From: Methanothermobacter tenebrarum
GTDB lineage: Archaea > Methanobacteriota > Methanobacteria > Methanobacteriales > DSM-23052
Reading direction: 5' to 3'
Length of the DNA: 64,000 nucleotides
NCBI RefSeq assembly: GCF_003264935.1
Contig: NZ_QLOE01000003.1
Coordinates: 124,001 to 188,000, forward strand
The stretch's first letter is position 1. Each line of letters starts with the position of its first letter. Shown piece by piece: positions 1 through 64,000 of the stretch. The position numbers were made by a program, and so were the translations under genes. The notes under the pieces were generated by a model. That model did no database searches. It was not told the origin of the DNA and was given only the letters and a program-made list of their open reading frames with translations.

Positions 1-427
1 TTAGTTTTGTGAGGGGGCTTAGGGCTGCTTTGGGGAGGTGACTGTGTGTTATGCTTGTTGTAGTTGCCGGGTTAAATGTTACGAATGTTGTGTATGGGTT
101 TATGCCTATTTTGGCCCTTATTAGGAATTCCATCATGATTATTAGGAGGTAGGTTGAAATGGTTAATATTATAGTAATGGATAGGTAAAAATTTTTATTC
201 TTTCCGTGGTTGATATAGGGGCTTAGAATTAACATGCTCCCCATTATGAAGAATAGTATGATGTCTTTTCCCTCTGAGGATCCCATGAGGAATATATGGG
301 TAAAAGGGGTTATGATAGGGTCTATGATGTCACTTATAAGTAATGTTATCCCTATTATCATGAATATTATGCCTGTGATCCTTAAACGGTTCATATTAAC
401 ATGCTCATATAAGTTGCGGATGATAAT
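1..427 (-). CDS. Multi-pass membrane protein, C-terminus cut by window edge
   Basis: The frame is open on the minus strand from a TGA just upstream of the Shine-Dalgarno down to base 1, so the C-terminus is missing. The translation is strongly hydrophobic, with about three predicted membrane helices (for example around LRITGIIFMIIGITLLISD and the stretch after FYLSITIILTIS) and ends in a polar Thr/His segment (TTSITHSH). A strong ribosome site (GGAGGT at 431-436) is followed by ATT/ATC codons at 427-419 rather than ATG; the first ATG is at 394, too far from that site. The start is therefore uncertain. I do not recognise the family. It diverges from the next membrane gene. Confidence 0.6.
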   Translation of the reverse strand, partial: MIIRNLYEHVNMNRLRITGIIFMIIGITLLISDIIDPIITPFTHIFLMGSSEGKDIILFFIMGSMLILSPYINHGKNKNFYLSITIILTISTYLLIIMMEFLIRAKIGINPYTTFVTFNPATTTSITHSHLPKAALSPLTKL

Positions 428-469
428 ACTACCTCCTCATATGAATCTGTATGGGGGGGGATAAGATTT

Positions 470-988
470 ATGAATCATTGGGGAAATATAAATAATGTGG
501 TGTATCAGATGGTATCCAAGAAATGGGCAGGTTTGATATCCCTTATTTTAGGTATTATTTTCCTCATATCCCCAGTGGGGGGTGTGAAGGCTATTAGCAT
601 GTTTTCAGGTATAATCTTGGCTTTGATCGGGGTTTGGATGATTCTAAACGCGTTAAAGGAAAGATATTATAGGAGACTTTCTCTTTTCTGGTTCATCTTC
701 GCGATTTTATTAATCCTTGTAGGAGCCTTGTTAGCGTTCCAGATAATCCTCATAAGCACCTTTGCAGGTTTCTGGTTATATGTCACAGGTTTGCTTTTCA
801 TCATAGCCGGTTTTATAGTTGTTTTATCCGCATGGGATGCGCATGTTACAAGAACCCTTGGGGTTATGGGTATACTCGTGGGATTAATATATTTTGTCGT
901 GGGCATACTAGCCTTCAACCCAGTATTCCTAGGGGTGATTATAGGTATAATCCTGATTATTTATGGTCTTGTCATCCTATTTTCTTAA
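470..988 (+). CDS. HdeD/DUF308-like multi-pass membrane protein
   Basis: This 172-residue protein is almost entirely hydrophobic, with about six helices separated by short polar turns, such as LKERYYRR near residue 65 and WDAHVTRT near 122. The Gly-rich, paired-helix pattern (GLISLILGIIF, GVMGILVGLIYFVVGILAF) is that of the DUF308/HdeD family, whose role in archaea is unknown. The gene diverges from the partial membrane gene at the window start, and its 3' end overlaps the convergent zinc-ribbon gene by 12 bases. A shorter relative, matching the last 60 or so residues, lies at 62726-62911. Function is inferred from family resemblance only. Confidence 0.75.
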   Translation: MNHWGNINNVVYQMVSKKWAGLISLILGIIFLISPVGGVKAISMFSGIILALIGVWMILNALKERYYRRLSLFWFIFAILLILVGALLAFQIILISTFAGFWLYVTGLLFIIAGFIVVLSAWDAHVTRTLGVMGILVGLIYFVVGILAFNPVFLGVIIGIILIIYGLVILFS

Positions 989-1168
989 TACTACAAAGAG
1001 CCAGACTACAATGAATATTACTAGTACAATATAGAATATGAGTCTTGTTCTCATGATCCTTTGCTGGTTTTTTAAAAGAACCTCTGCACATTTTTTGGAA
1101 CAGGCCCTCTCATCTAATGGTATGGGGTTTCCACAGACTGGACAATGTTTATGTGGTTCTACCATCAT
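977..1168 (-). CDS. Small zinc-ribbon, single-span membrane protein (DUF2116-like)
   Basis: The 63-residue protein has an N-terminal zinc ribbon: CPVCGNPIP at about residues 9-17, then CSKKC near 23-27, giving four Cys ligands. One transmembrane helix follows (FYIVLVIFIVVWLFVVL). This architecture is that of the DUF2116 Zn-ribbon family found in methanogens, where the ribbon faces the cytoplasm; no biochemical role is established. GGAGG lies five bases before the ATG. It converges on the DUF308-like gene and is followed by pyrH on the same strand. Confidence 0.75.
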   Translation of the reverse strand: MMVEPHKHCPVCGNPIPLDERACSKKCAEVLLKNQQRIMRTRLIFYIVLVIFIVVWLFVVLRK

Positions 1169-1186
1169 CTAATCCTCCATTTTTCC

Positions 1187-1861
1187 CTATTCTGGGATTA
1201 TCTTTGTGCCGACCTCACCCTTCAATGCTCTTATAAGGTTCATAGGATCCTTCCCATTTGTTATTATACTTTTGATATTTGATCTTCTTATAATATGGAT
1301 TGCTGTTAAGTCAAGGAACTCATAAGTTCCTGCTTTCCAATCTTTATCCTTGAAAAGATTAAGCATCTTGGTAGCTGTTATCTCCTTATAGAAGCGGGCA
1401 TCAGGATACTTGTGAGGATCCTTATCATAAAATCCATCCACCGAGGTTAAGTTGATGAGTATATCAGCGTCCACAAGTTCGGCGAGTATGGCACCAACTG
1501 CATCTGTACTATGGGCGGGTTCTGTCCCACCCATAACGATAATTTTACCTGTTGCAGAATATTCAAGTGCTTCATTAAAATTGTGAGGTACCATAGGATA
1601 GGCTTTCTCACCAAGGGCCGTTATAAGCATCTTTGCATTGAGTCGTGTGACCTCTATCCCAATATTGTCGCATTGAGCTTCGTTGGCTCCAAGCTCCCTT
1701 GCTAATCTTATATAATCTCTTGCAGGTTGGCCCCCACCTATAACTATGAATATCTTGTTATCATCTTGTAGTGATGTTAAGATCCTAGCATATTCCTTGA
1801 AGATTTTTGGATTGAAATTTTCCATTATAATAGATCCGCCTATTGTAATCACTATCTTCAT
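1187..1861 (-). CDS. pyrH: UMP kinase, archaeal type
   Basis: UMP kinase phosphorylates UMP to UDP with ATP in cytoplasmic pyrimidine nucleotide synthesis. The protein is about 224 residues, the usual size of the archaeal amino-acid-kinase-fold enzyme. Visible signatures are the N-terminal glycine loop [11 protein letters not shown], the second loop [13 protein letters not shown], and the nucleotide-binding segment [28 protein letters not shown]. The GTG at 1870 lies within the ribosome site GGTGG, so I prefer the ATG at 1861. It is divergent from prf1 with an A+T-rich gap of about 100 bases holding TATA-like elements for both. Confidence 0.95.
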
Positions 1862-1965
1862 GGTGTCCACCGTAAATTTTTATAAAAAATTTTCTACTAG
1901 ATTATATTATTTGTTGTGGATAATCTATTATAGGATTAAAATTTTTTTAGAAAGGAGTGATCTGT

Positions 1966-3186
1966 TTGGGTAAAGTATCATCAAAGAAACTTTATGAATT
2001 TCGAAGGACTTTAGAGGAGCTTGCGAAAAAGAAGGGTAGGGGCACTGAACTCGTATCAGTATATATACCCCCTGATAGGCAGATAAGCGACGTGGCTAAG
2101 CATATGAGAGAAGAATTAAGTCAAAGTGCTAATATTAAGAGTAAACAGACGAGAAAGAATGTTCAATCAGCTATAGAGGTTATAATGCAACGTTTAAAAT
2201 TGTTCCCACGCCCGCCAAAGAATGGTCTTGTAATGTTCGTTGGTATGATACCCCGTGGAGGGCCGGGCACAGAAAAGATGGAAACATATGTTTTCGAACC
2301 ACCAGAACCTATAAAAACTTATATATATCATTGTAATTCCGAATTTTACCTCGAACCCTTGAAGGAGATGTTAGAAGAGAAAGAAATCTATGGTTTAGCT
2401 GTTCTCGACCGTAAAGAGGCTACGATAGCGCTTTTAAAGGGTAAGCGGATTGAAATTTTGAAAACCCTTACAAGTGGTGTTCCAGGAAAGCACAAGGCTG
2501 GAGGTCAGTCACAGCGAAGGTTCGATCGTCTGATAGAACTGGCAGCACATGAATTCCTCAAAAGGATAGGAGAGCATATGAACGAGGCTTTCTTATCAAT
2601 CCCTGACCTTAAAGGGATTATCATAGGGGGTCCGGGTCATACAAAGGAGGATTTTGTAAAAGGGGATTACTTACACCATGAGGTTAAGAAGAAGATTATA
2701 ACAACAGTTGACACGTCCTATACTGGTGAATTTGGTATAAGGGAAGTTATAGACAAATCAATGGATGTTTTAACAGAGATTGATGTGATGAGGGAGAAAA
2801 AATTAGTTCAGAGGTTTCTCAGCGAACTCATAAGTGAAGATGGACTGGCAGCCTATGGTGAAGATGAAGTGAGGAATTATCTCCAAATGGGGGCTGTGGA
2901 AGTGCTTTTATTATCAGAGGATCTCAGAGCAAAGAGAGCCACTTACCAGTGTCCATCCTGCAATTATAAAATGGATTTAACAATAAAAAGGGAGGAAACT
3001 ATTGACTGTCCCAAGTGTAATGATCAAATGAAAATAGTTGATTCCAAGGATCTTATTGATGATCTTGTGGAAATTGCCGAGACAGTAGGCTCTGAAGTGG
3101 AAATAATATCGACCGAGACAGAGGAAGGAGTCCAACTTTTAAAGGCCTTTGGTGGTATGGGGGCGATTTTAAGGTACAGACCATGA
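1966..3186 (+). CDS. prf1: Peptide chain release factor aRF1
   Basis: aRF1 recognises all three stop codons and triggers peptide release on the ribosome, working with ABCE1. The diagnostic NIKS motif is at about residues 56-59, and the catalytic GGQ loop ([13 protein letters not shown]) at about 179-181. The C-terminal domain carries a four-Cys zinc ribbon (CPSCNYK...CPKC), as in many archaeal aRF1 proteins. Length (406) is typical. A GTG at 1957 lies inside the AAAGGAGTGAT ribosome site, so the TTG at 1966 is the likely start, giving the normal [13 protein letters not shown]-terminus. Confidence 0.96.
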
Positions 3187-3280
3187 TTTGAGGGAAACCC
3201 TACCCAACATTACAATAAAAAGGATATAAAGTTGGCTTTTTAGAATCTGCTGATGCTTGTTGTGTGATCTCTCGTAGTGT

Positions 3281-3886
3281 TTATCCAAGTCTTTTAACTT
3301 TTATAAGTGATGTGACAGGGACTCCATCGACCTTTGAAATACCCTTTTTATCTATAAGTACTGTCACTACAACTGGGGTTGCCTTTTGCCCTTTTAATAC
3401 TTTCACAGCTTCTTTTATGGTCTTGCCACTTGTTATTACATCATCTACTATTAGCACTCTCTTATTTTTAACCTTCGCGAAATTGCTGCTTATAGCCCCT
3501 TCAGCATTTTTACCTTTCCTATGTTTTATAGGGTGGAAAACAGCCAGTGATATGTCCTTTTTCAACTTTAATACCATTTCATCAGCCATGAGAGTGGCGA
3601 AGGGGATGCCACTGATCGCTATTCCAACCACTACATCTATTTCCCCATATTCTAGGGCCATGTCTGCCATGGCGGCTGAAACGTGTCTCATGCGCGTGGA
3701 ACTTCCACCAAGGCTCTCCCAGTTTATGGCGAAATCTAACGGAGCTTCTTTTATAGATTTCACGCTCGTTTGGAGTGTTAACCATCTTGCAGTGTCTTTT
3801 GAAACGTTTAATTCATCTGCAATTTCCCCAGTGGTGAACCCCCTTTTTCGGAGTTCTTGGGCTTTTTTTATGAGTTTTTCTGTCAT
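3281..3886 (-). CDS. GfcR-type HTH-phosphoribosyltransferase regulator (PyrE-like)
   Basis: The N-terminal 45 residues form a helix-turn-helix ([20 protein letters not shown]), joined to a type I phosphoribosyltransferase domain with the PRPP loop [13 protein letters not shown] near residue 145. This two-domain layout is that of archaeal orotate-phosphoribosyltransferase-like proteins; in haloarchaea the family member GfcR regulates glycolytic genes. It is probably a transcription regulator sensing a phosphorylated metabolite, not the PyrE enzyme. The GTG at 3895 overlaps the AGGTG ribosome site, so ATG 3886 is preferred. It lies downstream of the Gfo/Idh gene, four bases beyond its end. Confidence 0.85.
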
Positions 3887-3898
3887 TTCACACACCTT

Positions 3899-4855
3899 TT
3901 ATAGGTCCCCGTTTAATGTTATGGGTCGATGTTCCCTTGCGGACTTTATAGCTGCAAGGGCCGTTTTAAGGGCGTATATTCCATCTTCTCCTGTTATTTC
4001 AGGTTCTTCGTCATTTATGATTGACATGAGGAAGGATTTGATCTCGTTTTTTAATGGTTCTTCGTGTTCTATTTGAACGTCCTGGGCGAATTTACCATAA
4101 ACGTCTATACTTTGATCTATGTAATCTATATTTATTATCCCATCAGTGCCTGTGATGGCTAATTTCCTTCTCTTATATGGGGTTAACCAGTTAACTTCTA
4201 ACATGCCTGTTATCCCACTTTCGAATTTTGCCATTATCTCTGCATGATCCTCAAATTTGCATTTTTCGAGTATGCTCCCCATTGTTGCATATATTTCAGT
4301 TATTGGTTCGCTGAAGAGGTAGTGCATCACATCTAGATCATGGATTGCAAGGTCTATTGTCACGCCAACGTCTTTTATCCTCGGAGGGAATGGTCCAACC
4401 CTCTTCGCTGATGCTGATACTACTTCACCGATAACATCATTTTCTATGAGTTCCTTTGCTTTTTTCACAGCTGGGTTGAATCTTTCAACATGTCCTGTGG
4501 CGAGTTTCACTCCCTTTTTCCGCGCACTTTTAACCATATCTTCAGCTTCTTTTAAGGTGAATGCGATGGGTTTTTCGACAAGTACGTGTTTTCCATGCTC
4601 TATTGCGTCCATGGTTACTTGGTAGTGGTGGGTTGTTGGCACGCAGATGCTCACAGCTTCTATCTCAGGTATCTTGAGGAGGTTCTCATAATCTAGGTAA
4701 CCGAGGGCATCATACTTTTTTGAAGCTTTTTGCAATGCTTGTTCCATTATATCAGCTACTGCTATGAGATTAGCTGTCTTAAGGCGGTGGTAAACTCTTG
4801 CATGGTTGTAACCCATTGCTCCTACACCGATTACTCCTACATTTACCTTTCTCAA
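3899..4855 (-). CDS. Gfo/Idh/MocA family NAD(P)-dependent sugar dehydrogenase
   Basis: The protein has an N-terminal Rossmann fold (VGVIGVGAMGYNHARVY) and the family signature EKPIAFTLKEAEDM at about residues 93-106, with the conserved catalytic-region HVERFNPA and DLAIHDLDVMHYL. In methanogens close relatives are annotated as UDP-N-acetylglucosamine 3-dehydrogenase, which starts synthesis of diacetamido sugars for surface glycans; the substrate here cannot be fixed from sequence. Its ATG overlaps the hemC stop by four bases (ATGA), so the two are translationally coupled. The wecB/wecC surface-sugar genes lie elsewhere in the window. Confidence 0.88.
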   Translation of the reverse strand: MRKVNVGVIGVGAMGYNHARVYHRLKTANLIAVADIMEQALQKASKKYDALGYLDYENLLKIPEIEAVSICVPTTHHYQVTMDAIEHGKHVLVEKPIAFTLKEAEDMVKSARKKGVKLATGHVERFNPAVKKAKELIENDVIGEVVSASAKRVGPFPPRIKDVGVTIDLAIHDLDVMHYLFSEPITEIYATMGSILEKCKFEDHAEIMAKFESGITGMLEVNWLTPYKRRKLAITGTDGIINIDYIDQSIDVYGKFAQDVQIEHEEPLKNEIKSFLMSIINDEEPEITGEDGIYALKTALAAIKSAREHRPITLNGDL

Positions 4856-5721
4856 AGATAATCCTCCATTTCATTTGCAGCTCTTTCACCCAACTCTTGG
4901 GCTTTGTTAATTGGACCTTCCAATGTTACCTGGGATAATATATCACCTTCTCTTGATAAAAGGATAGCATATAGGTATAGTTTTTTATTTCGTGCTTGGG
5001 CTATCACGCCAAGGGGCCATTGGCAACCGACTCCTAATCCTTTTAAAACGCTCTTTTCTGCTTTAACTTCCTGTAGGGACCTATAATGGTTTAGTTTTTT
5101 TATTAGGTCGAGTTTTGGGTTGTCTTTCCTTGTTATAACTGCTAGGGCTCCTTGTCCAGCGGCTGGGGTTATGTATTTGAGTGGGAATCTCCTCTTGATA
5201 TTCTCTTCTAATCCTAGGCGTTTTAGCCCAGCTTCTGCCATTATTGTCGCGTCTATTTCTCCTTCCATGACTTTTCTTATCCTTGTGTCTATGTTCCCAC
5301 GTAGAGGTTCTAGTTTGAATTCTTTTTTGTAATGTTTGCAGAAGGCTTCTCTTCGGAGGCTGCTGGTACCTATTCTTGAATTGGCTGGTAGTTCGTCCCA
5401 GTCTAACCTTGATACTAGTACTTCGTGGGGTGGTTCCCTTTCTGGTACTGCTGCTATTGTCAAGTCCTCGTCTATTTCCGTTGGGACGTCCTTTAGACTG
5501 TGGACTGCGAAATCCACTCTCTCCTCTAACACGGCATTATCCAGTTCCTTTGTAAATATGCCTTTTCTGTCTATTTTATATAATTGTGAATCTTTTATCT
5601 TGTCACCGCTTGTTTTCACTATGACTTTTTCTATCCTATCTGGGATTATTCTTGAAAGTTTGGCTATTATATCTTCTGTTTGTTTGAGTGCGAGGCGACT
5701 TCCTCTTGTCCCTACTTTCAA
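4852..5721 (-). CDS. hemC: Porphobilinogen deaminase (hydroxymethylbilane synthase)
   Basis: HemC joins four porphobilinogen units into hydroxymethylbilane, the precursor of uroporphyrinogen III and so of F430, cobamides and siroheme. The N-terminus MKVGTRGSRLALKQTEDI is diagnostic, as are HSLKDVPTE near residue 80 and TSSLRREAF near 120. The Cys that would hold the dipyrromethane cofactor lies in LGVGCQWPLGV near residue 230. Length (289) is normal, slightly short. The gene follows cfbE after a 27-base gap containing a G-rich stretch and is coupled to the downstream dehydrogenase by ATGA. Confidence 0.96.
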   Translation of the reverse strand: MKVGTRGSRLALKQTEDIIAKLSRIIPDRIEKVIVKTSGDKIKDSQLYKIDRKGIFTKELDNAVLEERVDFAVHSLKDVPTEIDEDLTIAAVPEREPPHEVLVSRLDWDELPANSRIGTSSLRREAFCKHYKKEFKLEPLRGNIDTRIRKVMEGEIDATIMAEAGLKRLGLEENIKRRFPLKYITPAAGQGALAVITRKDNPKLDLIKKLNHYRSLQEVKAEKSVLKGLGVGCQWPLGVIAQARNKKLYLYAILLSREGDILSQVTLEGPINKAQELGERAANEMEDYL

Positions 5722-5748
5722 GGTGATGATCCCTCCCGTTGGGGGGGT

Positions 5749-7062
5749 TTATCTTTCTTGGAGTTTGGAATATTCCGAACGATAGATTAATATTATATGC
5801 TTATTAGTGGTTGAAAGTGCATATTTCAGCGCATTTTCTCTCTTTTCTATGTAGGGGATTTTCCTATGGAGTTTTTTTTGGATGTTTTTACCCATTTCTC
5901 CTGTTAGTATAATCTTTTCTGTGGAATCTTCGATTATATTGGCGGTTTTATCTTCATCTATTTCTTCACAGGCAATCCCATAATCTCCGCCTAATATTAT
6001 GATGGGGGCCTTGAGATTTTGGGCCATCTTTAGGGTATATTTTATAGCTTCTGAATTTATACCAGGGTTTATCTCTTCTATTATTATCTTCTCACCAAAC
6101 CTGCGCCTGGAACTCCTACCCTTAATGCCTTTAAATTTTCTGAGACCTTTCTGTATCTGCTTTATACTGATATCAAGGGTTAGTGCACCTGATACTGCTG
6201 CCAGTAGATTGAGGAGGTAGTGTGGGCCTGGGGCGAAAGTTTCAATTGGGAATCTGGTATTATATTCTTTACCTGTTATTGTTTTAAGGCCCTTTACATG
6301 TACTTCTAGTCGGGTTTTTTCAAGGCCATAATTTATATTTTTAGGGTAGATGTTGGCGTCATTTTCTGTTATGGAGAATGTGTTCACATTTTTAAATTGA
6401 TTATAATATTTTTTGTAGGCTGTGTGTTCACAGCATGTTATTTTGCTCTTGAATATCTGGGCTTTGGCTTTGCTAGCTTTTTCTTTTCCTCCTTGGATGG
6501 GGTAGTCTTCTACTATGTTGGTTAGTATTCCCACATCTGCGAGGCCTGTTCCTCCTAGGGATGATTCGAATATGCATGCTTGGTAATCTAGTCCCTTGGC
6601 GAGTTCTACTGTTTCTATGATGCTTGCTGGTGTTATGCTGATGTTCTCTTTGAGTTTTTTTCCGGATAAGAAGGCTCCTATGCTGCTGAGTATGAGGGGG
6701 TTTTTTTCTCGTAGGATTTCCTTGAGCATCCATACGACGCTCGTTTTGCCTTTGACTCCTGTGACTTCTATTATTGGGGTCCTGGCGAGTTTTTCATCAT
6801 TTGATAGGAGGAATTTCACTATTTCATGGTGTGTGTAGTCGACTTTTAGGTTGAGGGGGCAGTGTATGGGTGCTATTATTTTCAGATTATCTGATTTTGG
6901 GATTTTGTTGACGAGTTTTATCCCATTTTTTATGAGGATTTTTTTACTTTTTTGGTTTAGGGTATTGTAGATGTCCCATGCGAATACTTCCTTAAAGTGT
7001 TTTTTTAGTGCGAGTGCTATTGTGATGCCGCCGTGGGTGAGATCTACTACGAGTGCCTTCAT
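5749..7062 (-). CDS. cfbE: Coenzyme F430 synthetase (Mur ligase-like)
   Basis: CfbE closes the last step of F430 synthesis for methyl-coenzyme M reductase: ATP-driven cyclisation of 15,17(3)-seco-F430-17(3)-acid. The protein has the central Mur-ligase P-loop IEVTGVKGKTSVVWML at about residues 95-110, and the ligase-family FAPGPHYLLNLLAA and IIIEEINPGINSEAIK segments further on. The N-terminus (MKALVVDLTHGGITIALAL) is specific to the methanogen CfbE group and unlike the pseudomurein Mur ligases. Its position directly upstream of hemC, which feeds the same tetrapyrrole pathway, supports the call. It follows nadK after 12 bases. Confidence 0.85.
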   Translation of the reverse strand: MKALVVDLTHGGITIALALKKHFKEVFAWDIYNTLNQKSKKILIKNGIKLVNKIPKSDNLKIIAPIHCPLNLKVDYTHHEIVKFLLSNDEKLARTPIIEVTGVKGKTSVVWMLKEILREKNPLILSSIGAFLSGKKLKENISITPASIIETVELAKGLDYQACIFESSLGGTGLADVGILTNIVEDYPIQGGKEKASKAKAQIFKSKITCCEHTAYKKYYNQFKNVNTFSITENDANIYPKNINYGLEKTRLEVHVKGLKTITGKEYNTRFPIETFAPGPHYLLNLLAAVSGALTLDISIKQIQKGLRKFKGIKGRSSRRRFGEKIIIEEINPGINSEAIKYTLKMAQNLKAPIIILGGDYGIACEEIDEDKTANIIEDSTEKIILTGEMGKNIQKKLHRKIPYIEKRENALKYALSTTNKHIILIYRSEYSKLQER

Positions 7063-7074
7063 TATTATACGACC

Positions 7075-7923
7075 CTATTCTTTGGTGGGTGTTATACCCC
7101 CTTCGATTAGTTTTTCTCTGACCTTTTTGTAGAAGTTTTTGCTTAACCTTACGAAGTAGGCTTTGTTTTTAGATTTTTGAAAGATTAGTTCTTCCATATA
7201 ATTTACTTCTTCTTTGAATTGTCCATCGACCACTGCTATGGCCTTTTTACCTTTTTTTAATAATTTTATTCTGATTTTGCTTTCATCTGATACTACTAGG
7301 GGTCTTGCGCTTAATTTGAAGGGGCATATTGGGACTATTATGAATGCTTCTACTCTTGGGTCGACGATAGGACCCCCGGCTGACATGGAGTATGCTGTGG
7401 AACCGCTTGGAGTTGCTACTATTATCCCATCGGCCCTTAGCTCCTCAACAACTTCATCATCGACTAATATTTGGATGTGTAACATTTTTGCCGGTTCTCT
7501 TGTCATCATAACAACTTCGTTGAGGGCTGATGGTAATTTGCCGTGATGGTAGACGTCTAGTTGTGTTCGCTCTTCTATTATATAATGTCCCTTGAGGACT
7601 TCCTTGAGTTCTTGGAATACATTTTTAGGGTCGATTTCTGTTAAAAACCCTACTGTCCCCATGTTCACTCCAATTAATGGTATTTTCTTCCCTTCTATGA
7701 AGCTTTGGGTGCGTAGTATTGTTCCGTCACCTCCAACGGTTAGGATGATGTCAACATCCATTTCCTTTAGTTCTTTTGCCAATTTTTTGAATTCTGGGAT
7801 TTTGTCCGCTAGTGAGGTGTCAATGGAGACTTCAACGTCATTTTCTATTAAAAATTCAATAATTTTTTTTGCTAATGTAATGGCCTTGGGAATGTCTAGG
7901 CGCGCCACAACACCCATACGCAT
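7075..7923 (-). CDS. nadK: NAD kinase
   Basis: NadK phosphorylates NAD (and in archaea often NADH) to NADP. The GGDGT motif (IILTVGGDGTILRTQSF) lies near residues 60-76, followed by the substrate-loop NMGTVGFLTEID and the nucleotide-binding DGIIVATPSGSTAYSMSAGGP near 165-185. Length (282) is typical. Its ATG shares bases with the stop of the upstream phosphatase gene (TAATG), with GGAGGT six bases before, so translation is coupled. The pairing is interesting because in some archaea NAD kinase and the inositol-phosphatase fold are fused, with the phosphatase acting on NADP. Confidence 0.95.
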   Translation of the reverse strand: MRMGVVARLDIPKAITLAKKIIEFLIENDVEVSIDTSLADKIPEFKKLAKELKEMDVDIILTVGGDGTILRTQSFIEGKKIPLIGVNMGTVGFLTEIDPKNVFQELKEVLKGHYIIEERTQLDVYHHGKLPSALNEVVMMTREPAKMLHIQILVDDEVVEELRADGIIVATPSGSTAYSMSAGGPIVDPRVEAFIIVPICPFKLSARPLVVSDESKIRIKLLKKGKKAIAVVDGQFKEEVNYMEELIFQKSKNKAYFVRLSKNFYKKVREKLIEGGITPTKE

Positions 7924-8768
7924 TAGATAACCTCCAATGCTTTCATTATCTCTTGGTGTAATTGCCTGTTCCCAGCTGCTATAAGTGAAGTACGCTCTTT
8001 AACGTTTAATAAACCGTTTAAAGGCTCTCCTTTTTCTGTGGTGACTATACCCCCAGCTTCTTCGACTATTAACTTTGAAGCGGCTATGTCAACCACTCTC
8101 AGATTTCCTCGCAGGTCCATGAAAGCATCATATGCACCGTTGGCAACATATGAAAGTTCTAATGCTACTGAGCCTAATATTCTCATTCTACGGATAATAC
8201 GACATATATTATCGATTTTGGGGAATTTGGTACCGTAGATGAAAGCACCCATTGAAGATTCTTCAAGGGATTCTTGTCTGGATGGTTTTATCCTTTCGCC
8301 ATTTAAGTATGCTCCGTGTCCTCTTAGGGCCTCGTAAATGTCGTTAGTGGCGAAATTTTTAACAAAGCCCATCTTCACATCATTCAATGATGGTAGAACA
8401 TCGGTGGAATCGTATTCTGCAATTGCGATGGATATGCCATAGAATGGTATGCTTTTGATGGCGTTTGTGGTTCCATCGAGGGGATCTACAACGAATATTA
8501 TCTTGTGCTCTGAATCTTCCTTTTCGCCTATTTTAAGGTATCCTATCTCTTCGCTGATTAATGTAACTGGTCTCCCAGTATTTTCCAAGACATTTATGGT
8601 TTCATCTTCGGCTACAAGATCTATTAATTTTGTCGGCGTCCCGTCAGCGCCCATCTTTATTATTTCACCAGCTTCTTCTTTACCCACGAGGGGTGCTATG
8701 GCCTTTTGCACTTTTTCAGCCATTTCGATCGCTATACTCCTCCAATAATAAATTTCAGATTTTTCCAT
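7923..8768 (-). CDS. suhB: Inositol monophosphatase/fructose-1,6-bisphosphatase family protein
   Basis: The protein belongs to the archaeal IMPase/FBPase family, which hydrolyses myo-inositol 1-phosphate and fructose 1,6-bisphosphate and in some species NADP. Metal-binding motifs are visible: EEIGYL near residue 75 and VVDPLDGTTNAIKSIPF near 95-112, and the second aspartate motif VVDIAASKLIVEEAGG near 215. A TTG at 8783 is an alternative start; ATG 8768 gives MEKSEIYYWRS. It overlaps nadK at the stop codon, which fits a joint role in NADP(H) balance or in sugar phosphate metabolism. Confidence 0.9.
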   Translation of the reverse strand: MEKSEIYYWRSIAIEMAEKVQKAIAPLVGKEEAGEIIKMGADGTPTKLIDLVAEDETINVLENTGRPVTLISEEIGYLKIGEKEDSEHKIIFVVDPLDGTTNAIKSIPFYGISIAIAEYDSTDVLPSLNDVKMGFVKNFATNDIYEALRGHGAYLNGERIKPSRQESLEESSMGAFIYGTKFPKIDNICRIIRRMRILGSVALELSYVANGAYDAFMDLRGNLRVVDIAASKLIVEEAGGIVTTEKGEPLNGLLNVKERTSLIAAGNRQLHQEIMKALEVI

Positions 8769-8795
8769 TCCAACAACACCCAATAGGATCCCTCA

Positions 8796-9242
8796 TTATA
8801 AGTATACTAGGGCTGCTACTACAGCACCACATTCTTTGACTTTATGGTTTATTTCTTCTACTATTAAGTTCTTTATCTTTTCACCCCTCCTTTTCATCAT
8901 ATATTCAACCATAGAAATGGCATCCTCCCGTATAATCTCAGGATCCTTGTTTATCCCACTATTCTCAGCCACACAACCTATATTATCAGATAGTGCGACT
9001 GCTATAGCGGCTGATATAAGATCCCCCCTACTATCGGAGATGCTATGGGATAGTACGCAATTAACGGTCGAACCTATCTCGAGAGCTGGTAATCTAACTA
9101 CTCGAGCATTGGCAGGGATTATACTTGAAACTTTTATAAGGTTCACATTACCTATCCCAGCATCTAAAAGAGCATTATCAAAGGCATTTAACTTCGTTGG
9201 CCCTTCACTCTTTCCTGATGTAATTGAAACCTTCATATTCAT
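8796..9242 (-). CDS. pdaD: Pyruvoyl-dependent arginine decarboxylase
   Basis: PdaD decarboxylates arginine to agmatine, the first step of archaeal polyamine synthesis. The proenzyme cleaves itself between two serines to form the pyruvoyl group; the site is seen as [15 protein letters not shown] with the Ser-Ser at about residues 39-40. Length (about 148) is typical. There are three near starts (GTG 9245, ATG 9242, ATG 9236); AGGT lies best for 9242. It is transcribed divergently from the aIF5A-speB operon, whose second gene takes its product to putrescine. Confidence 0.95.
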
Positions 9243-9276
9243 CACTAACCTAAAATGTTGGGATTAAGCGGTAGGT

Positions 9277-9313
9277 TTTATATAGAGGATTGGTAACACT
9301 AATATTATAAAAT
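9277..9313. promoter_or_regulatory. Divergent pdaD / aIF5A promoter region
   Basis: Two TATA-like elements lie in the 117-base gap: TTTATATA at 9277-9284 and ATTATAAAAT near 9303-9312. The second can serve aIF5A (start 9360, preceded by GGGAGGT) on the plus strand and, read in reverse as TTTTATAAT, pdaD on the minus strand. This is sequence inference only. Confidence 0.4.
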
Positions 9314-9359
9314 CCTTTATCAGTTTTCCATTATTATCAGTATTGGGAGGTATAATGCA

Positions 9360-9749
9360 ATGTCAAAGAAGGTAGTGGAAGTCAAAAGTTTGAAAGTTGG
9401 AAAATATGTGATCATAGATGACGAACCATCAAAGATCATGAACATATCAACGTCATCACCAGGAAAACATGGCTCTGCAAAGGCCCGTATTGAAGCGATA
9501 GGCATATTTGACAATCAAAAGAGGAGCATAGTAAAACCTGTTGATGCTAAGATAGAAATACCAATAATCGATAAGAGAACAGCCCAAGTATTGGCTATTA
9601 TGGGTGATGACGTCCAATTAATGGACCTTGAAACCTATGAAACATTTGAGACACCCATCCCCGAGGATTTAAAGGACAAAATTGCTGAGGGGAGCGAAGT
9701 AGAGTACATTACCACAATGGGTAAAAATAAACTTATGAGAGTTAAATGA
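9360..9749 (+). CDS. Translation factor aIF5A (hypusine-containing)
   Basis: aIF5A helps ribosomes through difficult peptide bonds and carries the modified lysine deoxyhypusine/hypusine derived from spermidine. The modification loop [14 protein letters not shown] is present with the target lysine at about residue 36. The N-terminal SH3-like and C-terminal OB domains give the normal archaeal length of 129 residues. GGGAGGT precedes the start. The gene heads a tight plus-strand cluster; agmatinase begins two bases after its stop, so the protein and the polyamine that modifies it are encoded together. Confidence 0.96.
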
Positions 9750-9750
9750 T

Positions 9751-10632
9751 ATGTTCTTATACTTGGAGGATTCCTCAAAATTTGCTTTTTCAAGGAGAGA
9801 ATCCTTTCTAGAATTTTTATCATCCCACAAAAATGGGGATGCTTTTGGCATGCTTGGCATCCCCTTCGATTCCACAGCAACTTATATGCCAGGGGCTAGA
9901 TTTGGTCCATCAGCCATTAGAGAGGCATCATATAATTTTGAAAAGTATAATCTAACCTTTAACAGGGAGCTTAATGTGCCCGTTTTTGATTTGGGTGACG
10001 TTATAGTTGCAGCAGGGGATTTCAAAGAAACATCGAAGAGGATAATGGACACACTAACTAGACTATTATCCCATGATCTTAAACCCTTAATACTCGGAGG
10101 GGAGCATACAATAACCTACCCCATTGTAAAAGTCCTACAATCCAAGCAAAATCCTATTATTATCCATTTTGATGCGCACATGGACATGAAAGATCATTAT
10201 AATGGAAAATTTTCACATGCAACAGTAATGAGGAGAATATATGAACTCGAACCTCCAAGTATAATCATGATAGGTGTCAGATCCGCGTCCAAAGAGGAAA
10301 TAGAATTTGTCCAAGAACATGAAATTGAATATTACACTTCACAGATGATTCGAAATGACATGGAAGAAGTGACACGTAAACTCAAAGCTATTAGCGGCCC
10401 AGTATATGTAACGGTTGACCTCGATGTCTTGGACCCATCTTATGCCCCCATGGTAGGTAATCCAACCCCTTGTGGACTTACACCATTCCACATGGAAAAG
10501 TTCATCGAAATTATAAGCAGAAAAGATATAATGGGCTTCGATATAGTGGAGGTCACATCCCATGTGAAGGGTGATCAGACCGGACTCAATGCTGCTAAGA
10601 TTCTACACGATTTACTCTCCCTAAAGTCATGA
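9751..10632 (+). CDS. speB: Agmatinase (ureohydrolase family)
   Basis: Agmatinase hydrolyses agmatine to putrescine and urea. The manganese ligand motifs of the family are all visible: LILGGEHTITYP near residue 113, IIHFDAHMDMKDHY near 137, and VTVDLDVLDPSYAP near 218. SHATVMRRIYE is the substrate-loop region. Length (293) is normal. It starts two bases after the aIF5A stop, so coupling is likely, and it completes the arginine-to-putrescine route begun by the divergent pdaD. Confidence 0.94.
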   Translation: MFLYLEDSSKFAFSRRESFLEFLSSHKNGDAFGMLGIPFDSTATYMPGARFGPSAIREASYNFEKYNLTFNRELNVPVFDLGDVIVAAGDFKETSKRIMDTLTRLLSHDLKPLILGGEHTITYPIVKVLQSKQNPIIIHFDAHMDMKDHYNGKFSHATVMRRIYELEPPSIIMIGVRSASKEEIEFVQEHEIEYYTSQMIRNDMEEVTRKLKAISGPVYVTVDLDVLDPSYAPMVGNPTPCGLTPFHMEKFIEIISRKDIMGFDIVEVTSHVKGDQTGLNAAKILHDLLSLKS

Positions 10633-10647
10633 GAGGTGCACTCAAAT

Positions 10648-11871
10648 ATGAACGCTAGAGAAGTTGAACTTTCAGGTCATATAATTGACAGTTTAATCCT
10701 CCCAAAGGTCTTGGATGTTATAATGGATATGGGTGGAGATTTCAAGATACTCGAATTTGAGATCGGTAAAAGGAAGACTGATCCAAGCTATGCTAGAATA
10801 CTCGTATCAGCCGAGACACCATCACATTTAAACGAAATACTCGATGAATTAAGCGAGATAGGCGCGTCAATAGCAGAGATAAAAGAAGTGGAGCTCCGAG
10901 CAGCTGAAAAAGATAAAGTGTTACCTGATGGTTTTTATTCCACGACAAATCATCCAACTTTCATCTTCTATGAAGGAGAATGGAGGCAAGTCCAGGATAT
11001 TGAAATGGACTGTATGATAGTAGTAGACCCCAAGACAAAAACCGCAAAATGTAAACCAATAGGGGAAATAAAAAAAGGGGACCTAGTAGTTGTTGGAAGA
11101 GAGGGTATAAGAGTATCCCCACCAGAGAGACCACGTGGAAAAAAGGGAATCTTCGAATTCATGGGGAGCGCCGTATCATCTGAGAAACCTCTCATCACAA
11201 CCATCAAGAGGATAGCATCCGAGATCATAACAGTGAAGAATAATGGTGGTAAAATCGCCCTCGTAGCGGGTCCAGCTGTTGTGCACACAGGATCAGCTCC
11301 CATTGTTGCCAAGATGATACGTGAAGGTTTCATTGACGTACTATTCGCGGGTAATGCCCTTGCAACCCATGATATCGAAAACGCCCTTTATGGCACATCT
11401 TTAGGTATTTGCGTCAAAACCGGCGAATCAGTAAGCAGAGGCCACCATCATCATATTTATGCCATAAATGAGATTAACAAGGCTGGTTCCATAAAAGCAG
11501 CAGTTGAAAAAGGTATATTAAATGAGGGTATAATGTATGAATGTGTGAAGAATAACATCCCATTTGTACTTGCGGGTTCCATAAGGGATGATGGACCGCT
11601 TCCAGATGTTATAACGGATGTTGTGAAAGCTCAGAATGAAATGCGACGCTATATTAGGGAAGTTGATATGGTACTGATGATAGCTACTATGCTCCATTCA
11701 ATAGCCGTGGGAAATCTCTTACCATCCCATGTTAAGAGCATATGTGTGGATATAAACCCCGCAGCAGTTACTAAACTTGCTGATCGTGGCAGCTCCCAGG
11801 TTGTGGGTGTTGTAACAGATGTGGGGGCGTTCTTACCCATCCTCTGGGATGAAATCAAAAAGAACAAGTGA
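10648..11871 (+). CDS. Archaeal ornithine cyclodeaminase (TIGR00300/LOR-SDH type)
   Basis: This 407-residue protein has the N-terminal LOR/SDH bifunctional-enzyme conserved domain (roughly residues 1-110) and a C-terminal NAD-binding-like domain with [21 protein letters not shown] and [17 protein letters not shown]. The family was shown in Methanococcus to convert ornithine to proline and is related to the C-terminal domain of the cyanobacterial ArgZ/AgrE protein; current annotation describes a nickel-pincer cofactor. It is unrelated to bacterial mu-crystallin-type cyclodeaminase. AGAGGTG at 10632-10638 favours ATG 10648 over the GTG at 10636. Its position after speB puts it in an arginine/ornithine context. 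Confidence 0.8.
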
Positions 11872-13496
11872 TAATATTGCTAAAGGGGAACATATTAAAT
11901 GTCTTCACAGGTGACATATACCCTGCTGAGATAATCATAGAAGATGGTATGATAAAAATTGTGAGAAAAATAGAAGGAGATTTTGATGGAATCCTACTCC
12001 CAGGTTTCATAGATTCACATACACACATTGAAAGCTCACTGATGACACCATCATCCTTTGCAGAAGCCACCATACCACATGGGACCACAGCAGTGATAAG
12101 CGACCCCCATGAGATAGCAAATGTAATGGGTCTTGAGGGAATCGATTTCATGATAGAAGATTCAAAGAGAGTCCCCTTAAAATTCTTTTTCACAGCACCA
12201 TCATGTGTACCCCCAACAGAATTCGAGACAGCAGGTGCTAATATAGGAGTCAATGAAATAAGAGCCCTTCTTGAAAGGGATGAAATAGTAGCCTTGGGGG
12301 AGATGATGGATTTCCCAGGTGTCATATCAGAAGACCCCCAAGTCATCGATAAGATAAAAGCCGCGAAAAAGGCGCGCAAGCCTATAGATGGACATGCACC
12401 ACTCCTATCAGGGGATGATCTTTGCAAATATGTGGAGAAGGGGATATCAACCGATCACGAGTCAGTATACGCGGAAGAAGCCCAGGAAAAAATAGAATTA
12501 GGAATGAAGATTATGATAAGGGAGGGTTCATCAGCAAAGAACCTCCAAGAGCTTGCAAAAGTCGGTGGAGACTTCCTAGTATCTGATGATGTGGAACCAG
12601 GAGACCTCATCGAAGGCCATATGGACATGATCCTTAGAAAAGCCGTGGAATATGGCATTGATGAAGTAGAAGCTGTTCGAATGGTCACGATAAACCCTGC
12701 GGATCACTACTCACTAGATTCTGGTGCAATAGCCCCTGGGAGACCTGCTGATATCGTATTAGTTGACAATTTGAAAAATTTCACAGTCAAAAAAGTATTT
12801 ATTAACGGTGAACTCGTTGCAAAGGACGGTGAAAAACTATTTAAAGTCAAAGGAAATGGGAAAACACCACCCCAGGGGAAAATTAGGATAAAAGACCTTA
12901 AATCATCTAGGTTGGAGATTCGGGCTTCTGGTAGCAAGGCACGAGTAAGAGTTATTAAAGTGTTTGAAGAGCAAATTATAACCTCAGAATCTACACATGA
13001 ACTTCCAATCAAAGATGGGATAGTACAACCACTCCCAGAGGACGACATACTGAAAGTATCAGTAATAGACAGGTACGGCCATGGGAACATAGGTAATGGT
13101 TTTGTTGAAGGTTTCGGCATACGAGAGGGCGCCCTCGCATCCACAGTAGCCCATGATTCACATAATCTAATAGTTGTAGGCACTTCCACTGATTATATGA
13201 TGAGGGCAGTTGAGATTCTTAGAAGGAGTGGTGGTGGACTTGTCGCGGTAGCCCCTAATGAATCCGTGCATCTTAGATTACCAGTTGCAGGTCTAATGTC
13301 ACATGAGAGTGTGAACATTCTCGCATGTAAAGCTAGACAACTTAACGATTTTGTAGCGGATATGGGATCAAGCTTATCCAATCCTTTCATGACAATGTCA
13401 TTCTTGTCACTCCTTGTAATCCCACAGTTGCGCTTGAGTGATAGAGGATTGTTTAATGTTGAAGAACGTCGCTTTGTTGATCCAATTTTATCTTAA
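11868..13496 (+). CDS. ade: Adenine deaminase
   Basis: Adenine deaminase converts adenine to hypoxanthine and ammonia in purine salvage. The amidohydrolase metal motif [15 protein letters not shown] appears near residue 47, with the [10 protein letters not shown] segment near 80 and [13 protein letters not shown] near 240. The C-terminal adenine-deaminase domain ([10 protein letters not shown], LGGx-type glycine segments) completes a 542-residue protein of normal length. The GTG start overlaps the previous stop (AAGTGATAA). Adenine may come from methylthioadenosine or nucleotide salvage tied to polyamine synthesis; that link is inference. Its 3' end overlaps the convergent DUF447 gene by 44 bases. 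Confidence 0.93.
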
Positions 13497-14127
13497 CGGA
13501 ATCTATTATCCGTTTCATAGCCATTTTTTCCCTGGGCCCTCCTACCTTATCAACCACCCTTTTCATTTCTAATATCCGATTTATAATATCTTCCTTATTT
13601 TCCGCACGATTTATACGAGTATAATTTATCAGGGATTCTATAATCGCGTATATGCTCCTGTTTAATGGTTCTTTGAAACTTTTACCCTTCCATATCCTTT
13701 TAACAGCCGCTGTTATAATGAATAATTCAGATTCCCCGTACCGGTCCCTTTTTTTGATGCTCTTCACTTTTTTTGTAGTTGCTGTGAAGAATGATGAAGC
13801 ACCCTTCAAAATCAAATAATCAGAATATGGGGTGAAATAGTCATCTTCAAGATCCCCTAGTGTGGCTTCTGTGAACAATATGGGATCATCTGTGATATTA
13901 ACTGTGAAATTACCAGTAGCCAGTATATTGGAGAGGGTATGGCTCCCTTCATAGAGGTATAATATGATCTCCCTTGGACTTTTACATATTACACCAATGG
14001 GTGCTGCGTTACCTTCACCATCAGGATTTAATGTTGTTACTATGGTCTCGTATAATAGGCCCTTTTCCATTTTGAGTGATTTGAGGCTTTCCACTTCTTT
14101 GTAATCTTTTATAGGTTTCACCTCCAA
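13453..14127 (-). CDS. DUF447 family protein (flavin-reductase-like split barrel)
   Basis: The protein resembles the archaeal DUF447 family, whose solved members adopt a split-barrel fold that binds FMN; no reaction is established. Typical features are ETIVTTLNPDGEGNAAPIGVICK near residues 27-49 and the GNFTVNITDDPILF segment near 92-105. The C-terminal 60 residues are charged and helical. The start is uncertain: GGAGGTGA overlaps the first codons, and the codon at ideal spacing is ATA rather than ATG, GTG or TTG; I list the upstream TTG. It lies just after the DUF2124 gene. Confidence 0.75.
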   Translation of the reverse strand: MEVKPIKDYKEVESLKSLKMEKGLLYETIVTTLNPDGEGNAAPIGVICKSPREIILYLYEGSHTLSNILATGNFTVNITDDPILFTEATLGDLEDDYFTPYSDYLILKGASSFFTATTKKVKSIKKRDRYGESELFIITAAVKRIWKGKSFKEPLNRSIYAIIESLINYTRINRAENKEDIINRILEMKRVVDKVGGPREKMAMKRIIDSVKIKLDQQSDVLQH

Positions 14128-14132
14128 ACTTG

Positions 14133-14594
14133 TTATTTTAAAACGAATCCTTCGATGTCAGCGTTTATGACACAGTCAAAGTCTATTTTTTCATACCAAC
14201 CCGCTTTTTTGAACATGTCCATGAAACAGGCGCCGATAACCTTTCCACCTTCCTTTAGGGCCTCGTCTATCAATTTTTTAACATCTTCGATCTTGGCGCC
14301 TATCTTTGGCATTGAAAGGCCTCCTAAAAGTATTAGTGCATCCACCTTATATGGGTTTACGTCCCCTAGTTCGACACCATACTCAGTTAATATGAGCTCC
14401 CTAGCCTTCTTAAAGTCTGTGTTCGGTATGAATATGCTACTTTTGTCTCTTGCAGCGTATGCGAAAAGTTCTGCGAATGGTGTGCACACTCCAGGGACGC
14501 CAGCATATCCAATTGTCTCAACATCTGCAACTTCTTCCCTGAAAGCTGTTAAATTGCCTTTTATACCCTTAAACTCCTTAACCTTCTCCATCAT
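14133..14594 (-). CDS. DUF2124 family protein
   Basis: This 154-residue soluble protein matches the methanogen-specific DUF2124 family. It reads as an alpha/beta Rossmann-like domain: TIGYAGVPGVCTPFAELFAYAA near residues 27-48, ALILLGGLSMP near 94-104 and GKVIGACFMDMFKK near 125-138 with a conserved Cys. No function is known. GGAGGT lies five bases before the ATG at 14594, favouring it over the TTG at 14612. It is divergent from thiN across 80 bases with a TATA-like AATTATATAA near 14628, and six bases upstream of the DUF447 gene. Confidence 0.75.
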   Translation of the reverse strand: MMEKVKEFKGIKGNLTAFREEVADVETIGYAGVPGVCTPFAELFAYAARDKSSIFIPNTDFKKARELILTEYGVELGDVNPYKVDALILLGGLSMPKIGAKIEDVKKLIDEALKEGGKVIGACFMDMFKKAGWYEKIDFDCVINADIEGFVLK

Positions 14595-14673
14595 AACCAA
14601 CCTCCATTGCAATTTTATATCATCACAATTATATAAGGATATTATAGATAACGTTTTAGGGAGTAAATTGTTT

Positions 14674-15222
14674 ATGTTAGAGATTGAAAATTTAAAAAAA
14701 GCCCTTGAAATGATAACCTCCTCAAGGGGTTTTTATAGGCTCATCCCAGAAGTGAGAACGAATATAGTGATGGCGAAAGAAAATGCTAGGACAATTAATG
14801 ACGTGGCCGGGATCCCAGGGAGGATCACAGTCCATAAAAAGGAGGTCTTCGCGTGCAGAGAACCTGAATATGGAGCTTCTTCACATTTAGCACGTCTCAT
14901 ATTAGAGATAAGAAAACATGACCCCACCCGAAGGAGTGCTATTAATATAAGATATGATAAGGCCATCATAGAATTTTGTGAAATGATAGGCCTTAAAGTT
15001 TCATATTATGATAGGAGAAAAGAGCCAAGGGAGATCAAAGGGAAAGAAGGCGCAACTATACCATGGGGTGTTAAAGTCGCCATTAGAAGGATAGGTGAAG
15101 TACCCGATGTAATATATCATAAGGGAGATTGGGGAAAAGAGCCCATGATAGTATTATTGGCATCTGATGCTATTGAAGCTGCTAGAATGGCCATAAAAAT
15201 AGGGGAGGAAGTTAGGATATGA
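14674..15222 (+). CDS. thiN: ThiN-domain thiamine-phosphate synthase
   Basis: ThiN joins HMP-pyrophosphate with the thiazole phosphate to give thiamine phosphate, replacing bacterial ThiE in many archaea. The domain usually forms the C-terminus of ThiD-ThiN fusions; here it stands alone at 183 residues. Signature stretches are [28 protein letters not shown] and [21 protein letters not shown] followed by RSAINIRYD. The His and Arg of the last two fit retained catalysis rather than the ThiR regulator type, but this is inference. AGGGAG precedes a TTG (14668) and this ATG; the choice is uncertain. The stop overlaps the SIS gene by ATGA. Confidence 0.82.
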
Positions 15223-16223
15223 AGTATGATATGTATGATGAAATCCTTCAACAACCACGGTCGCTGATGGAAACATTAAAAAAAGAAAAATCTCATATGG
15301 ATGAAATCTCCAATGAACTGTGTGAATATGATAAAATATACCTTATAGGATGTGGAAGCTCCCTTTCAACATGCTATTCAGTGCGTGATGCCATTAATAT
15401 CTGTTATGACATGGATATAGGTATATTCACAGGCTACGAATTTCTTTACCATAAAAAAATCCAAGATAAGAATTCTATCATCATATTAACTTCACAGTCT
15501 GGTGAAACAGCTGATACCCTCGCAGCATTGCGGAAAGCAAAGAAATATAATCTGAAAACCATAACAATAACCAATGAGGCTGCCAGTACCATGGCTAGGG
15601 AATCAGATGATGTAATATTGACACATTGCCAGCGGGAGAATGCAATAGTAGCGACAAAAACATATATAAACCAGTTACTCTGCCTATATTACACCCTCTT
15701 CGGAGTCTATGATGATGAATTTTCAAAAAATATACTCAAAGACCTTGAGAAGTTACCAAAGGTCACTGATGAGCTTGTAAATGAGACAGAAGAGGAGAGC
15801 AAGCTCCTTGCATTTGAATTCAAGGATGATGACATGTTTTATTGTATGGGGAGCGGTCCAAATTATGGTCTCGCCTATAAACTTGCAATGACCATGTTCA
15901 TGGAAGGAGCGCTTAAACATGCTTGTCCACTTTATTCAGGAGAATTTAGACACGGATTGATCGAAAAAGTTGAAGAGGGCGTCCCAATAGTATTCTTAGA
16001 AGCCGATCTTCCGGGTGATGTTCTAACGAGGAAATCCATCGAATTCTGTGAAAAAATTAATGCAAAGAGTATAATTTTTTCAATGAAGGACTACAGTAAC
16101 CTTAACAGGCTTTTATCACCTTTTATATTGGTCATACCACTTGAATGGTTCATATATTATCTCGCATCTTATAATAACAAGGATCCTGGGAGCACAAGAC
16201 ATATTGGGAAGGTGAGATACTAA
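15219..16223 (+). CDS. Double-SIS domain sugar-phosphate isomerase/deaminase-like protein
   Basis: Two SIS (sugar isomerase) domains are seen: the first with [18 protein letters not shown] and [20 protein letters not shown], the second with [20 protein letters not shown] and [16 protein letters not shown]. It resembles the isomerase half of GlmS and the AgaS/FrlB deglycases, but lacks the glutamine amidotransferase domain, so it may act on a phosphorylated amino sugar or fructosamine. The substrate cannot be read from sequence. It is coupled to thiN through a four-base overlap, with no obvious functional link. Confidence 0.82.
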
Positions 16224-16251
16224 AAGGCATAAAAATAGGAAAAATTGGGTT

Positions 16252-16719
16252 TTATTCTACTTTAAGAGTGTGTTTCTTTTTAACTTCCACTTTTGGAAGT
16301 TCTACTGTTAGAACACCATCCTCAAATGTTGCCTTAGCCTCATCCACTTTTATCTTAGCTGGTAATTTCAATTCTCTCCTTGCTTCACCATATCGGCGCT
16401 CTTTTTTCACGTAATTGGCTTCCTCCACTTCTATTTCTTCCTTGAAATCTGCTGTTATGGTAATACTGTCCTCTGTTAACTCTATATTTATATCCTCCTT
16501 TTTAACCCCTGGAAGATCTGTTTTTATGATCAGTTTCTCATCGGTTTCTATAAGGTCAAGGGTTGGTTTTTCTGGGAGAGCTTCTGTATACTCTGATATT
16601 TTCTTTTCAAATTCCTTTTGCATTTCTCTCATATTCTTTATCATATCTTCTATCATCTTCTCAGCCATTAATCTTCTTTTTTCCAGCATGCTGAAAGGTT
16701 TTTCTAGCTTTTTTCTCAT
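16252..16719 (-). CDS. Small heat shock protein, Hsp20/alpha-crystallin family
   Basis: Small heat shock proteins form oligomers that hold unfolding proteins. The alpha-crystallin domain spans about residues 50-150, with LIIKTDLPGVKKEDINIEL and the family-typical FEDGVLTVELPKVE near the C-terminus. The N-terminal 50 residues are Met- and Lys-rich and helical. The first 59 bases lie inside the 3' end of the upstream GTPase gene in another frame, with GGAGGGT before the ATG, so expression is linked to that gene. Confidence 0.94.
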   Translation of the reverse strand: MRKKLEKPFSMLEKRRLMAEKMIEDMIKNMREMQKEFEKKISEYTEALPEKPTLDLIETDEKLIIKTDLPGVKKEDINIELTEDSITITADFKEEIEVEEANYVKKERRYGEARRELKLPAKIKVDEAKATFEDGVLTVELPKVEVKKKHTLKVE

Positions 16720-17692
16720 GCAGACCCTCCAATCTTTTTATTAATCTAGAGACCCCCTCATCTTCTAATGCAGAGATAAGTATAGGATCCTCAACCTTTA
16801 TAGTATATTTTTTGATATACTTAATATTTTCTATGAGATCAATTTTGTTAAACACACAAATGAACGGTATCCTGAATATCCTTTTCAAGTCCTTAAAGAG
16901 GTTATATTGGCTTTCCATAGGATAACCGCAAGTTTCAGAGGCGTCAAAAATGAATAGTATGATGTCGGCCAAATTTTCCAATGCAACCATAGCCTTTAAT
17001 TCTATGTTGTTCATTTCATCGATTGGACGATCTAGGAGTCCTGGAGTATCTATGACTTGGATTTTGTTCCATTTCATTTCAAGGTAGCCTATTTGGATCC
17101 CCTTTGTGGTGAAAGGATATTCTGCAACCTTTGGCTTGGCACCTGTCAATCTTCGCAATATTGTTGATTTTCCAACATTCGGAAATCCTGCGATAACAAC
17201 AGTGAAGGCATCAAAATCTACTGTAGGCATGTTTTTTAACTTGTTCCTTGTAAAATCCAAGAAATCTAGGTCATCCCCAATTTTTTTTATAACAGATGAT
17301 ATCCTACCATATGCTTCTTTCCTGATAGATGATGCTAATGAGGGTCTTGATTTAGTTATACGCCTCCTGTATTCCCTTTCAAGTTGGCTGATTATGCCAG
17401 CGGCCCAGTTAATAGCCCCTAATGATTTTTTCAATGGGTCTATCCCTACTGTTACATCGATGTAATCTTGGTAGAATTCTGGCAAGCTTTCAATGTCTGG
17501 TGTGCGTTCTATTATCAATTTTAATTTGTCCTTGATGATGTTACAAGCTGTTTGGATCCTTATAATCTCTATTGTTTTAGCCTTTTTTTGACTTGGGATT
17601 CTTGACGTGCGAGCGGCTGAAGCGGCTTTCCGCGCCCTACTAAATGCCTTGTTTAAGAGTTCTTCACTCGTTGGGATTGGTGGTAATCTCAT
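16661..17692 (-). CDS. NOG1-like ribosome-assembly GTPase
   Basis: The protein has an N-terminal helical bundle of about 160 residues, then a G domain: G1 VVIAGFPNVGKST near 164-176, a switch region with PFTTKGIQIGYLE, G3 VIDTPGLLDRP and G4 CVFNKIDLIENI. This is the layout of archaeal Nog1/Obg-HflX superfamily GTPases that act in large ribosomal subunit assembly. The role is inferred from family. It overlaps hsp20 by 59 bases at its 3' end; the AMMECR1 gene precedes it by 11 bases. Confidence 0.87.
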   Translation of the reverse strand: MRLPPIPTSEELLNKAFSRARKAASAARTSRIPSQKKAKTIEIIRIQTACNIIKDKLKLIIERTPDIESLPEFYQDYIDVTVGIDPLKKSLGAINWAAGIISQLEREYRRRITKSRPSLASSIRKEAYGRISSVIKKIGDDLDFLDFTRNKLKNMPTVDFDAFTVVIAGFPNVGKSTILRRLTGAKPKVAEYPFTTKGIQIGYLEMKWNKIQVIDTPGLLDRPIDEMNNIELKAMVALENLADIILFIFDASETCGYPMESQYNLFKDLKRIFRIPFICVFNKIDLIENIKYIKKYTIKVEDPILISALEDEGVSRLIKRLEGLHEKKARKTFQHAGKKKING

Positions 17693-17703
17693 GGTTTTTC
17701 ACT

Positions 17704-18267
17704 CTAGTTTTTTTCTTGGAATATTTGGGCTTGGAATTTGTAGACTTTTGTATCCTGTTCATACCAACAGTCTGGTGGCAAACCCGCCTTTAGGCATGTA
17801 TTGCAGAGGAATTCTTCTTCGTCAAAACCCCACTCGACAGCAACTTGTGGTAATAATAGGCCTTTATAGGGTCCTTTTTCGATGATGAGTCCGTCCACTC
17901 CTACTTTTATCCTCTTGGGGTATTCTCTTGGATCCTCTACTTTTATGAGTTCTGGTTTTGTGAGTACGCTCACTTCTATTTGAATTTTCTCGAGTTCTTC
18001 CACTGTTACTGGGGGGAATCTTGGATCTGACGTTGCTGATGCCACCGCAGCTTCTATAACACCCTCTATTAGGGGTTTTATAGGCTCTGGGAACCCTATA
18101 CATCCTCTGAGATCTCCATTTTTATTTAATGTTACGAACACTCCCATCTTCTCTTTTAAATGGGATGGGATCCTTGGAGGATCTATTATTCTACCCTTTT
18201 CTAGGTATGTTTTTATGGCTTTTCTGGCAACTTTTATAAGGAGCTTGCCATCTTCCTTTGAAAGCAT
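17704..18267 (-). CDS. AMMECR1 family protein
   Basis: The 187-residue protein has the conserved motif LRGCIGFPEP near residues 52-61 that defines the AMMECR1 family, found in archaea and eukaryotes. Its biochemical role is unknown; in other archaea it is sometimes linked to a MEMO-like protein and a radical SAM protein. A second conserved stretch is SDPRFPPVTVEELEKIQIEV, and a CNTCLK pair near residue 160 could be redox- or metal-active. It sits between tldD and the NOG1-like GTPase on the same strand. Confidence 0.88.
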   Translation of the reverse strand: MLSKEDGKLLIKVARKAIKTYLEKGRIIDPPRIPSHLKEKMGVFVTLNKNGDLRGCIGFPEPIKPLIEGVIEAAVASATSDPRFPPVTVEELEKIQIEVSVLTKPELIKVEDPREYPKRIKVGVDGLIIEKGPYKGLLLPQVAVEWGFDEEEFLCNTCLKAGLPPDCWYEQDTKVYKFQAQIFQEKN

Positions 18268-18288
18268 TTATTATCACCTAAGATTTTT

Positions 18289-19650
18289 TTATCCGCTCCC
18301 ACCCACCATGACTTCCCTAACTCTTAGATGGGGTCCGCCATCACCTACAGGTACTGTTTGTCCTGCTTTCCCACAGAATCCAATATTCATTTTGAAATCT
18401 GATCCTATGGCATCGACTCTCTTAAGGGTTTCTGTGATATTCCCTGATAATGAAACGTCCCTGAGGGGTTCTTTTATTTCACCATCTTCTATTAGGAAGG
18501 ATTCAGCTGCATTGAACTGAAATATGCCCTTGCCTGTGTCCACTTGCCCACCTCTCGAACCTTTAAGGTATATTCCATATTCAATGTCTTCGATCATCTC
18601 CTCAAAGTTCCAGTCACCAGGTTCTAGGTAAGTGTTGCTCATTCTTACAATAGGGTTTTCGCTTACTATTGAACGTGCGTTACCTGTTGGTTCAAGGCCT
18701 AGTCTTTGGGCTGTTTCCCTTGATGTTAAATAAGATTTTAGGATACCATCCTCCACGAGGGTTGTGGGTGATGCTTTCACGCCTTCTGCATCATAATGGT
18801 AGTGGCCAAATGCGTCCATGGTTGGATCATCTACTATTTTAACATTCTTTGATCCTATCCTTTCACCGATACGATCTTTAAGTATTGAATCGTCTTGGAG
18901 TACAAGGTCTGCCTCTGTCGCATGCCCCAATGCTTCATGTATAAAAACTCCTGTAAGCTTAGGATCTGCTAAGATGGTGAATTTGCCTGAGGGTGGACTG
19001 TGGGCTGATAATAGCCTAACAGCTTTTTCGCTGGTTTCTCTACTTATCATTTCAAGGTCTTCTCTTTCAAGTATCTCGAAACCGTGGCAACCCCCAATAT
19101 TATCATGTCCCATTTGGATTTGTAAGCCATCAGAAGCTACTGTATTTAAGAATAGGGCTACTCTCACTTCCTCTGATTCTATAAATGATCCCTCAGAATT
19201 GAAGAAAATAGTTTTTGTTTCACTGTCCACATAATTTATAGTGGTACTTATAATTTTGTCTATGGAGGCTGCGTCATGTACTTCTAGAAGTGTTCTCTTC
19301 TTATCCTCGACTGGCACAGTAGAGGGTGGTATTCTAGCCTCAGAGCCTGTTCTGTCAACTATCGAAGGATATGGTGCCATCTCAACATCCCCACCCACTC
19401 TCTCAGATAATTTAAAGGCTTTTTCGGCTATTTCATCAATCTTTGATGGGTTAGAAGTATAAGTTAAGCCCCATGAACCATTATTAAGGACCCTGACACG
19501 TATACCAGTGTCATGGCCTGTTTTAATCTCTTGTATCTTACCATCCTTCATGAGAAGGGAATTGCTCAGTGATTCTCCCATCCTTATATCGGCATAATCG
19601 GCTTTCTCTGCAAGCCAATGAATTGTCTTTTCAAAGGCGCCAACGTCCAA
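18289..19650 (-). CDS. tldD: TldD family metallopeptidase
   Basis: TldD works with TldE/PmbA as a metalloprotease that processes peptides such as microcin B17 in bacteria; the archaeal target is unknown. The metal motif HEALGH, in [19 protein letters not shown], is seen near residue 230, and the C-terminus holds the family-typical Gly-rich [16 protein letters not shown]. The frame extends upstream to 19752, but that region codes for nothing family-like; GAGAGGTTGAT precedes the TTG at 19650, which gives the normal [13 protein letters not shown]. No tldE partner lies within the window. Confidence 0.88.
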
Positions 19651-19784
19651 CTTTATCAACCTCTCAAATATTCTTTTATTCTCCCAGGGGTGACTGGGAC
19701 AGTGAGACAATCTTGGGGGGCTGTCAAATCCTACAATCCTGAAACAAAACATCTACCGGATTCTTGGAAGTTTTGTTATTTGTA

Positions 19785-19798
19785 TGGGGAGCTCCCCA
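19785..19798. repeat. 14-base perfect palindrome in the tldD/DUF39 gap
   Basis: TGGGGAGCTCCCCA is its own reverse complement and stands in the otherwise A+T-rich 241-base gap between divergent tldD and the DUF39 gene. TATA-like elements lie beside it (CTATAAAAATTA in reverse near 19827-19836, AATTATATAA at 19841-19850). It could be a protein-binding site or part of the tldD leader. Apart from these elements I see no gene in 19651-19891. Confidence 0.4.
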
Positions 19799-19891
19799 GT
19801 TGCTTATTAGAGTAGATAGGTGGATAATTTTTATAGGACTAATTATATAATTACACAGACATAAACCCTAGCTTTTGGGGGATGTGATATT

Positions 19892-21442
19892 TTGAAGACT
19901 ATCAACGAGATAAATCAGAAGATCAAGGATGGAGATGCTGTTGTAGTCACAGCATCTGAAATGACAGAGATAGTGGCTGAAAGCGGGCCTAAGGAGGCTG
20001 CCCGTGAAGTAGATGTCGTAACAACCGGTACATTCGGTGCTATGTGTTCATCGGGGGCTTTTTTAAATTTTGGCCATTCTGATCCTCCTATTAAGATGGC
20101 TAGAACTTATCTCAATGGCGTTGAACTTTATTCAGGTCTTGCGGCAGTGGACGCATATATAGGCGCGGCACAGCCTAACAAGGACCCAGAACTTGGACTG
20201 GATTATGGTGGAGCCCATGTCATAGAAGATCTCATAAAAGGTAAGGAAATAGAATTGGTCGCTGAGGCATATGGGACAGACTGTTACCCCCTAAAGCATG
20301 TTGAAACCTTAATAACCTTGGATAAGCTCAACCAGGCTATAATGGTTAATCCACGTAATTGTTATCAAAATTATGCTGTTGCAGTTAATTCTACTGATGA
20401 AACACTATACACTTATATGGGCACACTTTTACCCAATTATGGCAATGTAACCTATTCAAGTGCGGGGGAGCTCAGCCCACTTATAAACGATCCCTACTTC
20501 CAGACCATCGGCTTCGGTACAAGGGTTTTCTTATGCGGAACAGAAGGTTATATTGTCGGTGAAGGCACACAACATTCAACTGATGTCGAAAGAAAGCATG
20601 GTGTACCCACAACCTCTGCAGGTACATTAATGTTAAAAGGTGACATGAAAAAGATGAAACCAGAATTTTTAAAGGCGGCTACAATGCCAAAATATGGGCC
20701 AACCCTTTATGTAGGAGTTGGCATACCCATACCAATACTCAATGAGGATATAGCAGCATCTACAGGTATCAGTGACGAGGATATCACATGTAAGGTTGTT
20801 GATTATGGCGTGCCACGCAGAGAGAGGCCAGTAGTTAAGGAAACGAATTATAAGGAGCTTAAGAGTGGTAAAATTGAGATAAATGGTATGGAAGTTCCGA
20901 CTTCACCATTATCATCATTGAAAAAGGCTATAATAATAGCAGAGGAACTTAAAAGGTTGATAGAAAAAGGCGAATTCTTACTCACCTCACCAATTTATAG
21001 ACTACCATCAAAAGGTTATACCCTAAGACCCCTTGAAATCAGAAAACCATCAATACTGGTGCGGGAATTGGAAAGTAAACCAGTGATAGTCACACACCCT
21101 GATGAGAATATCAAGGATGTTGCAAGAAAACTTGTTGAAAACAATATTAACCACATCCCTGTCGTTGACGAAAAGGGAGTACTTCAAGGGATCGTGACAT
21201 CATGGGATATAGCTGATGCAGTTGCAAAGGGTAAAACCAGCCTCAGAGATGTTATGACAAGGAAAGTTATAATCGCCAGAGAAGACGAACCCGTAGAAGT
21301 GGTTGCACGTAGAATAGATAAATATGATATTTCGGGACTGCCAATAGTTGATTCAAATAACAAGGTCAAAGGTATTATAACAGCAGAGGACATATCAAGG
21401 CTCGTGGGGAAAAAAATGGATAGAGGGGGAGAATCCATATGA
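19892..21442 (+). CDS. L-aspartate semialdehyde sulfurtransferase (DUF39, HcyS) with CBS pair
   Basis: This DUF39 protein converts aspartate semialdehyde to homocysteine in methanogens that lack the usual transsulfuration route, as shown genetically for Methanosarcina MA1821. Residues 1-350 are the DUF39 domain, with conserved cysteines at about 52 (GAMCSSGAF) and 131 (GTDCYPLKH), the latter at the position I recall as catalytic. Residues 385-510 form two CBS domains ([32 protein letters not shown]) that may bind an adenosyl ligand for control. The TTG start has a G-rich site upstream, and the stop overlaps the ferredoxin-like partner by ATGA. Confidence 0.88.
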
Positions 21443-21825
21443 AAGCATGGCTAAGATTCCTTCCAAGCATCATAGGCAAAGCCATAATATCAGAGGCGAT
21501 AAAAAAATATGACATTGAATTCAACATACTAAGAGCGCATATAACACCCCGCGGGGGCAAAATGTTAGCTGAAATAAGCGGCCCCGAAGAAAGGGAGAGT
21601 ATAAAGTTCATGGAGGAGCAAGGTATAGAAGTAAACCCCATAATAAAAGTTGTTAAAAAGGATAAAGATAAATGCATAGACTGCGGAGCATGCATATCAC
21701 TTTGCCCAGTTAAAGCCATTACCATGGAAAAAGACTGGACAGTAGAAATAGATGACCAAATTTGTATAGGTTGTGGTTTTTGCACCAAATCTTGTCCCAC
21801 AAAATCCATAATCTTATTCGAATAG
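21439..21825 (+). CDS. NIL domain plus 2[4Fe-4S] ferredoxin, homocysteine synthesis partner
   Basis: The N-terminal 75 residues fit a NIL domain (substrate-binding fold), and the C-terminal part carries two [4Fe-4S] motifs: [16 protein letters not shown] and [16 protein letters not shown]. This is the MA1822-type partner of the DUF39 enzyme; the clusters are thought to supply electrons for sulfur transfer. The ATG overlaps the DUF39 stop, so the two proteins are made together. Length (128) is as expected. Confidence 0.9.
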
Positions 21826-21834
21826 AGTGGTTTT

Positions 21835-23025
21835 ATGGTTATAGTCGTCGGTTCGGGGGCTGGTGGCGCCACCATCGCAAGGGAACTTGCAAAAAATGGC
21901 ACTCAAGTCACCATCATAGAGAAAGGCCCTATCGTACCATCAAAGCATGCATTTAAATGCTATGACCCCCCACCTCATGGCGTGGACCTTCTTAAAACTT
22001 CATGCGTAGGCGGTTCCACCCTTGTAGCGGCCGGAAATGCTATCAGAGTCCTTGAGGATGATCTAAAGGATTATGGTATAAATATTACAAAGGAACTTGA
22101 CGAGATAGAAAAGGAACTTAATGTGAAACCACTCCCAAAGACACATTTAGGTGATGGCACAAAACTTATAATGGAGGGTGCACATTCACTTGGCCTGCCC
22201 ATAAGGAGGATGCCAAAATTCATAAACCCTGAAAAGTGTAAACCTTGTGGAAAGTGTGCCTTCGGGTGCCCAAGGGACGCTAAATGGTCTGCGAAGGAAT
22301 TCATAGAGGATGCCACGAGATGGGGTGCTGAACTCATCCAAGAAACCGAGGTTAAAAATCTTATCATAGAAGATAATAGGATAAGGGGGGTTAAAACTTC
22401 AGACGGACCATTGTATGATGAAATCGTGATACTAGCAGCGGGGGCGGTTGGAACACCAAGACTGCTCCTAAGATCAGGTATAAATGCAGGGGAAACATTC
22501 TTCATGGACACTTTCATAACAGTAGGGGGTATACTAAAGGATATACGATTCAATGAGGAAGTGCAGATGAATGCCATAATTGAAATGGAAAATTTCATAT
22601 TAGCACCACATTTTGCCACGCTCATCGCAAAAGAACTCAAAAAAGAAGGATACAAGGAAAAGGATATCATAGGATTAATGGTTAAAATCGCCGATGAGAA
22701 TAAGGGGAAAGTTAAATTGGATGGGATCATAAAAGAGAACACCTTCAATGATATAAAGTTGCTTGCAAGGGGATCAGCCATTGCAGGTTCCATACTCTCA
22801 AACATTGGCGTAGACACATCCACCATAGTTTCAACACATCCGAGAGGCGCCCATCCAGGGGGCACCGCCCCCATAGGGAAAGTAGTGGATGAAAGCCTTG
22901 AAACAAGTATAAAAGGACTTTATATTGCAGATGCAAGTGTACTCCCAAAGGCCCCAGGCGCCCCACCAATCCTCACAATCATGGCCCTCGCACTCAAACT
23001 CGCTAAACACATATTAAAGGGGTAA
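21835..23025 (+). CDS. GMC-like FAD-dependent oxidoreductase with Cys cluster motif
   Basis: The N-terminus is a dinucleotide-binding fold for FAD (VIVVGSGAGGATIARELAKNG). A ferredoxin-like Cys motif, CKPCGKCAFGC, follows near residues 132-142, and the C-terminal GMC-family segment has STHPRGAHPGGTAP and GLYIADASVLP. The Cys arrangement suggests an Fe-S cluster next to the flavin. The substrate is unknown. The gene follows the homocysteine-synthesis pair after nine bases and may act in the same electron path, but that is inference. GTG or TTG alternatives are not needed; ATG 21835 begins the fold directly. Confidence 0.82.
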   Translation: MVIVVGSGAGGATIARELAKNGTQVTIIEKGPIVPSKHAFKCYDPPPHGVDLLKTSCVGGSTLVAAGNAIRVLEDDLKDYGINITKELDEIEKELNVKPLPKTHLGDGTKLIMEGAHSLGLPIRRMPKFINPEKCKPCGKCAFGCPRDAKWSAKEFIEDATRWGAELIQETEVKNLIIEDNRIRGVKTSDGPLYDEIVILAAGAVGTPRLLLRSGINAGETFFMDTFITVGGILKDIRFNEEVQMNAIIEMENFILAPHFATLIAKELKKEGYKEKDIIGLMVKIADENKGKVKLDGIIKENTFNDIKLLARGSAIAGSILSNIGVDTSTIVSTHPRGAHPGGTAPIGKVVDESLETSIKGLYIADASVLPKAPGAPPILTIMALALKLAKHILKG

Positions 23026-23031
23026 TTTTGC

Positions 23032-24240
23032 ATGTTTAAAAAATTTTTAATACTTGTAGTGTTTCTCGGACTTTTTTCCGTGGCCCAAGTATCAGCGGCC
23101 AATATAGAGATTATAAATAATGAGACTGGAGGAAATGTTACAGTAAATTATTATATTAGACAATACGCACCTCAGCATCCAATAACCAAGGAGGTCATCA
23201 CATTAGCTAAAAATGGCACTCCAATGGTGGTATTCGGTAATGGTTCTGGCAAGAATGTTATGATCGTTGCAGGTGTTCATGGTAATGAATTACCTCCACA
23301 ACTAGCAGCTCTTAAACTCATAGATTATCTTGCAGATAAGAAAATTAATGGTACAGTCTATATAGTGCCATTCCTCATCCCATCATCAACAGCAACATCC
23401 TCCCGTTATTGGAAAGGCCAGAACCCTAATAGTATAGCCGATCATAAGGGGACACCAACCAATAGGATAGTTCAAATTGCCAAGGAACGTTTAATCCAGG
23501 CTTTGGGGGATTTCCATTCAACACAACCTGGAGGAACTCCAGGAACGGATGCAGTATTCTGTTCAAGAACACCAACATATGAAAGTTACAAGATAGCATA
23601 TTATATAAGTAAGAACAGCCTCTCTAAGCTGATAGCATATGAGAAAGCTGGTTTAGAATATCAAGGGGCCTTGGAGGACGTTTGCAACCTTGAAGGCATA
23701 CCTAGTGTTACATGTGAAGTTCTCTCCCCACATGGAACCGTGGCCGTGGGTAGTGTTGACAGATCATTTATGCAAATGATCCTATTCCTAAAATATAATA
23801 ATATTATACTAGATGCTAGTTTATCAATTTCGCAGGTGGTTACAAGCGCGAATACCATAAAAAACTACTATGAATCCTATAAGAGATTACCTAGCAATGT
23901 CACCATAAACAATAATTACTATAATATGGGCCAAGTATTGTATTTGTCCTGTAAAGCTACATTAAATATAAATAGTGGCAGCACATCCATGATAAGTGTG
24001 GGCAATCTTAAGAGTGCCACAGCATCATATGAAAACTATAAAAGAGGGATAATCTATAAATCAGAATATTTAAAGGTTGCAAGGAATGTTATAGGCTTTA
24101 TTGAAGTTTATAATCGCGCGCCCAATTATGCTAGTACAAGCCGTGGTAAAATACCATTCCATAAACTTGTTTATATGTACACTAGGATTCTATGCTTTTA
24201 TAGTGTCAATGGTAGACTCCCGGGTTATGTGACGGTCTAG
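23032..24240 (+). CDS. Secreted M14/AstE-like peptidase with pseudomurein-binding repeats
   Basis: A clear signal peptide (about residues 1-22, ending VSA) is followed by a zinc carboxypeptidase/succinylglutamate-desuccinylase-like domain. Candidate metal ligands are His83 and Glu86 in GVHGNELPP and His162 in [10 protein letters not shown], with Glu229 in PSVTCEVL as possible catalytic base. From about residue 268 to the end are repeats of the pseudomurein-binding type (for example [15 protein letters not shown] and [13 protein letters not shown], with a partial last copy ending [10 protein letters not shown]). Together these suggest an enzyme acting on pseudomurein peptides at the cell wall; the activity is inferred. 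It converges on pyrI with a four-base overlap. Confidence 0.82.
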
Positions 24241-24701
24241 AATTGGGATTCAATTTCATCTTCGCTCATGAGCCTTTCACAGAAATGACACCTTAAAATA
24301 ACAGGTTCTCTGTTGATAACATAGAATCGCGTTTTCACAGGCTCCCTTTTATTAGTTATACAATTTGGATTAGGACACTTTAATATCCCATGCACTTCAT
24401 CGAGGAGGTGTACTTTCCACTTTTCCACTATCTCATAATCCCTTATTATATTTATGGTTGCCTTGGGTGCTATGAGGGCTATCTGATCCACTTCACTTGA
24501 TTCTAATTCCCTATTCTCCACTTTAACAATATCCTTCGAACCATAACGTGAAGATTCCATGTTAATAGCTACTGTAACCCTACTTTTACCATCTGGAAGA
24601 CCCAGTATTTTCAAGACGTGCAAGGCCTTATTTGAGGTAATATGGTCTATGACGGTCCCATTTTTTATCGGTTTAACTTTAAGTTCTTTGGGTTTTCTCA
24701 A
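24237..24701 (-). CDS. pyrI: Aspartate carbamoyltransferase regulatory chain
   Basis: PyrI binds nucleotide effectors and joins the PyrB trimers of aspartate transcarbamoylase. The N-terminal allosteric domain has [17 protein letters not shown], and the C-terminal zinc domain has four cysteines in CPNPNCITN and LRCHFCERL. Length (154) is typical. No pyrB is seen nearby, so the two subunits are encoded apart, which is common in methanogens. It ends a minus-strand run after secD, ten bases downstream. Confidence 0.95.
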
Positions 24702-24711
24702 TCTAAACCCC

Positions 24712-25914
24712 CTACTTTATTATATACTCCATGAATTTAGCATATACTGGGCGGGTTATGAAAACTCCTATGAGAACGCCTAGGACTGTTGTAAATGCGA
24801 AACCGGCTAACATTCCTATACCAGTAGCGCCCCTCGCGAAACCTACATAGGCTAATGGTAACATAGCAGCAATTAAGGTACCTGCAGAGGCGAATATTAT
24901 GAAGAAAGCTTCTCGGATCCTGAACCTTCTCCTGCGCCTTTTTACTTTTTCCTCGCCGAGTACTTCATCTGTTATGATTATCTGGTCATCCACCCCAGTC
25001 CCTATGGCCGCCAGGATACCTGCTATAGCGGCCAAGTCTATATTCCATCGTATGATGGCAGCAACACCTAGTATGAGTATGAGTTCTGCCAAGGTTGTGA
25101 AGAATATTGGGAGTACTAGGATGGGCGTCCTATAACGTGCGACTAAGATTATGATAATGGCGATGATAGCAAGTAGACCGGCTATTAGGGCTCCTTTGGC
25201 GAATTCTCCTCCAAGTTCTGCGGATACACTGCTCACACCAACAATTTTAACCTTGACGGGCAGTGAACCAGACTTTAGGAGGGTTTCAACTTCTTTCGCC
25301 TTTAATTCTGCGGATTCTCTTGTACTCTCGGCGCCTGTTATTGCAACGTCGGTCACGGGTTTACCAGCCGCCACGTCAGGTGATATTTCAGGAGAAGTTA
25401 TAAGACGATCATCCAAGTACATGTCAACTGGTGCTCCAGCTTTTCCCTCTGCAGCTTCTGCAAAACGTTTCGCACTATCAGTTGATATGCGGAATGGAAC
25501 CTCCCATTGGTTTCCTCTTATTATGGGGGATTGTACGCTTACAATATCGGCTCCTGTAAGCACAGTCTTATTGTCGATTTTCGCTTCAAATTTACCTGGT
25601 GAACCCACTATTTTAGCCACTTCTTCGGGTTTTACCCCGGCAATTTCAATGATAATGTTTTGGTTTCCACTGGCCCTTACTTTCACATCCTTTACGCCGA
25701 AGATGTTAAGCCTTTTGTCAAGTACGCTGGTTATGGTGTTCATGGTGGCGGAGTCCACAGGTTTTTCTAATTGTATTTGTATGATGGATCCTCCCTTTAG
25801 GTCGAGGCCTTGTGGGATTCCAAGGGTTGAAATAGCTGCTAAACTTATCACTACCAATATTATGAGGGTGATTGTCCTTGGTTCTCTTATGAATCCTGAA
25901 ACTCCTCTTCTCAT
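24712..25914 (-). CDS. secD: Protein-export membrane protein SecD
   Basis: SecD is the larger partner of SecDF, which helps protein export through the Sec channel. The protein has one N-terminal helix, a large extracytoplasmic domain (with the D1-type [18 protein letters not shown] near residue 35-52), and five C-terminal helices holding the [18 protein letters not shown] motif of the RND-like transporter family. The frame is open upstream to 25962 inside secF, but GGAGGC precedes ATG 25914, which overlaps the secF stop as ATGA. Length (400) fits archaeal SecD. Confidence 0.95.
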
Positions 25915-26747
25915 GATTTTGCCTCCAAGTACCATCTTAGTATACCAAGGTTCATGAGCCATGTTGTTAAGATGTCGGCTGATAATCCTATGATAAGGAC
26001 CGCAGCTATATTACTTAAAACTTCGGCTTCTGGTATGAGGAATACTGTTACTAGGTAGAGTGCGCTCATGGATGCTATTGCTGATGCTGACATTGTTAGC
26101 CCGGTTTTAATGGCTCCTATCGCCCTCTCGGTTATTTTACCTTTTCTTTGTTTAAGGACTCTTGTCGTGAGTAGTATGTCAGTGTCTACGCTGTAGCCTA
26201 TTAGCATGAGGATCGCGCCGATGGATGCGAGTGACAATGGGACCTTAAAGAGTGACATGCCACCGAGTGCTATTATGATATCGCAAGCTGCTGCTAGTAT
26301 AACCGCAAGGGATGGTACCAAGTTTCTGAAGACTATGAGTACTGTTATGGACATGAAAAGGAAAGCGAACCCCACGGCCCAATAAATTTGGTTCATGGCT
26401 TCTTTGCCTAGTATTGGACCTACTGACCTGTAACTTTTAATCTTCGCCGTGCCTTCTAGGGCCCTTGCAAATTCATCAACTTGGATGTCGCTGCCCATTT
26501 GTACTGTTGCATCATTTCCCTTGATTGAAATGACATTAACGTCTTTGATTTTTAATTTTTCTTGGATGAAGGCTTTGAGTTCTGTTTGATCCATCTTTTT
26601 TTCTAGTGTTAATTCTGTGATGGATCCTCCTTTTAGGTCTACGCTTTCTTCTAGTCCGTGTGTTACGAGTATGCCAAGGGACAATAATGTTATGATTAGT
26701 GGTATGATTATAAGTAGTTTGTAGGATTCTAGAAGTTTTCTTTTCAA
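25911..26747 (-). CDS. secF: Protein-export membrane protein SecF
   Basis: SecF pairs with SecD in the export accessory complex. The 278-residue protein has an N-terminal helix, a periplasm-like domain beginning [18 protein letters not shown], and five helices with the conserved [22 protein letters not shown] segment. It precedes secD with a four-base overlap, so the two are coupled. The flavodoxin gene lies 11 bases upstream. Confidence 0.94.
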
Positions 26748-26758
26748 TATTATTCACC

Positions 26759-27259
26759 TTATCCTATGGAGTATATTTTAAGGTCTTTTTCGGCTATGAC
26801 CTTTAATGCGTCCTCTTTGATATCCTGAAATTGTTTACCACCTGTTTTTATCGTGAAGGAGTTTATTATGCGGCCTCCTCTCGCTTTTATCTTTTCTGCC
26901 ATCCTATCTATTACATTGCTTCCTCCTTGGCGGGCCATTGTGGCGAATAGTATGACGTCTTTGCCCTTTAAGTTTAGGTTGTCTATTAGTGTTATTATAG
27001 CTGGCGCTGGTTTACCAGCCCATGTGGGAGACCCTATATATAGGAGGTCGTATCCGCTTAGGTCGATAGTTTCAGGTTCTATCCTAGTCTTGTTCTCCCT
27101 TATAGCATCTATGATCGATCCTATATTACTTAGGAGGCCGTATCGGTCCTTTAAATCTTTTATTTCTATGGTTTCGGCTGATAGTTCATTGGCGAGGGTT
27201 TTAGCTACAGTTTCTGTCTTTTTTGTTTTTGAATAGTAGATTATTAGTACCTTTTTCAT
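26759..27259 (-). CDS. Flavodoxin-like protein
   Basis: The protein has the flavodoxin FMN phosphate-loop region (VLIIYYSKTKKTETVAKTLA) at its N-terminus and the flavin-ring loops IGSPTWAGKPAPA near residues 75-87 and FATMARQGGSNVIDR further on. Length (166) is typical of long-chain archaeal flavodoxin-family proteins, which carry single electrons. The partner is unknown. AGGTG precedes ATG 27259; the TTG at 27277 is less likely. It lies between argC and secF on the same strand. Confidence 0.87.
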   Translation of the reverse strand: MKKVLIIYYSKTKKTETVAKTLANELSAETIEIKDLKDRYGLLSNIGSIIDAIRENKTRIEPETIDLSGYDLLYIGSPTWAGKPAPAIITLIDNLNLKGKDVILFATMARQGGSNVIDRMAEKIKARGGRIINSFTIKTGGKQFQDIKEDALKVIAEKDLKIYSIG

Positions 27260-27289
27260 AATGGCACCTACCCACAATATTATCGTTCA

Positions 27290-28300
27290 TTAGGGGTGTA
27301 CTGCGGGAATGTCTAGGGATGTTTTTTCATCAAAGCCGAACATGATATTCATGTTCTGGATTGCCTGGCCAGAAGCTCCTTTTACTAGGTTGTCTATTGT
27401 CGATATTATAACGGCCCTCCTGTTATCATCTATTTCAAAGCAGCCTATATGGCACTCGTTAGAGCCTCTGACAGCGCTTAAACGTAGCATTTCACCCTCT
27501 TCTATTATTTTTATGAATGGTTCGCCTTGGTAGAATCCAGCATATATGCTTTCAAGTTCTTTGGGGGTGAGATCTTCTTTTAGAAACGTGTGTACTGTTG
27601 TTAGTATTCCCCGGATGACTGGTACAAGGTGTGGTGTGAAGCTTACATTTACTGGGTGTTCACGTGATAATTCTTGACGTATCTCTGGTGTATGCCTGTG
27701 ATCTGTCACGTTATATGGTATGACGTTATCGCTACAATTTGGATAATGGGTCACGCTGGTGGGTTTTATCCCGGCGCCGCTTACACCAGTCTTGGAATCT
27801 ATTATGAAAGTTTCGGCTAATTTTTCATAGACTAGTGGCATGCAGGCTAGTATTGCCCCTGTTGGGAAGCATCCTGGGTTCGCTACGAGTTTGGCATTTT
27901 TTATCTTGTCCCTGTAAATTTCTGGGAGTCCGTAGACTGCATCCAAGGGGCCTTCGTGTTTTATACCATACCATTTTTCATATGTTTCTATATCATCGAA
28001 TCTGTAATCACCGCTCAAGTCAACGACTTTTATATCCTGTTCTAGGATCATTGGAACGATCTTCATAGAAGCTCCATGTGGTGTTGCTGTGAATATGAGA
28101 TCCGCGTCAATATTATCAATGTCAACATCTGAAAATTCAAGTTCAAGGTCTTGGAGGTGTGGGTGCACCCTATTTATGGGTTTGCCAGCATATTTTCTAG
28201 ATGTGGCGGCCACGATTTCCACTTTGGGGTGTTTGCTTAGAAATCTTAAAAGTTCGCCACCAGTATATCCACTAGCTCCTATAATACCTACATCGATCAT
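27290..28300 (-). CDS. argC: N-acetyl-gamma-glutamyl-phosphate reductase
   Basis: ArgC makes N-acetylglutamate semialdehyde with NADPH in arginine synthesis. The N-terminal nucleotide fold ([18 protein letters not shown]) and the catalytic cysteine motif [14 protein letters not shown] near residue 145 are clear. [15 protein letters not shown] is another family stretch. Length (336) is normal. It sits in a minus-strand run with ribL and hisA, which look like co-transcribed housekeeping genes; arginine also feeds the pdaD/speB polyamine route in this window. Confidence 0.95.
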
Positions 28301-28312
28301 TAAACCACCAAT

Positions 28313-28768
28313 TTAACAGTTTTTGAATGTTTTATCATCGAATTTCATGTTTTTTATTTTTTTGATTATTTTGCAGGTGCTGTCTAGTGGGGCTTTTTTA
28401 TACTTTTTTATTCTTTTAACTTCACATTTAAGACCCCTTTTTCTAAGTTCCTTTTCAAGTTCTTTAATATTAAAGTCTTGGTCTGGGCCTATGGCTATAA
28501 TATCGGGGTCTATTTTGTGGACTATCTCGAACATGTCTGTTTCACTCCCGAGGTGGGCTTCATCAACTGGTTTTAACATTTTAACAACTTCTAATCTCTG
28601 TTTTTCGCTTATGATGGGGATTCTTTTCTTTGCCCTTACGGTGGAGTCTCTTGCAAGGACTACAACTAACTTTGCATTCTTTCCACCGAGTTTTTTAGCC
28701 TCTTCTAGAAAGAAAATATGTCCTGGGTGTATGATGTCGAAGGTGCCAGTGGCCATCACAGTCTTCAT
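28313..28768 (-). CDS. ribL: FAD synthase (archaeal RibL)
   Basis: RibL is the archaeal cytidylyltransferase-like enzyme that adenylates FMN to FAD, first described in Methanocaldococcus. The nucleotidyltransferase HxGH motif is at [22 protein letters not shown], near residues 8-19, and the second signature [13 protein letters not shown] near residue 55. Conserved cysteines near the C-terminus (for example in [12 protein letters not shown]) fit the redox-sensitive enzyme. A GTG at 28780 overlaps the AGGTGA site; ATG 28768 is preferred. Confidence 0.9.
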
Positions 28769-28783
28769 GATACTTTTCACCTA

Positions 28784-29500
28784 CTAGGGGTCCTCATATT
28801 TTAGGGCTTCTTTGAAGTCTATTTTACCCTTGTATAGGGCTGATCCGATCACAACACCTCTTACACCTGTTTTTTTCAATATTTTAATGTCTTTGATGGA
28901 TGTTACACCACCAGAGTATACTATTGGTATTTTAACTGCCATGATAAGATCTTTGAGGGGTTTGATGTCCACACCCTTTAGTAGTCCTTCCACATTCACA
29001 TTCGTGAATAGTATGCTCCCTGCACCTTTTTTTTCGAATAATCTAGCTAGTGAGGGTGCTTCCATTGTTGTTTTCTTGGTCCAACCTTTTATGAGGACCT
29101 TGGAATCTTTGCTATCGACTGCTACCATTATGTGATCTGATCCATATTCTCTTGAAAGTTTTTGCACGATCTCAGGGTTTTTGATTGCCATAGTACCTAT
29201 GATTATCCTTTCAACTCCAATGTCAAGAAGTTTCTGGGCGTATTCTCGCGTCCTTATACCACCACCTAATTGTACGGGGATGGAAAGGGATCTAATAATC
29301 TCTTTTATGATATGGAAGTTGGTGCCTGTTCCAAGGGCGCCGTCAAGGTCGATTAGGTGTAGTGTGCTTGCCCCCATCTCCTCCCATTTCATGGCCGCCC
29401 CTATGGGGTCATCTATTATGACTTGTTCAGTGCCTGGCATGCCCTGTACTAATTGGACGCATTTACCATCTTTTATATCAACTGCTGGTATTATTAACAT
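28784..29500 (-). CDS. hisA: Phosphoribosylformimino-AICAR-phosphate isomerase
   Basis: HisA carries out the Amadori isomerisation in histidine synthesis. The TIM-barrel start LIIPAVDIKDGKCVQL has the catalytic aspartate near residue 8, and phosphate-binding loops are VQLGGGIRTREYAQ near 80 and VYSGGVTSIKDIKILK near 192, with GVVIGSALYKGKI near the end. Length (238) is standard. It is followed after 15 bases by ribL. Confidence 0.95.
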   Translation of the reverse strand: MLIIPAVDIKDGKCVQLVQGMPGTEQVIIDDPIGAAMKWEEMGASTLHLIDLDGALGTGTNFHIIKEIIRSLSIPVQLGGGIRTREYAQKLLDIGVERIIIGTMAIKNPEIVQKLSREYGSDHIMVAVDSKDSKVLIKGWTKKTTMEAPSLARLFEKKGAGSILFTNVNVEGLLKGVDIKPLKDLIMAVKIPIVYSGGVTSIKDIKILKKTGVRGVVIGSALYKGKIDFKEALKYEDP

Positions 29501-29522
29501 TTTATCACTAGAATATTGTGTG

Positions 29523-30854
29523 TTATGTTATTTTTATTATTTGCCAGGGACTCCTATCTGTACTCTTTCCTTTTGAGTCTATTGCCTCTGCGCTTAGGAT
29601 AACATTGTCACCTTTTTTAAATATTATGGGGATTTTTATTATTATAGCATTTCTTGTGTTGATAAAGGTAAGATTTGATAATGTAGTCCCATATTGGTTG
29701 ATATGGTATTTTCCGTTTTTGATTTGTATGTCCATTACTGCTGTTGTGTTATTTCCATATATGATTAAAAGGTGAAATTTATATATGTTATTAGCTGATA
29801 TTTTGTCTTTTGTTTGTAAAGAAATCCAAGTGCCATTGTTATTGGTTTCAAAGCTTATATTTGTAAGATCTACAGAACTTTCAGACGTTTTTATGCCGGT
29901 TTCTATGGAAGTGGTAAGCTTTTTCACATCATTTTCCGGGTCCTTAAATATGAGATTAGGGTAACCTGTGCTTGAATTTTTAGATATGGTTATGGGGTGC
30001 TGGATTGAGAATAGTTCATTTTTCCTTACAAAGGAGAGGAGGAAGTATGAGCCTTTTTTTAATTGGGACTTATAAGATTTTATTGCTGAAGCTTTAAACT
30101 CTTCATCTTTTTCTGTTAATGGAAATTCAACCCAATTTTCTTGCGCTGAAAGATAAGATGGTGGAGTCAGGTAGGAGCTTGGAGAATAGGAACGTGGTGA
30201 TGGCCATGGGTTTGATGGGGTATGGATCATATAACCTAGGGTTGTGCAGTTGTAATTGAGTTTTGTGATGGCATATTCTACAAATGCACTTGTTGCCCAA
30301 TGATCCTGGTGCAAATCATTTGAATCGGGATATATTATTACTGTAGGCTTGAAATCGTATATAACATCTTCTAGTTCCATGGCTAAAGATTCACCTGTAT
30401 ATGGGGCGCCGGGATTGTGCGAGAATTTATTCATGGAATGGGAGATACCTTTAGGGTCCATGTATGGTTTATTCCAGTTTTGAGTCAGAAGATGGGTAAG
30501 TCCTACTTGGGGATAGTCAAGAAATGTGATATTATCATTCAAACCTAATTTTTTCATCGCCTCTAAACTTTCAGCGTGCCTTTGCCATGCTAGATCAGAG
30601 CCTCCGTTGGTTACAATAACCACTTTAACTGGTATGTTGTGATTGACACAATATCTTATAATCCCAGCGGCTGCAAGGGCTTCATCATCTGGGTGGGGTG
30701 CTATTATCATCACCCTATCAGACTTTTTAAAGGAAAGTAGAGGATAAACTGTTTTTCCGCTTTGAATGGCGGAAGGAATGTGCACGAAAGCTGATATAAA
30801 TAAAATTCCACCTAATAATATCAGTGTCAATATTAGTGTCTTTTTGAGGTTCAT
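29523..30854 (-). CDS. Surface-exposed PIG-L/LmbE-family deacetylase
   Basis: An N-terminal membrane anchor (about residues 5-25) precedes a PIG-L deacetylase domain with the zinc motif MIIAPHPDDEALAAAG near residues 48-63, the DLAWQRHAES stretch, and the later ligand pair LHQDHWATSAF near 190. The family removes acetyl groups from N-acetylglucosamine-type sugars. Residues 290-443 form a separate, Thr/Asn-rich, beta-looking domain without a match I know. The anchor and the extra domain suggest action on glycans outside the membrane, perhaps pseudomurein or surface glycans; this is inference. Confidence 0.8.
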   Translation of the reverse strand: MNLKKTLILTLILLGGILFISAFVHIPSAIQSGKTVYPLLSFKKSDRVMIIAPHPDDEALAAAGIIRYCVNHNIPVKVVIVTNGGSDLAWQRHAESLEAMKKLGLNDNITFLDYPQVGLTHLLTQNWNKPYMDPKGISHSMNKFSHNPGAPYTGESLAMELEDVIYDFKPTVIIYPDSNDLHQDHWATSAFVEYAITKLNYNCTTLGYMIHTPSNPWPSPRSYSPSSYLTPPSYLSAQENWVEFPLTEKDEEFKASAIKSYKSQLKKGSYFLLSFVRKNELFSIQHPITISKNSSTGYPNLIFKDPENDVKKLTTSIETGIKTSESSVDLTNISFETNNNGTWISLQTKDKISANNIYKFHLLIIYGNNTTAVMDIQIKNGKYHINQYGTTLSNLTFINTRNAIIIKIPIIFKKGDNVILSAEAIDSKGKSTDRSPWQIIKIT

Positions 30855-31302
30855 TATCTTTCACCCTACCCTTATCTATCATTTTCTGATATTCAACTCT
30901 TCCAGGTATTGGATGTTCCAGAAAACCTTGGCTTTTATAGTTTATTAATTTTTTCCTGGGGTTGGTAAGTCAAGACTATGAACTAATGAAGTTCTGCCCT
31001 TTCCACAAAAAAATACATTGACATTTAAAAGATATTTTTTTAGACTTTAACTTACCCTTGCTGCTAGGTTCCCCTCTGCGAGAAAGAAAAGTACAACAGT
31101 GAAAGGATTGGACTGGGGGTATAACTTTATAGTAATCTGGTACAAAGGTCGGGTTAATGGTCTTGCTGTGGATGAGAATAGGTTTATATTGTAGTATCCA
31201 TTATAACAATGGAGAATTTTTGCCCTTATAAGTCCCCTTTTATGCAAGGATGTGAGGTGGTAAGTCTTCTGTGGGAGTCACACTCTTTAAGGATGAGATA
31301 GT
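30855..31302. other. 448-base intergenic region without a supported gene
   Basis: The stretch lies between the EamA transporter (3' end) and the surface deacetylase (5' end), both on minus. It is A+T-rich. A TATA-like CTATAAAAG on the minus strand near 30933-30941 could drive the deacetylase. A weak inverted repeat TCCATT...AATGGA spans 31197-31213. Short open frames here lack ribosome sites and family features. I find no tRNA or recognisable structured RNA. Confidence 0.5.
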
Positions 31303-32208
31303 TCACTTGTGGTATAATATAAAAATTCCAAGGATCATGATAAAAGCGGAGATGATTTGAAGACCACTGAACGGTTCCCTGAGGATTAAAAATGCGAAGA
31401 ACGCCCCAAATAAGGAGGATAGTGGGAATAATGATCCTACTCTTGTTGATCCTATTTCTCGAAGGGCGAAATAGATTAATATAAAAGCACAACCTATACT
31501 AAATATCGAAACAGAAAATAGAAATGGTAACATTTCAAATGGGAAACTTAGGCTCATATTAAGGGCTAATAGGATTAACATTAATATCAGGCCGCCAATA
31601 AAACTTTTTATAGTTGATAACCATATAAGATCCCTCTTTTTGCTGAGGAATTTACTTAATACTGTGTCGAGACTCCAAAAGAATGCCGCTCCGATAACAA
31701 GGAGATTACCTTTAATATTCTGGGTTAAGATTATATGATAGAATTCTCCATTAGTTGCTATTGAAGCCGCCCCCAAGATTAATAAGAGAATACCTAAAAG
31801 ATCCTTAAAATTTAAAGATTCCTTGAATATAATTAAACCCATCAATATTATGAAGAAAACTTCAACATTTAAAAGGAGCGCTGAATTCACGGCGCTGGTT
31901 TCTCTAAGACCTCTAAGGAAGAGCAATGGGGCTATAGCAGAACTTGAAACGGCTGTCACAGCTAGGATGAGATAGTCGGAGGGTTTTATGAACACTTCAC
32001 CATCCTCTTCACGATTAAGCACATTTAATATAAGATTCTTTAAAGGTGATTGCCTTATCGAGAATAGGAAAATTCCTGCTATAAGATAAGTTAAAGCTCC
32101 AATTAGAATAGGGTTCATTTCAGTGACCATAATCTTATTGAGGGGTGCTGATAAGCCGAAGAAGATAGTGGCTAAGATTACGCTCACATAACCCCACAGA
32201 CGTTTCAT
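31303..32208 (-). CDS. EamA/DMT-family transporter
   Basis: The 301-residue protein has about ten hydrophobic helices in two similar halves, each an EamA repeat: the first begins VSVILATIFFGLSAPLNKIM, the second GNLLVIGAAFFWSLDTVLSKFL. The DMT superfamily exports or imports small metabolites such as amino acids and sugars; the substrate is not predictable. A loop of charged residues (NREEDGEVFIKPSD) near residue 65-78 is longer than usual. It is divergent from truA, with a TATA-like TTTATAAAAT near 32265 in the gap. Confidence 0.85.
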   Translation of the reverse strand: MKRLWGYVSVILATIFFGLSAPLNKIMVTEMNPILIGALTYLIAGIFLFSIRQSPLKNLILNVLNREEDGEVFIKPSDYLILAVTAVSSSAIAPLLFLRGLRETSAVNSALLLNVEVFFIILMGLIIFKESLNFKDLLGILLLILGAASIATNGEFYHIILTQNIKGNLLVIGAAFFWSLDTVLSKFLSKKRDLIWLSTIKSFIGGLILMLILLALNMSLSFPFEMLPFLFSVSIFSIGCAFILIYFALREIGSTRVGSLFPLSSLFGAFFAFLILREPFSGLQIISAFIMILGIFILYHK

Positions 32209-32297
32209 TAAATAGCCTCCAAAACTTTGAACATCAGCATCCCAATTATAATGTGTATACCAAATTTATAAAATAGTGATGGGGGGTTGATACGAGT

Positions 32298-33107
32298 ATG
32301 AGGAAAATAGCATTGAAAATAGCATACATAGGCACGCGTTTTTATGGATTCCAAAGGCAGCCAGACCTCCCCACAGTCGAGGGAGAGCTTATAAGCGCAT
32401 TACAAGAAGCTGGTCTTATTGAGGATCCAAAAGATGCTAGATTCCAAGCTGCTGGCAGAACAGATAAAGGTGTGCATTCACTTGGTAATGTTGTTACATT
32501 TTTCACACCATATGATGTCCATGTGAATCAAATTAATGATATTCTGCCACGTGACATTAAAGTACTGGCTAGTGCCTCCGTATATTATGGATTCAAGGTA
32601 AGATATCCCCTTAAGAGATATTATCGCTATATATTATTTGATGATGACCTTGACTTGGAATTTATGAATTTAGCAGCTTCTAAGTTCGAAGGAACGCATG
32701 ATTTCACGAATTTTTCCAAGAGAATCGAAAGAAACCCTATAAGGAAGATAGAATCTGTTAAAATCCGGGAAGATGATGATTATTATATTATCGACGTGGT
32801 TGGTGAAAGTTTCCTATGGCAGATGGTTAGGAAAATGGTGAAAGTCATCGCTGATGTTGGAAAAGGGGAAATCGAAGCAGAAAAGGTTGATGAGTTACTC
32901 AATCCAAAGGAGAGAATCTATATAGAACCAATGCCGCCAGAAAACCTTATCTTAATAGGACTCGAATATGGGGTTAAGATCAAATTCAAGGAAGATGATT
33001 ATGCAATATCCTCATTTAAATCAATGTTAGAAGAAGAATTCCTAGAATATAAGAGAGCATCTATTGTCAGAAAAGTGATGAGAGATACCCTTATAACCTT
33101 CAAATAA
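32298..33107 (+). CDS. truA: tRNA pseudouridine synthase A
   Basis: TruA forms pseudouridine at positions 38-40 of the tRNA anticodon stem. The catalytic aspartate lies in AAGRTDKGVHSLGNVV near residue 55. Other family stretches are YIGTRFYGFQRQP at the N-terminus and DVVGESFLWQMVRKMV near 160. Length (269) is typical for archaea. The upstream gap holds CCAAATTTATAAAATAGTG, a good BRE/TATA element near 32258-32276. Confidence 0.95.
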   Translation: MRKIALKIAYIGTRFYGFQRQPDLPTVEGELISALQEAGLIEDPKDARFQAAGRTDKGVHSLGNVVTFFTPYDVHVNQINDILPRDIKVLASASVYYGFKVRYPLKRYYRYILFDDDLDLEFMNLAASKFEGTHDFTNFSKRIERNPIRKIESVKIREDDDYYIIDVVGESFLWQMVRKMVKVIADVGKGEIEAEKVDELLNPKERIYIEPMPPENLILIGLEYGVKIKFKEDDYAISSFKSMLEEEFLEYKRASIVRKVMRDTLITFK

Positions 33108-33174
33108 TATTATAAACAAAAACATCTAATGTGAACAACCCTACTGGTACTTGCCGGCCACTTAAAAAGAGTAA

Positions 33175-34503
33175 TTGGAGGATGATAAATTAAAAACTAA
33201 TGGTGTTAAATCTCCCATTATAGTGGGCCTAGACCCTGGTTTAACGGTGGGTATTGCAATTTTAAACCTTAGAGGAGACCTTGTATATATTAATAGTATA
33301 AAAGAGGCCTCACATGCAGAGGTTATCATGGAAATTATGGATAAGGGCAAGGCCATTGTAATCGGCTCTGACGTCCACCCACCACCCAAGATGGTTAAAA
33401 AGATTGCAACAGCATTAAATTCTAGATTGTATACTCCAGAGAGGATATTTTCCGTGGCTTCAAAGAATGAACTTGTTAACGCATTCTTAATGGAGAAAAA
33501 GTTGGACATTTCATTAGATGCCCATGAAAGGGACGCTCTCGCAGCCGCGATCAAGACATATAGACACTATGAGAACAAACTAAGACAAGTAGAATCTCGT
33601 CTTACAAGTTCAGATATTAACGAAAGGGAAGTTGATGAAATAAAAGGACTAGTGATCAAGGGCACACCAATAACTAACGCCATAAAGAAAATCAGAAAAC
33701 CAAAAGGTGCCGAGAAAATAACAGAAAAACAAGATACCAAAGAAAGGCCAAAAGAGGCCCTGAAAGAGTTATTAGAATTAAAAAAACGGGTTAAAGTACA
33801 AGAAAAGAAGATAGAACACCAAAAGCTTTTAATAAACAGGATTAAAAGACAAAACCGGATATTAAGGAATAAGCTGCGAAGACAAAAAAGAGAAAATCTC
33901 AACTTAAAAAAGAAAATTGAAAGATTACATTACGAATATTCAAAAGACATACTTTTAAACAAAGAATTATCATCGAAAATAAAGCTGATAAAAAAATTAC
34001 AAGAAAAATATAACAAAGAAAAAAATTTAAGGGAGAATCTAGAGAGAAACATAAATTCATTATTGGAAATGAAGGAGTTCGAAGATAAAGGTGAAAAACT
34101 CCCTGTAAAGATTGTGAAATCATTCACCAGGGAAGGTATAAAAGAAGCCTGCCATCAATGGAAGATAAAAAAGGATGACGTGATCCTCTTATGCAACGCC
34201 AAGGGTGGAGGGTCCCAAACTGCCAAAATACTCACCAAATTAGCCCCAAAGGCCATAATAACAAGGGAGAACATGTCGCACCAAGCCCTTGGGATATTTG
34301 AGGATAAAGAAATCCCAGTAGTTTCAGAGGAGAACATATCACTTGAAATGCGTGAGAATTTTGCACTAGTCAAAGCTAAAGACCTTGAAAATGAAATAAG
34401 GGCATGGAAGAAAAAGATAACGGAAAAGAGAAGAAAGAAAGAAAAACAGAAACTTTGGAAGATAATAGATGAATACCGGGCTAAGAGACGGAGAAAACAT
34501 TAG
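33175..34503 (+). CDS. DUF460 protein: RNase H-like domain, coiled coil, C-terminal domain
   Basis: Residues 10-135 form a RuvC/RNase H-like domain (PIIVGLDPGLTVGIAIL, then VIGSDVHPPPKMV and DAHERDALAAAIKTYRHYE with the acidic residues expected of that fold). A very basic, helical coiled coil of about 120 residues follows, then a C-terminal domain (KKDDVILLCNAKGGGSQTA) and a basic tail. This is the archaeal DUF460 family, of unknown function; a nucleic-acid role is inferred. The TTG at 33175 overlaps the sequence GGAGGATGAT, itself a strong ribosome site with no ATG, GTG or TTG at the right distance, so the true start is unresolved. Confidence 0.78.
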   Translation: MEDDKLKTNGVKSPIIVGLDPGLTVGIAILNLRGDLVYINSIKEASHAEVIMEIMDKGKAIVIGSDVHPPPKMVKKIATALNSRLYTPERIFSVASKNELVNAFLMEKKLDISLDAHERDALAAAIKTYRHYENKLRQVESRLTSSDINEREVDEIKGLVIKGTPITNAIKKIRKPKGAEKITEKQDTKERPKEALKELLELKKRVKVQEKKIEHQKLLINRIKRQNRILRNKLRRQKRENLNLKKKIERLHYEYSKDILLNKELSSKIKLIKKLQEKYNKEKNLRENLERNINSLLEMKEFEDKGEKLPVKIVKSFTREGIKEACHQWKIKKDDVILLCNAKGGGSQTAKILTKLAPKAIITRENMSHQALGIFEDKEIPVVSEENISLEMRENFALVKAKDLENEIRAWKKKITEKRRKKEKQKLWKIIDEYRAKRRRKH

Positions 34504-34518
34504 ATAGAGTGGATTGCA

Positions 34519-35823
34519 ATGAAGATCGCTATAGTCATCGGCACCCGCCCAGAAATAATTAAAATGGCACCAGTAATAGATGAAATCAAAAAAAGAGACA
34601 TAGAATTCTCCCTAATACATACTGGCCAACACTATGACCATGAAATGTCACAACAATTCTTTCAAGACCTTGAACTCCCCAAACCAGACCATAACATAGG
34701 AGTGGGCTCTAAAAGCCACGCTAAAATGACAGCAGCCGTGATGGAGGGTCTTGAAGATATCCTAAAGGAGGAAAAACCAGACATCGTCATGGTACAAGGG
34801 GACACAAATGCTGTACTAGCAGGCGCCCTAGTAGCCTCGAAAATGCATATACCCGTAGGCCACGTAGAAGCGGGTCTAAGGTCATTTGACAAGACAATGC
34901 CAGAGGAAATAAACAGAATAGTCGCAGACACTTGCACACACCTCTATTACACTCCAACGGAAAAAGCAGCTTTAAACTTATTATTTGAAGGCGCCGATCC
35001 TGAAAATATTATCATAACAGGAAACACCATAGTCGATGCTTGTCTCAGAAACCTTGAAATCGCCAAGCGAAAATCCACTATAAGGTTTCCATCTGATAAA
35101 ATCATCACCCTCACAATGCACAGAGCCGAAAACGTTGATAACAAGTCTAGACTTAAATCCATAACCAGGGCACTATTAGAATTAGACAATTTCACGATAA
35201 TATTCCCAGTACATCCACGTACACGTAAAAATCTCGAAAAATTCCACCTCTACAAGCTTCTAGCCGAAGCCGAACATATAAAATTAGTAAAGCCTCTAGG
35301 TTACCTTGATTTTCTTCTTTTATTATCAAAGTCATATGTGGTTCTCACAGATTCTGGAGGTTTACAAGAAGAAGCCATAACACTCAACATACCATGTTTA
35401 ACCCTAAGGTACAATACAGAACGTCCAGAGACGGTTGAAGTTGGTGGGAACATACTTGTAGGCGCGGACAGAAAAAGGATAGTTAACACTCTCCGATTAA
35501 TCCAAGAAAATCCAAACTTTAGGATGAAAATGATAAACGCTCCCAACCCTTATGGTGATGGTAAAGCCTCCAAGAGAATAATCAATGCAACAGTTGATTT
35601 CCATAATAAAGGAAAATTAAACATAAGACCACCAGAAAACATACTCTCAGATATCCAAAGAGAACTGCATTTCATAGAAGAAGACATAACTGTAGAATCC
35701 TTGGAGAAAAGGGACAACTGCAAGGTTAGAATAGTCTATGATGAGAATAAACCAAGATTTCCCCACCAGACAATGAACCTTAAAGGAAAACAGATAATAT
35801 GCGACATATATAAAATTTTGTGA
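34519..35823 (+). CDS. wecB: UDP-N-acetylglucosamine 2-epimerase with C-terminal extension
   Basis: WecB interconverts UDP-GlcNAc and UDP-ManNAc for surface glycans. Signatures are [55 protein letters not shown] and [11 protein letters not shown]. The catalytic fold ends near residue 360, the usual length; here about 74 more residues follow (from [12 protein letters not shown] to the end), not part of the standard enzyme. The role of this tail is unknown. The next gene, wecC, starts 12 bases later and uses the product. Confidence 0.93.
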
Positions 35824-35835
35824 GGAGACTACAAC

Positions 35836-37125
35836 ATGGATTTAATAGCTGTTTTTGGACTGGGCCATATAGGACTTCCAACCGCCGCACTTTTCGCCAA
35901 GGCAGGTTTTGAAGTTATTGGTGTTGATATAAACCCTGATATTGTTAATTTAATCAATCAGGGCATTTCACCCATAATAGAACCTGGATTAGATGAACTT
36001 CTCCTTGAAGTTGTTAAAAAAGGAAAACTAAAGGCAACAGGCGATGGTGAATATGCTGCTAGAAAAGCCAATATAATGATAATGGTGGTTCCAACACCAT
36101 TAAGTGCTGATAGGTCATCAGACCTTTCAGCGGTCATCTCAGCATCAAAGACAATATCAAAAGGCCTTAAAAAGGGCGATCTTGTAATAGTGGAGAGTAC
36201 TGTTCCACCCACCACATGCGAAAGGATCATTTTACCAATACTCGAGGAGAGCGGTTTAAAGGTTTCAAAAGATTTTGGACTTGTATACACGCCTGAAAGG
36301 GCCCTGCCAAATAATACATTATATGAGATGACTCACAATGCTAGGGTTATAGGCGGCATTGACGAGAAGAGCACAGAAAGGGCCATCACACTCTATGATA
36401 AGATAACAAAAGGCGAAATAGTGAAAGTTAAGGATATAGTAACCGCAGAGATGGTTAAATTGATGGAAAACACCTACCGAGATACTAATATCGCATTAGC
36501 GAATGAATTGGCCATTATATGCGAATCACTCGGCATAGATGCCATAGACGCTATAGAGGCTGCGAATTACCATCCAAGGGTAAACCTACACATACCAGGT
36601 CCAGGAGTTGGAGGACACTGTCTTTCCATAGACCCCTATTTTATAGTTGAAATGGCAGAAGCCAGAGGAGTCCATGCAAGACTGATTAGAACAGCACGCC
36701 AGATAAACGAAGAAATGCCCTACCATGTACTCCAACTTATAAAAGACGCCCTTAATGATACAGGGGCAAGTATCCAGGATTCTAATATAGGGATTCTAGG
36801 AGTAGCCTACAAGGGTAATGTAGCTGATACGAGAGAAACACCCTCAAAGCCGCTAATAGACGCACTAATACAAGAAGGAGCCCAGGTGGTAGTACATGAC
36901 CCCTATGTAAAAAATGAAATTATAAAAGCCATGGGAGCGGAACCTGTCACATTAAAAGAGGCCTTAAAATGCGACTGTATAGTTTTAATGACAGACCATG
37001 ATGAATATCGTGAGATAGAACCTAATATGATCCATGGGAGAGTTTTCATCTGCGCAAGGCCCATATTACAACCTGAAAAATTCAAGGAGAAGGGTATAAT
37101 ATTCAAGGGAGTGGGTCGTCCTTGA
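35836..37125 (+). CDS. wecC: UDP-N-acetyl-D-mannosamine dehydrogenase
   Basis: WecC oxidises UDP-ManNAc to UDP-ManNAc-uronate with two NAD. The N-terminal Rossmann fold ([21 protein letters not shown]), the catalytic-Cys motif [15 protein letters not shown] near residue 255 and the C-terminal UDP-binding domain ([20 protein letters not shown]) are all present. Length (429) is typical. It follows wecB closely; the mannosaminuronate is probably used in an N-glycan or wall polymer. Its stop overlaps the mfnD start (TTGA). Confidence 0.93.
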
Positions 37126-38090
37126 ACCTCCTAGTATTTGAGTATGCAACTGCCACGGGCATCCAAGACCCTAGTATTTTAATAGAGGGCAAATCCATGC
37201 TCGAAGCCTTACTCCAAGACCTATGGGAGTTTAAACCATCCTATCTCATATTTGAAAATTTTACTGATTTGCTTGATTATCCCAATCCTATCATATTACG
37301 AGAAGATCTTTATTCATGGGTTGAAGAAAATGCGAGTGAATTTGATGCGGCTCTTTTCATAGCACCGGAAGAAAATATGGAATTATATAAGTTAACTCGT
37401 TTATTGGAATCAGAGGGTGTTCAGATTATGGGTTCAGCATCTGAAGCCGTTCTCATATGCTCAGATAAACGTGAAACCTATAATGCACTTAAAGGCAGAG
37501 TACCCCTCATAGAAACATACGAATTAGATGATGTCAATTTTACAGGGAAAATGGTGGTCAAACCTATCGATGGGGTCGCATGCCAGGGTATAAAAATTAT
37601 AGAGTCAAGTGAAGAGCTTGAAAAGGTAATAGTATCATCAGATCCTAGGATGATAGTACAAAACTTTGTAGAGGGCGAACCTGTAAGTGTTAGCATATTA
37701 TCCAATGGAGAAACATCACTCCCATTATCATTAAATAAACAAAATATTGAATACAATGATAGTACATTAGAATATAATGGAGGTATCACCCCATTTGAAC
37801 ATGAAATGGCCGCTGATGCATTATCAGTAGCTAAAAGGGCTGTTGAGTCTATAGAAGGGCTCAGAGGGTATGTTGGTGTTGATCTAATACTGTCAGATAA
37901 AATTTATGTAGTTGAATTAAATTCTAGAATAACCACACCATACATCGCCCTCCGAAAACTCATTGATATAAACCTTGGAAAGGCCATTATAGGAGCTGTA
38001 GATGGTAAAATGCCCAAAGAATGGAATATAAATGGAGTTGCTGAATTTAAAAAGGGGAAAGATTCTATGATAATAGATATCATAGGTTGA
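37122..38090 (+). CDS. mfnD: Tyramine-L-glutamate ligase (ATP-grasp), methanofuran synthesis
   Basis: MfnD adds L-glutamate to tyramine at the start of methanofuran assembly. The protein shows ATP-grasp features: [16 protein letters not shown] near residues 140-155, [16 protein letters not shown] near 186-201 and the metal-binding [19 protein letters not shown] near 270-288. At 322 residues it matches the archaeal ligase group rather than carbamoyl-phosphate synthetase. The next gene is the methanofuran enzyme mfnF, which supports the call. The TTG start overlaps the wecC stop. Confidence 0.82.
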
Positions 38091-38095
38091 TTCGT

Positions 38096-39121
38096 ATGAA
38101 AGTTGTGGGAATTGATATAGGTGGCGCGAACACAGACATAGCCATAATAGAAGTAGAAAATGGTGAGTTAAAGGACATGAAAGTCGAGTCCAGATACCTC
38201 CCCATGTGGCTTAAGAAAAACGAACTCCAAAAGACGTTAAAGGAACTCCTAGGCAAAGAAATAGAGGCAATAGATGGTGTTGGGGTTACAATGACAGCAG
38301 AACTTGCAGACGCGTACAAGGACAAAGAAGAAGGAGTGAAGGATATAATAGGGAAGGTTGAGGAGGTTTTCAACGTTCCGGTAGCATATGTTAGCCTATC
38401 AGGAATGTTAGATGCAGCTACCGCCCTAAAAAACCCATTAGAAGTGGCGGCTGCTAATTGGATTGCAACATCCCAGCTAGCCGCAGCCATAAACAAAAAT
38501 TGTATAATGGTAGATGTCGGAAGCACAACCACAGATATAATCCCAATAAAAGATGGCAGGGAATGTGCAAAAGGAAGATCAGATCTAGAAAGATTATCAA
38601 CAGGAGAACTCGTATACACTGGCGTGCTAAGAAATAACGTTGCGACAATCGTAGATAAAGTCCCATTACATGGCAGATGGTATAGGGTCTCATCCGAATT
38701 ATTCGCCATAACCGCCGACATACATCTAGTACTTGGCAACATAGACTACAAAGAGTACACTTGTGACACACCAGATGGAGCCGATAAGACCATAAGAGAT
38801 TCCATGAGACGGATAGCAAGATTACTCTGCGCCGACCTTAAACTTCTAAACCAGCAGGACATAAGAGAGATAGCAGCATACATCTACCATCAACAAATAT
38901 TGAAGATAGCCGAGGCCATTAAAGAGGTTTCAGATAGGGAAAAATTAAATAGTATAGTTACAACAGGACTTGGTATGAACATCCTCGGAAGAAAAGCAGC
39001 CGAAATTCTAGAAATGGAATGTAGGAGTATGGATGAATTTTTACATCCCCGCGCATGTATAGTTGCACCTGCAATAGGATCCGCCGTCATGATGGGGGAC
39101 CACCTCACAAGAGAATATTAA
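38096..39121 (+). CDS. mfnF: Methanofuran synthesis enzyme MfnF (hydantoinase/oxoprolinase-like)
   Basis: MfnF couples glutamyl-tyramine to the aminomethylfuran phosphate unit of methanofuran. The protein has an actin-like/hydantoinase fold: VVGIDIGGANTDIAIIEV at the start, CIMVDVGSTTTDIIPIKDG near residue 135 and a C-terminal LHPRACIVAPAIGSAVMMG. This is the group once called the one-carbon-linked hydantoinase/oxoprolinase family of methanogens. AGGTTGAT favours ATG 38096 over the TTG at 38087. The gene follows mfnD with almost no gap and converges on carS. Confidence 0.85.
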   Translation: MKVVGIDIGGANTDIAIIEVENGELKDMKVESRYLPMWLKKNELQKTLKELLGKEIEAIDGVGVTMTAELADAYKDKEEGVKDIIGKVEEVFNVPVAYVSLSGMLDAATALKNPLEVAAANWIATSQLAAAINKNCIMVDVGSTTTDIIPIKDGRECAKGRSDLERLSTGELVYTGVLRNNVATIVDKVPLHGRWYRVSSELFAITADIHLVLGNIDYKEYTCDTPDGADKTIRDSMRRIARLLCADLKLLNQQDIREIAAYIYHQQILKIAEAIKEVSDREKLNSIVTTGLGMNILGRKAAEILEMECRSMDEFLHPRACIVAPAIGSAVMMGDHLTREY

Positions 39122-39633
39122 TACCATACATCTTTCACACCGATCAGATAGGCTATAATATTAGCCGAAAGGTGTAATATTACAGTTATTATCAGTATCA
39201 TGATTATCATTTCCCAGCTAAAATTGACAATAATGGATGCGAAGAGCATGGCGCCAACAGCAAAATCTAATTGATCCAAGATTGGGGCAGGCCGTCCCCT
39301 TTCTATATTAAAGCGCCTCTTCACGAAACTCCCACATGCATCACCAATAACCGCTCCGAGAGCCAATAGAAAACCTAATAGGATACCATATAGCATGTTA
39401 TCCACTAGGGTGCCTTGTATCATCCCGGTTAGTGTTCCTAGGAGCGTTCCTATTATACTCCCCCGCCATGTAACCCCATCACCTATCAACCGCCTTTTAT
39501 CAATGAAATGATATCCGAAATCAAGGGGCGGGCCCCCTCCAAAAACAAGGGCACTTACATTTGCTATATAAGCTGGTAGCATAAAGTATATTACATAGAC
39601 GATACTTAAGATATTGATAGCATCAATTTCCAT
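39118..39633 (-). CDS. carS: CDP-archaeol synthase
   Basis: CarS transfers CTP to unsaturated archaeal phosphatidic acid, making the CDP-archaeol that feeds all polar head groups. The 171-residue membrane protein has about five helices and the family stretch MLPAYIANVSALVFGGG, then DFGYHFIDKRRLIGDG and GDACGSFVKRRFNIERG, rich in residues for CTP and metal. It converges on mfnF by four bases and diverges from tes, another lipid gene. Confidence 0.92.
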   Translation of the reverse strand: MEIDAINILSIVYVIYFMLPAYIANVSALVFGGGPPLDFGYHFIDKRRLIGDGVTWRGSIIGTLLGTLTGMIQGTLVDNMLYGILLGFLLALGAVIGDACGSFVKRRFNIERGRPAPILDQLDFAVGAMLFASIIVNFSWEMIIMILIITVILHLSANIIAYLIGVKDVWY

Positions 39634-39686
39634 TGTAGGTCACCAACATCCACTATTAGAAGTTGATTTCAATAAATCAAGGGATT

Positions 39687-39699
39687 GATGTATATAAAC
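39687..39699. promoter_or_regulatory. TATA-like element in the carS/tes gap
   Basis: The A+T-rich gap of 138 bases holds GTATATAAAC near 39688-39697, a good TATA box on plus for tes (start 39772) that also reads TTTATATA on minus for carS. This places two lipid genes on a shared regulatory region. Inference from sequence only. Confidence 0.4.
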
Positions 39700-39771
39700 T
39701 TTAATGCCCCTATTAAAATTTTACTGGAATAAAATTAGTTTCAGAAAAAAAAATCATATCTAGGTGGGATT

Positions 39772-41256
39772 GTGGTTATCAAAAAAACCAACAGCCTCTG
39801 TCCAGTATGTCTTAAGAAGATCAAGGCAGAGGTGCTAGAAGGAAGCGAAAAGGTTATCATAAAAAAAGAATGCCCAGATCATGGTATTTTCGAAAATGTT
39901 TACTGGAGCGATAAAAGAGCCTATGAGAGATTCTCTAATTACGATTACAAGGGTGAAGGTATCTTAAATCCTCACACAGAAACGGATAAAGGATGCCCCC
40001 TTGATTGTGGGATTTGTCCACAGCATGAAAGTCACACCATCCTCGGTCTTATTGATGTTACCAATCGTTGCAATTTAAATTGTCCCATCTGTTTTGCAAA
40101 TGCTGCTGTTTCAAAATATCTCTATGAACCATCCTATGAGGAAATAAGGCAAATGTTGCGCAATCTCAGAGATAATAGGCCAGTTCCAACCCCGGCAATC
40201 CAATATGCTGGGGGCGAACCCACAGTTAGAAAGGATATAGTGGATCTTGTCAAACTCGCCAAGGACGAAGGCTTCACACACATTCAAATAGCTACAAATG
40301 GTGTTAAATTAGCCACGAAACCAGAACTTGCAAAGGAACTGAGAGAAGCCGGATTAAACACAGTCTACCTACAATTTGATGGTGTTACAGAGGAACCATA
40401 TTTCAAATCTAGGGGTAGAAACCTTTTACCCCTTAAATTAAAGGCTATAGAAAATTGTAGAAAGGCCGACTTGGGCATAGTACTTGTACCAACACTCGTA
40501 AAGGGCATAAATGATCATCAGGTAGGGGATATCATAAAATTCGCGATAAAAAACATTGACATAATAAGAGGTGTTAATTTCCAACCAGTATCATTCACCG
40601 GTAGGACACCAGCAGATAAAGTTGAAGAACAGAGAATAACGATACCAGATTTCCAAAGGCTAGTTGAGGAACAAACAAATGGCCAGATAAAAATGGGAGA
40701 TTTCTATCCAGCATCTTCTGTCTGTCCTATATCAGATTTCGTGGCCGCATTAGAAGGCGAACCACAAGTCACATTCACCTGCCATCCACATTGTGGAACC
40801 GCAACATATATTTTTGTAGAGAACGCTCACATAATACCTATAACACGTTTCATTGACGTGGATAGATTCTTCAAGATACTTGAGAAGGACGCCCAAGATA
40901 TTGAAGAGGGTGGTATAACCGGGAAGGCAAAAGCAATCGCAAGATCTGCAATAGAGCTTCCCAAGCTCCTCGACTCTTCAAAGGCCCCCAAGTCAGTGGA
41001 TATAAAAAGTATACTAATTTCAATATTCAAAGAGAGATCCTATAAAGCTCTTGGAGAATTCCATAAAAAGACGCTACTAATATCTTGTATGCATTTCATG
41101 GACCCTTGGAACTTTGATATCGACAGGGTTAAAAGGTGCGTAATCCATTATGCAATACCTGATGGGCGTATAATACCATTCTGTACCATGAATTCCATTT
41201 ACAGGGAAGCTGTTGAAAGAAAATTTGCCAGGCCATATAAGGAAAAATCCGATTAA
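39772..41256 (+). CDS. tes: Tetraether lipid synthase (radical SAM, Tes/GDGT-MAS family)
   Basis: Tes joins two archaeol phytanyl ends through carbon-carbon bonds to form tetraether (GDGT) membrane lipids. The radical SAM motif is NRCNLNCPICFAN with C100, C104 and C107. Further Cys sites fit the extra clusters known from the Methanocaldococcus enzyme MJ0619: C10/C13/C34 near the N-terminus, GCPLDCGIC at 74-82, TCHPHCGTA near 338 and the C-terminal LISCMHFMD and FCTMNS. AGGTGGGATT precedes the GTG start. MJ0619 was earlier proposed to methylate the pterin of methanopterin; that older reading is the alternative. Confidence 0.87.
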   Translation: MVIKKTNSLCPVCLKKIKAEVLEGSEKVIIKKECPDHGIFENVYWSDKRAYERFSNYDYKGEGILNPHTETDKGCPLDCGICPQHESHTILGLIDVTNRCNLNCPICFANAAVSKYLYEPSYEEIRQMLRNLRDNRPVPTPAIQYAGGEPTVRKDIVDLVKLAKDEGFTHIQIATNGVKLATKPELAKELREAGLNTVYLQFDGVTEEPYFKSRGRNLLPLKLKAIENCRKADLGIVLVPTLVKGINDHQVGDIIKFAIKNIDIIRGVNFQPVSFTGRTPADKVEEQRITIPDFQRLVEEQTNGQIKMGDFYPASSVCPISDFVAALEGEPQVTFTCHPHCGTATYIFVENAHIIPITRFIDVDRFFKILEKDAQDIEEGGITGKAKAIARSAIELPKLLDSSKAPKSVDIKSILISIFKERSYKALGEFHKKTLLISCMHFMDPWNFDIDRVKRCVIHYAIPDGRIIPFCTMNSIYREAVERKFARPYKEKSD

Positions 41257-41267
41257 AGTGAGACGTG

Positions 41268-42257
41268 ATGAATGGTAGGATTATAACATCCTCGAGGTTG
41301 CATTTAACCCTAATAGATCTTAACGGTGAAAGGGGCCGTCTTGATGGTGGGGTTGGCATCACACTCAAGAATCCCAACCTTATTATAAAAGCCAAACCCA
41401 ACGGGGAATTTAAAACAGAATTTGAAGAGAAGAACCTTGAAGAGAATCTAATAAGAGAATATTCAGCCAAGATAGAAGAAGCAGCTAAAAGGACACTAAG
41501 TTACCTTAAAAGCATTGAAAGATTCGATTTCATCATAGAAAAGACTTTCCCGGCCCATTCAGGCCTTGGATCCGGGACTCAGGTTTCCCTCGCCATTGCA
41601 AAGCTTATAACTGGTTTTCATGGGACTGAAATGGATTCATGGGAGCTTGCGAGGATAGTTGGCAGAGGGGGGACGTCTGGGATAGGAGTGGCCTCATTTG
41701 AATATGGTGGTTTCATAGTCGACGGGGGACATAGTAAAAAAGAAAAGACTGATTTTCTACCATCATCAGCATCCAGGGCATCACCGCCACCTGTAATAGC
41801 CAGATACGATTTCCCAGAGGATTGGAATATTATAGTGGCCGTTCCAAGGATTGACAGGCAAGTATCTGGAAGGAAGGAAGTCAACATATTCCAGGAATAT
41901 TGCCCAATACCCCTAGAAGAAGTTGAAAGATTATCCCATATAATCTTGATGAAGATGATGCCATCAGTCCTAGAAGAGGACATCGAATCATTCGGGGAAG
42001 CCATAAACGAAATCCAGAGGATAGGATTCAAGAGAGTTGAAAGAAAACTCCAACATCCAATCATAGACAAGATAATAGATAACATGTTATCAACTGGCGC
42101 TGTAGGGGCTGGGATGAGCTCATTCGGACCAGCGGTCTATGGAATCACTGACACAAATCCAAAAGATGTTCTAAAAGCGGCTAAAGAGGCCATGGGTGAC
42201 GTGGGGGGCTTGGCCCTCATAACGAATGCTCGAAATAGTGGGGCTAAATATGAATAA
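41268..42257 (+). CDS. mptG: Beta-ribofuranosylaminobenzene 5'-phosphate synthase
   Basis: MptG joins 4-hydroxybenzoate (or p-aminobenzoate) to phosphoribosyl pyrophosphate, the committed step of methanopterin synthesis. It belongs to the GHMP-kinase fold: the Pro/Gly-rich loop FPAHSGLGSGTQVSLAIAK lies near residues 95-113, with GRGGTSGIGVASFEYGG near 130 and the C-terminal GAVGAGMSSFGPAVYG loop. Length (about 330) is typical. GTG 41265 is an alternative start. Its last bases overlap the next gene's start. Confidence 0.92.
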   Translation: MNGRIITSSRLHLTLIDLNGERGRLDGGVGITLKNPNLIIKAKPNGEFKTEFEEKNLEENLIREYSAKIEEAAKRTLSYLKSIERFDFIIEKTFPAHSGLGSGTQVSLAIAKLITGFHGTEMDSWELARIVGRGGTSGIGVASFEYGGFIVDGGHSKKEKTDFLPSSASRASPPPVIARYDFPEDWNIIVAVPRIDRQVSGRKEVNIFQEYCPIPLEEVERLSHIILMKMMPSVLEEDIESFGEAINEIQRIGFKRVERKLQHPIIDKIIDNMLSTGAVGAGMSSFGPAVYGITDTNPKDVLKAAKEAMGDVGGLALITNARNSGAKYE

Positions 42258-42741
42258 GATAATACAAGGAAGAGCTTGGAAGTTCCCAGATAATATAGAC
42301 ACCGATGTTATAATCCCTGGAAGATACCTTAGAACATTCAATCTAGATGAGCTTGCAAGCCACATCATGGAGGGTATAAGACCAGATTTCCCAACTAAAG
42401 TAAAAAAAGGGGACATAATCCTAGCAGGTAATAATTTTGGATGTGGCTCATCAAGAGAACAAGCACCACGCGCCCTTAAACATGCAGGTATATCAGCGAT
42501 AATAGCAAAATCATTCGCAAGAATATTCTACCGAAACTCTATTAACATAGGCTTGCCAGTTATAGTAGCTGATATAAAAGCCGATGAAGGTGACATCCTC
42601 AAAATAGACCTAGAAAAGGGGATTATAGAAAATAAGACCACCATGGAAACATTCAAGATAAAACCATTCAATGATTTTATCCTAGAAATACTAGAAGATG
42701 GCGGGCTCGTGGAACATTACCTAAAAAAGGGTAGGCTATAA
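42250..42741 (+). CDS. hacB: Homoaconitase/isopropylmalate dehydratase small subunit
   Basis: The 163-residue protein is a LeuD-fold small subunit, with NIDTDVIIPGRYLRTFNL near residues 15-32 and the cysteine-containing NNFGCGSSREQAPRALKHAG near 60-79. The substrate loop reads YLRT. In Methanocaldococcus this Arg-containing loop marks the small subunit of methanogen homoaconitase, which works in chain extension to 7-mercaptoheptanoyl for coenzyme B, whereas YLVY-type loops mark isopropylmalate isomerase. HacB is therefore preferred, but LeuD is possible. The start lies inside the mptG 3' end (8-base overlap). Confidence 0.82.
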   Translation: MNKIIQGRAWKFPDNIDTDVIIPGRYLRTFNLDELASHIMEGIRPDFPTKVKKGDIILAGNNFGCGSSREQAPRALKHAGISAIIAKSFARIFYRNSINIGLPVIVADIKADEGDILKIDLEKGIIENKTTMETFKIKPFNDFILEILEDGGLVEHYLKKGRL

Positions 42742-42759
42742 TCAATGAGGTAATCTGAG

Positions 42760-43380
42760 ATGAAATGTCCCATATGTGGCTCGGAATCCCTCAAAGTATT
42801 AAAAAGTAGAACAGAATCCGATTCAAAATATAAGAAGATTAAAAGACTAGTTCTAGAATGTGAAGATTGTGGGACAATATTCAAAGAAAACCTAGTCATT
42901 TCCAAGCCACTCGAGTACCCAGTGATCATAAGCCAATATGAAAAATCATGGAAAGACAAGGTCAAATTATACTCTGATGAAGAAATCGCAGTAGGGGACA
43001 CGCTAAGCATAAACGGAAGACTCGTGGAGATAACATCCTTGGAACTAAAAAATGGTAAAAGAGTTGACAAGTGCAAGGCATTAGACTTGGCCACAATATG
43101 GGCCATACCATTAGATGCCCCGGCAAGACTAGGAGTCTCCATAGACTTACATGGGAAAGTATTTTCAAAGAAACTCGAAATAGACAGGAACTTCACATTT
43201 AGGGTTGGTGACATATTCAAACTCAAAAATCACATCTTCAAAGTGAAATCTATAAAAACAATTGATAGACACATCAAAAGGGGTGCTGCGCCAGCCCATA
43301 AGATCAAGAGAGTCTACGGGTCACCCACCAGGGGAAAATACAAGCTTGACCTTTCTGAAAATATCATATCGGGATCTTAA
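42760..43380 (+). CDS. HVO_0476-family zinc-finger protein
   Basis: The N-terminus has a zinc ribbon (CPICGSESLKVL then LECEDCGTIFK), followed by a beta-rich domain of about 130 residues (EEIAVGDTLSINGRLVEI, RVGDIFKLKNHIFKVKSIK) ending in a basic tail. This archaeal family (COG1326-like) is uncharacterised; nucleic-acid binding is a reasonable guess. It lies between hacB and pcm, sharing one base of its stop with the pcm start. Confidence 0.75.
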   Translation: MKCPICGSESLKVLKSRTESDSKYKKIKRLVLECEDCGTIFKENLVISKPLEYPVIISQYEKSWKDKVKLYSDEEIAVGDTLSINGRLVEITSLELKNGKRVDKCKALDLATIWAIPLDAPARLGVSIDLHGKVFSKKLEIDRNFTFRVGDIFKLKNHIFKVKSIKTIDRHIKRGAAPAHKIKRVYGSPTRGKYKLDLSENIISGS

Positions 43381-44024
43381 TGTTAGAAGAACGCAAAAAA
43401 ATGGTTGAAGACCTCGTGGCCAGAAATTATATAAAAACCGAGAAAGTGAAAAAGGCCATGGAAAAGGTTCCAAGGGAAAATTTCGTACCCCCAGAGCATA
43501 GGATGAGCGCTTACCTTGACCAGCCACTACCAATAGGGGAAGGACAGACGATATCAGCCCCCCACATGGTTGCGATGATGTGTGAAGTCCTAGACCTTGA
43601 AAGGGGGATGAAAGTATTGGAGGTTGGTACAGGATGCGGGTATCATGCAGCGGTCGTGGCAGAGATAATTGGGGAAGAAGGAAAACTCTACACCATAGAA
43701 CGTATAGAATCATTGTATAAAAGGGCTAAAGAGAAATTGAAAGATTACAAGCAAGTTAAAGTTATCCATGCTGATGGTACGGAAGGCTGGGAAGAGGCAG
43801 CGCCATATGATAGGATCTATGTAACCGCAGCAGCCCCAGATGTGCCAGAGCCCCTCAAAAGGCAATTAAAGGTTGGGGGCAAACTCCTAATACCAGTTGG
43901 ACGTGACAGATTCTACCAAGATCTTCTACTAGTGGAAAAATTATCAGAGGACAATTTCAAGACCAAAAACCTTGGCGGAGTGGCATTCGTACCCTTAATA
44001 GGTAAATATGGATGGCGATTCTAA
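43380..44024 (+). CDS. pcm: Protein-L-isoaspartate O-methyltransferase
   Basis: Pcm methylates isoaspartyl residues to repair aged proteins, important in thermophiles. The SAM-binding motif VLEVGTGCGYHAAVVAEI is near residues 75-92, with the substrate-loop ISAPHMVAMMCEVLDL near 57-72 and post-motif IPVGRDRFYQDLLLVEK. Length (214) is normal. Its ATG uses the last base of the previous stop (TAATG), so the two are coupled. Confidence 0.95.
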   Translation: MLEERKKMVEDLVARNYIKTEKVKKAMEKVPRENFVPPEHRMSAYLDQPLPIGEGQTISAPHMVAMMCEVLDLERGMKVLEVGTGCGYHAAVVAEIIGEEGKLYTIERIESLYKRAKEKLKDYKQVKVIHADGTEGWEEAAPYDRIYVTAAAPDVPEPLKRQLKVGGKLLIPVGRDRFYQDLLLVEKLSEDNFKTKNLGGVAFVPLIGKYGWRF

Positions 44025-44084
44025 AAATTTTTTTATAAAGAAAAAAGATATTAAATAATGTAACTATTTCTATTGGAGATCATT

Positions 44085-45362
44085 ATGAGAGCATACATTG
44101 AAACATTCGGATGCACTTTTAACAAAGGCGACTCAGAGATAATGGCAGGAATACTCTCAAAAGAAGGCATAAGGTTAGTGGAAACTATTAAAGATGCTGA
44201 TCTCATCATAATAAACACATGCTATGTTAAACATCCAACCGAACATAAGGTCATAAACAGGATAAAAAGAGTCCAAGAACTTTATCCTTCCAAGCCATTA
44301 ATAGTAGCCGGGTGCATGGTAGAGATAGACCCTGAAAAACTCGAAAAGATAGCACCAAGAGCAAGTTGGATAGGGCCGCATAAAATCCACAAAATATATA
44401 AAGTGGTCAAAGGAGCGATAAAGGGTGAAAGAATAAAAGAGACCGGATCATATCCTATAAAGAAAGTTGAAATGCCTAGGATAAGATTCAATCCCCACAT
44501 ACACATAATACAGTTATGTGAGGGATGTCTTGGAGAATGCACTTATTGTTGCACCCGTTTCGCCAGGGGGAAACTCCAAAGCTACCCCATAAGCGCGGTT
44601 AAAAGGGAAGCGGAAAAAGCGATAATAGAAGGCTGTAAAGAACTACAATTAACAGCCCAGGATACGGCAGCCTATGGTAGGGATATCGGTGAAAGTTTAC
44701 CAGAACTCCTCAATGAGATAAGTTCAATAGACGATGATTTCAGGATAAGAGTAGGTATGATGCACCCCAGAAACGTACTCGACATATTAGAGGATCTCAT
44801 AGACGCATTCAAATCCGAGAAAGTCTACAAGTTTCTACATTTACCAGTTCAAAGCGGAAACAACAGAGTACTAGAGGATATGGGGAGAGGATACAAAGTA
44901 GAAGATTTCAAGTATATAGTGGAAAGTTTCAGAGAAGAAATACCTGAAATGTCCATTGCAACCGATATAATAGTAGGATATCCAACAGAGGATGAAGAAG
45001 CATTCCAAGACACTTGCAAACTTCTAAAGGAAATAAAACCAAACTTCATCCACCTATCAAAGTATAAACATAGACCAAGAGCACTATCATCCTCACTCAA
45101 AGAACTAGACTTCAAAGTTGTTAAAAGGCGCTCAAAAATAATAGAAGAGATAAAATCAGAGATAACAATAAAAGATAACATGAAACTAGTTGGAACATCC
45201 CAGAAAATACTAATAGTCGAAAAAGGCAAGAAGGGAGGTTTCATAGGAAGAACCAATTCTTATATACCTGTTATAACAGAAAATGCAGATCCAGGATCTT
45301 TCCTAAAAGTTAAGATTAATGGGGCGACCAACACTTATCTTACAGCAACCCCAATAGTATAA
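44085..45362 (+). CDS. tRNA t6A37 methylthiotransferase (MtaB/CDKAL1 type)
   Basis: The enzyme converts t6A to ms2t6A at tRNA position 37. The N-terminal UPF0004 domain has cysteines at about 10 (ETFGCTFNKGD), in IINTCYVK and in VAGCMVEI; the radical SAM motif is CLGECTYC near residue 150; a TRAM domain ends the protein. The archaeal/eukaryotic e-MtaB subgroup is favoured by length (425) and by TFGCTFNKGDSE. GGAGATC precedes the ATG at 44085, favouring it over the TTG at 44073. Two tRNA genes follow in the opposite direction. Confidence 0.92.
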   Translation: MRAYIETFGCTFNKGDSEIMAGILSKEGIRLVETIKDADLIIINTCYVKHPTEHKVINRIKRVQELYPSKPLIVAGCMVEIDPEKLEKIAPRASWIGPHKIHKIYKVVKGAIKGERIKETGSYPIKKVEMPRIRFNPHIHIIQLCEGCLGECTYCCTRFARGKLQSYPISAVKREAEKAIIEGCKELQLTAQDTAAYGRDIGESLPELLNEISSIDDDFRIRVGMMHPRNVLDILEDLIDAFKSEKVYKFLHLPVQSGNNRVLEDMGRGYKVEDFKYIVESFREEIPEMSIATDIIVGYPTEDEEAFQDTCKLLKEIKPNFIHLSKYKHRPRALSSSLKELDFKVVKRRSKIIEEIKSEITIKDNMKLVGTSQKILIVEKGKKGGFIGRTNSYIPVITENADPGSFLKVKINGATNTYLTATPIV

Positions 45363-45370
45363 TTCTTTGA

Positions 45371-45444
<74 letters not shown>

Positions 45445-45448
45445 ATGG

Positions 45449-45520
45449 TGGGCCGGACGAGATTCGAACTCGCGACCACCTCCGTGTCAGGGAGGTATCC
45501 TACCCCTAGACCACCGGCCC
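45449..45520 (-). tRNA. tRNA-Val (GAC)
   Basis: A 72-base cloverleaf on minus: acceptor GGGCCGG/CCGGCCC, discriminator A, D arm GTCT/GGAT with G-U pairs, anticodon stem CCTCC/GGAGG with loop CTGACAC (anticodon GAC, reading GUC valine), and T arm GCGAG-TTCGAAT-CTCGT. The three bases after the discriminator are CCA, so the tail is encoded, though chance cannot be excluded. tRNA-Phe follows after five bases. Confidence 0.95.
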
Positions 45521-45543
45521 CCATTATTTCATTCATCATATGT

Positions 45544-45555
45544 CTTATATAAAAG
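45544..45555 (-). promoter_or_regulatory. TATA promoter for the tRNA-Val/tRNA-Phe pair
   Basis: On minus the sequence reads CTTTTATATAAG, a near-ideal archaeal TATA box, centred about 29 bases upstream of the first base of tRNA-Val. It would produce one transcript covering both tRNAs. Confidence 0.7.
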
Positions 45556-45908
45556 TTTCCGTTTTAGTTGCCACATTCAAACGTTTAAGATTCTTTTTTG
45601 TAACAACCCCAATTTTCAATTTCTCATCAAATGGCCTCCAACGGAAAACAAGGGGGTCTCTCCACACAACTTTAGGATTCTAGGATATTCCAAGGGTCCA
45701 TGACAACTTTATCAGTTTCTGAAACCGCAGTTTAGGACATTTCATGATCTTGTGTCACATAGTGTCAATAACAGGGGTCTAATAATGTGAATCTGATATA
45801 AATATGATTTTAGTAAAGTATATTAAGGAGTATTTCATAGGTTGGGTAACAACCCTTAAAATTCAAGTTTTATATTATGTGACAATCTCCATAAATTTGG
45901 GTGTTTAA
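45556..45908 (+). other. Intergenic region upstream of the paired membrane genes
   Basis: No gene is supported in this stretch. Close to its right end TTTTATATTA near 45869-45878 is a TATA box about 35 bases before the next start. TGTCACA appears near 45754-45760 and its reverse complement TGTGACA near 45879-45885, next to that TATA box, and GGTTGGGTAACAACC near 45840-45854 is an imperfect inverted repeat. These could be binding sites for a regulator of the downstream pair. Confidence 0.4.
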
Positions 45909-46223
45909 ATGGAATATGAGATTTTACTTGTATCATCGCCATTTATAGTATTTTATATAATTACTTATGGTCTTTACAGGATGGGTTTAGTTAAGAAGAG
46001 ATGGCATGTGAATCTTTGGAACCTTATAATATTCATAGCATTTGTAGTTTCGGGGATCGGAGGCTTCATCCTACTATTAATGCTTGAAAATGGTGTTAAA
46101 ACCCCATTTAATCACCAGTTGCTCTATTGGCATGTTGAGGCCGGTATAGGCCTCGTGATAGTGACAATATTCCATTTTCACTATTATAAAGGTAGTGTGC
46201 GCAGGATTTTGGGGGTGCGTTGA
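45909..46223 (+). CDS. Three-helix membrane protein with conserved histidines (DUF4405-like)
   Basis: The 104-residue protein has three or four predicted helices. It shares with the next gene a repeat plan: Y-LYRMG-VKKRWH-NLWNL, then G-GGF-LLL-ENGVKT-FN, then YWHVEAGIGLVIVTIFHFHYY. Histidines in the last helix and near the first loop could ligate haem b, as in DUF4405-type membrane cytochromes, but no motif proves this. It is followed immediately by its longer paralogue, and the two probably form a membrane complex. Confidence 0.72.
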   Translation: MEYEILLVSSPFIVFYIITYGLYRMGLVKKRWHVNLWNLIIFIAFVVSGIGGFILLLMLENGVKTPFNHQLLYWHVEAGIGLVIVTIFHFHYYKGSVRRILGVR

Positions 46224-46814
46224 TTGGATTGGGAAAAAATCGCCAAGAAACTCATATTGGTACTTCCAGCCATGGCTAGCCTGTTATCAGCAGAAGGGTC
46301 CTGTGCTACTTCTTGTCCATATGGGCTTGTGAATGATCCATATCCTGGCCAGTGCCCACGATACACAGACTTAAATGGTGATGGTTTCTGTGACTTTTCA
46401 CAGACATTAGATTCGGTTGCAGCGAATGATAGTGTAGCACAAACAGATAATGTACGAGATGAGAATGTCCATACTATCGAAGATAAGGGCGGTTTTGATC
46501 ACGATTATCATATTATACCATTGAGTTTAATCATCTTTGGGTTATACCTTTTCACTTATTATCTCTTTAAAAAGGGGTATATTAAAAGGTCGAAGCATAG
46601 GAGATTATGGAATTTGCTTTTAACATTTGGTTATGCCGGGACGGGTTTCACAGGTTTCCTATTGATCTTCTTCATAAAATTAGGTATCAAAACGGCTTTA
46701 AACCCAACAGTGACATATTGGCATGCTGAAATGGCGATTCTTATGGTAGTGGCAACATTTTTACATATACACATTTACTGGAAACCCTTCAAGTCAATCT
46801 TCTCAATAAAATAA
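46224..46814 (+). CDS. Membrane protein with Cys-rich, Asp-rich exposed domain; paralogue of upstream gene
   Basis: The first helix (about residues 8-24) could be a signal anchor; it is followed by CATSCPYGLVNDPYPGQC and the calcium-loop-like DLNGDGFCDFS, so at least four cysteines sit in a short exposed segment. From residue 95 on it repeats the membrane plan of the upstream gene (RSKHRRLWNLLLTFGYAGTG, then TYWHAEMAILMVVATFLHIHIYW). Similar Cys/Asp segments accompany redox membrane proteins in other anaerobes, as I recall. The TTG start follows the previous stop directly with GGGGGTG upstream. Electron transfer is inferred, not shown. Confidence 0.72.
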   Translation: MDWEKIAKKLILVLPAMASLLSAEGSCATSCPYGLVNDPYPGQCPRYTDLNGDGFCDFSQTLDSVAANDSVAQTDNVRDENVHTIEDKGGFDHDYHIIPLSLIIFGLYLFTYYLFKKGYIKRSKHRRLWNLLLTFGYAGTGFTGFLLIFFIKLGIKTALNPTVTYWHAEMAILMVVATFLHIHIYWKPFKSIFSIK

Positions 46815-46817
46815 ATG

Positions 46818-47417
46818 TTATATTCTTATAACACGGTGTGGGGTTACTATCATGTTTATTTTCTCGTCATGTGCTTCTACCGGCACTCTTTCAATGATCT
46901 GCGCTTCATCTACTGTAGTTACAATCGGCGTATAATGGGATATTGCACCATGAACTTTAAGTTCTTTTATTTCACGATCACCATAACCCCCACCTTTACC
47001 AAGCCTATTACCATCCATGTCAACGGCCACAGACCCTTCAACTACAATATCTACCTTGGGGAAATCCTTTAGGGGTGATCCGAACTTGTATGCTCCTCTT
47101 ATAGTGGAGGCTAACCTTTCATATCCTCTTGTATTGTCTGATCTTATAAGGAGGTATCCTTTTTTGAGTCGTGGTGTGGGCATTATAAGGTCTTTTCCAT
47201 GAATTAAGGCCAGTTCTCTTACTGGACGTTGAGCAGAATCTGGACTTGAAAATACTATCCTGGACTTTTTCCATTCTCTTGTTCTTGAAAGACGTAGTGC
47301 AGCAGCCCTTGAACCCTTAAAATCGGGTATTCTACCATAATCCCCCCTGGGTCTTTTTGAGATGCCAAGTTTGTGCAAGCGATCCCATATCAACTTTCTA
47401 ATTTTCCTCTTTTTCAT
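46818..47417 (-). CDS. 5-formyltetrahydrofolate cyclo-ligase family protein
   Basis: The protein has the family's nucleotide/folate loop GNRLGKGGGYGDREIKEL near residues 135-152 and the basic N-terminus KIRKLIWDRLHKLG. Bacterial relatives make methenyl-tetrahydrofolate from 5-formyl-tetrahydrofolate; in a methanogen that uses methanopterin the substrate may be a pterin relative or something else. Length (199) is normal. Its start overlaps the RDD-protein stop by four bases (ATGA). Confidence 0.83.
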   Translation of the reverse strand: MKKRKIRKLIWDRLHKLGISKRPRGDYGRIPDFKGSRAAALRLSRTREWKKSRIVFSSPDSAQRPVRELALIHGKDLIMPTPRLKKGYLLIRSDNTRGYERLASTIRGAYKFGSPLKDFPKVDIVVEGSVAVDMDGNRLGKGGGYGDREIKELKVHGAISHYTPIVTTVDEAQIIERVPVEAHDEKINMIVTPHRVIRI

Positions 47418-47806
47418 CTGTCTTCCATTACAACCTTTGTACCAGCTAGCCTATCAAATAATCTTAATTCTCTGTTATATGAGAGTATCAGATCGAATAT
47501 CAGTGGAAGCCAGCAAATCTTGGGAAGATTCCTTATTATAACCTGCTTGTATTCCAACTCTCCCTTTTTCGAGACTACTTTTAACTTCTGGTTTAATTTG
47601 CCAATAGTTCCACCATGATATTCAAAGTAACTGAAATATAAAATCGTTATAATGGCCACTAAGACCAGCCAATAATTGTAAATGAAAAAAGAACCAGTGA
47701 AGACTATTATAGGATAGGATAATAATGTTAGGGCCCAGATTATCAAATTGACCATTAAAAAGTCTATGATAAAGGCGAAAAGCCTCCTTTTTGTGATTTC
47801 TTCCAT
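47414..47806 (-). CDS. RDD family membrane protein
   Basis: The protein begins with the RDD-type first helix (KRRLFAFIIDFLMVNLIIW, with Arg and Asp) and has a second segment GGTIGKLNQKLKVVSKKG before a last helix and the LRLFDRLAGTKVV ending typical of the family. About three helices are predicted. The family is of unknown function, possibly transport. TTG 47815 is an upstream alternative; ATG 47806 is preferred. It lies between hypE and the cyclo-ligase gene. Confidence 0.82.
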   Translation of the reverse strand: MEEITKRRLFAFIIDFLMVNLIIWALTLLSYPIIVFTGSFFIYNYWLVLVAIITILYFSYFEYHGGTIGKLNQKLKVVSKKGELEYKQVIIRNLPKICWLPLIFDLILSYNRELRLFDRLAGTKVVMEDR

Positions 47807-47824
47807 TTTAATCAAGCCCTTTTT

Positions 47825-48835
47825 TTAACATACCCTTGGCACGGGATCTGCTATTGGCGCTTCAATTATCCTTTTACCGCCAAGGGATGTTTCAAGTATT
47901 ACATGCTTCTCTTCTGTGACTTCACCGATTATCTCTGCCTCAGCCCCATATTTTGTTCTTCTTATAACCTTAAGGATGTCATCTGCAAGTTCTGATTCCA
48001 CGCCCATCACTATTTTGCCTTCATTTGCAACCTCATAGGGGTCTATGCCAAGCATCTCAGAGACGGCCCTTACTTCCTCTTTGATTGGTATTTTATCCTC
48101 TTCTATTATCATGCCCACACTAGATTTTTCTGCCAGTTCATTGAGGGCGTTTGCAAGACCTCCGCGGGTGGGGTCCTTCATGGCCTTCACGCCCCCTATC
48201 TCCAAGGCGGCTTCCACTATCTCCCAGATTGGTGCTACATCAGATTTGAGGCTTGTTTCGAAGCCGAATCCTTCCCTGTAGGCCATTAATGCTATCCCAT
48301 GGTCTCCTATGCTCCCTGTTAGGATGATCTTGTCCCCAACCTCGAGTCCGTTATCCCTTATTATCTTGCCCTTCTCTGCTATTCCAATGCCTGTTGTTGT
48401 GATTACCATCTTGTCAAGTTTTCCTTGTTCCATTACCTTGGTGTCACCTGTTATTATTGAAGTTCCGGTTTCCTGGGATATTTGGTCCATGGATTTTATG
48501 ATGCGCTCTAATTCCTCTGAATTGAAGCCTTCACTTATTATCATAGCATTTGCGATGGCGAGGGGTTTCGCGCCCATGACTGATATGTCATTTATTGTAC
48601 CTGAAATTGCGAGTTTCCCAATATCTCCCCCTGGGAAGAACAATGGGTCGATGGTGTGACCATCAGTACTTATAACTATTTCATACCCATCTAGTGGTAT
48701 GCTAGCAGCATCATCCAAGTCATCTAATCCAACACCACCATTAACACTCTTTTTCTGGATGTTGGAGAGGATTATCTCTGATATAAGATTTTGCATCATT
48801 TCTCCGCCTGCACCATGTGACATGCTGATCTTCAT
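47825..48835 (-). CDS. hypE: Hydrogenase maturation protein HypE
   Basis: HypE dehydrates the carbamoyl group on its C-terminal cysteine to make the cyanide ligand of [NiFe] hydrogenases. The required C-terminus PVPRVC is intact. ATP-binding features of the PurM/SelD fold are seen: SHGAGGEMMQNLI, FFPGGDIGKLAISGTINDI and DPTRGGLANALNELA. Length (336) is normal. A minus-strand TATA-like CAATTTTATAC near 48883-48893 precedes it. No other hyp genes lie here. Confidence 0.96.
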   Translation of the reverse strand: MKISMSHGAGGEMMQNLISEIILSNIQKKSVNGGVGLDDLDDAASIPLDGYEIVISTDGHTIDPLFFPGGDIGKLAISGTINDISVMGAKPLAIANAMIISEGFNSEELERIIKSMDQISQETGTSIITGDTKVMEQGKLDKMVITTTGIGIAEKGKIIRDNGLEVGDKIILTGSIGDHGIALMAYREGFGFETSLKSDVAPIWEIVEAALEIGGVKAMKDPTRGGLANALNELAEKSSVGMIIEEDKIPIKEEVRAVSEMLGIDPYEVANEGKIVMGVESELADDILKVIRRTKYGAEAEIIGEVTEEKHVILETSLGGKRIIEAPIADPVPRVC

Positions 48836-48955
48836 AACTTCACCTTTTTATTACCCTATCATTATAGTATTATAGGAGAGTATAAAATTGTTTCCCCGGA
48901 AGGAACATTTCCCAAACTTGGAGTTCATCACCCATAGATCCTCTTTTGAGGGAAT

Positions 48956-48972
48956 CCGAAAAATTTATATAA
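48956..48972 (+). promoter_or_regulatory. BRE/TATA promoter upstream of eS8
   Basis: CCGAAAAA followed by TTTATATAA (TATA core 48964-48972) is a strong archaeal promoter. The expected transcription start is about 48989-48995, leaving a leader of about 105 bases before the eS8 start codon. Confidence 0.6.
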
Positions 48973-48987
48973 TCAAGGGCTAATTAA

Positions 48988-49065
48988 TAGATGATATAAT
49001 TCTTTCTCTGGGGACCCCCAGAGGGGTGATAATTGTATATCATCTAACTTAAATTATATCATCTA
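48988..49065 (+). repeat. Inverted and direct repeats in the eS8 leader, competing hairpins
   Basis: TAGATGATATAATT at 48988-49001 is the exact reverse complement of 49052-49065 (14 bases), and its first 11 bases are also the reverse complement of 49036-49046. The two downstream copies form a direct repeat offset by 19 bases. Between the arms lies a compact hairpin, CTCTGGGG-AC-CCCCAGAG at 49006-49023. As RNA the left arm could pair with either right copy but not both; as DNA the same repeats could be operator sites overlapping the transcription start. Which applies depends on the exact start site. Confidence 0.6.
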
Positions 49066-49098
49066 ATTCTAATATATAGTATTTTGAGGTGATGTTAA

Positions 49099-49482
49099 AT
49101 GGCGATATGGCAAGGTAGATCCAAGAGAAAACCAACTGGTGGAAGGTTGAAAAAGAGCAGAGGCAAAAGAAAATATGAACTTGGAAGAGAAGCCGCGGAG
49201 ACAAGAATCGGTGAAAGGAAGATGAGGATAATAAGGACAATGGGGGGTAACAAGAAGTTTAGACTTGTAACAGACACACACATAAATGTGGTAGACCCTG
49301 ACACCAATAAAGTAGAAGTTGCGGAAATACTAAATGTTGTAGAGAATAGGGCCAACCCTCACTTCGTAAGGAGGAATATCATAACAAAGGGTGCTATTGT
49401 AGAGACAAGCAAAGGCCTTGCCAGGGTAACTTCAAGACCTGGCCAACATGGCATACTCAATGGAATATTAATCAAAAAATAA
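49099..49482 (+). CDS. rps8e: Small-subunit ribosomal protein eS8
   Basis: eS8 is an archaeal/eukaryotic protein of the small ribosomal subunit. The basic N-terminus [20 protein letters not shown] and the C-terminal [17 protein letters not shown] are diagnostic. Length (127) is normal. GAGGTGATG precedes the start. It is followed after 12 bases by the PolB small subunit, an association I recall from Methanothermobacter thermautotrophicus (MTH207/MTH208). Its long, repeat-rich leader suggests regulated expression. Confidence 0.96.
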
Positions 49483-49494
49483 TGGTGTATAAAT

Positions 49495-50157
49495 TTGGTT
49501 GATAACCTGAAAAGGGAGATACTTTCCCAGGTTGAGAAATTTTTAAATTATATCAATAATAGGCTTCCAGAGGGGATGGAACTCGAATATGAGGGATTCT
49601 ACCAGAGGGGCTTTTTCGTAACCAAGAAGAGATATGCCCTAATCGAAGATAATACCATCATCGTCAAGGGCCTTGAACTAGTAAGGAGGGACTGGGCGCC
49701 AATAGCCAAGAAGACACAACAGATGGTACTCCGGGCAATACTAGAGGAAGGATCCCCCAAGAAGGCTAAAGATATTGTAAGGAAGGTTATAAAAGATATT
49801 AAAGAAGGTAACGTGCGAGTCGAGGATCTTATCATCCATACACAGATTACCAAGAACCTTGACGAATACAAGCAAGTGGGCCCCCACATAGTAGCAGCTA
49901 GAAGATCACTCAAAAAGGGTAGACGGGTTGAAAGAGGATCCATAATCCGTTACATTATAGTGAAGGGGAAAGAACCCATTAGTCAAAGGGCGGTCCCAGC
50001 CGAAGATTTCAAGGGGGAGTATGACCCTGATTATTATATAGAGAATCAAGTTCTAGCTGCCGTATCCCGTATAATAACTTCACTTGGATATTCGACAGAG
50101 GATCTTCTCATGTTGGCGAAGGGTGAAAGACAGAGTAGCCTAGACGCATTCCTATAG
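49495..50157 (+). CDS. polB2: DNA polymerase B small (C-terminal) catalytic subunit
   Basis: In Methanothermobacter the family B DNA polymerase is split into two polypeptides, both needed for activity; this 220-residue protein is the C-terminal part. It has the [16 protein letters not shown] segment (KKRY at about 44-47), which in one-piece polymerases follows the catalytic YxDTD motif, then [17 protein letters not shown] and [16 protein letters not shown] of the thumb. No palm motifs A-C are present, so it cannot act alone. It ends in QSSLDAFL, a PCNA-binding (PIP) type motif. The TTG start is preceded by GGTG. Confidence 0.92.
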
Positions 50158-50171
50158 GGGGGGTGGAGTTC

Positions 50172-50852
50172 ATGATAAAAGCCGTGTACTTTGATATTGA
50201 TGATACGCTCTATGACACGTCAAGTTTTGCAATGTTAGCTAGAAAAGCTGCTTTAAGTGTCATGATAGAGGCTGGGCTACCCCTCACACAAGAAGAGGCT
50301 TACCCCCTCCTTAAAGAGATTATAGATGAAAAGGGATCAAATTATGGTAAACATTTTAACGTGCTTACGGAGAGGGTTTTCGGTGAGGAAAACCCCCTAC
50401 TGATAGCTTTGGGCGTGATAACATACCATAATGTTAAGTTCGCCCTTCTGAGACCGTTCCCACAGACCATACCCACCTTGATATACCTCAAAAGTAAAGG
50501 TTATCATCTTGGAGTGATATCTAACGGCCTTACCATAAAACAATGGGAGAAACTGATAAGACTTGGCATACACCATTTCTTTGATGAGGTTGTCACTTCA
50601 GAAGAGGTGGGAGTTGAAAAACCAGATCAGGGAATATTTAGGGAAGCCCTCAATAGGATGGGTTGTAAGCCTGAAAATTCTGTCATGGTTGGGGATAAGT
50701 TTAAGGAGGATATAATCGGCGCAGTGAATGCTGGCATGTCAGCAATACTTGTCAACTCCAAGTTAAAAGATGATGAGAAAGATTATATAAAAAGAGAAAA
50801 ACTCGACATAGAGATAATATCCAACATTGGGGAGCTTAAAAATATCCTATAG
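50172..50852 (+). CDS. HAD-superfamily phosphatase
   Basis: The protein carries the HAD motifs: nucleophile region KAVYFDIDDTLYDTS at the N-terminus, motif II GVISNGLTIKQWEK near 110, and motif III/IV region GVEKPDQGIFREAL and VMVGDKFKEDIIGAVNAG. The helical cap of about 80 residues is of the C1 type seen in the archaeal TIGR02253 group. The substrate is unknown. The GTG at 50163 overlaps a G-rich ribosome site; ATG 50172 is preferred. It sits between polB2 and the AAA+ gene, an arrangement without an obvious meaning. Confidence 0.88.
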   Translation: MIKAVYFDIDDTLYDTSSFAMLARKAALSVMIEAGLPLTQEEAYPLLKEIIDEKGSNYGKHFNVLTERVFGEENPLLIALGVITYHNVKFALLRPFPQTIPTLIYLKSKGYHLGVISNGLTIKQWEKLIRLGIHHFFDEVVTSEEVGVEKPDQGIFREALNRMGCKPENSVMVGDKFKEDIIGAVNAGMSAILVNSKLKDDEKDYIKREKLDIEIISNIGELKNIL

Positions 50853-50865
50853 GTGGTGCCTAAAA

Positions 50866-52617
50866 GTGGATTATTATCATGATGAAAAAATGCAAATACT
50901 CTTCGAGGTTTTAAAACAGCCAAAGAGTCTTGATGAGATAGACTTATCAAGCGAGTTTATAAAAAACCTTATCCTCAAAATCATAGCCACCTATGGGACA
51001 ATAAAAGTTGAAAGGATCCATGAAATCACAGGGTTACATGTGAACATACTCGAAGAATGTATAAGAGAGATGGAAGATGAGGAATTATGTGCTTCCATTG
51101 GTGGGGGCTTCCTATTCCCAACAGTAACATATACTATAAAAAGGGAGGGAAGAAACCTCGCAGAAAAACTCCTTAAAGAAAACCCATACACTGGCATGGC
51201 ACCAGTAACATATGAACTTTATTATAAGATAATGGAAAAACAACTCGAGGGAAGATTCCCCATCAAAATACCTGATGAGATCATTGAGGAAGCATTCAAG
51301 GACATTGTTGGCAGCGAAGAGGCTAAAAAGACCATGATTGAAGCTGCTACAGTTGGAAAAGGCTTTTTTATATATGGTCCTCCTGGGACGGGTAAAACAT
51401 TCATCACAAGTAAAATGTCGGATCTGCTTCCCCCAATTTTAATCCCACGCTATATCGAATTTAATGAACAAGTAATCCAATTATACGACCCAGATTTTCA
51501 CAAACTCTGTGATGAACAACCAGAGGACCCAAGGTGGGTTAAAATATATGCACCATTCGTCTTCACAGGATCTGAACTTACAATTGAAAAAATGGAGACA
51601 AATTTCAACCAAAATAAGGGAGTATATGAGACCTCCCCTATCGTAAAAGCAAATGGTGGCGTCCTACTCCTTGATGATCTTGGAAGACAAAAGGAAGACC
51701 ATAACATGATACTTAACCGTTTAATAATACCCCTAGAAAACAGAAAGGAAATAGTATATGTTAGAGGGGTTCCTGTCACTGTACATTCACATTTTATCCC
51801 TGTATTCTCCACAAACCTTGATATAAGTATAATGGATGAGGCCCATCTTAGAAGGGCGCCCTTACATATATTCCTCCAGGAACCCCCAGTGGATGAGATA
51901 ATTGAAGTATTCAAAAGAAATTTAGATCTTCTAGGTGAAAAATATGATGAAGAGATTTTCGAAAGACTCAGACTAGTTTACACGCCCAAAGAGGATGGTG
52001 GTGAAGGATTAACCCCAACTTTCGCCCATGCCAGGGATCTTGCCCAAATAGCCCAGGCAGTGAGAATAAATCGTGAAATGGAAAAAATAGATGTGGAAAT
52101 ACTAGAAGAAGCCCTAGAAAGGCATGTTCTCATAGACCTTCAAAGGATGGATATTGATATTGCAGAGGCGCAGCAACGCCTACGCACCTTCAGGGTGGAG
52201 ACCCCACAAGTTGAAGAAGCTAAAGAATTATTATTAAGGTATGGGGCGATTGAGATAGGTATTGAAGACGTTTCAATACTCTTAGAACTTAAAAAGACAA
52301 TAAACCCTACCCTATTACTTGAATACCTTAATGAAAACAACATAGATCTTAAGAATGTTGAAATTATAACAGAGAATAATATTAGATTGCAAACTTCACA
52401 AGTTGAAGAAGTTGAGAGACTATTATCAGAGTGTGGATCAGTTGAATTAAGCATTGAAAGCGGTTCAATACTTGTAGATTTTGAAGAGACAGTCACCCCC
52501 ACGCAATTACTTGAATATTTCAATGAAAATAACATAAATGTTAGAGATATTAAGATTATAACAGAAACCAAAAGGGAATTTCGGAAAATTATCCTCAGTA
52601 AAGGGGCGTCTTCATGA
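50866..52617 (+). CDS. AAA+ ATPase with duplicated C-terminal domain
   Basis: From the GTG start (GGTGGTG seven bases upstream) the protein has 583 residues: a helical/winged-helix N-terminal part (about 1-110), an AAA+ core with Walker A FIYGPPGTGKTF (171-178) and Walker B GGVLLLDDLGR (about 264-274), and a sensor/arginine region AHLRRAPLHIF near 330. After the core, two copies of a 64-residue unit follow (about 444-505 and 508-569), each ending YLNENNI-or YFNENNI-type. The family's role is unknown. Its stop overlaps the next gene as ATGA, so it works with that membrane protein. An ATG at 50827 inside the HAD gene is unlikely. Confidence 0.82.
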   Translation: MDYYHDEKMQILFEVLKQPKSLDEIDLSSEFIKNLILKIIATYGTIKVERIHEITGLHVNILEECIREMEDEELCASIGGGFLFPTVTYTIKREGRNLAEKLLKENPYTGMAPVTYELYYKIMEKQLEGRFPIKIPDEIIEEAFKDIVGSEEAKKTMIEAATVGKGFFIYGPPGTGKTFITSKMSDLLPPILIPRYIEFNEQVIQLYDPDFHKLCDEQPEDPRWVKIYAPFVFTGSELTIEKMETNFNQNKGVYETSPIVKANGGVLLLDDLGRQKEDHNMILNRLIIPLENRKEIVYVRGVPVTVHSHFIPVFSTNLDISIMDEAHLRRAPLHIFLQEPPVDEIIEVFKRNLDLLGEKYDEEIFERLRLVYTPKEDGGEGLTPTFAHARDLAQIAQAVRINREMEKIDVEILEEALERHVLIDLQRMDIDIAEAQQRLRTFRVETPQVEEAKELLLRYGAIEIGIEDVSILLELKKTINPTLLLEYLNENNIDLKNVEIITENNIRLQTSQVEEVERLLSECGSVELSIESGSILVDFEETVTPTQLLEYFNENNINVRDIKIITETKREFRKIILSKGASS

Positions 52618-53435
52618 ATATCCAGGGGATAATTCTACCAGCCTTAGTTTCCTTCTCTGTGTCAGTTATTTTCTGGCTTTTAGTAATGATAATTCCGAGC
52701 TTTTTTCCAAGGGAAATGGCTAGGATACTATCATATTTTAAGAGGGAGCCAGAGAATCCGTTTGAAATAGCGAATATCTTATCCCATTTGGGGGATGATG
52801 GTTGGCGGAAGTTTTTTGCCATGGAACTTTTAAAAGGAAGATTCCATGAAAAGTTAAAAGAGCTTGAATCGAGAAAGTGTGAAGAGTGGGCGAGGGAAGT
52901 TGAATCCCAAAAGGAACTTTTAGAGAAGAGAAAACTTACAGACGATGAAATACTCCACATAGAAGCGGGTAAAGAACTGAAAAGAAGGTATGGTAACCTA
53001 TTAAGGTCTGTGGAGGCTGATAAGTCGAAATTCCAACTTAGTAAGTATGAGGAGGAGTTTATAGGGATACGGGACGAGAAAAAGGGTCAGATCAGCAAGT
53101 TAAGGGATAAATATGATGATTTCACCTTCTGGGCCTTGAAAAATAGGAACTTGTTAAAATATATCAAGGAGAGGATCTTCTCTAATAAGGAATTCCAACT
53201 TTCGAAGATTAAGAATTCATCAAAGGAATGGGCTCTCATACACTTATGGGGATTAAAAGCGCCTGAAAGATATCAAACTAGTAAATTGTATGAGAATCTC
53301 CTACTTTATATGGCGATTGTAGGGGATAAAAGGGCCATCATGGAATTGGCAATATCTCTTAGTTCACACGAAAAGTCATTAGATTTCCTCGATAATATCA
53401 TGAAAAAGGTTGAAAATTGGTTAGCTAGATCCTAA
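52614..53435 (+). CDS. Membrane-anchored coiled-coil protein coupled to the AAA+ ATPase
   Basis: One N-terminal membrane helix (about residues 5-28, VSFSVSVIFWLLVMIIP) is followed by a charged, helical soluble region of about 240 residues with likely coiled coils around 75-165. The C-terminal 60 residues (YENLLLYMAIVGDKRAIMELAISL) look like helical repeats. I do not recognise the family. The ATG overlaps the AAA+ stop, so equal synthesis is likely; a model is an anchor or substrate adaptor for the ATPase. It converges on the DtxR-like gene with a 15-base overlap. Confidence 0.65.
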   Translation: MNIQGIILPALVSFSVSVIFWLLVMIIPSFFPREMARILSYFKREPENPFEIANILSHLGDDGWRKFFAMELLKGRFHEKLKELESRKCEEWAREVESQKELLEKRKLTDDEILHIEAGKELKRRYGNLLRSVEADKSKFQLSKYEEEFIGIRDEKKGQISKLRDKYDDFTFWALKNRNLLKYIKERIFSNKEFQLSKIKNSSKEWALIHLWGLKAPERYQTSKLYENLLLYMAIVGDKRAIMELAISLSSHEKSLDFLDNIMKKVENWLARS

Positions 53436-54158
53436 ACTGGGATTTTCTTCAGTTATTATGAAAATGTTATCTGCAATGTCTTTTCTGAGCACGATCTTTG
53501 ACCCTTTCACTTCTATTTCAATAGATTCTATTGGAGGACTCTTTTTCAGGACTCTTATAAAACTTCCGATGGTTATCCCCATGTTCATAATTTTTTCCAT
53601 GAACTTGTAGTCGCCTCTTATAAATGATACTCTTCCTTCTTCCATCTCTTCTAGTTGGGGTAGTGATAGCAGTTTTTCGTCCCTTGAACCTATTTCTTTA
53701 AGGTCTTCATCTTTTCTTTTCACACATTCGCTACATGTTTTGAATTTGAAGTCGCATGGGGGTATGAGGTTTTTATCAGGACAGTAACTTGGCTGCTTGA
53801 GCAGTTGACAGAGAGCTCTTTCAGCATCATCAGAAAGCGCATGTTCCATTTCACAAGCCTGTTGATGTATTTTATCCCGTTTCAAATTTAGAATGTCATA
53901 TAGGAACCTTTCAAGCAGCCTATGTTTCCTTATGACCTTCTCGGCCATCCTATAACCTTTCGTTGTGAGTTTAACGCCCCTATATGGTGAATAGTCCACA
54001 AGGCCCATCTTGGCCAATCTCTGAAGCATCTGAGTGACGCTTGGAGGGGCTATCCTTAATTCTCTGGATATGCTGGATGTACTTACGAATTCTTGCTCTT
54101 GTGAAAGTTTATAAAGAGTTTCTAGGTACTCTTCTATGTTTTCGCTTAAAATTTCCAT
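53421..54158 (-). CDS. DtxR/MntR-family metal-dependent regulator with Cys cluster
   Basis: The N-terminal winged helix (YLETLYKLSQEQEFVSTSSI to MGLVDYSPYRGVKLT) binds DNA; the dimerisation/metal domain has KHRLLERFLYDIL and the metal-ligand region CEMEHALSDDAERALCQLL. It continues with CPDKNLIPPCDFKFKTCSEC, a set of four cysteines not found in classical DtxR, which could bind Zn or an Fe-S cluster. The C-terminal 80 residues fit a FeoA/SH3-like domain. AGGTGA precedes ATG 54158; GTG 54167 is less likely. It probably controls iron or manganese uptake; no transporter lies nearby. Confidence 0.86.
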   Translation of the reverse strand: MEILSENIEEYLETLYKLSQEQEFVSTSSISRELRIAPPSVTQMLQRLAKMGLVDYSPYRGVKLTTKGYRMAEKVIRKHRLLERFLYDILNLKRDKIHQQACEMEHALSDDAERALCQLLKQPSYCPDKNLIPPCDFKFKTCSECVKRKDEDLKEIGSRDEKLLSLPQLEEMEEGRVSFIRGDYKFMEKIMNMGITIGSFIRVLKKSPPIESIEIEVKGSKIVLRKDIADNIFIITEENPSLGSS

Positions 54159-54171
54159 TAGGTTCACCTAA
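54158..54171. promoter_or_regulatory. Palindrome at the start of the DtxR-like gene, possible operator
   Basis: TTAGGT-TC-ACCTAA has two perfect six-base arms and resembles the half-sites of DtxR/IdeR boxes. It overlaps the ribosome site and first base of the DtxR-like gene, so a protein bound here could repress that gene. The ribosome site itself contributes AGGTGA, so coincidence is possible. Confidence 0.35.
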
Positions 54172-54345
54172 ATTATTATCATATCTCATTAAATATCCAT
54201 ATAAAAATTTTCCTAGACAAGAATCATAAATCTAAAAAAACTTTCTTTTAAGTTTAGGAACTCATTCACATTTTTAATCTGATAATCTGGGATAATATCA
54301 ATGTTGGCACTTTTCATAACCAAAAAGTTTATGTAATCAATATAT

Positions 54346-54360
54346 AGATAATATAAAAAT
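54346..54360 (+). promoter_or_regulatory. TATA promoter for tRNA-Lys
   Basis: AGATAATATAAAAAT gives a TATA box with core about 54351-54358, about 28 bases before the tRNA. The surrounding A+T run from 54340 to 54372 is typical of strong archaeal tRNA promoters. Confidence 0.6.
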
Positions 54361-54382
54361 ATAAAGATTTTCTAGTTTAAGA

Positions 54383-54456
54383 GGGCCCGTAGCTCAGTCT
54401 GGCAGGGCATCTGGCTCTTAACCAGAAGATCGCGGGTTCAAATCCCGTCGGGCCCA
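54383..54456 (+). tRNA. tRNA-Lys (CTT)
   Basis: A 74-base cloverleaf: acceptor GGGCCCG/CGGGCCC with discriminator A, TA, D arm GCTC/GGGC-type with the AGTCTGGCA loop, anticodon stem TCTGG/CCAGA with loop CTCTTAA (anticodon CTT), and T arm GCGGG-TTCAAAT-CCCGT. CCA is not encoded (TCC follows). A short hairpin follows directly. Confidence 0.96.
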
Positions 54457-54457
54457 T

Positions 54458-54473
54458 CCAAAGTTTTCTTTGG
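54458..54473 (+). terminator. Hairpin directly after tRNA-Lys
   Basis: CCAAAG-TTTT-CTTTGG is a perfect six-base stem with a four-T loop starting two bases after the tRNA. It may mark the end or the processing point of the tRNA transcript. A T-rich run is not directly behind it, so termination is only a suggestion. Confidence 0.35.
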
Positions 54474-54547
54474 CAGTATTATACAAGAGTCAAAAGAGTA
54501 AAAAAGGTAGAATATGGTTCACAGTTTTTTTATACAAGGTGATGCCT

Positions 54548-55888
54548 TTGGTGTTTGATTTCTATGACAAAAAAGTGGGGATCATTCTCTTGGCATTCTT
54601 TACAGGAGTTTCTATAGGTTTGATTTACTATTTCCATTTTATCTTACATGTTCATGTTATATTCACCCATTTCTTTTATATTCCGATTATTTTAGCGACT
54701 ATTTGGTTTAAAAGAAGATCTCTGATTTTAACTGGGATATTATCATTTCTACTTTTAGCCTCTTCTTACCTTGTATCATCTTTTTATCTTATTGAGGATT
54801 TATTCCGCGTTTTAATGTTATTTTTTGTAAATATAGTGGTTATATTTTTAGTTGAGGAGATAGACAAGAGGAGAAGACAGATAGCAGAAAGCGAGGAAAG
54901 ATATCGTTTACTATTTGAATTGTCACCCCAGTATATATTAATTTCTAACTTTGATGGGAAGATTTATGATGTAAATGAGCATGTAAGTGAATTTATTGGA
55001 CTAGAAAAGGATGAATTGAAGGGTAAGTCCGTTTTTGATTTGAACCTCATCCTACCCGAGAAAATAGATGAAGCTAAGGATTTGCTGAAGACCATAAAAA
55101 GGGGTGGGAAAGTTCCACCTTATGAAACGAAGATTCTAGACCCCCTGGGGAATGAACGTCATGTTAGGATCCTCAGTGAGCCTATTAATGTCAATGGGAA
55201 GGATTTGGTTATATTTGTGGTCCAAGATTTAACTGATATAAAAGAAGCCCAAAAAGAATTGGAGAAGGCCATTGAGGAGAAGGATCTGCTCCTTAAAGAA
55301 ATCCATCATAGGGTTAAGAACAATCTTATGATAATTTCAAGTCTTTTAAGCCTCCAAGCAAGATATTTAAAGGGTAAAGAGGCGTTTGAAATCTTTAAAG
55401 AGAGTGAAAATAGGGCGAGATCCATGGCACTAATCCATGAGAAGCTCTATCGTTCTTCTAACTTTAAAGAAATTGACATGATGGAGTATCTTCAGACACT
55501 TGCCAGAGGTATATTTACTAGTTACGCCCCTACAGGGGTCGAACTTAACCTTGACATTGACAGGATAAAAATGGATGTAGAATTGGCCATACCAGTTGGT
55601 TTGATAGTGAATGAGCTTATAACAAATTCGTGTAAGCATGCCTTCCCAGAGGGTGGGAAAGGAGAAGTTAATTTAAAGTTGAAGTCTTTGGATGATAAGA
55701 TCCTTCTTGAAGTGAGTGATAATGGGGTGGGCTTCCCTGAGGATCTTGATTGGCAGAATACAGAATCTTTAGGTCTTCAATTAGTTAAAAGTTTAGCTGA
55801 CCAGATCAACGCTGAGGTCCAGATGATATCAGATAATGGAACAACCTTCAGGTTAACAATACCTGAAGTTTCTATGGGGAAAGGATAA
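54548..55888 (+). CDS. Membrane sensor kinase: PAS plus HisKA_2/HATPase
   Basis: The N-terminus has four or five membrane helices (from GIILLAFFTGVSIGLIYYF to VLMLFFVNIVVIFLV), then a PAS domain (RYRLLFELSPQYILISNFDGKIYDVNEHVSEFIG), a HisKA_2-type phosphoacceptor segment (LLKEIHHRVKNNLMIISSLLSLQ, with the His in IHHRVKNN) and the HATPase domain (VGLIVNELITNSCKHAF and LEVSDNGVGFPED). Such HisKA_2 kinases are common in Methanothermobacter; no response regulator lies beside it. AGGTGAT at 54537-54543 supports TTG 54548 or GTG 54551; an earlier TTG at 54470 sits inside the hairpin after the tRNA and is rejected. Confidence 0.85.
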   Translation: MVFDFYDKKVGIILLAFFTGVSIGLIYYFHFILHVHVIFTHFFYIPIILATIWFKRRSLILTGILSFLLLASSYLVSSFYLIEDLFRVLMLFFVNIVVIFLVEEIDKRRRQIAESEERYRLLFELSPQYILISNFDGKIYDVNEHVSEFIGLEKDELKGKSVFDLNLILPEKIDEAKDLLKTIKRGGKVPPYETKILDPLGNERHVRILSEPINVNGKDLVIFVVQDLTDIKEAQKELEKAIEEKDLLLKEIHHRVKNNLMIISSLLSLQARYLKGKEAFEIFKESENRARSMALIHEKLYRSSNFKEIDMMEYLQTLARGIFTSYAPTGVELNLDIDRIKMDVELAIPVGLIVNELITNSCKHAFPEGGKGEVNLKLKSLDDKILLEVSDNGVGFPEDLDWQNTESLGLQLVKSLADQINAEVQMISDNGTTFRLTIPEVSMGKG

Positions 55889-55889
55889 A

Positions 55890-56381
55890 TTATTCTATTT
55901 TTTTGAATTCTTCTTTTGGCGCTCCACAAATTGGACATTTTTCTGGTGGCTCATCTTCGACTGTGTTACCACACCAATTACACACATAATAGTCTACTTC
56001 CTCGTTTTCTCCAAGGTTTTCAAGGGCTTTTTTGTAAAGTTGTTCATGTATCATCTCAACTTTATTAGCAACGGTGAAGCTCCATGTAGCCTGTTCTTCC
56101 CCTTCATTTTCGGATTCTTCAATGAATTGGGGGTACATCTCCTCGAATTCATGGGCTTCGCCATCTATGGCTTCTCTAAGGTTTTCCTCTGTACTTTTAA
56201 CAGCTCCCATAGCATCTAGATGATTAAAAGCGTGCACCGCCTCTGCAGCTGCAGCTGCACGGAATAGCTTCGCGATCTGAGGATATCCTTCCTCATCAGC
56301 TTTTTTCGCAAATGCAAGGTATTTTCTGTTTGCTTGGGATTCCCCGGCAAATGCTTCTTTCAAATTTTCTAATGTTGACAT
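55890..56381 (-). CDS. rbr: Rubrerythrin
   Basis: Rubrerythrin reduces hydrogen peroxide in anaerobes. The ferritin-like domain shows the di-iron ligands in AGESQANRKYLAFA and AAAEAVHAFNHL and, later, EGEEQATWSF and NKVEMIHEQLY. The C-terminal rubredoxin domain has CNWCGNT and CPICGAP. Length (163) is usual. GGGGGATGATA precedes ATG 56381; ATG 56387 overlaps it. It lies 86 bases downstream of the histone gene, behind a strong hairpin. Confidence 0.95.
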   Translation of the reverse strand: MSTLENLKEAFAGESQANRKYLAFAKKADEEGYPQIAKLFRAAAAAEAVHAFNHLDAMGAVKSTEENLREAIDGEAHEFEEMYPQFIEESENEGEEQATWSFTVANKVEMIHEQLYKKALENLGENEEVDYYVCNWCGNTVEDEPPEKCPICGAPKEEFKKIE

Positions 56382-56414
56382 TATCATCCCCCAAAAAAAA
56401 GGGAAAAATATGTA

Positions 56415-56456
56415 GGGGGGTGCTTATCATACTGTGGATGTATTCTAGCACCCCCC
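56415..56456 (-). terminator. Strong hairpin with T-run between histone and rubrerythrin
   Basis: On minus, GGGGGGTGCT and AGCACCCCCC form a perfect ten-base stem with a 22-base loop, 11 bases after the histone stop, followed downstream by T-rich TATTTTTCCC and eight T residues. It probably ends or stabilises the abundant histone mRNA and separates it from rubrerythrin, whose start is 33 bases below. Confidence 0.6.
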
Positions 56457-56466
56457 CAATAGCATA

Positions 56467-56676
56467 TCATTTCATTGTTTTAACGGCCAATTCCACATCT
56501 TCTGCTTTAACTGTCTTTCTACCAGCGTGTTTTGCGAATTTAACAGCTGATACTGCTATCTCTTCACCCATTTTTTCCAGGGCCTTTGCTAGTGCTTCTC
56601 TTGCATCATTGCTTATTCTCTCAGCACCGGCATTTTTTATGATTCTTCCAACTGGTGCTATTGGTAATTCAACCAT
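56467..56676 (-). CDS. Archaeal histone (HMf family)
   Basis: Archaeal histones wrap DNA as dimers, tetramers and longer polymers. The 69-residue protein is a single histone fold with the typical start [34 protein letters not shown] and the C-terminal [17 protein letters not shown]. No tail is present. GGAGGT precedes the ATG and TTTAAATA on minus at 56711-56718 is a likely TATA box, giving a very short leader. Other histone paralogues are expected outside this window. Confidence 0.97.
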
Positions 56677-56710
56677 ATTTTCACCTCCAAAATAACCTAA
56701 TAGTTACTCA

Positions 56711-56718
56711 TATTTAAA
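56711..56718 (-). promoter_or_regulatory. TATA box of the histone gene
   Basis: TTTAAATA on minus lies about 38 bases upstream of the histone start codon, placing the transcript start near 56688 with about a dozen leader bases holding the GGAGGT site. Confidence 0.5.
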
Positions 56719-56863
56719 TCTATTGATTATACTTGGATTTATGGGATTAATTCAACCATAAAATTACAATGGTAATCGATATGATAGATCACAAAATTGT
56801 AACTTTTCCCAAAGCCAGATCCCCATGAAAAAAAATTGAAACCTCAAAAAAAATGTATTGACC

Positions 56864-56918
56864 ATAACTTGGAACAAGTTATTAAGGAAACTTGGGATGA
56901 TAAAAAATTTATAATATA
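56864..56918 (+). promoter_or_regulatory. Inverted repeat and TATA box upstream of cofH
   Basis: ATAACTTG-GAA-CAAGTTAT at 56864-56882 is a perfect 19-base inverted repeat with eight-base arms. The TATA box TTTATAATATA at 56908-56918 follows 26 bases later, 48 bases before the cofH start. A half-copy, AAACTTGG, lies between them. The position, just upstream of the core promoter, suits an activator or repressor site. The rest of the 56719-56966 gap holds no gene I can support. Confidence 0.5.
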
Positions 56919-56966
56919 AACCTATCATAGAATAAAAGGGAAATAATCTTAACAGAAGATGATATT

Positions 56967-58097
56967 ATGTTTGACACCCTAAAAGTCAGCCCACACACGA
57001 AAAAAATATTAGAAAAGGCCCTGAATGAGCCAATATCCTCCGAGGATGCGCTTTATCTAATGAAACTCCAAGGAAGCGAATTGCATGGGCTTTTCATAAT
57101 AGCAGATGCTGTGCGGCGAGAAATTGTCGGGGAAGAAGTCACATTCATAAAAAATTGGAATATAAACTTCACAAACATTTGCACAGGCAACTGCGGCTTC
57201 TGCGCCTTCAGAAAGAGCCCGAATGAGAATGGATCATATTTCATGCAAATACCTGGGATACTCAAGAGGGCTAAAATGGCCGCGGCAAATGGGGCAATAG
57301 AACTATGCATACAAGGAGGATTACACCCCAACGTGGACACATACTTCTATGAGGATATTTTAAGGGCTATAAAATCTGAGCTCCCAAAGATACACATCCA
57401 TGCATTCTCACCAATGGAAATATATTATGGATCAAAAAGTGCGGAACTTTCGATAGAGGAAACTCTAAGGATACTTAAGAAGGCAGGGTTAGATTCGATG
57501 CCAGGAACGGCAGCTGAGATCCTAGATGATAATATTCGACGTATTATCTGTCCAAAAAAGCTCAATACAAGAGAATGGATTGAAGTGATAGAAACCGCCC
57601 ATAAAACAGGCATCCCCACAACCTCAACCATCATGTATGGTCATATAGATGAAGCTGAAGAAAGGATAAAACACCTTGAAATTTTGAAATCTATCCAAGA
57701 GCGTACAGGTGGCTTCACAGAATTCGTACCATTACCATTCATGCACAAAAATACGAGAATATACCAGGATGGGCTTGCCAAGGCCGGGAGTACTGGGACG
57801 GAAGACTTGAAACTTTATGCTGTTGCAAGATTAATGTTCAGAGACCTTATAAAGAATATACAAGCATCATGGGTTAAACTAGGATTTAAATTCGCACAAA
57901 TGTGCCTACTGGCAGGTGCAAATGATCTTGGCGGGACACTCGGCGAAGAGAACATTTCAAGATCGGCTGGAGCATCATATGGTGTTAACGCGGAAGTCGA
58001 GGAAATGAGGAGGGTTATAATGGATATTGGTAGAACCCCTGCTATGAGGGATACGCTCTATAGGAAAATACAACCAGTCACTCAACCCTATCTATGA
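56967..58097 (+). CDS. cofH: F420 (FO) synthase subunit CofH, radical SAM
   Basis: CofH couples the tyrosine-derived hydroxybenzyl group to the ribityl-pyrimidine, giving the substrate CofG turns into FO, the chromophore of coenzyme F420. The radical SAM motif is [17 protein letters not shown] with C72, C76 and C79. Other family stretches are CIQGGLHPN and [11 protein letters not shown] and [21 protein letters not shown]. Length (376) is typical of CofH; MqnC/MqnE of menaquinone synthesis are the nearest relatives but are not expected here. The 3' end overlaps the convergent cyclophilin-like gene by 20 bases. cofG is not in the window. Confidence 0.93.
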
Positions 58098-58431
58098 TTA
58101 TCCTGTCACCTTCCTCCACTTCCTGGAAGATTTCAAGGTTTTCTATGATCTTACCTATATGGTTAACTTCAGAATAGGGTTGACTTGACCCGAAAAAGAT
58201 ACAGAAGGCATAACCTGGAGGCCAATAGGATATATCACCTATAGTAGCCTTTTTGGATGGATTCTCATATTCTATGGTTAATGGTATGTCAAAATAGACC
58301 TCTTCAAGCCATATGAGGGCTCTGCCCTCTAATGGCAGATTATCATAGATGATCTGAGCCGTTTTAGGGTTTCTATCATCCAATTTTCCAATCGCATGGC
58401 CTTTCCCTTCAACTTCTATCTTGATCATCAT
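58078..58431 (-). CDS. Cyclophilin-like domain protein (DUF369/TM1367 type)
   Basis: This 117-residue protein fits the small prokaryotic cyclophilin-like family (beta barrel with [29 protein letters not shown] and [10 protein letters not shown] near the end). Members lack the prolyl isomerase active site; function is unknown. GGGAGGG precedes two possible ATG codons (58431, 58428). It lies between cofH (convergent) and deoC. Confidence 0.78.
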
Positions 58432-58605
58432 CTTTCATACCCTCCCAGGGGACTCTCCCTTCGCAAGTTTGGAAAGGGGGGCTTCTTATCTCAGAAAAAC
58501 TTCCTTTTAATTTTTTTGTGAACTGTTTCCTGGAAATTAGGGGGTTGCCGTCGACAGGCCTAGATTAATGGGGACATTTGAAAACTCGCCTACGGAATCC
58601 TTTTA

Positions 58606-59289
58606 TCAAAGGGGGTGGTTGAAATTAAACTTTTCCCATTCTCTAATTATTTGAACACCACTTGAGGTTCCTATTCGATCAGCTCCCGCTTCTATCATGG
58701 CAAGCGCGGTTTTAAGATCTCTTATACCACCGGAGGCTTTAACACCCATATTTTTCCCTACCACGGATCTCATCAGTTTCACATCCTCTAAGGTGGCTCC
58801 TTTAAGCTTGCAATAAGCGGTTGATGTTTTAACATAATCTGCACCGGCTTTTTTACTTATTTTGCAGGCTAGTATCTTTTCTTTTTCTGTTAAATATGCT
58901 GTTTCTATTATGACTTTAACTATATTGCCATTGGCAGCTTCGACCACCCCTTTTATATCCTCAGTGACAAAGTCTAGTTCTCTAGATTTTAGCGCCCCTA
59001 TATTTATAACCATGTCTAATTCACTGGCACCGTTTTTTATAGCCTCTTTAGCTTCAAAAACTTTTACCCTTGGGGTGGTGCTGCCTGTTGGGAATCCTAT
59101 AACGGAACCTACTTTTATTGGCGTGCCATTGAGTATTTTGGATGCTAATCTGACATTAGTTGGGGTTACCATTACACAGCCAAACCCGTAATGGACAGCC
59201 TCTTTACATAATCTTATTATGTCATCTTTTTTTGCATCAGCTTTTACATTTGTATGATCTATGAGACGTGCAAAACTCTCTTTTTCCAT
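58606..59289 (-). CDS. deoC: Deoxyribose-phosphate aldolase
   Basis: DeoC cleaves 2-deoxyribose 5-phosphate to glyceraldehyde 3-phosphate and acetaldehyde. The TIM barrel starts with [18 protein letters not shown], has the family stretch [14 protein letters not shown] near residue 92 and the Schiff-base region [15 protein letters not shown] near 185. Length (227) is typical. GTG 59298 directly after the elp3 stop is an alternative start. It forms a minus-strand run with elp3. Confidence 0.94.
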
Positions 59290-59298
59290 TTTATCCAC

Positions 59299-60912
59299 TC
59301 ATTTTAACACTTTTGCCATGTATGGGCCTTCTTTCTCATATCCAAGCCTCTTATAATAGTTTCTTACCCCTATTCCGCTCGTGATTAATATTTTTTCCTT
59401 GTTGTTTTTGATGGCTAGTTCTTCTGCCCAGGATAATAGTTTCTCCCCATACCCTGAATGTTGTCCAATACCCTTTCCTGGTTCGCCGAGGGGGAGCATA
59501 GGCCCGTAGACATGTAATTCTCTTACTAGCGCCGTTTTTTCGTTAATTTCCCTTCGGTGGGCTTTCTTGGATGGTAGTCTTAATCTGAGGAATCCGATGA
59601 GAATATTATTTTCAGTGTCTTCATAGGATAGGAAGAATTCTTTCCCACCTGTTGCTTTGTAGGATTCTTTCAAGGGTTTTATGTTGTCTGGGTTTATACT
59701 GGCGCCTTTTGATAGTCTGTGTCCTATTTCTCTGCATCTTATGCATTGGCATTGTATGCCTTCTTCTTCGAGTTTCTTGTAAACTATTTCTCCAAGGTTT
59801 GATTTTTTAACTCCATCAACGATTAAGTGTGAGGGTATATCACGTTGTATCCTCATTGTACGAACCCATTTTGGTAGCATCTTCTTTATTTGGACGATTA
59901 ATTCAGCCGCTTCTTCTGTATTATATGGTTTGTATTCTCCTTTTTCCCATAGGTGGTATAATTGGCTGTTCCTTGTAACTAGGCATGGGTATATTTTTAT
60001 CATGTCGGGTTTGAAGGATGGGTCTGAAAATAGTCTTTTGAAAATTCTAAGATCCTTTTCGAAGTCTGCGAATAAGCCTGGCATGAGGTGCATTGCGACT
60101 TTGATACCTGAATCTCTTAGGATTCTGTTGGATTCTATAACATCTTGGATGTTATGGCCTCTTTTTATTCTCTGGTATATGTGGTTGTATATTGTTTGAA
60201 CTCCAAGTTCTACTCTTGTGACCCCAAAGGATAGCATCCTATCCACGTCTTCTTCTTTGCAGTAGTCGGGTCTTGTTTCGAATGTTAGGCCCACGCACCT
60301 TATAGGTGCCTTTTCATTGGCTGATTGGACATCCTTTAGGTGTATGTAATCGTTATTATATTTTGGTAGTTTTATTTTGAGGTTTTTGATATTGGCTCCG
60401 AAGTCTATCATTGCTTTTAGGCATTGTGTTATGAACCATTCTTGGTAGCATAGTGTCTGGGATGGGAATGTGCCCCCCATTATGATTAGTTCTACTTTAT
60501 CTGTGGGGTGTCCTATGCTGTGGAGTTGCTTTAGTCTGTTGTATACTTGGTGGTATGGGTGGAATTTGTACATTCTTGCTCTGAGTGCTGCTGGTTCTTC
60601 TCCTGTGTAACTTGGGGGTGCTTTTTCGCTTTCTGGACAGTATAAGCATCTCCCATGGGGGCATGGGTGGGGTTGGCACATTACTGCTACTATTGCAACT
60701 CCAGAGATTGTCCTTGTAGGTTTTTTTCTTAAGAGTTCTTCTATGATCTTTCTTTCTTTTTTTGTGGCATATTTTAGTATTGTGGAGTTGCCTATGAACT
60801 TTTTGAGTTTAAGGTCCTTGCAAACTCTACGTTTCAGATTTTCGAGCTCTTCTCTTGTCTTTATTTTTCCTTTGACTATTTCTTCTATTATTAAGCGACA
60901 GGCGCTTTCCAT
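59299..60912 (-). CDS. elp3: Archaeal Elp3: radical SAM/acetyltransferase tRNA U34 enzyme
   Basis: Elp3 carboxymethylates wobble uridine 34 of tRNA using acetyl-CoA and a radical SAM cluster. The cysteine cluster region [20 protein letters not shown] has C79, C84, C89 and C92. [19 protein letters not shown] is an Elp3 signature, and the C-terminal acetyltransferase domain shows [19 protein letters not shown] and [18 protein letters not shown]. Length (537) is as expected for the archaeal one-protein version. deoC follows immediately after its stop. Confidence 0.95.
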
Positions 60913-60929
60913 CCTCTGGAACTCCTCCT

Positions 60930-61961
60930 TTAAGTCTTTGTTCTTCTCATGATGTCAAGGGTTCTTATGAGGTCTGTTTTTGATATTATCCCGACGAGTT
61001 TGTTGTCCTTGAGGACTGGTAATCTTCCAAGGTCGTGTTTGGTTAATTTTTCCAATGCTGTCATAGCATCATCATTGATATTTACTGTGATAACATCCTT
61101 TGTCATCACCTCCTCGATGGGGGTATCTTTTTCTGCGCTTGATAGGTCATGAAATGTTACTATACCCTTGAGTTCGCCATTTTCTGTTACAGGGTATCCC
61201 ATGTGCTTGTATTTGAACACTGTTTTAAGGGCTTCTTCAACTGTTGAAGAAGGTTTGAGCGTGATAGGCTCTGGTGTCATCACATCACTTACTTTAACCC
61301 CTTCAAGTAAGGATGATATGAATACTAGCCTGTATTCTTGTTCGGCGCCGATATAAATGAAAAGGGCTATTAATATAAGGAATAGGTTGAAGAATATTCC
61401 AGCCATTGCCATGAGTATAGCGAGAAATTTCCCAAGGTTCGCGGCAACTTCTGTTGAACGTAGATAACTCATCTTCTCTGCTAATAACGCTCTTAATATT
61501 CTACCACCGTCCATTGGAAATGCAGGTATCAAGTTAAAGAACGCTAGCACCACATTTACTAGTATGAAATTGGCCACGAATTCTATTATTGCCTGTGGGA
61601 ATATTCTTGTGGATGCTATGCCATAGAGGGTGAATGCTATTATCAGGTTCGTGAGGGGTCCTGCGATAGATATTAACAGTTCTTGACGGGGCACCCTGGG
61701 TATTTCCTCCATCTTAGCAATACCGCCTATGGGGAGTAGGAGTATTTTCTCTATTTTCACTCCGAAATGGCGTGCTACATATGAATGTGCCAATTCATGG
61801 ATGACAACTGTCACAAAGATTAATGTTATAAGCACGGCAAGTTCTAATGAAATTAGCTTTAAAAATGCCAAAAAGTATATGGAGATTATCAATATTAGGA
61901 ATGAAAAATCTAATTCTATGGGTATGCCAAAAATCTTGAATATCTTTATGGATGTTTTCAT
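60930..61961 (-). CDS. Site-2 protease (M50) with CBS domain pair
   Basis: The protein is a membrane-embedded metalloprotease: HELAH near residues 55-59 and the second motif [12 protein letters not shown] with Asp151 lie in membrane helices. Residues 225-343 form two CBS domains ([40 protein letters not shown]), which may bind adenosyl nucleotides and control the protease. The family cleaves membrane-bound regulators; the target is unknown. It precedes elp3 by 17 bases and is divergent from the PRC-barrel gene. Confidence 0.9.
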
Positions 61962-62039
61962 GATTAAATTTTTATCCTATAGGAAAATATATATTCCCAT
62001 TAGATAAACATAATATTAGCATAGAGAGTTGGTGTTTTG

Positions 62040-62315
62040 ATGTTGGTCTCCGAATTTTTAGGTAAGAAGGTTCTTGATAAAAACGCTATAGAGGTAGGTA
62101 AGGTATCTGATATGGACATAGACCTTGAGAATGGGATGATAAATTCCGTGATCATATCAAAGGGAGAGTTAGCCCTCAGGCCACAGACATTCATAGTAAA
62201 TATCGACGAAATACAGAAAGTAGGCGATTATGTCATAATTGATATAGCTGTTGAGGGGGTTTCAGAGACTCCTGGGGAGGAAACGACCAAATTATCACTT
62301 GGAAAAGAAGAATAA
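62040..62315 (+). CDS. PRC-barrel domain protein
   Basis: The 92-residue protein fits a single PRC-barrel (LVSEFLGKKVLDKNAIEVGKVSDMDIDLENG, then KVGDYVIIDIAVEG). Archaeal one-domain PRC-barrel proteins have recently been linked to cell division in some species (CdpB group); whether this one belongs to that group I cannot tell. GGTG lies five bases before ATG 62040; TTG 62037 and TTG 62043 are alternatives. DUF2098 follows. Confidence 0.82.
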   Translation: MLVSEFLGKKVLDKNAIEVGKVSDMDIDLENGMINSVIISKGELALRPQTFIVNIDEIQKVGDYVIIDIAVEGVSETPGEETTKLSLGKEE

Positions 62316-62330
62316 TTGGGGGGTATTATA

Positions 62331-62636
62331 TTGGAGATAGTTGATGGAAGAGGAAAAACGATAACTGTAGGTTCTATTGTGAGATATACTGGTACCGGTA
62401 CTACTGGGGAGGTTTCAGGGCTTAAAGTAGAGGATGACCAAGGATGGGCTAGGCTTGCCGACTCAGACCTATGGTATAATACTGAGTATCTTGAAGTACT
62501 GGACAAGGCAGAGTTTGAAAGAAGAGAATCCGAAAAGAAGGAAGAAATAGAGAAGCGCCTTAAAAAACTTAAGAAGATGCGAGAGGACCTTGAAGAGGTT
62601 GACATGGGCTCAGAAGTCTGTGACGGTGGAGGTTAA
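62331..62636 (+). CDS. DUF2098 family protein
   Basis: This protein of about 101 residues matches the methanogen DUF2098 family: an N-terminal small beta barrel (GKTITVGSIVRYTGTGTTGEVSGL, DQGWARLADSDLWYNTEYLEVL) followed by a charged helix (residues 60-90). Function is unknown; a regulatory or RNA-binding role is possible but unsupported. GGGGGGT, seven bases before TTG 62331, makes this start more likely than the TTG at 62316. Confidence 0.75.
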   Translation: MEIVDGRGKTITVGSIVRYTGTGTTGEVSGLKVEDDQGWARLADSDLWYNTEYLEVLDKAEFERRESEKKEEIEKRLKKLKKMREDLEEVDMGSEVCDGGG

Positions 62637-62725
62637 CCTTCCGAGTCCTCTTTCAATTCTTTTTTTTAGATCAGCTTCTCTATTACCCAGAGAATTTTAA
62701 GTTCATAAACAATACTGGTATAATC

Positions 62726-62911
62726 TTGATAATAGCGGGTATAGCAAGTTTATTCGCTAGGGCGGAGAAGTCATCTAGAATAGCCAGCTTGGCAGTGTGT
62801 ATAATAGGGGTCTTATATTTGGTAGTGGGGACATTCGCAAAGGATCCTATATTCCTCGCTTGGTTAATCGGATTAGCACTTGTCATTGATGGGATAGGGC
62901 TCCTCATATAA
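62726..62911 (+). pseudogene. DUF308/HdeD-like fragment, probable remnant or truncated gene
   Basis: The 61-residue reading (IASLFARAEKSSRIASLAV, GVLYLVVGTFAKDPIFLAW) aligns with the last third of the DUF308-like protein at 470-988 (GLIYFVVGILAFNPVFLGV). The frame is open upstream to 62624 and still reads as membrane-like, but contains no ATG, GTG or TTG before 62726, a run of eight T's lies at 62660-62667, and a ribosome site GGTGGAGGTT at 62625-62634 leads to no start codon. A small functional gene starting at the TTG cannot be excluded. It ends within the 3' end of the convergent DUF2115 gene. Confidence 0.5.
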
Positions 62912-63434
62912 CGTCAGGGTCTTGTACGCTGACGCAGAACCTGCAAAGAGCACCTGGAGTGTCCATTTGCTTCTCTTTAACAGGGCAATAATAAACATTT
63001 TTTCTTTTTTTCACCATTAATCCGCCTGGAAACCGAGTCCCAACAGGGTGTATCGGCTCTTCTCTTATGAATGTCGCATATACACTTATTATCCGCGCAA
63101 TTTCCTGGAAACACTTTTCAGGCTTATTCTTGGCATTCTTAAGCTGCTCATCAAGAAATTCTATAAATTCACCCAATTTTTTAGTATTTACTAGTCTATT
63201 ATATTCTTTCCTATCCTTTTCATTTTTCACATCCCTCATCCTATTGAAAAAAGCCTTTGTAAATCTTTTAATAAACTCTTCCCGCTCCTTGACCGGCATA
63301 TACTTGGTTTCTTCCCTTAAGTAGATTGTTGCATCCATTATATCCTTTATTGAAATCTTTGAAGCTTCCTTTTTAAGAATTTTTAAAAGATCTCTTTTAG
63401 TCAACTTTTCGGGGATGCTAGTCTTTTCAAACAT
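62904..63434 (-). CDS. DUF2115 family protein
   Basis: The 176-residue protein matches the DUF2115 family of methanogens: a helical, basic N-terminal domain of about 115 residues, then FIREEPIHPVGTRFPGGLMV and a Cys-rich end YYCPVKEKQMDTPGALCRFC with three cysteines that could bind a metal. Function is unknown. I recall a member next to the Hel308 gene in Methanothermobacter thermautotrophicus. A decayed second copy lies immediately upstream at 63446-63745. Confidence 0.8.
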   Translation of the reverse strand: MFEKTSIPEKLTKRDLLKILKKEASKISIKDIMDATIYLREETKYMPVKEREEFIKRFTKAFFNRMRDVKNEKDRKEYNRLVNTKKLGEFIEFLDEQLKNAKNKPEKCFQEIARIISVYATFIREEPIHPVGTRFPGGLMVKKRKNVYYCPVKEKQMDTPGALCRFCVSVQDPDVI

Positions 63435-63445
63435 TTAAAGCCACC

Positions 63446-63745
63446 TTAAGGTCTTGAAGTGCTATACACATGTTGCATTTTTTTCTTTGAATGGACAATA
63501 AAAGGTGCCCCTTCTCTTTTCTTACAATAAAACCTCCAAGAAATGGCATCCTTATAGGATAAAAAGGGCTCCTCTTTCATGAAAATAAGGTAAAATATAG
63601 GAATTGATGAGTGCATTTCAAATAAACGACGAATGCAATATAGAATTTTCCCGTCACTATGGAAACTTCCATTTTTAGGATTCAGAGGGGCTTCCATGAA
63701 CCTTCGCGTATACTTTATATGACTTTCTCCTATGCTCGTTAACAT
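63446..63745 (-). pseudogene. Frameshifted second copy of the DUF2115 gene
   Basis: Read in three frames, the minus strand matches the C-terminal half of the intact DUF2115 neighbour in order: FMKEEP, then FYPIRMPFLGGFIVRKEKG in a second frame, then FYCPFKEKNATCV in a third, and CNMCIALQD back in the second. The intact gene has FIREEP, IHPVGTRFPGGLMVKKRKN, YYCPVKEKQ and CRFCVSVQD at these places. Frame changes fall near 63561-63568, 63507-63515 and the T run at 63478-63484. A tandem duplicate that has lost function is the best reading; the open 99-residue frame across it is not a real protein. Confidence 0.65.
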
Positions 63746-63816
63746 ACCAACATTCCCTTATGAGGCTGCAAAATTCTATCATTTTTCATCTATCTTTGCT
63801 ATTGTTTTGAGTGAGT

Positions 63817-64000
63817 TTAAAAAGTTGATTTTGTGTACCTTTTTGTATATTCTTTAATTGCAGCTGCCATTCGGGGGCCGATTCCATCAATTCTCCGCAG
63901 TTCATCTTCACTCACATTCTCTAGGTCGTATCCGAATGTTTTCACGAGTCTGCGGGCTCTTATACGGCCTAGTCTTTTCACGCCCACAACGAGTGGTATT
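63817..64000 (-). CDS. C-terminus of a Hel308-like DNA helicase (partial)
   Basis: The last 61 codons of a minus-strand gene enter from the window edge: two helix-hairpin-helix elements, VKRLGRIRARRLVKTFGYD and ELRRIDGIGPRMAAAIKEY, then a stop at 63817-63819. The GRIRARRL stretch matches the C-terminal domain of archaeal Hel308 helicases, which remodel stalled replication forks. Hef/XPF-type proteins end in similar hairpins and are the alternative. The DUF2115 neighbour supports Hel308. Confidence 0.65.
   Translation of the reverse strand, partial: IPLVVGVKRLGRIRARRLVKTFGYDLENVSEDELRRIDGIGPRMAAAIKEYTKRYTKSTF

What the first reader, a model, noticed from the sequence alone, without database searches (positions are those of the whole stretch)
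49099..50157. Family B DNA polymerase split into two genes; the small catalytic subunit lies behind eS8
The 220-residue protein starts at the thumb-adjacent KKRY segment and has no palm motifs, so the break falls just after the catalytic YxDTD region of a normal PolB. It ends in QSSLDAFL, a candidate PCNA-binding motif. A split PolB with both parts needed is established for Methanothermobacter thermautotrophicus; seen here, it is a strong lineage marker, and the coupling to a ribosomal protein gene may tie replication to translation.
Basis: partly seen in the sequence, partly recalled or inferred. Interest (0 to 1): 0.7.

Follow-up and report, generated by a model that had tools for sequence, protein, structure and literature searches.

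The report
Split archaeal DNA polymerase B gene
This archaeon makes its family B DNA polymerase from two separate genes, a trait already known for its whole group of methanogens; the gene order shows that the small half still sits beside an old polymerase neighbour, a HAD hydrolase gene, and that the ribosomal gene in front of it is a lineage-specific neighbour.

Summary
Window 49495-50157 encodes 220 residues equal to the C-terminal third of an archaeal PolB (PF00136 positions 244-452). The other part is on another contig of the same genome: 578 residues carrying exonuclease, motifs A, B and C, ending YADTDGFYATYQKK. No full-length PolB exists there. So PolB is a two-chain enzyme, as in Methanothermobacter.

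This is already published as a trait of Methanobacteriales (Kelman 1999; Makarova 2014). In the phylum search 150 of 152 genomes have PolB matches, and no listed match spans both halves; other archaeal phyla have intact PolB.

What I add: (1) a QxxLDxF(F/L/I) PCNA-binding tail is present in 55 of 55 small subunits. (2) The break lies 10-17 residues (one outlier, 32) after the pol-c intein site, in the loop after motif C, which argues against a simple frozen intein split. (3) The conserved neighbour is the downstream TIGR02253 HAD gene, on the same strand in 44 of 55 loci. It also directly follows intact polB in Hydrothermarchaeota and Micrarchaeota, so the small gene kept polB's old 3' context. 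(4) eS8 is directly upstream in 27 of 55 and was never found directly upstream of intact polB.

A replication-translation link through eS8 is therefore not supported.

The parts
49495..50157 (+). small subunit of split family B DNA polymerase (polB2-type): palm helix after motif C, KKRY segment, thumb, PIP tail; 220 aa, TTG start
   Evidence: PF00136 pos 244-452, E 1.4e-27; PDB PolB alignments E 3.6e-59; AlphaFold model matches PolB structures, best E 1.1e-19
49624..49635 (+). KKRY motif of the small subunit (residues 44-47)
   Evidence: translation; invariant in 19 aligned homologues
50131..50154 (+). [12 protein letters not shown]-binding (PIP) motif at the C-terminus
   Evidence: 55 of 55 small subunits end in a Q-x-x-L-x-x-F-[FLI] motif; low-confidence tail in the model (residues 211-220); aligned place of QVGLSAWL in KOD
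49099..49482 (+). ribosomal protein eS8 gene, directly upstream
   Evidence: TIGR00307 E 7.5e-54; PF01201 E 7.2e-43
50172..50852 (+). HAD hydrolase of family TIGR02253, starting 14 nt after the polB2 stop; conserved 3' neighbour of polB
   Evidence: TIGR02253 237 bits, cut-off 169.75; only above-cut-off copy in the genome; follows polB2 in 44 of 55 relatives and intact polB in other phyla

Best explanation
The locus encodes the C-terminal chain of a two-chain family B (PolB3-type) DNA polymerase, an ortholog of the split PolB of Methanothermobacter. The large chain, encoded elsewhere, carries the N-terminal domain, the 3'-5' exonuclease, motifs A and B and both catalytic aspartates of YADTD. 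The small chain supplies the rest of the palm, the KKRY segment and the thumb that grips duplex DNA, plus a C-terminal PIP motif that tethers the holoenzyme to PCNA. The chains would associate at the break loop between the motif C hairpin and the following palm helix, recreating the fold of one-chain PolB; neither alone should polymerise. The fission happened once in the ancestor of this class. The 3' half kept polB's old downstream neighbour, a TIGR02253 HAD gene, and in this class came to lie behind eS8, whose transcription it probably shares. Shown here: the sequence anatomy, absence of a full-length copy, distribution, synteny and motif conservation. Inferred: single origin, chain association, PCNA binding and co-transcription.
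For: Two half-genes tile PF00136 without overlap (13-230/232 and 243/244-452) and there is no other PolB. They tile PDB PolBs at residues 2-548 and about 559-767. Catalytic motifs DFRSLYPSI, KRLANTMYG and YADTDG are intact in the large chain. In the phylum 150 of 152 genomes have matches and all listed matches are half-genes, including the deepest family f4. Outgroup phyla are intact. The break falls in a 6-residue loop between strand 578-581 and helix 588-600 of an intact homologue model, and the small chain's model begins with that helix. PIP tail in 55 of 55. HAD follows polB2 in 44 of 55 and abuts intact polB in L142, L148, L150, L194, L197 and L210.
Against: No complex was modelled and no binding or activity was measured here. 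The requirement for both chains is known for M. thermautotrophicus (Kelman 1999, cited in PMC4104785 and PMC7776575; details from my own knowledge), not for this species. Which half moved cannot be settled: genes upstream of intact polB in Hydrothermarchaeota matched neither locus here.
Confidence: 0.95

Rival explanations
1. The split arose by failed or erratic intein excision or trans-splicing (Makarova 2014), so the break marks a former intein site.
For: Published proposal (PMC4104785; PMC4390880). A pol-c intein sits close by in an intact relative: G269 reads YAD-[SVSGDTE...LVHN]-TDGFYAI. Nanoarchaeum equitans has a split intein in PolB (PMC4104785).
Against: In all 31 large chains examined the chain runs on past the pol-c site as TDGFY and ends 10-17 residues (one 32) beyond it; both catalytic aspartates stay in the large chain. 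No intein remnant is seen at the large C-terminus or in the short, variable small N-terminus. The break lies in a surface loop, the place expected for a tolerated fission by a stop and a new start.
Confidence: 0.2
2. The eS8-polB2 pair is a selected replication-translation coupling, with eS8 control setting PolB level.
For: Genes are 12 nt apart and co-directional; eS8 is directly upstream in all sampled loci of genera g1, g2, g8 and family f4, so the arrangement is probably ancestral in the class. Berthon 2008 reports other replication-translation gene clusters in archaea (PMC2643942).
Against: The pair is absent in 28 of 55 loci, including all 11 of g4 and the sampled g6 and g7. The large subunit is not in this operon. 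eS8 is not next to intact polB. The Berthon main text has no match to 'S8e'.
Confidence: 0.1
3. The small gene is a decaying remnant of a PolB that is being lost (PolD does replication).
For: PolB is dispensable in some euryarchaea such as Methanococcus maripaludis and Thermococcus (PMC3984812).
Against: The frame is open in essentially all relatives, with 73% mean column identity over 19 diverse homologues and invariant KKRY, GLE.VRRDW and PIP residues; large-chain catalytic motifs intact.
Confidence: 0.02

Closest known systems
Split PolB of Methanothermobacter thermautotrophicus (Kelman, Pietrokovski and Hurwitz 1999), extended to Methanobacteriales by Makarova 2014 (PMC4104785)
   Same: Two unlinked genes; large chain with exonuclease and catalytic motifs ends after motif C; small chain of about 220 aa with thumb.
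   Different: Nothing essential. In the relatives of genus g2, eS8-polB2-HAD order is the same but the HAD frame lies 128-213 nt downstream of the polB2 frame rather than abutting it.
One-chain PolB of Thermococcales (KOD, Pfu, Tgo)
   Same: Same fold and motifs along both chains, PIP tail at the same place.
   Different: Single polypeptide, often with inteins.
Split PolB of Nanoarchaeum equitans
   Same: PolB from two genes (PMC4104785).
   Different: There a split intein may rejoin the parts by trans-splicing; here there is no intein remnant and the break is past the pol-c site.

Membership tests
Split PolB of Methanobacteriales | PolB encoded by two separate genes and no full-length copy | tested here: met
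   Two PF00136 matches only, on different contigs
Split PolB of Methanobacteriales | Large chain holds exonuclease and motifs A, B, C and ends shortly after motif C | tested here: met
Split PolB of Methanobacteriales | Orthologous small chain in relatives | tested here: met
   58 of 60 relatives match at 55-95% identity, 25 of 25 further handles
Split PolB of Methanobacteriales | Both chains needed for polymerase activity | not testable with these tools
   Biochemistry known only for M. thermautotrophicus (Kelman 1999)
PCNA-binding (PIP) protein | Q-x-x-[LIM]-x-x-aromatic tail, conserved and exposed | tested here: met
   55 of 55 conserved; tail of low model confidence
PCNA-binding (PIP) protein | Physical binding to PCNA | not testable with these tools
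   A PCNA gene is present; no complex prediction offered
Split-intein PolB (Nanoarchaeum type) | Intein fragments at the break | tested here: not met
   Large chain ends 11 residues after the pol-c site with no intein N-part; small chain starts at the palm helix

The most novel reading that the evidence does not exclude
polB and a TIGR02253 HAD phosphatase form an old archaeal gene pair, often with overlapping stop and start. The class-wide fission left the 3' half with this partner. The break arose in a surface loop rather than at an intein site, against the published intein explanation, and the HAD enzyme may serve PolB, for example by cleaning non-canonical nucleotides.
Probability: 0.45. 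Interest if true: 0.45.

Novelty: already known. Interest (0 to 1): 0.3.

Why it matters
The split is a clean marker of one methanogen class and a natural case of a polymerase working in two pieces. The added results bear on how it arose: the break does not coincide with the known intein site, and the small gene keeps a HAD neighbour shared with intact polB genes of distant archaea. That polB-HAD pair is a candidate functional link that can be tested. A 2014 survey stated that PolB3 genes form no conserved neighbourhoods in most archaea (PMC4104785).

Tried and rejected
Searching for shared upstream neighbours between intact polB loci and the two halves, to decide which half moved, gave none. 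An Rfam search of 46500-52700 gave only a chance hit. Papers naming MTH208/MTH1208 or TIGR02253 with DNA polymerase were not found. The intact-PolB model (7 sequences) has modest confidence (mean pLDDT 71.8) and is used only for the strand-loop-helix around the break.

Full report
What is in the window. The span 49099-50157 holds two co-directional genes. 49099-49482 is ribosomal protein eS8 (TIGR00307, 7.5e-54). 12 nt later a TTG start at 49495, preceded by GGTG, opens a 220-residue frame ending at 50157. It matches the C-terminal part of Pfam DNA_pol_B (positions 244-452 of 453, 1.4e-27) and aligns with the solved archaeal PolBs of Pyrococcus and Thermococcus at up to 3.6e-59. An AlphaFold model made from 19 homologues (mean pLDDT 78.4) matches those structures in Foldseek (best E 1.1e-19); the global superposition is loose (TM about 0.66-0.70, rmsd 6-7), as expected for a piece without its partner.

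The missing part. The same genome (99.94% complete) has exactly one other PF00136 match, on another contig: a 578-residue protein at G000:C2 110650-112386 on the minus strand. It has the exonuclease domain (PF03104) and PF00136 positions 13-230, aligns with PDB PolBs from residue 2 to 548/549, carries DFRSLYPSI, KRLANTMYG and YADTDG, and stops at YADTDGFYATYQKK. The two halves tile one PolB without overlap. Corrections: the small chain begins 43 residues before KKRY, with the palm helix after motif C, and it holds none of the catalytic aspartates.

How general it is. Among relatives 58 of 60 have the small gene and 25 of 25 further genomes do. In the phylum search 150 of 152 genomes have PF00136 matches; the two without are 64-74% complete. 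None of the matches printed spans both halves (the match list was cut, so this covers the printed rows), and the most distant family in the class (f4) is split too. In other archaeal phyla PolB is one chain. The split is therefore fixed in this class and probably arose once.

Literature. The split enzyme of M. thermautotrophicus is Kelman et al. 1999 (cited in PMC3984812, PMC7776575, PMC4104785). Makarova et al. 2014 (PMC4104785) state that Methanobacteriales have split PolB3 genes and propose erratic intein excision; PMC4390880 repeats this. The central finding is thus already known.

Where the break lies. The pol-c intein site can be read in relative G269: YAD-[SVSGDTE...FANGILVHN]-TDGFYAI. 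In 31 large chains the protein continues through TDGFY and ends 10-17 residues past that site, 11 being commonest, with one at 32. In a model of an intact homologue the break falls in the loop between the motif C strand (578-581) and the next helix (588-600). A frozen trans-splicing intein at pol-c would have placed TDG on the small chain. This disfavours the simple form of the intein proposal; an inexact intein loss followed by extension cannot be excluded.

PCNA motif. All 55 small chains examined end in a PIP-like Q-x-x-L-x-x-F-(F/L/I) sequence, at the place of QVGLSAWL in the Thermococcus enzyme, in a tail of low model confidence. One PCNA gene is present in the genome. Binding itself was not tested.

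Neighbours. In 55 loci from 20 genera, eS8 is directly upstream on the same strand in 27, and a HAD hydrolase directly downstream on the same strand in 44; 22 have both. All sampled members of genera g1, g2 and g8 and of family f4 have both, so eS8-polB2-HAD is probably the ancestral order, with eS8 lost from this place in g4, g6 and g7, and HAD lost in g5. The HAD belongs to TIGR02253 (237 bits, cut-off 169.75) and is the only above-cut-off member in the genome.

HAD beside intact polB. Among 80 loci of intact PolB from other archaea, a profile of the class's HAD genes gave eight hits at 150-322 bits, then a gap down to 63. All eight are downstream of polB on the same strand: six abut or overlap the polB frame (L142; L148; L150, Candidatus Hydrothermarchaeum profundi; L194, L197 and L210, Micrarchaeota) and two lie about 0.9 kb away (L186, Candidatus Naiadarchaeum; L213). 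Seven of the eight exceed the TIGR02253 cut-off. Thus the 3' half here kept an old polB neighbour, whereas eS8 was not found directly upstream of intact polB within the flanks available. Most intact loci lack the HAD neighbour, so the pairing is patchy; it could be ancestral and often lost, or spread by transfer. Whether the 5' half left or the 3' half moved with HAD is undecided.

Mechanism. Most likely the two chains assemble through the break loop into an ordinary PolB: the large chain proofreads and catalyses, the small chain provides the thumb and the PCNA tether. eS8, polB2 and HAD are probably one transcript. The eS8 contact is best read as promoter sharing rather than a functional coupling of replication and translation, since half the sampled loci lack it and the large subunit is elsewhere.

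Noticed in passing
window 48988-49098: The eS8 leader folds into a strong hairpin (z -3.67). A second copy of ATATCATCT can pair with the eS8 Shine-Dalgarno GAGGTGAT, which looks like a two-state leader. Clearly shared only with the closest relative (L005), weak in L006, absent in L007; not in Rfam.
   Followed up: partly
window 50172-50852; L142, L148, L150, L194, L197, L210: TIGR02253 HAD hydrolase gene abuts polB (intact or its 3' half) in several archaeal phyla, often with overlapping stop and start codons; no published link found.
   Followed up: yes
G149 (L044, L227, L231): One relative has two different large-subunit-like PolB genes (624 and 590 aa frames) and one small gene; a MAG, so contamination or a mobile-element copy is possible.
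   Followed up: no
G054:C134:13027-13587: An extra 1075-residue frame with a partial PF00136 match (61-237), perhaps a mobile-element polymerase.
   Followed up: no
L111-L114, L117 (genus g5): These genomes keep eS8 in front of the small polB gene but have lost the HAD gene behind it.
   Followed up: no
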